Assembly: GCA_018645405.1 (NCBI GenBank)
Contig: JABGOQ010000136.1
Location: 1 to 43,467, forward strand
DNA: 43,467 nucleotides
Reading direction: 5' to 3'
Source of the DNA: Anaerolineae bacterium
GTDB lineage: Bacteria; Chloroflexota; Anaerolineae; Anaerolineales; Villigracilaceae
Below, piece by piece: positions 1 to 43,467 of this stretch (position 1 is its first letter; every line of letters starts with the position of its first letter). Under the pieces are notes generated by a model that was not told where the DNA came from, searched no databases, and saw nothing but the letters and a program-made list of their open reading frames with translations. The translations under genes and the position numbers were made by a program.

Positions 1-200
1 TTTCCATTTCGGATAGCTGCATATCCGCTGGAGTTTTTCTTCTCAAACAATAAATTAATTGCCTTTTCAGAAATTTCTTTTTTTTCAAAACGGCCAGTCA
101 AAAAAGGCAGAGTTTTTCGATTGCGTTGGTGTCGTCGAGCCAGTAATGCGCCAGCTTCCGAGATCATATCTTTTGTAAATGGGATAAGTTTTGTTTTCAT
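1..200 (-). CDS. GNAT-family N-acetyltransferase, N-terminal part (gene runs off the left edge)
   Basis: An open frame reads leftward from an ATG at 200 to the window edge with no stop, giving 66 residues. A good Shine-Dalgarno (GGAG) lies about 6 bases upstream. The start MKTKLIPFTKDMISEAG, followed by ALLARRHQR and LPFLTGRFE, resembles the first helix and linker of GNAT acetyltransferases found in Chloroflexota, which move an acetyl group from acetyl-CoA to an amine. The acetyl-CoA binding motif would lie beyond the edge, so the family call rests on N-terminal resemblance only. The gene follows the ABC exporter pair on the same strand but is separated from it by a strong terminator, so it is probably a separate transcription unit. 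Confidence 0.55.
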   Translation of the reverse strand, partial: MKTKLIPFTKDMISEAGALLARRHQRNRKTLPFLTGRFEKKEISEKAINLLFEKKNSSGYAAIRNG

Positions 201-217
201 ATTAAATCTCCAAATAA

Positions 218-251
218 AAAGCGGACGGGCAAAATTTGACCCGTCCGCTTT
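218..251 (-). terminator. intrinsic terminator after the ABC exporter operon
   Basis: A perfect 12-bp stem (AAAGCGGACGGG against its complement) with a 10-base loop starts a few bases after the stop of the exporter gene. Read on the minus strand it is followed by a T-run. Confidence 0.9.
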
Positions 252-254
252 ATG

Positions 255-2105
255 CTAATCTGCCCCTAAGGGTTCTGAGCTGTGCTTTTTCTCTTCTGTA
301 AAATCAGCTACACCATATTGCTGCTCTAACTCCTGGCGGAACTGCTGCGTGTACAAACGGTAATAATGCCCACGCTGGCGAAGCAACTCAGCATGATTAC
401 CCATTTCCGTGATACGCCCATCTTCGATTACAAGGATACGATCTGCTCTGCGTATAGTCGAAAGTCGATGCGCAACAACAAAGCTGGTGCGCCCCTTCAT
501 TAAATGCTCCATTCCCTGTTGGATGAGAGACTCTGTGAGCGTATCCACGCTGGAAGTTGCTTCGTCCATAATAAATAGTTCTGGCTTAGACAGGACGGCA
601 CGCGCGAGGCTAACAAGTTGCTTCTGACCCGTAGACAGGAGATTCCCGCCTTCACCGACTTTCTCATCATAGCCCTTCGGTAGGGAGGTGATGAAGTCAT
701 GCGCACCAGCAAGTTGGGATGCTTCTTTGATCTCTTTCAGGTCCGCGTCAAGCCTACCGTAAGAAATATTATCGCGAATTGTGCCAGAGAAGAGATGGGG
801 GGTTTGCAATACAATCCCGATCCGTTCATGGATACTCTCCAAGGTATATTCTGTATAATCTTTTCCATTGATCAAAACTCGTCCACGCTTTGGTTCGTAG
901 AAACGGCAGAGCAAGTTCACGATCGTGGATTTTCCACCACCAGTTGGGCCAACAAGGGCGATCATCTCGCCGGGTTGGACTTTGAGCGTGAAATCCGTGA
1001 GAACAGGTTTGCGCTCTTCGTAATAAAAATCCACATGGTCAAACTCTATTTCTCCTAAGAGTGTCTCAGCAGTGATTGCTCCCGGTAAGTTGTGGATATC
1101 GGAAGGCGTATCTACCAGATCAAAGATGCGTTCCGCTGACGCGATTGAGTGCTGCATCTCGGCATATACGCGAGCAATATCTCGGATAGGCCATAGCATA
1201 AAAGTCAGATATGAGACAAAAGCATGGATGCCGCCAATCGTCAGCAAACCAGCTTGACTTTGAATCCCACCGTACCAGACAATGGAGCCTAATGCTATCG
1301 CAGCGATAATCTGCACGATAGGCAAAAAGAGCGCGGAGAGCCAAGCTGCCTTATATGAGGCTCGATACATATCGCCTGTCAGGTATTGAAATTCATGCAG
1401 ATTCTCATCTTCACGCCCCAAGGCTTTGACAACACGCACGCCGCTGATATTCTCATTATATGCGCCAGTGATTTTCGAGTTGGCGCGTCGAGAAGCGCGA
1501 AACTCAACCAAAATGCGCTGGCGGAATTTGATGCCGACAATGATCAAGACAGGGATTATCGCAAAAACTATCGCAGCCAAGCGCCAATTGATAATTGCCA
1601 TAAAAATGACGGATGTCGTGATGTTGGTGATCGCCCAGGTTGTATCAAGCAAGCCCCAAGTCAGCAAATCAGCGACACGCCCTGTGTCTGATGTGACACG
1701 GGACATCAATCGCCCAACTGACGTTTGACTATAGTAAGAGAGCGATAAATCTTGCAGATGTTCAAAGATCATCTTGCGCATATCATATTGAACGCGTTCA
1801 CCCAAGACACCAGCTAGATAAACAAAGGCAAAAACCAAAGCCGCTTGCACGAAAATGAAGCCACCATAGAGTTTAGCAAGCTCTAGCATGCGGTCTACAT
1901 CTTTAGCTACAATACCCTGATCGATAATATCTTTGTTAATGTAGGTGAAGACACCGTCCAAGGCAGATGTGAGCGCAATTGCAATAAAAAATCCAAATAC
2001 CCAACTCTTGTGTGGTTTCAATAGTTCAACGATGCGCTTTAGTACAGGCATTGTTAATTGACTTGTATATTCTTCTTCTTCAATTTCTATTTTTTCATTA
2101 GACAT
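255..2105 (-). CDS. ABC exporter half-transporter, second subunit of a heterodimer (catalytic Walker B, degenerate signature)
   Basis: This is an ABC type I exporter half-molecule: an N-terminal six-helix membrane domain (about residues 20-320) fused to a nucleotide-binding domain. Visible motifs, numbered from the ATG at 2105 (616 aa), are Walker A GPTGGGKST at about 386-394, signature LSTGQ at about 490-494 (consensus LSGGQ), Walker B LFIMDE at about 510-515 with the catalytic Glu, and the switch His near 546. The frame extends to a TTG at 2120, but the ATG at 2105 has GGAGAAA at proper spacing and is preferred. It lies 50 bases after the partner gene on the same strand. Such pairs (BmrCD, LmrCD, TM287/288) export drugs or lipids. 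The substrate cannot be read from sequence. Confidence 0.93.
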   Translation of the reverse strand: MSNEKIEIEEEEYTSQLTMPVLKRIVELLKPHKSWVFGFFIAIALTSALDGVFTYINKDIIDQGIVAKDVDRMLELAKLYGGFIFVQAALVFAFVYLAGVLGERVQYDMRKMIFEHLQDLSLSYYSQTSVGRLMSRVTSDTGRVADLLTWGLLDTTWAITNITTSVIFMAIINWRLAAIVFAIIPVLIIVGIKFRQRILVEFRASRRANSKITGAYNENISGVRVVKALGREDENLHEFQYLTGDMYRASYKAAWLSALFLPIVQIIAAIALGSIVWYGGIQSQAGLLTIGGIHAFVSYLTFMLWPIRDIARVYAEMQHSIASAERIFDLVDTPSDIHNLPGAITAETLLGEIEFDHVDFYYEERKPVLTDFTLKVQPGEMIALVGPTGGGKSTIVNLLCRFYEPKRGRVLINGKDYTEYTLESIHERIGIVLQTPHLFSGTIRDNISYGRLDADLKEIKEASQLAGAHDFITSLPKGYDEKVGEGGNLLSTGQKQLVSLARAVLSKPELFIMDEATSSVDTLTESLIQQGMEHLMKGRTSFVVAHRLSTIRRADRILVIEDGRITEMGNHAELLRQRGHYYRLYTQQFRQELEQQYGVADFTEEKKHSSEPLGAD

Positions 2106-2155
2106 AATCTTTTTCTCCAAAGACCGGGTTTCTTGTTATGAAATACGACCTCTTT

Positions 2156-3991
2156 TCAGGCTGCACCAGCAATTTCTTTTTCCAACTCTTCATCAATCCG
2201 TGTCTGCAAATCGTAAATTTCACGGTACATTCCATTTTCTGCCGCAAGCAACTCTTCATGTGTGCCGGTCTGAATAATCTCGCCTTTATCCAGCACAAGG
2301 ATCAAATCAGCGGTCATCACAGATTGAATGCGATGTGCAATGATGAACGTCGTCCGATTTTCCATTAGGTTATTTAGCGCAACACGGATAGTTGCTTCAG
2401 TTTCAGTGTCAACAGATGAGGTTGAATCATCCAAGATCAAGATCTGCGGATTCTTCAGCAGAGTACGCGCAATTGCTATGCGCTGTTTCTGCCCACCCGA
2501 GAGGGTGACACCCTTCTCTCCAACCAGCGTTTGATAGCCGTCAGGGAAAGTCAAAATAACATCGTGAACAGCTGCAGCGCGTGCAGCCTCTTCTATCTCT
2601 GCATCTGTCACTTCGCGCCCGACGCCGTAGGTAATATTCTCACGAATCGAGCGAGAGAAGAGGAAAGGTTCCTGTTCAACGATTCCCGTTTGCGCACGCA
2701 TATATTTGCGCGAGTAATCACGTAGTTCAACCCCATCCAAAAGAAGGGAGCCGCTCGTGTAATCGTAAAAGCGTGGCAACAAGTTGACTAACGATGTTTT
2801 GCCAGAGCCGGTTGAGCCGAGCAAGGCGATTGCTTGACCAGGCTCACAGTGAAATGAGATGTTTTTTAGCACGGGCGTTCCGTCCGATTTCTCATCTTCA
2901 TAGGCAAAAGAAACATCATCAAAAATAATCTTACCGCGCACTGATCCATCCGGGTCAACTTTTCCGTCCGTCAGCGGTTCACGAATTTCTCTTGTGATAT
3001 CCATCAGGCGACCATAGGAGACCAGTCCTGTTGAAGTCTGCACAATTAGACGCCCTAAATTGCGGATAGGCCAAATTAGCCATGCCACCAAACCGACATA
3101 AGCCAAATAAGTACCTACGGTGATTTCACCATTGATAGCCATGATCGCAGCAAAAATGAAACCGCCCAGCATTTGCCCACCAAGCACAAGATCTGAGAGA
3201 GGCCAATAGAGTGAGTGCATCAGCAATAAATAACGACCGCGCAGGAATTTTTCCCAGTTATCGCCTTCAAATTTGCTCTTCTCGTGTTTCTGGCGAGCAA
3301 AAGCCTTAACCACACGCACGCCTGTTAAATTTTCTTGCAATGTGGTTGAAAGCACCGTCGCTTGTTCTTGATATTTTTCATAACGTTTTGTGACACGCTT
3401 GAAAAACCACAGTGATGCATAAAGCATAAAAGGAATCACGATGACGGATATCCACGCCAGCTTCGCGTTTAGATTAAGTAGAGCGATGAAATTGATGAAG
3501 AAAATCAGGATGATGCGCCCTACACCTATGGCTTGCTCGTTGAAAAACCGGCGGACGGCGTCCACATCGGAGGTGACGCGTTCAATTAAATCGCCTATGG
3601 GCGTGCTACCGTGATAGGAAAAACTCAGTCGCTGAATGTGGTCGAAGAGAAAGTCGCGCAAGCGGCGTGCGATTCCTTCCGCGGTGTAGGCTGCCAGCCT
3701 GCCTGAAACGAAGGAGAATGCACCTTCGAAGAGAGCCAAGCCGACAAATCCTAAAGCGACCCAAGCAAAAGTTGCTGGAAGATCATCATTAATAGGAGAG
3801 GCATTACCGGTCAACACATCGGCAAAGTAGCGCAGAAGGAGGTAGGTAAGCGTTTTTGATAAAGCCGAAATTGCCAGTGTAAGGGTCGCGCCGAGATAGT
3901 GTCGACGGTAATCGACCATCATTTTCCATAGCCCTTTCAGGCGGTTTTTTGCAATAGTATTGCGAAAGTCGAAGGTTAGCGGTTTGTTCAT
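2156..3991 (-). CDS. ABC exporter half-transporter, first subunit of a heterodimer (degenerate Walker B, canonical signature)
   Basis: A 611-aa ABC type I exporter subunit: membrane domain about 30-330, nucleotide-binding domain about 350-600. Walker A is GSTGSGKTS (392-400), the signature is a canonical LSGGQ (497-501), and Walker B is ILILDD (517-522) with Asp where the catalytic Glu should be. The switch His is near 553. The partner has the reverse pattern, so together they would form one consensus and one degenerate ATP site, as known for TM287/288-type and BmrCD-type heterodimers. The gene is first in its operon. Upstream lies a leader with a small peptide ORF and an intrinsic terminator, which suggests drug-inducible control by attenuation. 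Confidence 0.93.
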   Translation of the reverse strand: MNKPLTFDFRNTIAKNRLKGLWKMMVDYRRHYLGATLTLAISALSKTLTYLLLRYFADVLTGNASPINDDLPATFAWVALGFVGLALFEGAFSFVSGRLAAYTAEGIARRLRDFLFDHIQRLSFSYHGSTPIGDLIERVTSDVDAVRRFFNEQAIGVGRIILIFFINFIALLNLNAKLAWISVIVIPFMLYASLWFFKRVTKRYEKYQEQATVLSTTLQENLTGVRVVKAFARQKHEKSKFEGDNWEKFLRGRYLLLMHSLYWPLSDLVLGGQMLGGFIFAAIMAINGEITVGTYLAYVGLVAWLIWPIRNLGRLIVQTSTGLVSYGRLMDITREIREPLTDGKVDPDGSVRGKIIFDDVSFAYEDEKSDGTPVLKNISFHCEPGQAIALLGSTGSGKTSLVNLLPRFYDYTSGSLLLDGVELRDYSRKYMRAQTGIVEQEPFLFSRSIRENITYGVGREVTDAEIEEAARAAAVHDVILTFPDGYQTLVGEKGVTLSGGQKQRIAIARTLLKNPQILILDDSTSSVDTETEATIRVALNNLMENRTTFIIAHRIQSVMTADLILVLDKGEIIQTGTHEELLAAENGMYREIYDLQTRIDEELEKEIAGAA

Positions 3992-4023
3992 GGTGTTGTC
4001 CTGTTGGTTTTACTGAATTAAAC

Positions 4024-4055
4024 AAAAAAGCCACGATGCGGAGCGCACCGTGGCT
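4024..4055 (-). terminator. leader terminator (attenuator) upstream of the ABC exporter operon
   Basis: On the minus strand, AGCCACGGTGCG (4044-4055), loop CTC (4041-4043) and CGCATCGTGGCT (4029-4040) form a 12-bp stem with one G-U pair, followed by five more T residues. It lies between the operon promoter (4201-4229) and the first exporter gene (start 3991), so it would stop transcription before the operon unless it is prevented from folding. Confidence 0.85.
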
Positions 4056-4080
4056 AAAATAGACCAAAGATATATATTCC

Positions 4081-4155
4081 TTAAAGAGGAATAGGCGCAC
4101 TCCTAGAAAGTGAAAAATAAACACTTAGAGGGATAAAGGTTTTTTGTACTGTCAT
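4081..4155 (-). CDS. 24-aa leader peptide of the ABC exporter operon
   Basis: ATG at 4155, stop TAA at 4081-4083, 24 residues beginning MTVQKTFIPLSVYF and ending SRSAPIPL. A strong Shine-Dalgarno AAGGAG (4165-4170) sits 9 bases upstream. The ORF lies between the operon promoter and a strong intrinsic terminator, and its ribosome-binding site and 3' end each contain a segment complementary to the terminator stem. This is the arrangement expected of an attenuation leader peptide whose translation senses ribosome-targeting drugs. I do not recognise the peptide. No known stalling motif is certain, although Pro and Arg residues near the end could slow a ribosome. Confidence 0.7.
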   Translation of the reverse strand: MTVQKTFIPLSVYFSLSRSAPIPL

Positions 4156-4200
4156 CTTGGTGCGCTCCTTTTTAAGATTTGCTTCTGGGAAGCAAAAACG

Positions 4201-4229
4201 AGTTTATCATTGGGGATGGGGAGTGTCAA
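4201..4229 (-). promoter_or_regulatory. promoter of the ABC exporter leader and operon
   Basis: On the minus strand there is a consensus -35 TTGACA (4224-4229), a 17-base spacer and an extended -10 TGATAAACT (hexamer 4201-4206). Transcription should begin near 4194, giving a leader of roughly 200 bases. A short hairpin (GCTTC-TGG-GAAGC, 4181-4193) would lie at the 5' end of the RNA. Confidence 0.8.
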
Positions 4230-4264
4230 GTAAATTCTGCAAAAAAGGGCGATAAGGAGGGCTA

Positions 4265-4273
4265 TGCTATAAT
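4265..4273 (+). promoter_or_regulatory. extended -10 promoter of the CarD-like gene pair
   Basis: TGCTATAAT is a perfect extended -10 element. No clear -35 is visible at 16-18 bases upstream, which extended -10 promoters can tolerate. It faces away from the exporter promoter and lies about 50 bases before the first CarD-like start. Confidence 0.65.
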
Positions 4274-4321
4274 AGGGTATCTGGCCTCCATTAATGAGGA
4301 GATAAGGAAAAAGGAAAATTT

Positions 4322-4870
4322 ATGGATGAAGAAAAACTAGATAAAGGGGATTGGATCGTACACAAACAACATGGGGTTGGGCAGATCAAGGCGGTTGAAG
4401 AGAAAACGATAGGAGATAGCGTACGCCAATATTTTCGCGTAGATGTAAGTGGTGGTGTTTATTGGTTGCCAACTACAGATATGCCAGATTATGTTCGGCC
4501 TGTTTCGTCTCATTATAAGTTCCGCAAGGTACTCAAACTTATTCGCGAAGCCCCAGGTGAGTTACCTCAAGAATACAAAGAGCGCGATCGGAAAATTGCT
4601 GAGAGACTAGAAGACCCTGCGCTTGAATCAAAAGGCAAGTTGATTAGAGATTTACATGCGCGGAAGCAGACAGAAGGTGCAAAATTAAGCGCGCTTAATG
4701 AAAGGCAGTTGGATGGACTCAGAATACAATTTCTTGCTGAGATGGTTATTGTTTTAGACGTTGAAATGCGAGAAGCTGAAGACAGGCTTGATAAAGCCTT
4801 AAAGAAGAGTCTAGTTGAGCTAACAGAGTCTTCTTTAACGACAGGGGTAGTGAGTGAAAGGGCATCATGA
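4322..4870 (+). CDS. CarD-like RNA-polymerase-interacting regulator, copy 1
   Basis: A 182-aa protein with an N-terminal CarD/TRCF RNA-polymerase-interaction domain (about residues 5-60, with GDWIVHKQHGVGQIKAVE and YWLP) followed by a helical domain (about 65-165) of the CarD type. CarD binds the RNA polymerase beta subunit and stabilises open promoter complexes. The same HGxG core occurs in Mfd in this window. The start has AAGGAAAA just upstream. Its stop overlaps the start of a paralogue by four bases (ATGA), so the two are translationally coupled. The pair looks like an old tandem duplication: the C-terminal helices match in order but have diverged. It carries neither a DNA-methylase nor a rRNA-operon neighbour that would narrow its role. 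Confidence 0.88.
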   Translation: MDEEKLDKGDWIVHKQHGVGQIKAVEEKTIGDSVRQYFRVDVSGGVYWLPTTDMPDYVRPVSSHYKFRKVLKLIREAPGELPQEYKERDRKIAERLEDPALESKGKLIRDLHARKQTEGAKLSALNERQLDGLRIQFLAEMVIVLDVEMREAEDRLDKALKKSLVELTESSLTTGVVSERAS

Positions 4871-5448
4871 GTGTAAAAGAAATAGCTACAGAACATAAGG
4901 AAAGACTTGAAGAAGGGGATTGGATAGTTCACAAGCAACATGGGGTAGGGCAAGTTAAAGCAATTGAAAAAAAGAAGATAGGCGGAAAAGAGCGGAAATA
5001 TTTTCGTGTTAAAGTGAGTGATGGCGTTTATTGGCTTCCGATCAAGAAAGCCCCAGACTATATCCGCTCGATCGCTTCTCGTTACAGAATTCGAAAGGTA
5101 CTAAAATCCATACGCAAAGCCCCACAAGATTTACCAGATAACTACAAGGAAAGAAATGAGTACGTTGTGGAGAAGTTGACTGGCGCTAAACTTCAGATAA
5201 AAGGGGAAATAATCAGAGATTTGCACGCAAGGGGACCAAACGAAGACGTAAACCTGACGGTCATTGACAGCCGACAATTAGATAAACTGCGAGAGCAATT
5301 CCTTCGTGAGATGATGATCGTTTTAGACATAGATATGGCTAAAGCGGAAGAAAAACTTGATCGGGCTTTAAGAAAAAGTGTTGAAAGAATGAAGAAAAAT
5401 AAGAAAGAAGAAAGAGCTGAATCGCAACCAGAGGAAGAGCTAGGATAG
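4867..5448 (+). CDS. CarD-like RNA-polymerase-interacting regulator, copy 2
   Basis: A 193-aa paralogue of the upstream gene, with the RNA-polymerase-interaction domain at about residues 14-70 (GDWIVHKQHGVGQVKAIE, YWLP) and a helical C-terminal domain (about 75-175). It ends in a charged tail of Lys and Glu (KKNKKEERAESQPEEE). Compared with copy 1 it has about 9 extra residues at the N-terminus. The ATG overlaps the stop of copy 1, and an intrinsic terminator follows, so the two form a complete operon. Two different CarD subunits made together could compete for RNA polymerase or act at different promoter sets; this is inference. Confidence 0.88.
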   Translation: MSVKEIATEHKERLEEGDWIVHKQHGVGQVKAIEKKKIGGKERKYFRVKVSDGVYWLPIKKAPDYIRSIASRYRIRKVLKSIRKAPQDLPDNYKERNEYVVEKLTGAKLQIKGEIIRDLHARGPNEDVNLTVIDSRQLDKLREQFLREMMIVLDIDMAKAEEKLDRALRKSVERMKKNKKEERAESQPEEELG

Positions 5449-5466
5449 ATACTTCTTATTGGAAAG

Positions 5467-5492
5467 AAAAAAGCACCGCAAGGTGCTTTTTT
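5467..5492. terminator. bidirectional intrinsic terminator between the CarD-like operon and the recombinase
   Basis: An 11-bp stem (AAAAAAGCACC against GGTGCTTTTTT) with a GCAA tetraloop. It has A- and T-runs on both sides, so it serves the two convergent units. Confidence 0.92.
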
Positions 5493-5503
5493 CTTTAATT
5501 TCT

Positions 5504-6487
5504 TCATTTTTTGTCAAAAATCTCGTAATATCCCTGATCTAATTCATCATCAGACAAATGTGCGTATCGCTGCGTAACGGCGATATTGCTATGACGCGCC
5601 AATTCTTGTGCCATTTTCAAATTGCCCGTTGCACGTAAAACAGTGGTTACGAAATAATGCCTAAAGGAGTGGGGCGTTATCTTGCCAACAGCTTCTTCCC
5701 CCAATATCTGACGAACGCGGTCTCTGACGATATTTCTACCTGTTGCTGTAGAGATTGGCTTTACTTTTTTTCCCGCGCCCTTATCATGCCGAGCAAAGAG
5801 GGGCAGGGAGGGGAGGGGGCGTCCCGAAGAACCGTCCAGTTTTTGGCGAGCAGAGAGATAATCTTTGAGAGAACGCATTGAGCGTGATGAAAAACGGATC
5901 AACGCCTGCTTATCGCCTTTCCCGATGATAATAGCGCGCCCCTCGTTCCAATCCACATCTCCGCGCCGCAATTCACATATTTCGTGCACCCGAAGCCCTG
6001 TATCTGCCAAAGTGATGATAAAAGCACGGTCTCTTAATGCGCGTAATCGTTCTTTTTCTTCTTCTGGCAATAATTGCGCATAACTTTCCACAGCCTTGAT
6101 GATCGAATCGATGTCTTCGCGAGGAAATTGGGGCAACCGCTGACCGGGTCTGCGTGCGCGCTGGCGGATGAGAAGCTCCAGCCGAGGCAGGTTTATTTCA
6201 GCAAGTCGCTCGGCAACAAGATATTTGTAGAAACCCGTTAGAGCGGCCAGGTAGAGACGTTCTGTGGTCGGTGCATAAATCTTCAGCGCCGTAATCGTCC
6301 ATGCTAATGCATCCTCGCTGATCTCCATAATTGGCGTCTCATCGGGGGAGATGTTGCGCACGTCTAAAACCTGCGTGAAAAAGTTTAGCGCGTTGGCGTA
6401 GGTGCGGGCGGTGTTCTCGCTGCGCGCTAAACGCACCGTCCCTAAATACCCTGCAATCGCTTCAGAAATGGTGATTTTCTCACTCAT
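5504..6487 (-). CDS. tyrosine recombinase, XerC/XerD-like
   Basis: A 327-aa site-specific recombinase. The N-terminal SAM-like core-binding domain covers about residues 5-95 and the catalytic domain about 118-320. All six catalytic residues can be placed by pattern: Arg166 (TGLRVHE), Lys190 (IIGKGDK), His273 and Arg276 (TPHSFRH), His299 (ELARHSN) and Tyr308 (TQRYAHL). It resolves or integrates DNA by forming a 3'-phosphotyrosine bond. It stands alone with its own promoter, with no phage genes and no visible attachment site. It could be the chromosomal Xer recombinase or an orphan integrase, and this cannot be decided here. The length is near that of XerC/D (about 300 aa) with a small insert in the catalytic domain. 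Confidence 0.9.
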   Translation of the reverse strand: MSEKITISEAIAGYLGTVRLARSENTARTYANALNFFTQVLDVRNISPDETPIMEISEDALAWTITALKIYAPTTERLYLAALTGFYKYLVAERLAEINLPRLELLIRQRARRPGQRLPQFPREDIDSIIKAVESYAQLLPEEEKERLRALRDRAFIITLADTGLRVHEICELRRGDVDWNEGRAIIIGKGDKQALIRFSSRSMRSLKDYLSARQKLDGSSGRPLPSLPLFARHDKGAGKKVKPISTATGRNIVRDRVRQILGEEAVGKITPHSFRHYFVTTVLRATGNLKMAQELARHSNIAVTQRYAHLSDDELDQGYYEIFDKK

Positions 6488-6785
6488 CGTTTGATTTCCT
6501 TATGTTTCTTATAAATATACTTATCAAAAGCATAAACCGATTATACAACTTTGCCTCCAAAAGTCAATCCCCCACTTCTAGTTTAAAGATGAAGGTTTCA
6601 AGTTTGAAATTTGTGAAGGAATTCAGGCATAAGGCGCGCCCTTTAAGTTTTTAACTTTTAACCTGTAACTCACGAGATTTCCTGACTCCCCCACCCCACC
6701 TCAGAGATGGCTAAGATCATCATATAAGAAGATATAAAGCTTAACAGCACGCAAATCTAGCACAAAAAAGAGCGCGATACCACTA
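6488..6785. other. intergenic region between divergent recombinase and radical SAM genes
   Basis: About 300 bases without a gene. It holds the recombinase promoter near its left end. Elsewhere I see no ORF with a ribosome-binding site and no tRNA. The partner uracil-DNA-glycosylase-like gene that often accompanies this radical SAM family is not here. Confidence 0.5.
6540..6567 (-). promoter_or_regulatory. promoter of the tyrosine recombinase
   Basis: On the minus strand: -35 TTGACT (6562-6567), a 16-base spacer and a perfect -10 TATAAT (6540-6545). Transcription would begin near 6533, about 45 bases before the ATG. Confidence 0.7.
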
Positions 6786-6814
6786 TTGTATAAAAAGAAC
6801 AATTGTTCTACAAT
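6786..6814 (+). promoter_or_regulatory. promoter of the DNA-repair radical SAM gene
   Basis: -35-like TTGTAT (6786-6791), a 17-base spacer and -10 TACAAT (6809-6814). The predicted start point falls about 7 bases after the -10, on or next to the ATG at 6821, so the mRNA is probably leaderless. No Shine-Dalgarno precedes that ATG. Confidence 0.6.
6796..6809. promoter_or_regulatory. LexA (SOS) box, Gram-positive type
   Basis: A perfect 14-base palindrome with core GAAC-AATT-GTTC, matching the GAAC-N4-GTTC operator of Bacillus-type LexA. That operator type is also known from Dehalococcoides in the Chloroflexota. It fills the spacer between the -35 and -10 of the downstream promoter, an ideal place for repression. 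Confidence 0.72.
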
Positions 6815-6820
6815 CTGCAT

Positions 6821-7960
6821 ATGGATAATCGGCTTGGATTGTTGTCATCTCAAATGAACTTTGAAGCAGATGGATTGCCCGTGTCGCACGTGAATTCAAC
6901 TTGCTCTCGCGTAAAAGACGTGGTCATCCACCCCGCCGTGATGCCAAATGGACGCAAAACACGTCTGCTAAAAACCTTACTTTCTTCCGCCTGTGAACGG
7001 GATTGCTTCTACTGCCCCTTCCGCGCGGGACGTGATTTTCGGCGAGCCACCTTTGCCCCCGAAGAATTTGCACGCCTTTTCATGCAACTCCACAAGGCAG
7101 ATCTGGCAGACGGTCTCTTCATTAGCTCTGCTTTGGCTGGGGGCGGAATTCGTACACAAGAAAAATTACTCGACACCGCCGAGATTTTGCGTGGAAAAAT
7201 GGGCTTTCGCGGCTATATCCACCTAAAAATTATGCCTGGTGCAGAGAAGGGGCAGGTCATGCGCGCCATGCAACTAGCTGACCGCGTTTCTGTGAATTTA
7301 GAAGCCCCCAATAAAGCACGTTTAGCAAAGCTGGCTCCCAGAAAGGTTTTTTGGGAAGAGTTACTGCAACCTTTGCGCTGGGTAGATGAAATTCGTAGAG
7401 AAAAAGCCCCACAGGGGGCGTTTAAAGGGAAATGGGCGTCCTCCACTACCCAATTTGTAGCTGGTGGCGCAGGTGAAAGCGACTTGGAGCTTCTCAGCAC
7501 TACATCACGTGGTTATAAAGATTTGGGTTTGGCGCGCACTTATTTTATGGCTTTCAACCCTGTGCCAGATACACCGATGGAAAACAAATCCCCGACCCCT
7601 GCTTTGCGAGAGCTGCGCTTATATCAGGCTTCTTTTCTTTTAAGAGATTATGGTTTTGATTTGGAAGAGCTTCCTTTTGCCAGTGACGAGAATCTCCCCC
7701 TCCCCATCGACCCGAAAGAAGCTTGGGCAGAAATTCATTTGAAGCATACACCTATCGAGGTGAACGATGCTACGCCGCGTGAGTTGCTCCGTGTACCAGG
7801 GATTGGCCCCAAATTAGCACAAAAAATTATTCGTGCAAGGCGCGTGCGCCAACTACGAGATTTGTCTCAGTTAAAGAAGCTGGGGATTGCGTCAAAGCGG
7901 GCTGCGCCGTTTATCTTACTGGATGGCAAAAAGGCGGCAAGTCAAGTGAGACTATTTTAA
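6821..7960 (+). CDS. putative DNA modification/repair radical SAM protein with C-terminal helix-hairpin-helix
   Basis: A 379-aa radical SAM protein. The iron-sulfur motif CERDCFYC places its Cys ligands at about 58, 62 and 65. Later blocks (DGLFISSA, GYIHLKIMPGA, DRVSVNLEAP, RELRLYQASFLLRDYGF) fit the TIGR03916 family of putative DNA modification/repair radical SAM enzymes. The C-terminus (about 310-345, NDATPRELLRVPGIG) is a helix-hairpin-helix DNA-binding motif. Members often sit beside a UDG-superfamily partner; none is in this window. The reaction is unknown. The frame is open from a TTG at 6803, but that lies inside the promoter; the ATG at 6821 fits a leaderless mRNA. A LexA box in the promoter independently supports a DNA-damage role. 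Confidence 0.88.
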   Translation: MDNRLGLLSSQMNFEADGLPVSHVNSTCSRVKDVVIHPAVMPNGRKTRLLKTLLSSACERDCFYCPFRAGRDFRRATFAPEEFARLFMQLHKADLADGLFISSALAGGGIRTQEKLLDTAEILRGKMGFRGYIHLKIMPGAEKGQVMRAMQLADRVSVNLEAPNKARLAKLAPRKVFWEELLQPLRWVDEIRREKAPQGAFKGKWASSTTQFVAGGAGESDLELLSTTSRGYKDLGLARTYFMAFNPVPDTPMENKSPTPALRELRLYQASFLLRDYGFDLEELPFASDENLPLPIDPKEAWAEIHLKHTPIEVNDATPRELLRVPGIGPKLAQKIIRARRVRQLRDLSQLKKLGIASKRAAPFILLDGKKAASQVRLF

Positions 7961-7962
7961 AT

Positions 7963-7995
7963 AGACACTCGGTTTTTTAGAAAAACCGAGTGTCT
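7963..7995. terminator. hairpin between convergent genes, probable bidirectional terminator
   Basis: A perfect 15-bp inverted repeat (AGACACTCGGTTTTT and its complement) starts 3 bases after the radical SAM stop and ends 5 bases before the stop of the convergent gene. The T-run lies inside the stem rather than after it, so its strength as a terminator is uncertain. Confidence 0.7.
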
Positions 7996-7999
7996 GCGG

Positions 8000-8422
8000 T
8001 TAATCCAGCTTTCCCCAACTCCCCTGCCAGGGGCGTCCCATGCGATGTTTGTCTGAAATTTTTATTTTTTGTAATTTCATGGCAACTTGCATGGCGATTG
8101 GAGCAACGCTCATCCAGTCTTCTTCTAGGACCGCTTCTCGCATCTCTGTTGAGAGTTTTCCTGCCCAAGCCCATTCCATTCTGAATTTATCGGCTTTGAC
8201 CCAGTAATTCCTTTTTTCCCAAGCGGCAACGCTGGGTTCTATTGTCTCGGCTACGGCTCCGAGTGCCAGTGAAATAAAAGCGGCTAGATCACGGGCTTCA
8301 TTCAGTTGCCCAGTGTTTTTTGATGGGTCTGTCTTGGCTAATTCACGTACGGCTAGTGCGAGGGCGCGGGTCATTTTTGTGCGCTCTTTCCCTGCGCTGT
8401 TAGGGTTGATGATTCGACTCAT
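8000..8422 (-). CDS. conserved hypothetical protein, helical
   Basis: A 140-aa protein starting MSRIINPNSAGKERTKMTRAL, with AAGGAAAA before the ATG. The first part (RTKMTRALALAVRELAKT, then AARDLAAFISLALGAVAETIE-like segments) is predicted helical and alanine-rich. The C-terminal part has several Trp residues and ends in a basic region (DKHRMGRPWQGSWGKLD). There is no signal peptide or membrane helix. I do not recognise a named domain. It stands alone between a terminator hairpin and a repeat element, convergent with the radical SAM gene, so the context gives no function. Confidence 0.7.
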   Translation of the reverse strand: MSRIINPNSAGKERTKMTRALALAVRELAKTDPSKNTGQLNEARDLAAFISLALGAVAETIEPSVAAWEKRNYWVKADKFRMEWAWAGKLSTEMREAVLEEDWMSVAPIAMQVAMKLQKIKISDKHRMGRPWQGSWGKLD

Positions 8423-8519
8423 TATTTTTCCTTAATTTAAGACTTAGACATCAGACTTCAGCAGAAAGATCAGCTAATGTCTGATGTCTGACTAGAACCG
8501 CAAGATTATATCGCAAAAA

Positions 8520-8609
8520 GGCCCCTCACCTCCGCATCGCTCCACTTGCTCCCTCTCTCCCGTAAAACGGGAGAGAGGAATTCGCGCGAAGCAAGAACGG
8601 GTGAGGGCC
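8520..8609. repeat. intergenic palindromic repeat element
   Basis: An imperfect palindrome about 90 bases long. The outer arms are GGCCCCTCACC (8520-8530) and GGTGAGGGCC (8600-8609). The inner stem is a perfect 12 bp, CCTCTCTCCCGT (8552-8563) against 8567-8578, with loop AAA. ACTTGCT and AGCAAG lie between as a second pair of arms. It has the look of a dispersed REP/MITE-like element. No second copy is in this window. Confidence 0.7.
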
Positions 8610-8647
8610 GCTTTCTTAGTAATTAGTTAACATTTGTAGACTTTTTA

Positions 8648-8676
8648 TTGACGCTCATCCCCCTTGCGCTTATAAT
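8648..8676 (+). promoter_or_regulatory. promoter of tRNA-Leu
   Basis: -35 TTGACG (8648-8653), a 17-base spacer and a perfect -10 TATAAT (8671-8676). It lies 40 bases before the mature tRNA. The string TTTTTATTGACGCT is repeated just after the tRNA (8803-8815), where no matching -10 follows. Confidence 0.85.
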
Positions 8677-8715
8677 CCGTGCGCAATCTGGGGATTGTTA
8701 TCCCCTCCGCAACCT

Positions 8716-8800
8716 GGGGACGTGGCGGAATTTGGCAGACGCGCATGGCTTAGGACCATGTGCCTTTATCGGCGTGCGGGTTCGAGTCCCGCCGTCCCCA
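8716..8800 (+). tRNA. tRNA-Leu, anticodon TAG
   Basis: An 85-base class II tRNA. The acceptor stem is GGGGACG (8716-8722) paired with CGTCCCC (8793-8799), with discriminator A at 8800. The anticodon loop is CTTAGGA with anticodon TAG, flanked by a TGG/CCA stem. A long variable arm follows, and the T-arm is GCGGG-TTCGAGT-CCCGC. CCA is not encoded. A run of T follows and acts as a terminator. Reads Leu codons CUN. Confidence 0.96.
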
Positions 8801-8870
8801 TTTTTTATTGACGCTGAAGCTGTGTCGGATTGGTTTGACGGGATTGGTTTATCTCCTAATCCCCAACCCC

Positions 8871-8907
8871 ATTAAAGGGTAACAAGTCAAAATCGAGTGC
8901 GAGGCAG
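8871..8907 (+). repeat. dispersed intergenic motif, copy A (upstream of tig)
   Basis: Contains TTAAAGGGTAACAAG followed by GTGCGAGGCAG. Related strings lie at 11151-11190 (minus), 14239-14263 (partial) and 18095-18133, always between genes. Confidence 0.45.
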
Positions 8908-8960
8908 TTCATCCGCAATAGTATAGAGAAGTAAAAATATATCAACGAAGGAAGATTATC

Positions 8961-10433
8961 TTGAAGATTGAAACAACCCCCCGTGAAGACCATCAGGTCA
9001 CGATGACCGTTGAGCTGGAACAAGACAAAATGGAAGGTGCAAAGCGACGCTCGGCGCGTCAACTTGCGAAGCGTGGCAAGATCGCTGGATTCCGCCCAGG
9101 CAAAGCTCCCTACAACGTTATCGTGCAGCAATATGGTGAGCAAGCCATTATCGAAGGCGCGGTAGATATTTTGCTCGAGGAGATTTACCCGAAAGCATTG
9201 GAAGAAGCCGAACTGGAACCCGGTGCACAAGGCTCTCTTGAAGAGATGGAAAGCCTTGAACCACCGAAGTTTGTTTTCACGATTCCACTGCGCCCAGAAA
9301 TTGATTTAGGCGATTACCGCAAAATTCGGGTGCCCTACAAATATAAAAAGCCCGACGAAGCTGAAGTTGATGCCAAGTTGGAAGAGCTCCAGAAGATGTA
9401 CGCGAACACCGAAGAAGTTGAACGTCCCATCGAAGATGGGGACTATATCAAAGCCGATGTTGTTGGTAAAAAAGTTGGCGCAGAAGGCGATGACGCGATT
9501 GTCTTCGAGAAGCTGGACCATCCCTTCTTTATCACGACTGAAAAACGCGAAGATGAAGAGCCTTTTGTTGGTTTCGTTAAAAAGATGATCGGCATGAGCG
9601 TAGGCGAATCAAAGAGTACTTCCAAGAAGTTCTCCAAAGACCATGAAGATGAGAATTTACGTGAAGCAAGTGTCAAATATAAAATTACGGTCAATGTCGT
9701 TCACGGCTCTACCATCCCTGAGCTGGATGACGAATTTGCGAAAAAACTTGGCGCAGGCGAAACGGTAGCTGAAATGCGCGAGATTATCGGGCAAGACCTT
9801 GAGAGAGAAAGTGTCTCAGAATATGATGATGAATACTTCACTGCGTTGATTGATAAAATCAAGGAAGGCGCAACTATCAAATATCCGCCACAAATTCTGG
9901 AGCGTGAAGTTGAAATGGTGATTGCAGATATGAGCCAACGACTATCCCAGCAAGGGATGGAGTTTGAAGCCTATCTCAAGATGCAAGATACCGATCTAGA
10001 GAAATTCACTGAAGAAGAAGCCCGCCCCGCTGCTGAGAAACGCCTGGAACGCGGCATGATCTTTGACGAATTAGCACAATTAGAAGAGCTTGAAATCGCA
10101 GAGGGTGCTCTGGAAAGCGAATTCAATCAAACCCTGATGGGCTTGGCTTCACAAGGTTTTAATCTGGATAATGTTAAAGGCGGCGCACGTGCACAAAAGG
10201 AAATTGCCAATAATGTTGCGCAGCAATCAGCTGCTCAACTCATGACACGCATGACTTTAGACCGCATGAAAGATATTGCTACTGGTGATTTTGAAAAAGC
10301 CCAGAAAGAAGCAGAAAAAGCGGCTAAAAAAACTGAAAAGGAAGCAGCGAAAGCTGCCAAAGAAGAAGAGAAAGCAGAAGAGCCCAAAGAGGTTGAAGTT
10401 CCCGAAGAAAAAGGCGAAGAAGCCAGCGAATAA
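8961..10433 (+). CDS. tig: trigger factor, ribosome-associated chaperone
   Basis: A 490-aa trigger factor. The ribosome-binding domain carries the signature GFRPGKAP at residues 43-50. An FKBP-like prolyl isomerase domain lies at about 155-250 and the helical chaperone domain at about 265-440. The C-terminus (about 440-490) is a low-complexity tail of Lys, Glu and Ala not found in E. coli Tig (432 aa). Translation begins at TTG (8961), supported by AAGGAAG about 9 bases upstream and by homology at MKIETTPRED; no ATG fits. It folds nascent chains at the ribosome exit. clpP follows, the common tig-clp arrangement, but a terminator lies between, so coupling is partial. Confidence 0.96.
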   Translation: MKIETTPREDHQVTMTVELEQDKMEGAKRRSARQLAKRGKIAGFRPGKAPYNVIVQQYGEQAIIEGAVDILLEEIYPKALEEAELEPGAQGSLEEMESLEPPKFVFTIPLRPEIDLGDYRKIRVPYKYKKPDEAEVDAKLEELQKMYANTEEVERPIEDGDYIKADVVGKKVGAEGDDAIVFEKLDHPFFITTEKREDEEPFVGFVKKMIGMSVGESKSTSKKFSKDHEDENLREASVKYKITVNVVHGSTIPELDDEFAKKLGAGETVAEMREIIGQDLERESVSEYDDEYFTALIDKIKEGATIKYPPQILEREVEMVIADMSQRLSQQGMEFEAYLKMQDTDLEKFTEEEARPAAEKRLERGMIFDELAQLEELEIAEGALESEFNQTLMGLASQGFNLDNVKGGARAQKEIANNVAQQSAAQLMTRMTLDRMKDIATGDFEKAQKEAEKAAKKTEKEAAKAAKEEEKAEEPKEVEVPEEKGEEASE

Positions 10434-10446
10434 TAAAGAAAGAATT

Positions 10447-10486
10447 ACAGGGTGCGCTGGTCAAAAAAGCGCACCCTGTCTTTTTA
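10447..10486 (+). terminator. intrinsic terminator between tig and clpP
   Basis: A perfect 12-bp stem ACAGGGTGCGCT (10447-10458) with AGCGCACCCTGT (10468-10479), a 9-base loop, then CTTTTT. Confidence 0.9.
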
Positions 10487-10505
10487 AAAAATCAAGGAGA
10501 TTATT

Positions 10506-11117
10506 ATGTCACCTATTACCCCACAATCTGTAGTACCTATGGTCGTCGAATCCACTGGGCGCGGCGAACGCGCTTACGATATTTATTCCCTGTTGCTCAA
10601 GGAACGCATCATTTTTTTGGGCACACAAATTAATGATCAGGTTGCAAATACGATCATTGCGCAACTTCTATTCCTCAGCAATCAAGACCCTGAGAAAGAA
10701 ATCAAGATCTACATCAACTCTCCTGGCGGCGTAATTTATGCCGGTTTGGCAATTTACGACACCATGCAGATGATTCCCAACCCGATCAGCACCGTTGCCG
10801 TTGGCGTGACAGCCTCTTTCGGCACAGTCATTCTAACTGCCGGATCAAAAGGTCGGCGCTATGCACTCCCTCACGCCACGATCCACATGCACCAACCTTT
10901 GGGTGGTGCACAAGGACAAGCAACAGATATTGTCATCCAAGCCGAAGAGATTATGCGCCTAAAATCTGATTTGCTCGATATTATTGCAAAACACACCGGC
11001 AAAAAGAAGAATATTGTCGAAAAAGATTCCGATCGCGATGTCTATATGAACGCTGCCCAAGCTGCTGAATACGGTTTGGTCGACCACGTTCTTGAAGCAC
11101 CCGAAAAGAACGAGTAA
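10506..11117 (+). CDS. clpP: ATP-dependent Clp protease proteolytic subunit
   Basis: A 203-aa serine peptidase that forms a 14-mer barrel and degrades proteins fed by ClpX, ClpA or ClpC. The catalytic triad is intact: Ser104 (TASFG), His129 (HMHQPLGG) and Asp178 (SDRDVYM). The Ser motif reads TASFGT instead of the common AASMGA, a mild variation. SPGG (about 72-75) forms the oxyanion region. AAGGAG precedes the ATG. The gene lies 72 bases after tig, but neither clpX nor another Clp ATPase follows. A strong terminator separates it from the next gene. Confidence 0.96.
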
Positions 11118-11150
11118 TCAGTTTTAATATTTAATGGGATGACGCTTCGC

Positions 11151-11190
11151 GTTGCATCGCACGTGATTTAGGCTTGCTACGCTTCGATAA
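11151..11190 (-). repeat. dispersed intergenic motif, copy B (minus strand)
   Basis: On the minus strand it contains GCGTAGCAAGCCTAAATCAC followed by GTGCGATGC, close to the copy at 18095-18133. It lies between clpP and its terminator. Confidence 0.4.
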
Positions 11191-11220
11191 GCACCTTCCC
11201 AAAAACGATATTTATACCCA

Positions 11221-11256
11221 ACCTTGCTAGAGCTTCGAAGCTCTAGCAAGGTTTTT
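11221..11256 (+). terminator. intrinsic terminator after clpP
   Basis: A perfect 32-base palindrome (16-bp arms, ACCTTGCTAGAGCTTC and its complement) followed by TTTTT. It ends 14 bases before the next start codon. Confidence 0.88.
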
Positions 11257-11269
11257 ATGAGAAAAATAT

Positions 11270-12142
11270 ATGCCAAGATTTTCAACATTTTCAATAGCCG
11301 CCTGCGACCTCGAAGCAAAAACATGGGGAATCGCGGTTGCCTCCAAATTTCCTGCCGTGGGGGCGGCTGTGCCCTGGGTTAAAGCAGAGATCGGCGCAGT
11401 GGCAACGCAATCCTATGTAAATACATCATACGGCCCCAATGGGCTGGAGATGATGGCAGAAGGCCTATCCGCGGAGAAAACGCTGGAGAAACTGCTCGCA
11501 GGCGACGAGGAACGAGAGATTCGTCAGGTGGGGCTGGTAGATGCTCAAGGGCAAGCTGTCACCTTCACTGGCGAGAAATGCCATGATTGGGCTGGTGGCT
11601 TGACCGGTCCCGGTTACGCCATTCAGGGGAATATCCTGACAGGTGCAGATGTCATCCAAAAGATGGAATCCGCATTTTTAGAGACGGATGGCGATCTCCC
11701 TGCCAGGTTATATGCCGCGCTTTACGCTGGTGATCGCGCCGGCGGAGATAAGCGTGGCAAGCAAGCTGCTGCCATTTACGTCGCCAAGCCCAAAGGCGGT
11801 TACGGCGGTTTTCTCGACCGTTGGATCGATTATCGCGTAGACGACCATCTCGACCCCGTCCCACGTCTCGGTGAACTGCTCGAATTGCATGAATTATATA
11901 TGGGGGAATCACCAGAAAGCGAGCGTGTAGCATTGCAAGGCGATATTCTTATCGATATACAAAAAATTATGGCAAATTTGGGTTATTATCAGCCCAGCAT
12001 TGATGGGAAATATACTGAAACTGTTGCAGAGTCGCTTAATTCTTTTCTTGGCAACGAAAATTTTGAAAATCGTTTCAATGCAAAAGAAGGCTGGCTAGAT
12101 CAGCCCGTAGTAGATTATTTGCTGAAGAAGTTTAAGATATAA
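11270..12142 (+). CDS. DUF1028 family protein with C-terminal peptidoglycan-binding-like domain
   Basis: A 290-aa protein. Residues 1 to about 215 match the DUF1028 family, an Ntn-hydrolase-like fold of unknown substrate, with the family start STFSIAACD, then WGIAVASKFPAVG and GYAIQGNIL. Residues about 228-290 (LIDIQKIMANLGYY, DGKYTETVAESLNSFLG) look like the putative peptidoglycan-binding domain often attached to DUF1028 proteins. No signal peptide is visible, so a cell-wall role is doubtful. The ATG follows a terminator by only 14 bases and has no good Shine-Dalgarno, so how translation starts is unclear. The neighbours give no pathway. Confidence 0.85.
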   Translation: MPRFSTFSIAACDLEAKTWGIAVASKFPAVGAAVPWVKAEIGAVATQSYVNTSYGPNGLEMMAEGLSAEKTLEKLLAGDEEREIRQVGLVDAQGQAVTFTGEKCHDWAGGLTGPGYAIQGNILTGADVIQKMESAFLETDGDLPARLYAALYAGDRAGGDKRGKQAAAIYVAKPKGGYGGFLDRWIDYRVDDHLDPVPRLGELLELHELYMGESPESERVALQGDILIDIQKIMANLGYYQPSIDGKYTETVAESLNSFLGNENFENRFNAKEGWLDQPVVDYLLKKFKI

Positions 12143-12208
12143 ATTTTCACCACAAGATACGAAAATTACAAAGAAAACTTTGTGAGCTTTGTGTTCTTGT
12201 GGTAAATT
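12142..12208. repeat. intergenic inverted repeat between the DUF1028 and HAD genes
   Basis: The outer arms AATTTTCACCACAAGA (12142-12157) and TTCTTGTGGTAAATT (12194-12208) enclose ACAAAG-AAAA-CTTTGT. It may act as a terminator for the gene before it. A related style of element stands before pyrG. Confidence 0.55.
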
Positions 12209-12225
12209 CTTTTAAGGGATAGTTC

Positions 12226-13023
12226 ATGAATCTAGATAATATCTCCTCCCCGATCAAAGCCCTGATCCTCGACGTAGACGGCGTCCTCTGGCGTGCAGGG
12301 CAGCCGATTGGTGATTTATCCACTATTTTCGATGCCATCACCGCACGCAGATTAAAAGTCACTCTTGCAACAAATAACTCCACAGATACGCCTGCCGCCT
12401 ATGTCCAGAAATTAGCAAAACTTGGCGTACATCTGGAGCCTTCACAGCTGGTGAATTCATCCCTTGCTGTTGCAACTTTGCTTAAAGAGAAATTTCCTGA
12501 TGGTGGTGAAGTATATGTCATTGGAGAGATTGGATTGATCGAAGCTCTTCGCGCAGAAGGATTTACGCCTTTCTTAGGCGAGGAAGAACCCACCTCCCCT
12601 ACCGCAGTTGTGGTGGGGATGGATATGAGCATCACTTACGAGAAACTCACGCAGGCAACTCTCCTCATCCGCGCAGGTGCTCCTTTTTACGCCACCAATG
12701 CGGATAGAACTTACCCCACCCCTCGCGGGCAATATCCCGGCGCAGGGACAATTCTTGCAGCACTGACAACTGCTACAGACGTGGGGCCAATCGTAGCGGG
12801 CAAGCCAGCTCCCTATCTCCTTCAACTCGCCATGCAGCGAATGGGCGTTTCACCAGAAGAGACTCTTATGGTCGGAGATCGCCTGGCAACAGATATTCTT
12901 GGCGGGCAGAATGCGGGCTGCAAAACAGCATTGGTTTTGAGTGGAGTCACGACGAGAGAAGATGCTGAAGCATGGATGCCAAAGGTAGATATCATTGCGG
13001 AGAATTTAGGGGAGATAATATAG
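12226..13023 (+). CDS. HAD-superfamily hydrolase, NagD/subfamily IIA type
   Basis: A 265-aa phosphatase of the HAD-IIA type. Motif I is DVDGVLW with nucleophile Asp16 and acid/base Asp18; motif II is TNNS (about 51-54); motif III Lys lies in AGKPAP (about 192); motif IV is MVGDRLATDI (about 216-225). The cap lies between motifs II and III as in NagD, p-nitrophenyl phosphatase and phosphoglycolate phosphatase. It would cleave phosphate from a small metabolite, but which one cannot be read. AAGGGA precedes the ATG. It stands alone between a repeat and rlmN. Confidence 0.88.
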   Translation: MNLDNISSPIKALILDVDGVLWRAGQPIGDLSTIFDAITARRLKVTLATNNSTDTPAAYVQKLAKLGVHLEPSQLVNSSLAVATLLKEKFPDGGEVYVIGEIGLIEALRAEGFTPFLGEEEPTSPTAVVVGMDMSITYEKLTQATLLIRAGAPFYATNADRTYPTPRGQYPGAGTILAALTTATDVGPIVAGKPAPYLLQLAMQRMGVSPEETLMVGDRLATDILGGQNAGCKTALVLSGVTTREDAEAWMPKVDIIAENLGEII

Positions 13024-13157
13024 GCAATCAGGGATTAGGATTTAGTGCGCTAACGGAGAGCAAGGTATAATCGGGGGAGTTTAGTTTTTTAGTTCCTCCA
13101 TGATAAAATCTCACCGATTATTCAATGACCACCTAACCAATTAACAAGAAGACCACT

Positions 13158-14207
13158 ATGACCAATCCCCTTATCTACGACTTTGACTTCCCCGAACTAG
13201 CCGCTCGCGTAAAATCTTGGGGAGAACCCAAATTTCGCGGCAAGCAAGTTTGGGATGGGCTTTATAAAAATTTATGGACAACGCCAGAAGAATTTACCAA
13301 TCTCTCCAAATCTTTGCGCGAGAAGATGGGCGAATTACTCAAATTTGACGTTCTGAAACCCGTTGTCACGCAAGAATCAAAAGATGGCGACACACGCAAG
13401 ACTCTTTTTGAACTACACGATGGCCAGCAAATTGAGACGGTCATAATGCATTATGACCGTGAAGAAGGGCAAGACAGAAATACGGTCTGTATCTCCACTC
13501 AAGTCGGTTGTGGGATGGGGTGTAAATTCTGCGCGACCGGTCAGATGGGGTTTAAGCGTCAGCTCTCAAGCGGTGAGATCGTGGCGCAGGTCATCTATGC
13601 AGCACGAGAATTGCAAGATGCAGGAGAAACGCTCACAAACGTAGTTGTAATGGGGATGGGAGAGCCTTTTCATAATTATGAGACTACGTTGGAGGCATTG
13701 GCACGTCTCAACGATGAGAATGGTTTCAACTTTGGCGCACGTAGATTCACTATTTCTACCGTTGGTTTGGTCCCACTAATTTGGAAATTCGCTGACGCAG
13801 GCGTGCAATATAATCTCGCGATTTCATTACACGCCGCAGAAGATGAATTACGCTCATCCATGCTACCGATTAACGATAAACATCCTATTAACAAATTGCT
13901 CGAAGCTTGCCGTTATTATGTAGAGCAGACCAGTCGCAAAATCACCTTTGAGTGGGCGTTGATCGAAGGTGTGAACGATACGCCTGAGCAGGCCTATATT
14001 TTGGCGCGCAAATTGAAGGGCTTGATGTGCCACGTGAACGCAATTCCGCTCAATCCCACGCAGGGATTTCATGGTCAAAGCACAGATAATGATCGCGCAA
14101 AGATATTCAAAGAAACCCTTGAGCAAGTCGGGATCACGTGTACGATCCGTGCCCATCGCGGTATAGATATTCAGGCGGGCTGCGGTCAGCTGGCGAGTAG
14201 ACTTTAG
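13158..14207 (+). CDS. rlmN: 23S rRNA (adenine2503-C2)-methyltransferase
   Basis: A 349-aa radical SAM methyltransferase that methylates C2 of A2503 in 23S rRNA and of A37 in some tRNAs. The iron-sulfur ligands are Cys118, Cys122 and Cys125 (CGMGCKFC). The methyl-carrying Cys is Cys342 in DIQAGCGQL. The N-terminal HhH-like domain covers about 1-95. GMGEPFHNY and SLHAAEDELRSSMLPIN are further RlmN blocks. A TATAAT at 13066-13071 may be its -10. Cfr is related, but the motifs fit RlmN and there is no resistance context. The gene is a single unit. Confidence 0.96.
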   Translation: MTNPLIYDFDFPELAARVKSWGEPKFRGKQVWDGLYKNLWTTPEEFTNLSKSLREKMGELLKFDVLKPVVTQESKDGDTRKTLFELHDGQQIETVIMHYDREEGQDRNTVCISTQVGCGMGCKFCATGQMGFKRQLSSGEIVAQVIYAARELQDAGETLTNVVVMGMGEPFHNYETTLEALARLNDENGFNFGARRFTISTVGLVPLIWKFADAGVQYNLAISLHAAEDELRSSMLPINDKHPINKLLEACRYYVEQTSRKITFEWALIEGVNDTPEQAYILARKLKGLMCHVNAIPLNPTQGFHGQSTDNDRAKIFKETLEQVGITCTIRAHRGIDIQAGCGQLASRL

Positions 14208-14238
14208 ACCTTAGATGAAACTCTTCACGCATCTGTCT

Positions 14239-14263
14239 GTTAAAGGGAAGCAAGCCTATCTTA
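14239..14263 (+). repeat. dispersed intergenic motif, copy C (partial)
   Basis: GTTAAAGGGAAGCAAGCCTA matches the first half of the copy at 18095-18133 with one change. The second half is not recognisable here. Confidence 0.35.
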
Positions 14264-14368
14264 CGTATGTCCCCATCTTCGCCTCTTCCAATATAAAAGA
14301 TTCTCAGTGTATATTAAGTTCTGTGTAGTAAAACTATCTTCTAATCCCTAATTAGCTACTTATATCCT

Positions 14369-17300
14369 ATGAAAAAAAACTGGTTAGAACGCCCCCTGCT
14401 CCCCTCTCTACCCTTTCTCACGGGTGAAGTCTTCCTTTTTGCGCTCATCATTGCTCTGACGATCTTGAGCCGTCTTTATGATCTCGGAACGCGTGCGATG
14501 AGCCACGACGAGAGTTTGCATACTTATTTCTCGTGGCTGCTCTATAAAGGCGATGGATACCAACATACGCCAATGATGCATGGGCCCTTCCAGTTTCATG
14601 TTCTTGCGTTGAGTTATTTTCTCTTTGGTGTAAGTGATTTTACCGCCCGCATCCCGGCAGTGATTTTTAATCTTGCTACGATTTGGATGCTTTGGTATTG
14701 GCGACGTTATCTCGGCAAAGCCGGCGCGCTGATTGCGGGGTTATTGATGCTCATCTCACCCTATATGCTTTTTTATGGGCGTTACGTTCGAAACGAGCCT
14801 TTTAGCGGATTTGCAGGGATGTTGATGTTTTTCGCGCTGCTGCGCTACCTGGAAAGTGGCAATAAACGCTATTTTTATTGGCTCACAATTAGTTTATTGA
14901 TCAATTTCACATCCAAAGAAACAGCCTATATCTATGCCGCACAAATTTTGCTTTTCCTTGCGGGATATTTTGTCTGGAAGTTGCTTGGCATGTCTTGGGA
15001 AAGTAAGCGTACCCGGAGTGCTTTTGTCTCTGTTCTTTCCGTTGCGATTCTTCTGATCGGTGGCGCGCTGGGTGCTGGTTTACTCTTCAAGGAAAGTAGC
15101 TCTGCCATCGCGACAGAACCTGCAATGCCAGCCAACCCTCTTGCCGAAGCACCGATTTCTGCAGCGACCTCGGCGACATTCCCCTTATTTGCCATTTTTG
15201 CTATTGCAGCTCTTGCTGCACTTGGTATCGCCGCCTACTATCTTATTCAGGGGCTTGGTTGGGAGAAAATTCGCAAAGAACGCTCCTTCGATTTGCTGAT
15301 GCTGATCGGCACGCTCATCATTCCCTTGTTGACACCCCTTATCTCCAAGATTTTCGGCTGGAGTATCCCCACTACTACCCCAGAACTGGCAGGGCTGCTC
15401 ACTATGGATTATGTCCAAATCGGTGTAGCGATTTTGCTCACTTTTGGGATCAGTGCCGCACTCGGACTCTGGTGGAACGCCGATCTTTGGTGGAAAAACG
15501 CTCTTCTTTTCTACAGCCTTTTCACGATTCTTTTCACGACCGTCTTTACCAATAGCGGCGGCTTCTTTACTGGTATCTTTGGCTCACTCGGCTATTGGAT
15601 GGTACAACAAGAAGTAGCACGCGGTGGTCAGCCCTGGTATTACTATATTTTCGTTCAAATCCCTGTTTACGAATTCCTCCCTGCCCTTGGGGTTTGGGTC
15701 GGTGTATATTTCGGTTTTCGCAAAAAGGCGTCCACACTCCCCGAAAAACCTGAGGCTGATCAATCAGAATCTACGTCAATCTTTGATAGCTCTGTCACCT
15801 TTGCCCTCCTCCTTTGGTGGGTAATCAGCAGCATTCTTGCCTATTCCTACGCGGGCGAGCGTATGCCTTGGCTTACCTATCATCTGACCATGCCGATGAT
15901 CCTGCTCACAGGTTGGGGGCTAAATCAGCTTATCAAGAGCCTCCCTTGGGCAGAATTCCGCGAGAAAAAGGGATGGCTGGGTGCTGCGTTAATTTTCGTT
16001 TTCATCACATCTTTGATCAATTCGATGGGTGCAAATTCTCCTTTTCAAGGGAAGGATTTGGCACAATTACAGGCGACCAGCGATTTTCTACTCCCCTTGA
16101 TCGTTGCTATCGCTAGCGCAATTGGACTTTTCTACGTCTTCCGTTCGTGGACACGAGGAAATGCCCTCAGCCTCGCCTCGCTCGTGATATTTGGCTTGCT
16201 CACGTTATGGACAGGGCGTGCCGCCTATAGAGCGGCCTATATCAACTATGATAGCGCGAAAGAATATCTTGTTTATGCACATGCTGCCTCAGGCGTAAAA
16301 GACGTGATGGCACAAGTCGAAGAAATCTCTATGCGCACTAGCGGAGATCTAGGTGCAGCAGTTGCCTATGATGCCAGTGCACCCGATACGGGCATCTCCT
16401 GGCCCTTTGTCTGGTATCTGCGCGATTATACTAATCTCCGTTCTTTTGATGCACCCACACGCTCCTTGCGCGATTCTTCCGTTATCATCGTAGATGCGAA
16501 GAATTTTGACAAGATTGAAGCCGTTGTTGGGCAAGGCTATTATCGCAGTGACTATATCCGTATGTGGTGGCCCAATCAGGATTATTACGGGGTCGTTCGA
16601 GATAAAGATCCTCATTTGCTCTTCGAGTTAGATTATCCCTGCACAGGCGTATTCAGTGTATTCAAACTTTTTAACGGGAAAGATTTCTCCCGTTTCTGCG
16701 AAATCTTTACAGACCCTGCCATGCGTGCCGGGGTCAGCGATATTTGGGCGAAACGCGATTATACAAAATACGCACAGGCAACGAGTAAATCTGGCTTCAC
16801 CCCAACAGATTGGAATCCGTCCGACCAGATGCGGCTCTATATCCGTAAGGATGTTGCCTCCCAAGTCTGGAACTATGGTGTTCTCCCCGAAACAAGCGAT
16901 GAAGTCTTGGCTGATCCTTACGAAGAGAATACGATCACGCTCACCGCAGATTTCACCGTCGGGTTTGAGGGTACAAATCAGGGAGAATTTAGCGCACCGC
17001 GCGGAATTGCTTTTGCGCCAGATGGTAGTTTCTATGTAGCGGACTCTCGCAATCACCGAATTCAGCATTTTGATGCCGAAGGCGTTTTTATCAATATGTG
17101 GGGGCAGTTTGGGGATGCAACTTTTGATGATCTATCGGGCGGCTTCTTTAACGAGCCTTGGGGCATCGCTGTAGGACCTGATGGCTCTGTATATGTTTCT
17201 GATACATGGAGCCACCGTATCCAAAAATTTGACGCGGATGGAACCCCGATCACGCATTGGGGCTATTATGGGCAAGCTGAAGACGGCTTCGCCTTCTGGG

Positions 17301-17830
17301 GCCCGCGTGGAATTGATGTGGATGCAGATGGGAATGTCTTCGTTTCAGATACAGGGAACAAACGTATTGTCAAATTCGATTCGAATGGAAATTTCATCAC
17401 TGAATTTGGGACAACGGGCATGGGCGCAGGCGAATTCGACGAAGCGGTCGGTGTTGCCGTTGACACAGATGGTCATGTATATGTGACCGATACATGGAAT
17501 CAACGCGTTCAATCCTTTAGCCCTAATGAAGATGGAACGCTCTACTTCCCGCTTAACCAATGGGATGTCAATGGCTGGTACGGGCAATCACTGGATAATA
17601 AACCCTTCATCACGGTAGGTGATAATGGCTCGGTTTTTGTAGTTGATCCTGAAGGCTATCGAATTTTGCAATTTACCAGCGAGGGTGAGTTTATCCGTAC
17701 CTGGGGAGATTATGGCTATAATAATGAGAATATCGGGCTCGCGGCAGCCGTTGCGGTAGATGCTGAAGGGCGTGTCTGGGTCACGGACGCGGGTAATCAT
17801 AGGGTAATGCGTTTTACTATGCCTGAGTAA
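14369..17830 (+). CDS. membrane glycosyltransferase-like protein (TIGR03663/GT39 type) fused to NHL repeats
   Basis: A 1153-aa protein. Residues about 1-660 are a polytopic membrane region with more than ten hydrophobic helices. The first loop holds SHDES (His46-Asp47-Glu48), matching the acidic motif of GT-C (PMT/ArnT-like) glycosyltransferases and the TIGR03663 family. Then comes a soluble region (about 670-860) and at least five NHL-type blades (about 866-1153; patterns such as GEFSAPRGIAFAPDGSFYVA and DTWNQRVQSF) likely folding as a beta-propeller outside the membrane. Such enzymes use polyprenyl-phosphate sugars to glycosylate proteins or lipids on the outer face. The acceptor is unknown. 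No glycan-pathway genes are adjacent. Confidence 0.85.
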   Translation: MKKNWLERPLLPSLPFLTGEVFLFALIIALTILSRLYDLGTRAMSHDESLHTYFSWLLYKGDGYQHTPMMHGPFQFHVLALSYFLFGVSDFTARIPAVIFNLATIWMLWYWRRYLGKAGALIAGLLMLISPYMLFYGRYVRNEPFSGFAGMLMFFALLRYLESGNKRYFYWLTISLLINFTSKETAYIYAAQILLFLAGYFVWKLLGMSWESKRTRSAFVSVLSVAILLIGGALGAGLLFKESSSAIATEPAMPANPLAEAPISAATSATFPLFAIFAIAALAALGIAAYYLIQGLGWEKIRKERSFDLLMLIGTLIIPLLTPLISKIFGWSIPTTTPELAGLLTMDYVQIGVAILLTFGISAALGLWWNADLWWKNALLFYSLFTILFTTVFTNSGGFFTGIFGSLGYWMVQQEVARGGQPWYYYIFVQIPVYEFLPALGVWVGVYFGFRKKASTLPEKPEADQSESTSIFDSSVTFALLLWWVISSILAYSYAGERMPWLTYHLTMPMILLTGWGLNQLIKSLPWAEFREKKGWLGAALIFVFITSLINSMGANSPFQGKDLAQLQATSDFLLPLIVAIASAIGLFYVFRSWTRGNALSLASLVIFGLLTLWTGRAAYRAAYINYDSAKEYLVYAHAASGVKDVMAQVEEISMRTSGDLGAAVAYDASAPDTGISWPFVWYLRDYTNLRSFDAPTRSLRDSSVIIVDAKNFDKIEAVVGQGYYRSDYIRMWWPNQDYYGVVRDKDPHLLFELDYPCTGVFSVFKLFNGKDFSRFCEIFTDPAMRAGVSDIWAKRDYTKYAQATSKSGFTPTDWNPSDQMRLYIRKDVASQVWNYGVLPETSDEVLADPYEENTITLTADFTVGFEGTNQGEFSAPRGIAFAPDGSFYVADSRNHRIQHFDAEGVFINMWGQFGDATFDDLSGGFFNEPWGIAVGPDGSVYVSDTWSHRIQKFDADGTPITHWGYYGQAEDGFAFWGPRGIDVDADGNVFVSDTGNKRIVKFDSNGNFITEFGTTGMGAGEFDEAVGVAVDTDGHVYVTDTWNQRVQSFSPNEDGTLYFPLNQWDVNGWYGQSLDNKPFITVGDNGSVFVVDPEGYRILQFTSEGEFIRTWGDYGYNNENIGLAAAVAVDAEGRVWVTDAGNHRVMRFTMPE

Positions 17831-17839
17831 GCCCCCACC

Positions 17840-17873
17840 CTCCCCCAAATTCTAAAAGCAGAATTTAGGGGAG
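17840..17873 (+). terminator. hairpin after the glycosyltransferase-NHL gene
   Basis: CTCCCCCAAATTCT (17840-17853) pairs with AGAATTTAGGGGAG (17860-17873) with one mismatch. No T-run follows, so it is a stabiliser or repeat rather than a sure terminator. Confidence 0.5.
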
Positions 17874-17891
17874 GAGACAAGACAAAAACAT

Positions 17892-17926
17892 AAAACTCCC
17901 GTTCTCTTCAAGAGAACGGGAGTTTT
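17892..17926. terminator. intrinsic terminator, strong
   Basis: A perfect 16-bp stem AAAACTCCCGTTCTCT (17892-17907) with its complement (17911-17926) and a 3-base loop, with A- and T-runs in the arms. Confidence 0.88.
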
Positions 17927-17936
17927 AATAATCCTA

Positions 17937-18150
17937 TACCCAATGCTCTGCGTTGGGAGCTATTTGATGTGCCGATATGCAACGCATCTAAAAGCAGATG
18001 CAATGCATATCTTGCTGATTTATAAGATAAAGTGCAACACGGAGCGTTGCTAGGAGGGAGATCGCGGAGAGAAGAATAAAGGCAGAGATGTCGGTTAAAG
18101 GGTAGCAAGCCTAAGGCCAGGTGCGAGGCGGGGTATTCCACCCATCTTGT
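17937..18150. other. structured intergenic region upstream of sucC, no gene recognised
   Basis: It contains a hairpin CCCAATGC/GCGTTGGG near 17939-17956 and a long imperfect hairpin at 17974-18011 (GATATGCAACGCATCT against AGATGCAATGCATATC). It also contains GCAAC/GTTGC near 18030-18049 and copy D of a dispersed motif. No ORF with a ribosome-binding site is convincing. It may be a dispersed repeat array or a small RNA. Confidence 0.4.
18095..18133 (+). repeat. dispersed intergenic motif, copy D
   Basis: TTAAAGGGTAGCAAGCCTAA followed by GTGCGAGGCGGG. It is the clearest copy of the family also seen at 8871-8907, 11151-11190 (minus) and 14239-14263. Confidence 0.45.
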
Positions 18151-18194
18151 CATTCATATCAAAGATAAAAATTATACACTATCTCTTATCTCGC

Positions 18195-18203
18195 TGGTAT
18201 AAT
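18195..18203 (+). promoter_or_regulatory. extended -10 promoter of sucCD
   Basis: TGGTATAAT, a perfect extended -10, about 48 bases before the sucC ATG. No strong -35 is seen. Confidence 0.65.
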
Positions 18204-18250
18204 CTCCTTGTTAAATTCTATTATTAATCCTGAAAGCATAAGGAGCTTGA

Positions 18251-19387
18251 ATGAAAATTCATGAGTACCAATCGAAACGTGTTTTTGCCGAATATGGCGT
18301 GCCAATTCCCAAGGGGAAGGTTGCGGTTTCGCCTAAAGAGGCTTACGCGATTGCTAAAGATTTAGGTGGTAAGGTAATTGTTAAATCGCAGGTCTTGGTG
18401 GGCGGACGTGGGAAAGCTGGCGGTGTGAAGCTCGCCAAAACCCCCGATGAAGCAGAAAAACATGCCAGCAATATCCTGGGAATGGATATCAAAGGGCTGA
18501 CTGTTCGCAAGGTCTTGATCGACGAAGCCTCGAATATCAAGAGCGAGATCTATCTTGGAATCACCAACGATCGTGAGAAAAAGATGCCTGTGATGATGGT
18601 TTCTGCCGAAGGTGGCGTAGAGATCGAAGAGGTCGCTCGCGTTAGCCCTGAGAAGATCATCAAGGTGCATATCAACCCCCTTTTGGGATTGCAAGGCTAT
18701 CAGATGCGCGATATTGCGGCGAGCATTGAATTGCCCCGTAAAAACTGGAAAGAATTTGGTGTGATCGCGATGGGGCTTTGGAATGCCTATAACGGCAGCG
18801 ACGCAACCCTTGCCGAGATTAACCCCCTGATCATCACTGAAGAAGAAACGCTTTTGGCTGTTGATGGCAAAATGCTGATAGATGATAGTGCACTTTTCCG
18901 TCATCATGATTTGGCCGAAATGCGTGATCTTGATCTTGAAACAGAATCTGAAACGATTGCTCGTGAGCATGATCTGGCCTATATCCAACTGGATGGTGAA
19001 ATTGGCTGTATGGTCAATGGCGCAGGCTTGGCAATGACCACGATGGATATTGTGAAACTCTTCGGTGGCAGTCCGGCCAATTTCCTTGATATTGGCGGTG
19101 GTGCAAATGCAGAAAAAGTTGGCGCGGCTTTCCGCATCATCCTTTCTGACCCGAATGTGAAAGTTGTATTGATCAATATCTTCGGCGGTATCACGCGTTG
19201 TGATGAAGTGGCAAAAGGCGTTCTTGAAGCGATCGAAGAAGTCAAACCAGATGTACCGATGGTCGTTCGCTTGGTTGGCACAAATGCTGAAGAAGGGCGA
19301 GAGCTGATCGCCGCTGCCGATATGATCACCGCAGATACTCTGGCAGACGCCGCTCAGAAAGCCGTTGCCGCATTGAAGGAGGCTTAA
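18251..19387 (+). CDS. sucC: succinate-CoA ligase (ADP-forming), beta subunit
   Basis: A 378-aa ATP-grasp subunit of succinyl-CoA synthetase, the TCA-cycle step that makes ATP or GTP from succinyl-CoA. The start [20 protein letters not shown] and the blocks [24 protein letters not shown] and FLDIGGGAN are diagnostic, as is the late [15 protein letters not shown]. The ATP-grasp fold covers about 1-235 and the CoA-ligase fold about 240-378. AAGGAG precedes the ATG by 6 bases. sucD starts 2 bases after its stop, so the two are translated together as an operon. Confidence 0.97.
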
Positions 19388-19389
19388 TC

Positions 19390-20253
19390 ATGAGCATTTT
19401 AATTAATAAAGATACACGACTTTTAGTACAGGGGATCACGGGTAACGAAGGTCTTTTCCACTCCCAACAAATGGCCGCCTACGGGACGAATATCGTCGCG
19501 GGCGTGACCCCCGGCAAGGGTGGCGAGTGGGTAATGGACGGGAAGGTACCGGTCTTTGATTCCGTTAAACTGGCTGCCGAAGCAACGGGTGCGAATACAA
19601 GCGTGATCTTCGTCCCGGCACGTTTTGCCGCAGATGCGATCTTTGAAGCCGCCGATGCAGGTCTTGAACTGATCGTCTGCATCACCGAAGGTGTGCCTGT
19701 TAAAGATATGATGCGCGTTCGGGCCTATATTGATCAAATTGACACGCGTCTTTTAGGACCGAATTGCCCGGGCTTATTGACCCCCGGTGAAGCCAAAGTG
19801 GGCATCATCCCCGGTAATATCGCCATCCCCGGCAATGTTGGGGCAGTCTCCCGATCCGGGACGTTGACCTACGAAGTTCTTTATGCACTCAAGGAAAAGG
19901 GGATGGGCGCATCCACCTGTGTGGGCATCGGTGGCGACCCTGTGAATGGCACAAATTTCATTGATGTTTTGGCTATGTTTGAAGATGACCCTGCCACCGA
20001 CAAAGTCGTCATGCTTGGTGAAATTGGCGGCACGGATGAAGAGAAAGCGGCAGAATTCATCGCCACAAAGATGACAAAACCCGTGGCAGCCTTCATTGCA
20101 GGACAGACCGCCCCTCCCGGCAAAAGAATGGGACATGCAGGCGCGATCATTCAATCTGGCTCGGGTAAAGCCGAAGATAAGATCAAAGCCCTCGAAGAAG
20201 CGGGTGTACGCGTTGCCAAACACCCGGAAGAGTTGCCTGATTTATTAGGGTAA
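19390..20253 (+). CDS. sucD: succinate-CoA ligase (ADP-forming), alpha subunit
   Basis: A 287-aa CoA-binding subunit of succinyl-CoA synthetase. The N-terminal CoA-binding Rossmann domain contains VQGITGNEG and [16 protein letters not shown]. The phosphohistidine is in MGHAGAI (near residue 246), followed by [19 protein letters not shown] is the usual ligase motif. AAGGAGG at the end of sucC serves as its ribosome-binding site. It is 2 bases downstream of sucC and is followed by a terminator. Confidence 0.97.
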
Positions 20254-20276
20254 ATTCTTCGACTTTTAAAATTACC

Positions 20277-20312
20277 AAGCCCTCGTTCCTCCAAAAAGGA
20301 GCGGGGGCTTTT
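20277..20312 (+). terminator. intrinsic terminator after sucCD
   Basis: A 13-bp stem with two G-U pairs from AAGCCC (20277-20282) to GGGCTT (20305-20310), with an 8-base loop and a short T-run. Confidence 0.8.
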
Positions 20313-20374
20313 GCGTTGAAGAAGTGTTTTTACATGTTAAAATGGGCAAATCCCTTAACACGAAGAGGTCTCTC

Positions 20375-21502
20375 ATGAAAGAAGAATCTATATCAAAAAC
20401 TGCACGTTTTCAGGCTCCCGATGCCCTGCGCGGATTAATTATCATCTTGATGGCTTTGGATCATGCCAATCATTTTGTTGCTCAAAAACATTCTTCGGGC
20501 GAGTATTGGGGCGGGGATTTTCCTGAATATTATGGCGCGCTCTCTTTTCTAACGCGCCTAGTCACACATCTTTCTGCGCCGGGCTTCTTCTTCCTGATGG
20601 GGATGGGGATGGTGCTTTTTACTCTTTCACGTCGCAAGCGCAATTGGCGTGAATCAAAGATCATTCAGCATTTTATTCTGCGCGGCTCTATATTGATTCT
20701 GCTGCAATTATTTGTCGTCAATCGGGCTTGGGCACTTTCTCCGCGTGGCTGGGTGCTGGATACCTATATCGGCGTCTTCTTTGCACTGGGTGGCACGATG
20801 ATCATCGGTAGCTTTTTTCTTTGGCTAAAACCGCCTTATCTGCTGGGATTAACAGCAGCCTTTCTACTCAGTGACGCATACCTGCCTCTCGACCCAACCA
20901 TGTGGGGAAATGCCTTCTCAATTTTTAGTCGTTTATCATCTGTCCCCGGTGGTGATCTCGCCTTGTGGGTTAATTATCCCATTTTGCCCTGGCTGCCTTT
21001 GGTCAGCTACGGGATGCTTTTTGGGCACTGGCTTGCCGAGGACGAAAAGAAAAGCTATCAGCTTGCCCTATGGATTGGCGTCTCATTTTTGGCAGTTTTT
21101 TTCATCCTTCGTGCTGCAAATGGTTTCGGGAATATCCGTCCGCGTGCGGGGGAGAGCTGGATCGATTTTCTGAACGTGGTCAAATATCCGCCTAGCCTGA
21201 CTTTTATTTTGCTGACAATGGGAAGCAATTTGATTTTGTTGTGGGGATTTTCAAGAATTAGAGAGAAGCTTGCGCCAGCACTCAACATGCTTATCATCTT
21301 CGGGCAAGTGCCGCTTCTTTTCTACGTTGGGCATCTCTATCTTTATGCCGCCATGGGAAATTGGCTTACACCAAAAGGCACAAGCCTCCCTACGATGTAT
21401 CTGTACTGGATTGTGGGGTTATTAATTCTTTACCCTCTATGCCGATGGTATGCAAAACTCAAGCGAAGGCAATCTATTAGGTCATTGCTCCAGTTTTTTT
21501 AA
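20375..21502 (+). CDS. polytopic membrane acyltransferase-like protein (DUF1624/HGSNAT type)
   Basis: A 375-aa integral membrane protein with about ten hydrophobic helices. The first helix carries PDALRGLIIILMALDHANHF, the DALRG motif and following His typical of DUF1624 and of heparan-alpha-glucosaminide N-acetyltransferase-like transporters and acyltransferases. These move acyl groups across the membrane onto sugars. The frame opens at a GTG at 20324, but the ATG at 20375 has GAAGAGG 6 bases upstream and fits the family start. It is a single gene after a terminator. The acceptor is unknown. Confidence 0.85.
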   Translation: MKEESISKTARFQAPDALRGLIIILMALDHANHFVAQKHSSGEYWGGDFPEYYGALSFLTRLVTHLSAPGFFFLMGMGMVLFTLSRRKRNWRESKIIQHFILRGSILILLQLFVVNRAWALSPRGWVLDTYIGVFFALGGTMIIGSFFLWLKPPYLLGLTAAFLLSDAYLPLDPTMWGNAFSIFSRLSSVPGGDLALWVNYPILPWLPLVSYGMLFGHWLAEDEKKSYQLALWIGVSFLAVFFILRAANGFGNIRPRAGESWIDFLNVVKYPPSLTFILLTMGSNLILLWGFSRIREKLAPALNMLIIFGQVPLLFYVGHLYLYAAMGNWLTPKGTSLPTMYLYWIVGLLILYPLCRWYAKLKRRQSIRSLLQFF

Positions 21503-21577
21503 ATCACTTACAGAGAATCAACCACCTCCCTTTCTCCGCTTTGTCTCTAGATAGATAATATTTTTGCTTTTGAAGAT

Positions 21578-21613
21578 GATTGAGTAGGCGATGCTTTTCG
21601 CCGTATCGAAACC
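21578..21613. repeat. dispersed intergenic palindromic repeat, copy 1
   Basis: GATTGAGTAGGCGATG followed by TTCGCCGTATCGAAACC. About 32 of 36 bases match the copy at 23491-23526. It lies in the gap before the DtxR gene. Confidence 0.7.
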
Positions 21614-21662
21614 ACAACAGGAAGTTTTTTGATTTTCCAGAACAGAATAGAAAAATCTCTCC

Positions 21663-21691
21663 TTGACTCTTTACCTTCTTTTTGCTAGACT
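21663..21691 (+). promoter_or_regulatory. promoter of the DtxR/Feo module
   Basis: -35 TTGACT (21663-21668), a 17-base spacer and extended -10 TGC-TAGACT (hexamer 21686-21691). Transcription should start near 21698. No Shine-Dalgarno is visible before the ATG at 21726. Confidence 0.65.
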
Positions 21692-21720
21692 AATTTAGTC
21701 GATCCTAAAAATTAATTTAG
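21688..21720 (+). promoter_or_regulatory. candidate DtxR-family operator overlapping the promoter
   Basis: An inverted repeat GACTAA-T-TTAGTC (21688-21700) overlaps the -10 and start point. The string TAATTTAGWC occurs again at 21713-21722. It lies where a metal-dependent repressor would block its own promoter. Confidence 0.5.
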
Positions 21721-21725
21721 ACAAA

Positions 21726-22394
21726 ATGAAAACAATCCTAACGCACGCAACCGAAGACTATCTTAAAGCCATCTACACCATCAGCGTGGATGGTCTTTCT
21801 GCGTCTACAAACGCTCTCGCCGAGCGGCTCAAAATTGCACCCGCATCGGTCACAGGGATGATAAAACGGCTCGCCGAAACCTCCCCTCCCCTTGTCGATT
21901 ATCGCAAGCATTATGGCGTGACCCTCACGCCTGCGGGTGAGCGAGCGGCGCTCAAGGTTATTCGTCAGCATCGCTTGCTCGAAACCTATTTGCACGAGTC
22001 GCTTGGTTTTTCCTGGGATGAAGTTCACGAGGAGGCTTGTCGGATGGAACACGTTATCTCGGATGCATTTTCAGAACGGATCGATGCGATTCTCGGGCAT
22101 CCCACACATGATCCGCACGGCGACCCGATCCCGGATTTGAATTTGGTGATGCCCCAAAAAGCATCTACACAACTCTCGGCATTGCGTCCGCCACAAAAAG
22201 CGACCATTCAACGTGTCGATGCCAAAGATGGGGATCTCCTCCGCTTTTTGGAGGAAAAAGGTTTGGTCCCCGGTAGCAAGTTGGAGACACGTGCGTACTC
22301 GCCATTTGATGGCAATCTGACAATTTTACTTAATGAGCAAGAGATGATCTTGGGTCCCGCTATCACGCGTCATGTTTTTATTGAAGAAAATTAA
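21726..22394 (+). CDS. DtxR/MntR-family metal-dependent transcription regulator
   Basis: A 222-aa regulator. The winged-helix DNA-binding domain (about 5-70) starts ATEDYLKAIYTISVDG. The dimerisation and metal-binding domain (about 70-140) contains HRLLETYL, WDEVHEEACRMEH and HPTHDPHGDPIP, supplying His, Glu and Cys ligands. The C-terminus (about 150-222) is an SH3-like FeoA domain. In this family Fe(II) or Mn(II) binding causes repression of uptake genes. It is the first gene of the metal module and its promoter holds an inverted repeat. FeoB downstream favours iron as the signal. Confidence 0.92.
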   Translation: MKTILTHATEDYLKAIYTISVDGLSASTNALAERLKIAPASVTGMIKRLAETSPPLVDYRKHYGVTLTPAGERAALKVIRQHRLLETYLHESLGFSWDEVHEEACRMEHVISDAFSERIDAILGHPTHDPHGDPIPDLNLVMPQKASTQLSALRPPQKATIQRVDAKDGDLLRFLEEKGLVPGSKLETRAYSPFDGNLTILLNEQEMILGPAITRHVFIEEN

Positions 22395-22457
22395 TACACG
22401 TCATTGTCCTGTCTAAAATCACCGGCTTACAATGACAAATAAGAAAAGAGGTAATTT

Positions 22458-23471
22458 ATGGTTGATCCACTATTTGCTTTACTGATTGCCGCGGCAGTCA
22501 CCGCACTTGGCATAACTATTTTTAGGCCAGAGCGTGGGCTTTTTTGGAAATGGCAACATACGCGTGAGATGAGTGAGCGAGTGCTACGCGAAGATGCGCT
22601 CAAGCATATTTATCACGCCAAAAATGCTTCTGTTGAGAGTTTGGCTGGCGCGTTGAGTATTTCTACAAACGAAGTCGCTGATGTGATTGAGGGCTTGCAA
22701 TCTCTAGAATTGCTCGAAATCGAAGGGACAAATTTCAAGCTCACATCCGATGGGCGCGATTACGCTTTACGAATTATTCGCGCACACCGCCTTTATGAAC
22801 GTTATCTTGCCGAAGAGACGGGCTACGCCGAAGTTAATTGGCATGAGAAAGCGCATCAATTGGAGCATGAACTTAGCCCCGAAGATGTAGATGCTCTGGC
22901 GCAAAAACTGGGCAATCCTACGCATGACCCGCACGGCGACCCTATCCCCACCGCTGATGGAAAAATGATATATGCTGAAACGAGAACCGAACTGGCTAAT
23001 TTAGATTTGGATGCACGAGCGCGTATTGTCCATTTAGAGGATGAACCAGATGCTGTTTATGCCCAACTAGTTGCAGAGGGATTGCATATAGGGCAAGAAA
23101 TTCGTTTATTAGAAGTGACTCCACAGCGCATTCGTTTTGAAACGGGCGAGGGCGAACATCTTTTAGCCCCAATACTTGCAGCCAATATTAGCGTTATTCC
23201 ATTTGCTGAAGAGCCTGAAAAAGAGCTTGCAATAGGGCTTCCTTTGAGTAATCTGGAGATTGGTGAAGAGCGTGAAGTTATCGCGCTTTCTCCACGTATT
23301 CGAGGTGCAGAACGCCGTAGATTGATGGATTTGGGTATTTTGCCCGGCACAATGATCGAAGCTGAGCTGGAATCAGCTGGTGGAGACCCTATCGCTTATC
23401 GCGTACGTGGGGCGGTGATTGCACTCCGCAAAGATCAAGCGGCAATGATTAGCGTTTCTACTGAGGCTTAA
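22458..23471 (+). CDS. membrane-anchored DtxR-like regulator fused to FeoA
   Basis: A 337-aa fusion. Residues about 3-22 (DPLFALLIAAAVTALGITIF) form a single membrane helix. A DtxR-like winged helix follows (about 40-110). A metal-binding and dimerisation domain comes next (about 110-170, with EKAHQLEHEL and NPTHDPHGDPIP). Then come an SH3-like domain (about 185-255) and a canonical FeoA domain (about 262-337, with ERRRLMDLGILPGT and RVRGAVIALRK). FeoA normally is a small cytosolic partner of FeoB. Here it sits on a protein able to bind metal and tied to the membrane beside FeoB. The ATG has AAGAGG upstream. Whether the winged helix still binds DNA cannot be told. Confidence 0.88.
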   Translation: MVDPLFALLIAAAVTALGITIFRPERGLFWKWQHTREMSERVLREDALKHIYHAKNASVESLAGALSISTNEVADVIEGLQSLELLEIEGTNFKLTSDGRDYALRIIRAHRLYERYLAEETGYAEVNWHEKAHQLEHELSPEDVDALAQKLGNPTHDPHGDPIPTADGKMIYAETRTELANLDLDARARIVHLEDEPDAVYAQLVAEGLHIGQEIRLLEVTPQRIRFETGEGEHLLAPILAANISVIPFAEEPEKELAIGLPLSNLEIGEEREVIALSPRIRGAERRRLMDLGILPGTMIEAELESAGGDPIAYRVRGAVIALRKDQAAMISVSTEA

Positions 23472-23490
23472 CAAAAAAATAAATAGTGCC

Positions 23491-23599
23491 GATTGAGTAG
23501 GCGACGCACTTCGCCGTATCGAAATCAAACGAGCTACATTAATCCGCTCTGGTTTCGATACGCAAAAGCACGAAAATACTGTGCTTTTGCTACTCACCC
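23491..23599. repeat. dispersed intergenic repeat pair, inverted arms, copy 2
   Basis: The left element GATTGAGTAGGCGACG to CGTATCGAAATC (23491-23526) matches the element at 21578-21613. The right part (23551-23599) is GGTTTCGATACG to CTACTCACCC, an inverted version whose inside holds a perfect 10-bp hairpin (GCAAAAGCAC/GTGCTTTTGC, 23562-23590). It stands between the DtxR-FeoA gene and FeoB. Confidence 0.7.
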
Positions 23600-23624
23600 G
23601 CTGCTAAGATACTAGGAAAATAAA

Positions 23625-24449
23625 ATGACAACAAATACTAAAGATGCTTGCGAAACCTGCCCAATTCACGATGCTGCAGCATTAAAAAAATTGGGCGTTG
23701 ATATGAGCGACTTCGACTATGTAGTCGCTTTAGCAGGAAACCCCAATACTGGAAAAAGCACTGTTTTTAATGCCCTAACGGGATTACGTCAACATACTGG
23801 CAATTGGCCTGGGAAAACCGTTAGCCGCGCAGAAGGCGGATTTGAATATGGTGACCATAAATATAAAATGGTTGATTTGCCTGGAACTTATTCGCTTTTA
23901 GCCACAAGTCTGGATGAAGAAGTCGCACGCGATTTCATCTTATTCGGTCAACCCGATGTCACAATTGTGGTCGTTGACGCGACGCGTTTGGAGCGCAACT
24001 TAAATTTGGTCTTACAAGTGCTCGAAATTACCAATCGCGTTGTAGTTGCCTTGAACTTGATGGATGAGGCAAAGCGACACGGAATCCAAGTGGACGAACG
24101 CCGATTAGCACGAGACTTGGGTGTTCATGTTGTGCCAATGGTCGCGCGTCAAGGAGAAGGTGTCCCAGAACTTTTACAGGCTGTTGGTGAAGTTGCTAAT
24201 AGAAAAACGGTTGGGAAACCCTATCGTGTCAAATACGATTCTCCTGAACTCAAAAAAGCTGTCACACAAGTCACGAAGCAAATAGAAGATGCTTATCCTG
24301 AGCTACCTAATGCGCAATGGGTGGCGTTGCGTCTCCTTGATGGTGATGAGCGTATTGCTGAAGCCCTTCGCAAAGGCGAACTTGGCGATTTGACGCACGG
24401 TGATATAGAACAACGCTCTGCACAATTGCAAGTAATTGGGAACCAGTAG
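23625..24449 (+). CDS. feoB: FeoB GTPase domain protein (N-terminal half of split FeoB)
   Basis: A 274-aa G protein. G1 is GNPNTGKST (38-46), G2 lies in the WPGKTV region (61-66), G3 is DLPG (84-87) and G4 is NLMD (144-147). It ends within the helical GDI (S) domain ([19 protein letters not shown] and on). The first 30 residues add a short extension with CETCPIHD, a CxxC that usual FeoB lacks. FeoB imports Fe(II), gated by GTP. Here the permease follows as a separate gene in another frame, beginning 10 bases after this stop, with its ribosome-binding site overlapping the stop. The G motifs are intact, so this is no decayed gene. Confidence 0.93.
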
Positions 24450-24459
24450 GAGTATATAT

Positions 24460-25896
24460 ATGACAACAAAAAACACAAGACCCCTCGAAAATATCCTCTC
24501 TACAGCCCAATCTCTGCGCTGGGAAATTGGTGTAGATTTTCATGAAAAAGTGACAGAATCGATTTATACTGATGCTGCCAAAATCGCAGATAGGGCAACA
24601 ACTCGTCCCGAAGAGAAGCCTCGTTTTGATTTTGATAAAAAACTAGATCAAATTCTCACCAGCAGAATCTGGGGCTTCCCCTTGATGCTCGCTCTATTAA
24701 TGATTGTCTTCTGGTTGACTATCTCGGGAGCAAATGTTCCATCTTCGATGTTGGCAACTTTGCTTCTCGACAATATTCACCCACTTCTAAAAGGTTTCGC
24801 CGCAAATATCGGAATGCCGTGGTGGTTAGATGGCTTCCTTTTTGATGGTGTTTATATGGCAACGGCTTGGGTGATTAGTGTTATGCTCCCACCAATGGCG
24901 ATTTTCTTCCCACTCTTCACCTTGCTCGAAGATTTCGGCTATCTTCCCCGTGTTGCCTTTAATTTAGACAATATGTTCCGTAAATCTGGGGCGCACGGCA
25001 AGCAGGCTCTCAGTATGACAATGGGGTTTGGCTGTAATGCTGCAGGCGTAGTTGCCACACGTATTATTGATAGCCCTCGTGAGCGATTGATCGCGATTAT
25101 TACCAATAACTTTGCCCTCTGCAATGGACGTTGGCCCACGCAGATATTAATCGCTTCTTTATTCATCGGCGCATTAGTCCCTGCACAACTAGCAGGATTA
25201 GTCTCCTCGATGGCTGTGGTTGGGATTGCACTCCTCGGGGTTTTTCTGACATTTGTCTCCTCAAAATTTTTATCAAAAACTTGGCTCAAAGGCGAAGTTT
25301 CTACTTTTAGTCTAGAACTACCTCCCTATCGACCGCCTCGAATCTGGCAGACCATCTACACCTCTTTAATTGATCGCACATTCATTATTTTGTGGCGCGC
25401 TATTATTTTTGCTATCCCAGCCGGAGCTGTGCTTTGGTTGAGCGCAAATATCACGATTGCAGGCACAAGCCTTGCCGGATATCTGATCAATTTCCTGAAT
25501 CCATTTGGGCTATTACTTGGTCTCAACGGCGTGATTTTGGTCGCTTTCATTGTTGCTATCCCCGCGAACGAGATTGTTGTCCCGACCATCATGATGCTCA
25601 CTGTGCTCGTTACAGGCGCAGGTGGTGGCGAAGGCGCAGGCGTGATGTTTGAACTAGAATCGGGTATGGAGACAATGGCACTTTTCCAAGCTGGTGGTTG
25701 GACGCTCCTCACTGCCGTCAACCTAATGCTCTTCAGTCTTATTCACAACCCCTGCAGCACCACCATTTACACAATCTACAAAGAAACAGGGAGCAAAAAG
25801 TGGACGTGGGTCGCCTCCCTAGCCCCTGTGCTCATGGGCTTCGCCGTGACTTTTGTAGTTGCACAGTTTTGGCGTTTAGTGACAAGTGTTTTTTAG
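24460..25896 (+). CDS. feoB: FeoB ferrous iron permease (C-terminal half of split FeoB)
   Basis: A 478-aa membrane protein. Its first 65 residues ([19 protein letters not shown], then [16 protein letters not shown]) match the end of the FeoB GDI domain. The permease follows with about ten membrane helices and two Gate-type repeats. GFGCNAAGV and [11 protein letters not shown] carry the conserved Cys positions. A longer frame starts at a TTG at 24436 inside the previous gene, but the ATG at 24460 has TAGGAG (24447-24452) at good spacing. Equal stoichiometry with the GTPase would come from coupling. The two genes are in different frames with separate start signals, so this is a true split and not a single base error. 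Confidence 0.92.
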
Positions 25897-26185
25897 TAGA
25901 ATAATTATTAATTATTGGCTACGCGCAGTTATTTTTTGACTCGTGCGCCTTATACACTTATGCGACGGTGATTACGGTCGTAACGGGTATTGACTTCATC
26001 TTCACCTTGAATAGGGTGAAGATTACTCAGCTGTCTCATCAAAACTTCTCCCCTTCCCCACAAAATGCTCTCAAAAACGAGAGTTTTTTGTGTTTAATAA
26101 AAACGTATTTCATTTACGATTTCGATATTGGTTATACGCAGTCCTGTACCAATTCGACTTGTAAGTGAAGGAGATTTCCTCTACA
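25897..26185. other. intergenic region after feoB
   Basis: About 290 bases with no convincing gene. It contains a hairpin ATCTTCACC/GGTGAAGAT (25998-26023) and the terminator at 26060-26092. Confidence 0.5.
26060..26092 (+). terminator. intrinsic terminator of the feo module
   Basis: Stem CTCTC (26068-26072) with GAGAG (26079-26083), extended by ACAAAA and TTTTTTGT flanks. It lies about 165 bases after the feoB permease stop. Confidence 0.65.
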
Positions 26186-26245
26186 ATGAATATATTTTAT
26201 ATGGTTGGATTACCTCAGGATGTGGTGGATGGAATACGTAATTGA
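26186..26245 (+). CDS. possible 19-codon upstream ORF overlapping the GNAT start
   Basis: ATG at 26186 with AAGGAGA 11 bases upstream, reading MNIFYMVGLPQDVVDGIRN then TGA at 26243-26245. It is in a different frame from the GNAT gene and overlaps its start. It may couple or limit GNAT translation, or may be a remnant of the original GNAT start. Weak evidence. Confidence 0.3.
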   Translation: MNIFYMVGLPQDVVDGIRN

Positions 26246-26648
26246 AGAGATGTTTCTCTCGCATTTTGAGCAGACAATGCAGCTATGGCGTATCTCGGAC
26301 GGAGTACGCCTAAAAAGTGTCGATTCTCGGAAGACAATTGAACGCTTTCTTGAGAGAAACTCAGGGTTAAGCTACGTAGCAATAGATGATACCAAAGTGA
26401 TTGGTGCTGTACTCTGTAGTCACGACGGCAGGATCGGCTATCTAACCCATCTGGCTGTTCATCCAGAATATCGACGTCAAGGTATTGGTCGCTCATTGGT
26501 TGGTCGCTGTTTTTATGCATTGATGAGCATTAGCATTAGCCAATGCGCTCTGATGATGATGGAAGAAGACCAGAATGCAATCAACTTTCTAAAAAAGATC
26601 GCCATTGCGGGGCGGATTGAAATGATGATGATGAAGAAGTTGGAATAA
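26229..26648 (+). CDS. GNAT-family N-acetyltransferase
   Basis: A 139-aa GNAT acetyltransferase. MEYVIEEMFLSHFEQTMQLW is the usual N-terminal helix. The acetyl-CoA loop is in HLAVHPEYRRQGIGRSLVG, with the family pattern Q/R-x-x-G-x-G, preceded by GAVLCSHDGRIGYL. It moves acetyl from acetyl-CoA to an unknown amine. The frame is open from a TTG at 26205; the ATG at 26229 has AGGA 8 bases upstream and fits the family. The C-terminus ends in a methionine-rich stretch (IEMMMMKKLE) from an ATG repeat, unlike relatives, and may be slightly eroded. The gene is isolated. Confidence 0.82.
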   Translation: MEYVIEEMFLSHFEQTMQLWRISDGVRLKSVDSRKTIERFLERNSGLSYVAIDDTKVIGAVLCSHDGRIGYLTHLAVHPEYRRQGIGRSLVGRCFYALMSISISQCALMMMEEDQNAINFLKKIAIAGRIEMMMMKKLE

Positions 26649-26665
26649 TTTCTTCCCAAGAATCA

Positions 26666-26696
26666 AAATGGCTGAGAAAAAAATTCTCAGCCATTT
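26666..26696. terminator. terminator hairpin after the GNAT gene
   Basis: A perfect 13-bp stem AAATGGCTGAGAA (26666-26678) with TTCTCAGCCATTT (26684-26696) and a 5-base loop, between convergent genes. Confidence 0.75.
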
Positions 26697-26702
26697 AAGG
26701 AA

Positions 26703-26763
26703 AAACCAGACGGGTCTCTACCCTTCTTCACGAGGAGGATGCTTCGCGAGGCCTGTCTGGTTT
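26703..26763 (-). terminator. inverted repeat after the secreted-protein gene
   Basis: AAACCAGAC (26703-26711) and GTCTGGTTT (26755-26763) form a 9-bp stem with a large loop, 29 bases after the stop of the minus-strand gene. Probably a weak terminator or repeat. Confidence 0.45.
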
Positions 26764-26791
26764 CGGTATATCTCGCAATCTTCCCAGGTGT

Positions 26792-27262
26792 TTATCCAGC
26801 AGAATTCTGCCCAAGTCCACCACGCCCGCCTTCAAATTGACCAGCACCTTCACCGCTACCATCACAGTTGTCGCGTTCGCCAAGCCCGCCGCCTTTTCCG
26901 CCACGGGTTTGCATTTGGTCAACTTCTTCTTGGGTAATTGCACCATCTGCGATAGCCGCTTCCAGAGCCGCATCACGTGCAGACTGCATCAAAGTGGGGA
27001 TTTCTTCCTCGGTGATTCCTTGAGCTAGGGCAAGATCAAAGAAGTTTTCACCAGCATCGTGGCCAGCTTGTAATTCTTCTACAGTTACGCCCAGCGCATT
27101 TGCCATAGCTTCTGACATATAATCATGCAATAAGCCAGAGCCATCACGCGGATCTTTTTCTCCATCTAGGGGTGGGTTTCCATCTTGTGCGAAAGCAGAG
27201 CCAGCAAATGCCAAACCAATAACTGCCGCAAGCACGAAAGCCATTATAAAAGTCTTTTTCAT
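26792..27262 (-). CDS. small secreted protein with glycine-rich C-terminus (DUF2680-like)
   Basis: A 156-aa protein. Residues 1-25 are a signal peptide (MKKTFIMAFVLAAVIGLAFA, then GSAFA before QDG). The mature part has two helical segments: SEAMANALGVTVEELQAGHD and LAQGITEEEIPTLMQSA, then ADGAITQEEVDQMQ. These resemble DUF2680-type secreted proteins of Chloroflexota and Firmicutes. The tail (about 125-156) is rich in Gly with DNCDGSGEGAG. The longer frame starts upstream, but AAGGAG 7 bases before the ATG at 27262 and the signal peptide fix this start. It is divergent from a two-component system, and similar phased repeats stand before both, so that system probably controls it. Function unknown. 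Confidence 0.82.
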   Translation of the reverse strand: MKKTFIMAFVLAAVIGLAFAGSAFAQDGNPPLDGEKDPRDGSGLLHDYMSEAMANALGVTVEELQAGHDAGENFFDLALAQGITEEEIPTLMQSARDAALEAAIADGAITQEEVDQMQTRGGKGGGLGERDNCDGSGEGAGQFEGGRGGLGQNSAG

Positions 27263-27318
27263 TTTTTTACTCCTTGTAAATTGCGTTCGAGGCTTCTGCC
27301 CGAACTCTGCCCAAATCA

Positions 27319-27347
27319 TAGCAAGCGAACGTAAAGCCCTTGTAATG
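27319..27347 (-). promoter_or_regulatory. phased 11-bp direct repeats upstream of the secreted-protein gene
   Basis: On the minus strand, CATTACA (27341-27347), CTTTACG (27330-27336) and CTTGCTA (27319-27325) are separated by 4 bases each, an exact 11-bp period. They overlap a candidate extended -10 TGCTATGAT. This is the pattern bound by OmpR/PhoB-type regulators. Confidence 0.55.
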
Positions 27348-27405
27348 ATTTGGGAAAACTTCGTTAAAGAAGAAAATATGATATAAAACTAACACCACAC
27401 CCACT

Positions 27406-27445
27406 CTTTACACGATCTTTACATTCCCTTCACCAATTCTTGCCT
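27406..27445 (+). promoter_or_regulatory. phased 11-bp direct repeats upstream of the two-component operon
   Basis: CTTTACA (27406-27412), CTTTACA (27417-27423), CTTCACC (27428-27434) and CTTGCCT (27439-27445), each followed by 4 bases. This is the same motif and spacing as on the divergent side. A CAAAAT at 27455-27460 could be the -10. Confidence 0.6.
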
Positions 27446-27491
27446 TTCTTCTGGCAAAATTGTTTTAAATGAAAAGAGAAGGAACTTCCTC

Positions 27492-28175
27492 ATGACAAAA
27501 ATTCTAATAGTAGACGATGAACCAAGCATTCTAAAACTGATTACTGCCTATCTGGAACCAGAAGGCTATGAAATCTATACGGCCGAAGATGGTGTTGCGG
27601 GATTAAAAGCCGCGCGCGCGTTTGAACCGGATCTGATCGTCCTCGACGTGATGTTACCCGGCATGGACGGTGTGGAGGTGCTCACACGTCTGCGGCGCGA
27701 ATCGGACGTGTATATCATCTTGCTCACTGCGAAAACAGAGGAGATGGATCGTATACTTGGTCTCACTGTTGGCGCGGACGATTATGTCACCAAACCCTTT
27801 AGCCCACGCGAGTTAACGGCACGAATCAAATCTGCGCTGAGGCGTATCCATAACGTGGGCAAGTCGAAAGACGCGCGTTCCGTGCTATCCTTCCAGCATA
27901 TCCTCATTGATATTGGCGCACGCAAAGTCACGGTAGACAATAATCCCATCGAGTTAACAGCAATCGAATTTGATTTACTGAAATCCCTCGCAGAAAACAG
28001 CGGGCGAGTGCTCTCGCGCGAGCAATTGCTAGAAAATGTGTGGGGAGAATCCTATTTTGGCGAAACGCGCGTTGTGGATGTGCATCTTGGCCATGTCCGC
28101 AAAAAACTGGGGCGCGACGATCTAATAGTGACTGTTCGCGGGGTTGGCTACAGATTCGAGGATAAACGACTATGA
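27492..28175 (+). CDS. OmpR-family response regulator
   Basis: A 227-aa regulator. The receiver domain (3-115) has the acidic pair Asp8-Asp9, the phospho-acceptor Asp52 in VLDVMLPGMDG, Thr79 and Lys101 in TKPF. The winged-helix effector domain (about 128-225) ends in VVDVHLGHVRKKLG and VRGVGYRFE, typical of OmpR/PhoB. Its stop overlaps the kinase start by four bases (ATGA). AAGGAA precedes the ATG. Tandem 11-bp repeats just upstream suggest autoregulation. The secreted protein encoded divergently is a likely target. Confidence 0.95.
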   Translation: MTKILIVDDEPSILKLITAYLEPEGYEIYTAEDGVAGLKAARAFEPDLIVLDVMLPGMDGVEVLTRLRRESDVYIILLTAKTEEMDRILGLTVGADDYVTKPFSPRELTARIKSALRRIHNVGKSKDARSVLSFQHILIDIGARKVTVDNNPIELTAIEFDLLKSLAENSGRVLSREQLLENVWGESYFGETRVVDVHLGHVRKKLGRDDLIVTVRGVGYRFEDKRL

Positions 28176-29365
28176 TCAGTTATTTCCGCGATCATTTGCA
28201 AGGGAAACTGCTTCTATCCTATTTAGCAATCATTTTGGCAAGCGCGCTGGTTTTGGTACTAACAAGCAGGCTAACCATTGATTCAGCCTTTCAAAATCAT
28301 CTCGGCAGGATGCAGCAGTCCCAACTCGAATCTGGAGGAGCAGGCACAGGTGAGGGTACAGGGCTCATGTATGGTGCTGGAGCAGATAAATCTGATTTCG
28401 ATATAGAAAACTCCCCTGGTATGAGCCTATACGCCAATTTTCAGGCTTCTTTCCGTGAAGCCTTACTATGGGCATCAGTCGCAGCTCTTTTTGTTGCCCT
28501 TATCCTGAGCTTTTTGCTCAGTCGCAGAGTTGTTGCCCCTGTCCGTGCGATGATGATTGCCAGTCGGAGTATCGCCGAAGGACATTACGATGAACGTGTT
28601 GGCACGCATGGTTCTGATGAACTCGGGCAACTTGCCCAGAGCTTCAATCAGATGGCTACAGAATTAGAAAAAACTGAGGAGATGCGCCGCCAATTAATTG
28701 GCGATGTGGCTCACGAACTCCGCACACCGCTGACAACAATCAAAGGCTCTGTGGAAGCCTTAGAAGACGGGATTTTGCCTGCTTCACCAGAAACCTATGA
28801 GTTGATTTTACATGAAGCTGACCGTTTGAATCATCTTGTGGATGATTTGCAAGAACTCAGCCGCGTAGAGGCTGGGGCTTATGAGCTGATTATACAGCCG
28901 CTTCAACTTTCTTCTCTAACGGGAACAATTGAAAAAAGATTTGGTACTCAGTTTAAAGAAAAAGGCATTAAGTTTGAGCGTATCGTTCCAGCCAACCTCC
29001 CCACTATTCAGGCGGATGAGCGACGTCTTATTCAGATATTATCAAATCTATTGACTAACGCCTTATATTACACTCCTGAAGGTGGAGATGTAAGGCTTGA
29101 AGCATCACACATTGGGAATGGGAATGATATACAAATTTCAATCAAAGACAACGGCATCGGTATTCCCCCTGAGCATCTAAAGAATATCTTTACGCGTTTT
29201 TACCGTGTAGATAAATCCCGTTCGCGTCATGCTGGTGGGAGCGGGATTGGGCTAACAATTACCAAGCATCTCGTTAAGGCGCATGGAGGTGAAATCTGGG
29301 TGGAGAGTGAAGGAAAAGACAGAGGAAGTACCTTTGTGTTTACTTTGCCTGTAGCAATAAAATAG
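28172..29365 (+). CDS. membrane sensor histidine kinase (BaeS-like)
   Basis: A 397-aa kinase. Membrane helices at about 12-32 and 98-118 enclose an outer loop of about 65 residues rich in Gly (SGGAGTGEGTGLMYGAGAD). A HAMP linker covers about 120-170. The dimerisation domain has His181 in DVAHELRTPLTT. The ATP-binding domain has the N box (NLLTNALYYTPEGG), G1 (DNGIGIPPEH) and G2 (GGSGIGLTI). It would phosphorylate the regulator encoded just before it. The Gly-rich sensor loop resembles no ligand-binding domain I know. A terminator follows. Confidence 0.95.
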   Translation: MISYFRDHLQGKLLLSYLAIILASALVLVLTSRLTIDSAFQNHLGRMQQSQLESGGAGTGEGTGLMYGAGADKSDFDIENSPGMSLYANFQASFREALLWASVAALFVALILSFLLSRRVVAPVRAMMIASRSIAEGHYDERVGTHGSDELGQLAQSFNQMATELEKTEEMRRQLIGDVAHELRTPLTTIKGSVEALEDGILPASPETYELILHEADRLNHLVDDLQELSRVEAGAYELIIQPLQLSSLTGTIEKRFGTQFKEKGIKFERIVPANLPTIQADERRLIQILSNLLTNALYYTPEGGDVRLEASHIGNGNDIQISIKDNGIGIPPEHLKNIFTRFYRVDKSRSRHAGGSGIGLTITKHLVKAHGGEIWVESEGKDRGSTFVFTLPVAIK

Positions 29366-29396
29366 CATACACTTTATTGGCTATGCGCAAAAAAAC

Positions 29397-29435
29397 AAAA
29401 CTGGAGCACAGTACAAAATACAGCGCTCCAGTTTT
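29397..29435. terminator. bidirectional terminator between the kinase and the GyrI-like gene
   Basis: An 11-bp stem AAAACTGGAGC (29397-29407) with GCTCCAGTTTT (29425-29435), with T-runs on both strands. Confidence 0.88.
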
Positions 29436-29445
29436 TAGATACTGA

Positions 29446-30510
29446 TTATTCTTTTATCGCAATGTAAACATCAAACTCTGACGCATCGTCATCGAAGAGA
29501 AAACGATCATCATAGAGCTCCATATCGAAGTGTGGTGATACCAGTTCTACATCTGCCTGCGGAAGCCAAGTCTCGTAGATATACTTGTAGGTTTCTTGCA
29601 GGTTATCTAGCTTGCCGTGATGTGTGAACACAGCGTATTTATGCGCTGGGACTTCCCGCACGACCGTCCCTTCAGGGATGTCGCTAAAGTCAGAGACTTC
29701 ATAGCAAGCGACGTATTCAAAATCTCCATCTTCACCAAACTCGATATCACTGAAACACGCGCCATAGGCACAATTCCCGACCATATTCTTAATTTTATTT
29801 GCTTGCTGATTGAACGTGCCCCATAATTGAGGGACTTCACCGTTTTGATTCTTTCCGACGTAAGAGAAACCAACGGTAGTAAATGCCTGTTTATTAACAA
29901 ACTTCGGTTGCATGATCTTATCCTTTTGATTGAATTGAGTTGATATAACAGAAAGAGGGATTTGAGCCCGTTCAACAGGGCACTGTACTTCCAAAAAGCC
30001 AGAATGCACTGCTGAAGCTTGAGGCTTATCCCCTGCCTCAGACAAGTAAATTTCACGATATGAGCCAGCAACTTTATAAGCATTTGCTTGCATCCAAGCA
30101 AAGAGAGTTGTATAGATCGTGCTTAGCGCAGAAGCGCCACTCTTGGAGATCGTGCTTGCCATGCTAGGGACAGCCTTAAGCTCACGCAATTGCAAGGGGG
30201 AACTACCCCAATCCCCAGCGCGCTGACCGCGTCTCAGCTTTACAGGGATAGCAAACTCTATGTCCAATTCAGATTCTGTGGTGGGTAACTCAGGCATCAA
30301 GGCAAATAGAGGCCCATCCGCTTTGATGCGGGCACGCTTCAGGTTGCCAAGGAGTAAAGCTTCTACTCTGCTTTGGTTTACGTCAAAAGCAACCATTCCC
30401 GCTCTACTCGCTCTCACACTCAACACCGTCATAGATGGAATATCTTTGAGGGCGATATCGTAAGGTGGAGGCTGTCCTTCATTTTCGATTTGATGCAGAC
30501 GCATCTCCAC
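29446..30510 (-). CDS. two GyrI-like effector domains, frameshifted 3' part of a MerR regulator
   Basis: A 354-aa frame whose start (a GTG at 30510) is only the point where it diverges from the MerR frame. Its first residues EMRLHQIENEG continue the MerR coiled coil. A GyrI-like (SOUL/AraC-effector) domain follows (about 15-185), then a second one (about 198-354) starting MQPKFVNKQAFTTVGFSYVG. The second begins at an ATG (29913) with its own AAAAGGA (29921-29927), so it looks like a once separate GyrI-like gene now read in frame because no stop lies between. Such domains bind lipophilic drugs. With the frameshift the regulator cannot be made as one chain unless ribosomes shift. Confidence 0.72.
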   Translation of the reverse strand: MEMRLHQIENEGQPPPYDIALKDIPSMTVLSVRASRAGMVAFDVNQSRVEALLLGNLKRARIKADGPLFALMPELPTTESELDIEFAIPVKLRRGQRAGDWGSSPLQLRELKAVPSMASTISKSGASALSTIYTTLFAWMQANAYKVAGSYREIYLSEAGDKPQASAVHSGFLEVQCPVERAQIPLSVISTQFNQKDKIMQPKFVNKQAFTTVGFSYVGKNQNGEVPQLWGTFNQQANKIKNMVGNCAYGACFSDIEFGEDGDFEYVACYEVSDFSDIPEGTVVREVPAHKYAVFTHHGKLDNLQETYKYIYETWLPQADVELVSPHFDMELYDDRFLFDDDASEFDVYIAIKE

Positions 30511-30806
30511 CGTGCTTGCTCCGCTCCCACACGCTCGGCTAACTCAAGTTGCTTCATCCGCAACATACCGCGCATCTCTTCCAGAGAAAGTTCTTCGTCC
30601 AATAAATGTACGATTTGCTCGAGAGAGAAGCCTAGATCTTTTAGAGCCAAGATTCGGTTTAGGCGTGGTAACTGAGTAAGGCTGTAATAACGGTAGCCTG
30701 TATAACGGTCTATACGCATCGGGCGCAATAAGCTTAACTCTCCATAATGATGAAGTGTTTTTACTGTTACATGCGCTAATTTTGAGAAATCACCAATTTT
30801 AATCAT
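30429..30806 (-). CDS. MerR-family DNA-binding domain, frameshifted 5' part of a MerR-GyrI regulator
   Basis: A 125-aa frame starting MIKIGDFSKLAHVTVKTLHH. The winged helix-turn-helix (about 1-70) and the start of the coiled coil (about 75-100) are typical of drug-sensing MerR proteins. After residue AEQAR the frame runs into out-of-family sequence (WRCVCIK) and stops at 30429, while the expected continuation VEMRLHQIENEG is found in another frame. A one-base change near 30508-30516 (or a larger loss that shifts frame) would explain this. It is probably a broken gene or an assembly error. A programmed shift is not excluded. Its operator is intact. Confidence 0.75.
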   Translation of the reverse strand: MIKIGDFSKLAHVTVKTLHHYGELSLLRPMRIDRYTGYRYYSLTQLPRLNRILALKDLGFSLEQIVHLLDEELSLEEMRGMLRMKQLELAERVGAEQARWRCVCIKSKMKDSLHLTISPSKIFHL

Positions 30807-30848
30807 TTCGTTTACCTGTCTAAAAGGTTGATGGCCGTCAACAAATAC

Positions 30849-30879
30849 AGTATAGACCCTCCTATAGGGGGAGAGTCAA
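30849..30879 (-). promoter_or_regulatory. MerR-type promoter with 19-bp spacer and operator
   Basis: On the minus strand there is -35 TTGACT (30874-30879), a 19-base spacer and -10 TATACT (30849-30854). An operator dyad GACCCTCC (30855-30862)/GGAGAGTC (30870-30877) with 7 of 8 arm matches fills the spacer. This over-long spacer with a dyad is the hallmark of MerR-controlled promoters, and it matches the BmrR/TipA style of site. Confidence 0.85.
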
Positions 30880-30945
30880 GAGGAATTTTTGGGTTTGATT
30901 TTCTAAAGGAAGAAATAAGAGACAACTTCATCTTGCGGAAAAACC

Positions 30946-30975
30946 CTGACATTGTCTCAATATAGGCGGTATAAT
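30946..30975 (+). promoter_or_regulatory. promoter of the lipoprotein gene
   Basis: -35 CTGACA (30946-30951), an 18-base spacer and a perfect -10 TATAAT (30970-30975). Confidence 0.7.
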
Positions 30976-31000
30976 CTGCGTCGTTAGAAGGAGATACCAA

Positions 31001-31912
31001 ATGAAAAAAATAATAATATTTATCATACTGCTAATAGTCACACTATTTATTAGTGCCTGCACCCCTGAACTCCCTGAGCCACAAGCAAAAGAATATTTGG
31101 CTCCTGCGAATATTGATGATGCAATGAGGGCACAAACCCTAGATCTATTACTCACTTTGATTGAAGAAAGAGGATTGCTAAACCAAAAGGTCGAAAGTGC
31201 GCCTGATAAAACTGTTGTAGCAAAAACTTTTCAGGATTTTGCTATAACACTCGAGCTTATGCTTTACGAATACCCTCAAGCAGACCCCAATCTCGAAGCA
31301 TATATTCTTGATAGCTCAAAAATTTACGCTGAATACGCAAACTTCCTTGATAAAAGTGAAAAAGGCTCCCAGTTTAAATTTATTTCCGAGGGAATAACCT
31401 TATTGGCTACAACTATCAGAAAAGATGAAAACACAGGCATTTTTCTATGGCGTGAAGAAACGCTAAACGAAGCTGGTTCTAATGCCGCTGAGAAAGAGAC
31501 AGGAAATAAATTGCAAGAGTGGGCATTAAATACCAAAGCGATTGTCTTATATCTGAATAATACTTACGACAACGCGCTTATTGCCCCAACACCGACAATC
31601 ATCCCTCCTACAGTTCTTCCTGCTCCAACTGAAAATAACAATCCTGAAATAAGCATATCAGACTGTACTTTGAGGATCGGTCAATCTGTTCATTTATTAG
31701 CTGGTTCCCGTATCTGGACAGAACCAAACGTCGCAGTAGCAGCTGCTATTGATGGTGTCCCAGGCGGCGAAGTCTATATTCTTCAAGGACCACTATTCGG
31801 AAGAATTCGCCATAATATAGACACATCTGGTTGGTGGTGGCAGGTAAGTTATCGCGAAGATGATATCCCCGCCGGTTGGGTCTGGGAAGCGCATTTTTCA
31901 GAATGTCAGTAA
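31001..31912 (+). CDS. lipoprotein with C-terminal SH3-like domain
   Basis: A 303-aa protein with a lipoprotein signal: KKIIIFIILLIVTLF then ISAC, with lipidated Cys20. Residues about 25-190 are mostly helical with no known domain. A Pro/Thr-rich linker (about 195-215, PTPTIIPPTVLPAPTE) leads to an SH3-like domain (about 220-303) with two Cys (SDCTLR and HFSECQ) that could form a disulfide. AAGGAG precedes the ATG. It is anchored outside the cytoplasmic membrane. The function is unknown. It stands alone between the MerR locus and a terminator. Confidence 0.85.
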   Translation: MKKIIIFIILLIVTLFISACTPELPEPQAKEYLAPANIDDAMRAQTLDLLLTLIEERGLLNQKVESAPDKTVVAKTFQDFAITLELMLYEYPQADPNLEAYILDSSKIYAEYANFLDKSEKGSQFKFISEGITLLATTIRKDENTGIFLWREETLNEAGSNAAEKETGNKLQEWALNTKAIVLYLNNTYDNALIAPTPTIIPPTVLPAPTENNNPEISISDCTLRIGQSVHLLAGSRIWTEPNVAVAAAIDGVPGGEVYILQGPLFGRIRHNIDTSGWWWQVSYREDDIPAGWVWEAHFSECQ

Positions 31913-31955
31913 GGAATCTTATCGACTAAAACTCTTCCGCAAGTTGGTTTAAATT

Positions 31956-31995
31956 AAAGCGGTCTGCAAATTTTGTGGTTTGCAGACCGCTTTTT
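31956..31995. terminator. strong intrinsic terminator after the lipoprotein gene
   Basis: A perfect 15-bp stem AAAGCGGTCTGCAAA (31956-31970) with TTTGCAGACCGCTTT (31979-31993), an 8-base loop, then further T residues. It also lies downstream of mfd on the opposite strand. Confidence 0.9.
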
Positions 31996-32032
31996 GCTAC
32001 TGTATTTTTCATCGATCACTGAATACTGAAAA

Positions 32033-35000
32033 CTACCCTAACTCCCCCAAAACCTCCAGCAACTTCGCCCGCCAATTAGGTTGACGCCCAAATGTCAAAA
32101 AGTAGGCATTTTTTGCTTTACGGGCAGCACGCCCCAGGTCATGTAGGGTTCGGTGCGGCTGTCCTTTCTCGAGCGGTGGATATCGAAGCGTAATCTTCTC
32201 ATCACTCATCGTGACGGATGCCAATCCCGCTTTCTCGGCACGCGTCTTGACAGCGATCTGATAAAAAAGATTTTCGACCATCTCTGGCGGGTCTCCAAAG
32301 CGATCGGCAAACTCAATCCGAATCGCGTCCAATTCGCTTTCATCCACAATATTGGCGAGGCGACGATATAGACGCAGACGCAAATTCTGATCGGGGATAT
32401 AGGCGGTAGGGATACCGATAGCAAAGGGAAAATCGACATTGACGGGTTGAAGGTTGATGGTTGAAGGTTCAAAGTTAAAAGCTTCAAGTTCACTGTCGCC
32501 CTTCAATTTTGAATTTGTGACTGCTTCTTTCAGAAGCCGCGTATAAAGATGAAAACCAACCGATGAGATATGCCCATGCTGGCGCATGCCAAGCAGATCG
32601 CCCGCACCGCGAATTTCGAGATCGCGCATGGCGATTGAATATCCCGCCCCAAGCTGGGTGTTTTCGGCGATCACCTCGAGCCGCGCTTGCCCTTCTTCTG
32701 TTGGCATTCTTTTCCGATGCTTGAAGAAGTAGGCATAAGCGCGCACCGCACCACGCCCAACACGCCCGCGCAATTGATAAAGTTGCGCCAAGCCAAAAGT
32801 ATCGCCGCGATCGACGATGAGCGTATTTGCATTGGGGATATCCAACCCCGATTCGATAATTGTCGTCGAGAGCAAAATATCTACTTTGCCCAAGACAAAT
32901 TCAGACATTACCCGAGAAAGTTCACCCTGCCCCATTTGCCCATGCCCAATCGAAATTCTCGCTTCGGGGACGAGTTTCTGCAAATGTGCTCTCATCGCAC
33001 CGATGGTCTGAACACGATTATGAACAAAGAAAACCTGCCCGCCGCGATCAATTTCTCGCAAAATCGCCTGGCGCACCAATTTTGGCGCATAAGGACCAAT
33101 ATGGGTCACAATTGGCAAACGTTCTTCGGGCGGCGTATTCAAATTAGAAATATCCCGTACGCCCGTCAACGCCATGTAGAGCGTGCGCGGGATTGGCGTG
33201 GCAGTCACCGTCAGCACATCCACTTCGGCGCGCAACTTTTTCAGATGCTCTTTATGCGCCACGCCAAAACGCTGTTCCTCGTCCACGATCACTAGCCCCA
33301 AATCTTTAAAAAGTACGTCTCCAGAAAAAAGCCGATGTGTACCAATCACAATATCCACGCCGCCTTTTGATAATTCGAACAAAATCCGTGATTGTTCTCG
33401 CGGGCTGCGAAAACGGGACAGCATCTCCACCTTCACGGGGAACGCCGCCAGCCGTTGCTGAAAAGTCTCAAAATGTTGTTGCACCAAAACCGTCGTCGGT
33501 GCCAAAATCGCCACCTGCCGCCCGTCCATCACCGCCTTGAACGCCGCCCGCAACGCCACTTCTGTCTTGCCGTAACCCACGTCGCCGCAGAGCAATCTAT
33601 CCATCGGGCGCGCAGCTTCCATATCTTTTTTGACCTCTTCAATCACGCGGATTTGGTCATCCGTTTCGATATAAGGAAAGCTGGATTCAAGGTCACGTTG
33701 CCAATCTGTATCTGGATTAAAGGAGAATCCGGATGCAATTTTGCGCCTTGCATATAAATCGAGTAGGTCTTCGGCGATTTCCTCCACCGCTTCTCGCACG
33801 CGACCTTTGGTTTGCTTCCACCTATCACCACCGAGTCTCCCGTGAGCAGGTGTACCGCCATCCGCGCCGATATAGCGCGTCAGCCGATCTGCTTGATATA
33901 CGGGGACAAAGAGTTGGTCGCCGCCCTTATATTCGATGCGTAAAAATTCACGCTCATCCCCGGCAAGCGAACGTTGGACAAGCCCCGTATATTTCCCGAT
34001 CCCGTGATCAATATGCACCACCCAATCCCCGGGACTCAAATCTGCATACGCAGCTTCGGGTGTATCGGCGGTTTTGCGTTGCCTTCGCCGTGGGCGGGGT
34101 CTCTCCCAGCCGAAAATTTCGGAGTCGGTGATGAGGTGAATAGCTTTAGACCCGAAAGGTTTTATTAAGGTATCTTTTTCATCGGAAGACTCTAAATAGG
34201 AAGATTCTGATTCAACCTTAGCTCGATTAAAACCTTTCGGGTCTTCTAGTAAACTCCACCCACCCGATAACGATTCGCAAACAAAAGTTGGCGAGCGGTA
34301 TTCGGCATCTTCAAAGGCATGTCGTTCGCGCCATAATTCTGCTAAACGCTCACATTGCCGTGAAGCGATAATTACCTCATCCCCACTCGCAACACGCTCG
34401 GCAACAAAATCCATAAAGGGTTTCAATCGTCCACTAAAGCGTGGAAGAACGTCAAAATCGGAGGGCATTTCAGCGTGAGCGGTGGAGTATCCCAACTCAA
34501 GCATTCCGCGCCCATGCAGGCTATTTACCAGTTCAGACCAAGAGAGATAGGGAATCGGAAAATCTTCATCCAAAGTTTCTTCCACAATGCTTTCTGCCCT
34601 AAACTTGACTGCCTGCTCTTCTGTTTCGTTCACAGCGGCCTCTGTAATACTCTGGTCATCTATTAGCACCAATGCATCAGCGGGGAGATAATCTATCAGG
34701 CTAGCGGGAAAGGTGTGCAAAAGGGGGATATGAAACTCAGAGAACTGGGCATCTGGCGTTGGGAATTGAGACTTGGAAAGCAAATACTCACGGGCAGGTG
34801 TAATGAGGATTTCTTTCAGGTTTTTTATTGTTCGCTGGGAGGCTGGGTCAAATTGTTTGATCGTATCTAATTCGTCTCCGAAAAAATCCAGACGAACGGG
34901 GTATTCTTCAGCAGGAGTCCAGATATCGAGTAAACCACCGCGATGAGAGAATTGCCCCGGCTCAAGGACGGTGCTGACTGGCTCGTAGCCAATTCTCACC

Positions 35001-35494
35001 CAGTTTTCCAGCAGCGAGGTGATCAGCATCTGAGTCTCAATTTTGAGAAGTTTGGATGCTTTCAAAAAATCTCGGCGGGGCAAAGTGCGCGCCATCAGGG
35101 CGCGAGCGGAACTGATAATTACTGGGGGTAAATCAGTTTTTTGCCCAAAGGGGAGGTGATAAGCTGCTAACGCGGTTAAAGCTTGAATTCGTTCACGTCT
35201 ATTGGTTGCGCCCCAGGAAGCCTCTTCGTAAAAAAGCGGATTCGGTTCCGAGAAAAGATAGCGTGGTGAATCTTTTAGCCAAAAAGAAAGCTCGTCAGCG
35301 AACTCCAAAGCTCGGTCGGCGCGGTCAGTAAGAAAAAGAATCGGGACTCGTAAATCTTCATAAAGGGTAGCAAGCATCGGGAGGCGTGCGGCGCGCGGCA
35401 ATCCTAATCCAGAAAAACTTTTGCCAGATTCAATAGCAGAAAGAATATCTGTATAAAGTGGTAGTGCGCGGATGGAGTCTAAAAGGCTTTTCAT
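32033..35494 (-). CDS. mfd: transcription-repair coupling factor
   Basis: A 1153-aa Mfd that removes stalled RNA polymerase from DNA and recruits UvrA. The N-terminal UvrB-like region covers about 1-400. The RNA-polymerase-interaction domain is at about 486-550 (PGDWVVHIDHGIGKYTG), homologous to the CarD-like proteins encoded at 4322-5448. The helicase has Walker A CGDVGYGKTEVALRA (about 636), the DEEQ box (about 737) and GRVGRG. The TRCF C-terminal domain ends the protein. It is the second gene of a pth-mfd pair, starting 6 bases after the pth stop, the common bacterial order. Confidence 0.97.
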   Translation of the reverse strand: MKSLLDSIRALPLYTDILSAIESGKSFSGLGLPRAARLPMLATLYEDLRVPILFLTDRADRALEFADELSFWLKDSPRYLFSEPNPLFYEEASWGATNRRERIQALTALAAYHLPFGQKTDLPPVIISSARALMARTLPRRDFLKASKLLKIETQMLITSLLENWVRIGYEPVSTVLEPGQFSHRGGLLDIWTPAEEYPVRLDFFGDELDTIKQFDPASQRTIKNLKEILITPAREYLLSKSQFPTPDAQFSEFHIPLLHTFPASLIDYLPADALVLIDDQSITEAAVNETEEQAVKFRAESIVEETLDEDFPIPYLSWSELVNSLHGRGMLELGYSTAHAEMPSDFDVLPRFSGRLKPFMDFVAERVASGDEVIIASRQCERLAELWRERHAFEDAEYRSPTFVCESLSGGWSLLEDPKGFNRAKVESESSYLESSDEKDTLIKPFGSKAIHLITDSEIFGWERPRPRRRQRKTADTPEAAYADLSPGDWVVHIDHGIGKYTGLVQRSLAGDEREFLRIEYKGGDQLFVPVYQADRLTRYIGADGGTPAHGRLGGDRWKQTKGRVREAVEEIAEDLLDLYARRKIASGFSFNPDTDWQRDLESSFPYIETDDQIRVIEEVKKDMEAARPMDRLLCGDVGYGKTEVALRAAFKAVMDGRQVAILAPTTVLVQQHFETFQQRLAAFPVKVEMLSRFRSPREQSRILFELSKGGVDIVIGTHRLFSGDVLFKDLGLVIVDEEQRFGVAHKEHLKKLRAEVDVLTVTATPIPRTLYMALTGVRDISNLNTPPEERLPIVTHIGPYAPKLVRQAILREIDRGGQVFFVHNRVQTIGAMRAHLQKLVPEARISIGHGQMGQGELSRVMSEFVLGKVDILLSTTIIESGLDIPNANTLIVDRGDTFGLAQLYQLRGRVGRGAVRAYAYFFKHRKRMPTEEGQARLEVIAENTQLGAGYSIAMRDLEIRGAGDLLGMRQHGHISSVGFHLYTRLLKEAVTNSKLKGDSELEAFNFEPSTINLQPVNVDFPFAIGIPTAYIPDQNLRLRLYRRLANIVDESELDAIRIEFADRFGDPPEMVENLFYQIAVKTRAEKAGLASVTMSDEKITLRYPPLEKGQPHRTLHDLGRAARKAKNAYFLTFGRQPNWRAKLLEVLGELG

Positions 35495-35500
35495 GCTCTA

Positions 35501-36076
35501 TTAAGCAATCCCGTTATATCGATTCATTGCTTCATCTAATCCCTTATCAATAAATGTGAAAATAGCATCTGCGGCACGCTCAAGGGTCTCGGAGAGAATT
35601 TGCTGATCTCCTTTTGCGAAATTTTGTAAAACGTAGGCGGCTGGGTCCATACGCCCCGGTGGACGCCCAATACCCAGGCGCAGGCGAGGGAAATCGTTTG
35701 TTCCCAGATGCTGGATCGTAGATTTGATGCCCTTCTGCCCCCCTGCTCCGCCACCCGGGCGCAAACGGATTGTCTCAAAGGGTAAATCGAGATCATCGTG
35801 GGCAATAACCAGGTTTTCAAGCGGCAATTTGTAAAAGCGAAGCAACCCCTGCACAGCCTGCCCGGAAAGATTCATGAATGTCTGTGGCTTGGCAAGGATT
35901 ATCTTTGCATCGCCATAACGCGTCGAAGCGATTAATGCTTTAGATTGCAAACGGCTCATTTTTGCGTCTAAACGCAGTGCCAAGCGATCGATCAGCATGA
36001 AGCCGATATTATGGCGATTTTCGCGGTATTCACGACCTGGATTTCCCAAGCCGACGATGAGGTAGGTTTCTGTCAT
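35501..36076 (-). CDS. pth: peptidyl-tRNA hydrolase
   Basis: A 191-aa esterase that frees tRNA from peptidyl-tRNA dropped by ribosomes. Catalytic His22 lies in ENRHNIGF and the conserved Asp94 in IAHDDLDLP. GLGNPG near the start and MNLSG (69-73) are family blocks, as is GGGAGGQKGIKS. The length is that of E. coli Pth (194 aa). It precedes mfd with a 6-base gap and leads the operon. A possible extended -10 TGTTAAAAT lies on the minus strand at 36106-36114. Confidence 0.97.
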   Translation of the reverse strand: MTETYLIVGLGNPGREYRENRHNIGFMLIDRLALRLDAKMSRLQSKALIASTRYGDAKIILAKPQTFMNLSGQAVQGLLRFYKLPLENLVIAHDDLDLPFETIRLRPGGGAGGQKGIKSTIQHLGTNDFPRLRLGIGRPPGRMDPAAYVLQNFAKGDQQILSETLERAADAIFTFIDKGLDEAMNRYNGIA

Positions 36077-36155
36077 AGTTTTTCTCTTTGATTTTACAAC
36101 TTCTTATTTTAACACAAAGCGAATAAAAGATTTTGATTTTTGCGCTACTGTTTTA

Positions 36156-36164
36156 TGGTAAACT
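36156..36164 (+). promoter_or_regulatory. candidate extended -10 of the roadblock gene
   Basis: TGGTAAACT, about 50 bases before the ATG; no good -35 at normal spacing. Confidence 0.4.
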
Positions 36165-36212
36165 CAATGCGCAATAAAAAAAACATCAAAAAGCTATGGA
36201 GGCTTCCCTCGA

Positions 36213-36587
36213 ATGAGTAAATCTCGAAGCGAAGAAATGGTTGAAACTCTACGTGCAATGCAAACTGCCGCCCCTGATATTGAAGCGTCGGCGGTTGTTT
36301 CTGTAGATGGTCTAATTATGGCATCTGCCTTGGCTGCCGAGGTCGAGGAAGATCGCGTTTCGGCAATGTCTGCTGCCATGCTCAGCTTGGGCGAAAGAAT
36401 CGCCGGAGAACTCGGGCGCGGTGAACTGGACCAAGTTTATATTAAGGGAGATAGTGGTTTTATCGTTCTCTCTGCCATCGGCGAAGAGGCCGTATTAACC
36501 GCCTTGGCACGCAAAAAGGCAAAGCTCGGGATGATATTCCTTGAAATGCGACGCGCCGCTGAGACGCTGATTGATTTGGTCGGATGA
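36213..36587 (+). CDS. roadblock/LC7-domain protein
   Basis: A 124-aa single-domain protein. The roadblock/LC7 fold covers about 8-115: a helix (EEMVETLRAMQTAAPDIE), a strand with VVSVDGLIMAS, a helix (MSAAMLSLGERIAGEL), then strands YIKGDSGFIVLSAI and ALTA, and a final helix. These proteins bind small Ras-like GTPases; MglB, the known bacterial member, is the GAP of MglA in polarity. No GTPase gene is adjacent, so it is an orphan. GGAGG lies upstream of the ATG. A terminator follows, separating it from pyrG. Confidence 0.88.
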   Translation: MSKSRSEEMVETLRAMQTAAPDIEASAVVSVDGLIMASALAAEVEEDRVSAMSAAMLSLGERIAGELGRGELDQVYIKGDSGFIVLSAIGEEAVLTALARKKAKLGMIFLEMRRAAETLIDLVG

Positions 36588-36622
36588 AAGATCCGACTTT
36601 TTCTCACCTAAAGAAACCCCTT

Positions 36623-36666
36623 GCGGGGAGGATGCCTACAAAGGGCACCCTCCCCGCTTCTTTTTT
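36623..36666 (+). terminator. intrinsic terminator after the roadblock gene
   Basis: A stem of about 14 bp with one mismatch (GCGGGGAGG against CCTCCCCGC with TGCC/GGCA inside), followed by TTCTTTTTT. Confidence 0.88.
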
Positions 36667-36667
36667 A

Positions 36668-36760
36668 TCATCACGAATAACGCGGATTTAGCGAATAACA
36701 CAAATAAAGACGATGAGCGCGAATTTGTATCATTCGCCTCATTCGTTTTTTATTCGTGAA
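36668..36760. repeat. intergenic inverted repeat upstream of pyrG
   Basis: Imperfect inverted repeats of the type ATCACGAATAACGCGG and TTATTCGTGA, with inner GCGAAT/ATTCGC pairs. It resembles widespread repeats of this kind and overlaps the likely pyrG promoter region. Confidence 0.5.
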
Positions 36761-36773
36761 AACAGAGGTATTT

Positions 36774-39753
<2,980 letters not shown>

Positions 39754-39790
39754 GAAACGCTTCTATACTTTTATTACCAATGCTCAAAAG

Positions 39791-39819
39791 AAAAAACCCC
39801 TGAAATAGGGGGTTTTTTT
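39791..39819 (+). terminator. intrinsic terminator after eno
   Basis: AAAAAACCCCT (39791-39801), loop GAAAT, then AGGGG with a one-base bulge and seven T residues. Confidence 0.85.
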
Positions 39820-39839
39820 GATGCACCCGAAGAGACTCG

Positions 39840-39849
39840 CCCCCCCCCC
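39840..39849. repeat. homopolymer of ten C residues
   Basis: A run of 10 C between the eno terminator and the pilin promoter, about 67 bases upstream of the -35 at 39916. It may vary in length by slippage, or may be a sequencing artefact. Confidence 0.6.
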
Positions 39850-39915
39850 AACTACTAAAAGAATATTACCTTACAAAACTGTGAACTTAATGTTACGAAA
39901 AAGCGACTGAAACGA

Positions 39916-39944
39916 TTGACCCCATTCCGCTTTTTCTGTATCCT
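39916..39944 (+). promoter_or_regulatory. promoter of the Flp pilin locus
   Basis: -35 TTGACC (39916-39921), a 17-base spacer and -10 TATCCT (39939-39944). AAGGAAGG (39948-39955) follows but is 37 bases from the annotated ATG, close to possible non-ATG starts at 39966 or 39969 in the same frame. Confidence 0.55.
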
Positions 39945-39992
39945 ATTAAGGAAGGATGTGAATTCATACTGAATATATTTAAAAGAAATCAA

Positions 39993-41891
39993 ATGATAAA
40001 AAAGAATCATACCAACAAAAAAGGCTGGGGTTTTAGAGGCCAAGGTTTGATTGAGTATGCAATTTTACTTGCTTTAATTGCAATGGTCACAGCTGGCGGA
40101 CTAGCACTCAAAGGCGAAGAGGCATCAGATGCGTATGAGGATGTCGCTTATCTATTTGGTACACCGACACCAGAGCCGCTTGATCTTTACCCCGATGATA
40201 GGATTAACGTAAAAGTCATTGACGCGATGGGAGAAGGAATTGAAAATGTAATTGTTTATGCTTTTCATGATTCTGGATCTTATGCTGGAAAGTATTCCCG
40301 CACAAACGAAAATGGGCTGACAGAATTCTTTGAAATGGAAGATGGGGTTTATAAATTCCGCGCAGACTTGCAAAGTAAGCAATTTTGGTCCGATACACTT
40401 AATTGGCCTATAGAACATTTTAGAGTTATTCAAACAGGGCAAATGGATTTCCCTGTCAAGGTTGTAGATGCCACCGGGAAGGGGATTTATAACGTACGCG
40501 TTTATGCTTATACGGAAACGGGAGGTTGGGCAGGGTCTTATGGAAATATCGGTAGTGACGGCATTGTCAATTTACCGATGGTTGCAGGGAACTTCAAGTT
40601 CCAAACCTATTATCAGGGACAAAATCATTACTGGTCTGAAATAGCAATTATCCCAGATGAAAAACAAGCCACCATCTATACGGGACAGGAACCTTTCCCC
40701 GTAAAAGTTGTAGATGCCGCTGGAAATGGGATTAGTGGGGCAAGAGTTTATTCCTACACAGAAAGAGGTGGTTGGTCAGGCAAATATGGAAATACCGGTA
40801 GTGATGGCACCGTAAGCTTGGATATGGCAGAAGGTAACTTCAAATTTAGTGCTTATTATCAGGGGCAACGATACTGGTCAGAAGTGGCAAGTTTGCATCA
40901 AGACAGTTCCGCAACCATTAAAACAGGGCAAAAAGCGTTTTCTGTCAAAGTTGTAGATGCAACCGGAAATGGCATTAGCGGAGTGCTTGTTTATGCCTAC
41001 ACGGACAAAAGTGGGTGGGCAGGCGAATACGGTAACACCGGTAGCGATGGCACCGTAAGCTTGGATATGGCAGAAGGTAATTTCAAATTTAGGGCCATAT
41101 ATCAAGGGCATAATTATTGGTCAGACGTAATTAGCCTACATCAGGCAACTTCAGCAACCATCAAAACAGGGCAACAATCATTCTCAGTGCGTGTTGTAGA
41201 TGCGGCAGGAAATGGAATTAGCGGCGTAAGAGTTTACAGCTATAACAGTGCTGGTGGTTGGGCAGGAAAATATGGAAACACTGATAGCGATGGTACGGTG
41301 ACTCTGGATATGTCAGCAGGTGATTTCAAATTTAGAGCCTATTACCAAGGGCACACCTATTGGTCTGATACAATCTCTATCCCTGCTGTAAGTTCGACAA
41401 CGATCCAAACCAACCAGCAAGCTTTCTCAGTGCGAGTTATTGACTCTTCTGGAGCAGGCCTGAACAGAGTGCTTGTCTATGCTTATACAAATAATGGAGC
41501 TTGGACAGGAAAATATGGATATACAGATGGAAACGGAAACCTAAACCTAGACCTTGCTAACGGAGAATTCAAATTCCGCGTTTATTATCAGGTACAAAAT
41601 TTCTGGTCAGATGTCGTCTCTGTACCACAAACAACTTCAAAGACCATAAAAATCGATCAAGAAAACTTAACCATCACTGTCGTAAACCAAGACGGCAAGC
41701 CGATGAATAAGGAAGTTGTCTATGTTTATACGAGTAAGGGTCATTATGCTGGTGTCTATGCTAGAACAGGAGCAGATGGAACCGTCACGGTTTCTCTCTC
41801 CAATGGTGCATATCGAATTCGTTCCCGAAACTATTGGTCAAAAACGGTCACAGTTCTTGGTGCCAGCGAAGTCAAAGTGATTATGAAATAA
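39993..41891 (+). CDS. giant Flp-type prepilin with seven tandem beta-domain repeats
   Basis: A 632-aa protein. The N-terminus (GWGFRGQGLIEYAILLALIA) carries the Flp/TadE-type prepilin cleavage motif G/XXXXEY, with cleavage after Gly16, Glu21 at +5 and Tyr22, and then a hydrophobic helix (about 23-40). After a linker come seven repeats of about 80 aa: 70-150, 152-232, 234-313, 315-394, 396-475, 477-555 and 557-632. Each has the pattern VKVVDA-GNGISG-RVY-YT, GWAGKYGNT, DGTV-LDM, GNFKFRA-YQG and YWSD, resembling carboxypeptidase-regulatory or Ig-like beta domains. Usual Flp pilins have fewer than 100 residues. Only a weak AAAGAAA precedes the ATG; ATA (39966) or CTG (39969) starts after AAGGAAGG are possible. 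It heads a Tad locus. Confidence 0.85.
   Translation: MIKKNHTNKKGWGFRGQGLIEYAILLALIAMVTAGGLALKGEEASDAYEDVAYLFGTPTPEPLDLYPDDRINVKVIDAMGEGIENVIVYAFHDSGSYAGKYSRTNENGLTEFFEMEDGVYKFRADLQSKQFWSDTLNWPIEHFRVIQTGQMDFPVKVVDATGKGIYNVRVYAYTETGGWAGSYGNIGSDGIVNLPMVAGNFKFQTYYQGQNHYWSEIAIIPDEKQATIYTGQEPFPVKVVDAAGNGISGARVYSYTERGGWSGKYGNTGSDGTVSLDMAEGNFKFSAYYQGQRYWSEVASLHQDSSATIKTGQKAFSVKVVDATGNGISGVLVYAYTDKSGWAGEYGNTGSDGTVSLDMAEGNFKFRAIYQGHNYWSDVISLHQATSATIKTGQQSFSVRVVDAAGNGISGVRVYSYNSAGGWAGKYGNTDSDGTVTLDMSAGDFKFRAYYQGHTYWSDTISIPAVSSTTIQTNQQAFSVRVIDSSGAGLNRVLVYAYTNNGAWTGKYGYTDGNGNLNLDLANGEFKFRVYYQVQNFWSDVVSVPQTTSKTIKIDQENLTITVVNQDGKPMNKEVVYVYTSKGHYAGVYARTGADGTVTVSLSNGAYRIRSRNYWSKTVTVLGASEVKVIMK
40200..41888 (+). 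repeat. seven tandem coding repeats of about 243 bp in the prepilin gene
   Basis: Repeat starts are near 40200, 40446, 40692, 40935, 41178, 41421 and 41661. Repeats 3 and 4 are nearly identical over a central stretch (about 40797-40850 and 41040-41093), pointing to recent duplication. Repeats 1 and 7 are the most diverged. Confidence 0.85.
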
Positions 41892-41903
41892 AGGAAGATG
41901 CCG

Positions 41904-42341
41904 ATGTCTGAAAAAAACAAATCACAAGAAAATTTCGACAACGTGCTCGAAGCGTTAAGAGAAAAAGCCCAAGATAATGTTGAAGAGACCTCAGCAAGTC
42001 AAAACAAGCTCGTAACGCCCAAAGAGATGAAAAGAAAAACGCCTCTTTGGGTCATGCGAGGGCTGATGGCATTCCTCACTCTAATCGTTGTCGCTGAGGG
42101 ATTCATCCTCATCAAAAATCGAGAGCAAATAGAATTACTAAAATATGCTAATGGTCCGCCTATTGAAAGCTATGCTGAACCGGTGGATGACCCATTACCA
42201 ACGCCCACAGAAATTGTTTTGATTCCTCCTGAGCCATCTCTTGAGCCTCCGCCAGATGAGCTTCTACTTGAGCCTCCCGAACCTGCACCGATCCCCTTGC
42301 CAGAGGGTGTTGATGAAATTCCTTTTCCTGAGGACGATTAA
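41904..42341 (+). CDS. bitopic membrane protein with proline-rich outer tail
   Basis: A 145-aa protein. A charged cytoplasmic N-terminus (about 1-48, SEKNKSQENFDNVLEALREK) is followed by one membrane helix (about 50-72, VMRGLMAFLTLIVVAEGFIL). The C-terminal tail (about 95-145) is rich in Pro and Glu (PPEPSLEPPPDELLLEPPEP). The ATG at 41898 lies directly on the Shine-Dalgarno (AAAGGAAG), so the next ATG at 41904, 6 bases after it, is the likely start. It lies between the prepilin and the TadZ-like gene, so it probably belongs to pilus assembly or anchoring. I know no family. Confidence 0.75.
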   Translation: MSEKNKSQENFDNVLEALREKAQDNVEETSASQNKLVTPKEMKRKTPLWVMRGLMAFLTLIVVAEGFILIKNREQIELLKYANGPPIESYAEPVDDPLPTPTEIVLIPPEPSLEPPPDELLLEPPEPAPIPLPEGVDEIPFPEDD

Positions 42342-43467
42342 ATGGCCGCACATATTCTGATCGTAGACGATAACGAACTCAACCTGAAACTTGCTACCGC
42401 TGTATTAGAAAAAGAGGGCTACCAAACATCTACCGCGTTAAACGGGAAAGAAGCGTTAGAGCGTGCGAATAAAAACCCACCCGATTTGGCAATTTTGGAC
42501 GTGATGATGCCCGATATGGATGGATACGAGCTCTGCCAGCGAATGCGAGATACGCCAAAACTAGCAGCAATTCCTGTCATCATTTTAACGGCATTATCTA
42601 GCGTAGATGACAAACTCAAAGCCTTTGATGTGGGTGCAGACGATTTCCTCTCGAAGCCCTTTGTCCCTGCGGAATTACGCGCCCGTGTAAAAGTTTTATT
42701 GCGCCATCTTAATGCACGCGTTGAAATCGAAAAAGATAGCCCCACCTACAAAATAGCTGTCTTTTCTTTACGCGGTGGTATTGGTGTTTCAACTTTAGCA
42801 ACCAATCTCGCTGTAGGATTAACTCAACTATGGGATGATGAAAGTGTTCTGATGGATCTTTCTCTGATCAGTGGACAAAGCGCATTGATGCTCGATTTAT
42901 CGCTCCGCAATACTTGGGATGATATTGCAGAAATCCCTGTCGAAGAAATGGATACGGAGTTAGTCGATCAAATTATGCTCCGCCACGCCAGCGGGACGCG
43001 TGTTTTAGCCGCACCGCGTAATGCGATCACGGCTGATTTGATTACTGAGAAAAAAGTTAAGCGTGTTTTGAATCTGCTTGAAAATCGCTACCCATATCTT
43101 ATCTTTGACCTTCCTCATAATTTTTCCCCAACCACATTAGCTGCCTTAGATGCAGCAGATAAAATATTGCTACTCCTTTCACCAGAAATGGCATCCGTTC
43201 GCTGTGCAGGGATGGCATTGAGCGTTTTTAAGGAATTGGAGTATCCCAAAGAAAAAGTTGATCTCGTCTTGAATTGGAATTTTCAGAGTCAGGGCTTACC
43301 GCGTGGTGAAATTGAAACAGCGCTTAAGAAGAAGTTGTCGATTGTAATCCCTTATGCAGCTGACCCAATTGTTTCTGCAATCACAATGGGAAAGCCGCCG
43401 ATCTTAAGTGAGACCTGTCAACGACAATTAGAAATTACCCTGGCGTCAATTAGAAATGCCCATGAAA
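42342..43467 (+). CDS. response-regulator/TadZ-CpaE-type ATPase (partial, runs off the right edge)
   Basis: An open frame from ATG 42342, one base after the previous stop, to the window end with no stop (375 codons). The receiver domain (about 3-120) has Asp9-Asp10, phospho-acceptor Asp53 (ILDVMMPDMDG), Thr83 and Lys105 (SKPF). A MinD/ParA-like ATPase domain follows (about 137 to the end). Its P-loop is FSLRGGIGVSTL, where Val stands in place of the usual Lys. This REC-ATPase layout is that of TadZ/CpaE, which places Tad pilus machinery at its site in the cell. The gene follows a prepilin, so a Tad locus continues beyond the edge. Confidence 0.88.
   Translation, partial: MAAHILIVDDNELNLKLATAVLEKEGYQTSTALNGKEALERANKNPPDLAILDVMMPDMDGYELCQRMRDTPKLAAIPVIILTALSSVDDKLKAFDVGADDFLSKPFVPAELRARVKVLLRHLNARVEIEKDSPTYKIAVFSLRGGIGVSTLATNLAVGLTQLWDDESVLMDLSLISGQSALMLDLSLRNTWDDIAEIPVEEMDTELVDQIMLRHASGTRVLAAPRNAITADLITEKKVKRVLNLLENRYPYLIFDLPHNFSPTTLAALDAADKILLLLSPEMASVRCAGMALSVFKELEYPKEKVDLVLNWNFQSQGLPRGEIETALKKKLSIVIPYAADPIVSAITMGKPPILSETCQRQLEITLASIRNAHE

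Follow-up and report, generated by a model that had tools for sequence, protein, structure and literature searches.

A predicted ribosome-read transcription attenuator before an ABC exporter operon of an Anaerolineae bacterium and its relatives before predicted resistance and ribosome-associated genes

The trp operon attenuator senses charged tRNA via repeated codons. Its logic of alternative pairing (1:2, 2:3 and 3:4; PMC4191407) recurs in the pairing predicted for the leader described here. A fair parallel, already drawn in the original prediction for this locus, is bmrB of the bmrCD operon in Bacillus subtilis, where a two-gene multidrug ABC exporter is controlled by ribosome-mediated transcription attenuation and where an anti-antiterminator, an antiterminator and a terminator are predicted as well (PMC4191407). 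This kind of mechanism is already known, and the nearest representative by layout, closer than bmrB, is vmlR of the same organism: its upstream open reading frame (uORF) lies in an anti-antiterminator, a pause hairpin and next an intrinsic terminator come after it, and a drug-stalled ribosome frees the antiterminator (PMC9226507). In Escherichia coli the uORF toiL of topAI senses several ribosome-targeting drugs, some of them via arrest at the start codon (PMC12121999).

The leader analysed here is located in a 43,467-nucleotide stretch of DNA, in the following called the window. A promoter, a 24-codon uORF led by a Shine-Dalgarno sequence (SD) and a 12-bp terminator followed by T residues had been predicted, and all of them were located on the minus strand (Table 1). 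The promoter boxes (TTGACA at 4229-4224, TAAACT at 4206-4201) agree with the consensus at 10 of 12 bases. Two segments complementary to the 5' arm of the terminator were likewise found as described before: segment A is a perfect complement of segment C over 10 bases, and segment B pairs with C at 10 positions, two of them as G-U. The terminator (4055-4029) lies downstream of the uORF, which ends at 4081, and not within its coding region; 37 nt separate the end of its stem from the first exporter ATG. The folding z-score of the window leader is -5.16, as good a value being reached in 0/200 shuffles, and in its minimum-energy fold A:B is formed and the terminator C:D is standing, not A:C.

Both exporter subunits possess an ABC_membrane and an ABC_tran domain, and the two adjacent half-transporters carry unlike motifs. 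The pairs LSGGQ/LDD and LSTGQ/MDE suggest, as we assume, a heterodimer of the BmrCD and TM287/288 kind in which one of the ATP sites is degenerate. Among the matches listed, both subunits are below every NCBIfam cut-off. Within the window only this exporter pair belongs to the gene classes which are found behind the leader. Divergent from the leader, two tandem CarD-like/TRCF-RID proteins with an RNA-polymerase-binding domain (4322-5448, plus strand; PF02559 and PF21095 above the Pfam cut-off) are encoded, adjoined by a tyrosine recombinase/phage-integrase family protein (5504-6487, minus strand). Elsewhere the ORF list contains a 632-aa protein with a hydrophobic N-terminus followed by near-identical repeats (39993-41891, plus strand) and two overlapping ORFs (23625-25896, plus strand) which taken together presumably resemble a FeoB iron transporter broken into two parts.

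Table 1 Features of the leader and of the exporter operon in the window
Feature	Position	Strand	Basis or remark
Leader, promoter to terminator	4229-4021	-	precedes two-gene ABC exporter operon
Promoter, TTGACA, 17-nt spacer, TG-extended TAAACT	4201..4229	-	sequence
uORF Shine-Dalgarno sequence, AAGGAG	4165..4170	-	conserved in leader alignment
Segment A, GGAGCGCACC, overlapping the uORF SD	4159..4168	-	fold, covariation, partner-swap test
uORF, 24 codons, MTVQKTFIPLSVYFSLSRSAPIPL + stop; ATG 4155, TAA 4083-4081	4081..4155	-	ORF reading
Segment B, GGAGTGCGCC, near uORF end; partner A or C	4094..4103	-	duplex energies, covariation
Stop-codon hairpin H, ATTCC TCTTTAA GGAAT, stop codon in loop	4076..4092	-	sequence, covariation
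Segment C, GGTGCGCTCC, terminator 5' arm and loop; predicted to pair with B (antiterminator)	4040..4049	-	covariation
Intrinsic terminator C:D, AGCCACGGTGCG-CTC-CGCATCGTGGCT, 12 pairs, then T6	4029..4055	-	sequence
ABC exporter subunit 1, 611 aa, LSGGQ, LDD Walker B	2156..3991	-	sequence, Pfam
ABC exporter subunit 2, 621 aa, LSTGQ, MDE Walker B	255..2120	-	sequence, Pfam

With the exporter as query and a cut-off of E <= 1e-100, 56/60 related genomes gave matches, more distant paralogs being counted too; further relatives were taken as the best 80 of 511, nearly all of them titled Anaerolineae or Chloroflexi. The 110 exporter loci, some genomes being represented twice, gave 105 differing upstream regions, two of which (L029 and L064) were set aside because the sequence ends too close to the gene for judging. 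A leader is present in all 103 upstream regions of sufficient length (103/103). An automated scan found uORF, B and terminator in 102 regions, from which 90 distinct leaders were scored; in L089 the uORF was missed by the scan, yet uORF and B are visible on reading and its contig, equal in length to that of L166, matches the covariance model described below. The uORF, 22-36 codons long, has an SD and a start codon in 90/90 scored leaders, and B lies in its frame in 89/90. The distance from the start codon to B amounts to 42-84 nt, and the stop codon follows 15-24 nt past B in 85/89. The attenuation leader observed in the window is real and confirmed, and this comparison, together with the folding described below, supports its assignment as a transcription attenuator that relies on a uORF and precedes an ABC exporter.

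A search of Rfam 15 gave no match at gathering score for the leader, the window and 20 loci yielding tRNAs only, and the best match below threshold was RF03532 with 26.4 of 100 bits. Membership in a known RNA family was therefore rejected at the gathering score, which leaves room for an unknown RNA class, such as a translation-independent riboswitch or a protein-binding leader in which the uORF is incidental. The presence of uORF, SD and start codon in every scored leader, the overlap of A with the SD and the locked distance between B and the stop codon make such a leader barely credible.

In the 90-row alignment 90.8% of the cells in A:B, H and C:D are paired, compared with 82.4% in shuffled and 27-48% in slid alignments, and double changes are found in 262 cells versus 90.6 in the shuffled ones. 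The individual helices reach 90.5% (A:B), 76.9% (H) and 97.8% (C:D). For B:C, 92.2% of the cells are paired versus 91.2% shuffled and 21-47% slid, with 10 double-change cells versus 3.6; the pairs changed on both sides (2 vs 1.6 shuffled, 269/500 shuffles being as high) and the pair types (9 vs 8.2, 162/500 as high) are those two of the five covariation measures on which B:C does not exceed the shuffles. Conservation among relatives had been expected for the leader; in the aligned sequences A:B, C:D and the stop hairpin covary strongly and B:C more weakly. An independent-pair test on an exporter-protein tree (89/90 proteins) found no single pair significant; among the pairs listed, the structural pairs all trend as expected on average, two control pairs are without trend, and the best pair was C:D 209-230 with a median p of 0.0625.

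The mean duplex energies over the 90 leaders are -16.5 kcal/mol for A:B, -14.8 for B:C and -11.1 for A:C. The own partner is preferred to swapped ones in 78/90 leaders for A:B, in 61/90 for B:C and in 27/90 for A:C; among 17 leaders with an uncommon B, the own B is favoured by A in 13 and by C in 10. Segment A is accordingly best described as a predicted anti-antiterminator strand with B as conserved partner. With B as the conserved partner of the SD segment, the leader is predicted to stay off when initiation fails.

For folding in five ribosome states the ribosome footprint was masked, and transcripts ending before D as well as full-length transcripts of the 90 leaders were used. In the transcripts ending before D, B:C is formed in 85/90 leaders with the ribosome at the start codon, in 56/90 at codon 5, in 23/90 at codon 10 and in 0/90 at the stop, in agreement with the earlier proposals that stalling early in the uORF would free B as the antiterminator and that a ribosome at the stop would cover it. 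Without a ribosome A:B is formed in 55/90 of these transcripts and B:C reaches the threshold in 23/90. Among 90 further copies of the leader (see below) with a recognisable B, B:C is formed in 78 with the ribosome at the start, in 4 at the stop and in 49 without ribosome; the frequency of B:C without a ribosome in both sets means that the OFF state is not sharp. In full-length transcripts 85-90 of the 90 leaders form the terminator whatever the ribosome state, and the choice for read-through must therefore fall during transcription. According to these models, arrest at the start would lead to the antiterminator, a finishing ribosome would remove it, and an empty message would tend to A:B. The proposed difference between folds with and without the ribosome-protected segments is thus seen in most leaders ending before D, not at full length, and the window copy itself is a poor fit.

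In the window transcript ending before D, B:C wins with the ribosome at the start, and A:C wins in the four other states, with no ribosome or with one at codon 5, codon 10 or the stop; at full length with the ribosome at the stop, A:C outweighs C:D. The SD segment had been suggested as a second antiterminator which lets the exporter switch on when initiation at the uORF fails, and the window copy speaks for this, as its perfect A:C duplex is the strongest among the 90 leaders (-22.2) and prevails in four of the five shortened-transcript states. Over all leaders A:C is the weakest pairing and does not track its partner (27/90), and even the minimum-energy full fold of the window leader holds A:B together with the terminator, so that an antiterminator made of the SD segment is improbable and would at best be a trait of the window species. 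Either A:B, which is made first, may hold in the cell, or the leader of this species may be leaky, or the A:C alternative may apply to it.

In the explanation which we prefer, the leader is one member of a homologous RNA family, apparently belonging to the Anaerolineae, whose predicted function is ribosome-read attenuation of transcription. Its probability is put at roughly 0.74, a value lowered by the window copy, which folds an antiterminator in all five shortened-transcript states. If a ribosome is held on the uORF at its start codon or close to it, A would be kept off B, and the freed B would pair with the terminator arm C, so that the downstream operon is transcribed. Termination by C:D would follow in two cases: if the SD is free of ribosomes, A:B would form and hide the SD, and if a ribosome has reached the stop, B would be covered. 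The ON state would thus need an initiated ribosome and, in addition, a delay in the first codons, as caused by several ribosome-targeting drugs. Loss of the SD or the start codon of the vmlR uORF nearly abolished expression (PMC9226507), as a model with an initiated ribosome expects. Several drugs arrest ribosomes at the start codons of vmlR and vga(A) (PMC12121999), which matches the antiterminator obtained with the start footprint.

The tripeptide S-A-P is near-invariant in the uORFs (84, 88 and 86 of 89 leaders) and recurs in many further copies. It loosely recalls an arrest motif of the RAPP type, and the conserved C-terminal RSAP-V-D-R could be an arrest peptide which responds to a ligand or keeps the ribosome standing on B. 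S-A-P is, however, the translation of B in its usual frame, and the RNA is kept though B is out of frame in L027 and likewise in 14/90 further copies. In the codons ahead of B the third positions are held constant, whereas one second position is variable. Furthermore, a ribosome arrested at the uORF end would sit on B and thereby promote termination, and an arrest peptide is highly improbable on these grounds. The N-terminal part of the uORF has a pN/pS of 0.745 versus 0.944 and 0.712 in the other frames; selection on a peptide there was rejected as indistinguishable from the other frames, so that no drug-specific stall motif is visible. An amino-acid attenuator was also rejected, the listed uORFs being without codon runs and the neighbours not biosynthetic.

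Two short motifs accompany the hairpins. CCTTNTYG, to which the constant third codon positions and the variable second position ahead of B belong, stands just before B in 60/90 leaders and in a looser form in 40/92 further copies (window copy CTTTCTAG at 4112-4104, minus strand), and TGTC occurs between stop hairpin and terminator in 45/79 exporter leaders versus 13.3 expected from mononucleotide shuffles. CCTTNT and TGTC are possibly elements at the RNA or DNA level, perhaps polymerase pauses. The stop-codon hairpin H may speculatively be a possible pause hairpin, and equally speculative is a pausing of RNA polymerase by H together with CCTTNT.

A covariance model built from the 90 exporter leaders matches in 132/396 genomes of the class (E <= 0.001). 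Among 400 genomes drawn from the phylum, their class make-up being uncounted, 33 matched, all of the same class as the window, and the class which carries the family is, to judge from the titles of the named relatives, apparently Anaerolineae. From 120 further matches retrieved 119 were counted, and the nearest recognised gene on the same strand was taken as the neighbour, which in a few cases is not the first ORF (e.g. L189, L218). With gene classes named after inspection and a class library taken from the same loci, 115/119 further copies precede GNAT, ABC exporter, ABC-F, DrrA-like ABC-2, RsgA, RIO, MFS or HAD genes; the neighbours are GNAT (38), DrrA-like ABC-2 ATPase (14), window-type exporter (14), other ABC exporter (13), RsgA (12), RIO kinase (8), ABC-F (8), HAD (4), MFS (2), ABC-2 permease (2) and unclassified (4). 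RsgA is normally single-copy, and 12 of 119 copies before it are therefore far above chance. Among representatives, three ABC-F proteins are above the NCBIfam ribosomal-protection cut-off and one RsgA is above TIGR00157; the gene in second place behind L175 is similar to TetA(P), with a score below the cut-off of that family. Operon-like runs behind the leader (L193, L201, L217, L248; L178; L175) combine RsgA-MFS, RsgA-RIO kinase and RIO kinase-MFS. A TTGAC is found within 90 nt upstream in 104/119 further copies.

The alignment of the further copies, which served for covariation, B:C and swap tests and contains one short antisense match (L196) wrongly included, has 83.3% of the cells in A:B, H and C:D paired versus 71.7% shuffled and 27-52% slid, with 60.3% for H alone. 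B:C, which is absent from the model, is paired in 87.3% versus 83.9% shuffled and 17-41% slid, and this was equalled by 0/1000 whole-locus swaps.

In the genus of the window copies exist in 8/9 genomes, and at E <= 0.01 19/19 matches precede the exporter (8), an MFS pump (7), RsgA (2) or ABC-F (2). The window's own genome contains three matches at this threshold, before exporter, MFS and RsgA. Its further match L114 1530-1690 (C2:7772-7954; 22.1 bits, E 0.027) stands before an ABC-F gene, and its uORF is apparently leaderless, the start lying directly behind a TATAAT box without SD; it is regarded as a lead only. L115 of the same genome (19 bits) was rejected as a family copy since no neighbour belongs to these gene classes, and two model matches are weaker than L115.

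The leader is thus placed repeatedly before predicted resistance genes and ribosome-associated genes. We infer the switching, its signal and a role of the copies as a cis-encoded regulon for translation stress. The switch might instead read any delay in early translation, as in starvation, cold or a shortage of initiation factors, and not antibiotics. The variable N-terminal part of the uORF, lacking clear peptide selection, and the RsgA and RIO genes, which are not classical resistance genes, agree with such a signal; the neighbours are, however, mostly predicted pumps, ABC-F proteins, ABC-2 transporters and acetyltransferases, and three of the ABC-F proteins exceed the ribosomal-protection cut-off, which makes a signal other than antibiotics rather unlikely.

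For the attenuator family as preferred above, a wider proposal stands at even odds: Anaerolineae may possess a regulon without a master regulator, in which one ancestral switch was copied before many genes and each copy is an AND gate. An initiated ribosome stuck in the first codons would turn the gate on, and no initiation or smooth translation would leave it off. The switch would have been copied before pumps, ABC-F ribosome protectors, acetyltransferases, RsgA and RIO kinases, so that RsgA and the RIO kinases fall into one predicted response with ABC-F proteins and pumps. This predicts that copies of a cis-element coordinate the response to translation inhibitors in an abundant, mostly uncultured lineage. 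The consensus of an RNA family without Rfam match is now defined and its covariance model works, and the leader may serve as a finder of candidate resistance or ribosome-care genes independent of homology, several GNAT, HAD and RIO proteins behind it being of obscure role. In the open-licence literature no published account was found of this RNA family, of an SD as anti-antiterminator strand, of the stop-codon hairpin or of one attenuator before about ten gene classes, and no paper which brings RsgA together with attenuation, a leader peptide and an antibiotic.

WhiB7 is a trans-acting activator of a whole set of targets, among them pumps, ABC-F proteins and acetyltransferases. The WhiB7 regulon of Actinobacteria, a coordinated response to translation-targeting antibiotics (PMC10727445, PMC7157823), resembles the regulon predicted here; in the family described here, by contrast, an attenuator stands before each gene or operon. 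Unlike the trp attenuator, the listed leader uORFs have no run of codons for a charged tRNA. The uORF toiL governs translation of topAI and Rho-dependent termination, and not an intrinsic terminator in the leader (PMC12121999). For bmrB the terminator is located inside the coding sequence of bmrB itself, and what the anti-antiterminator does was unclear (PMC4191407), whereas in the window family the terminator comes after the uORF and A:B is backed by covariation. In vmlR a uORF of 3 codons is present, with its SD upstream of the anti-antiterminator stem (PMC9226507); in the window family the SD overlaps the 5' strand of the stem, the uORF of 22-36 codons ends within a covarying hairpin, and the leader is common to about ten gene classes.
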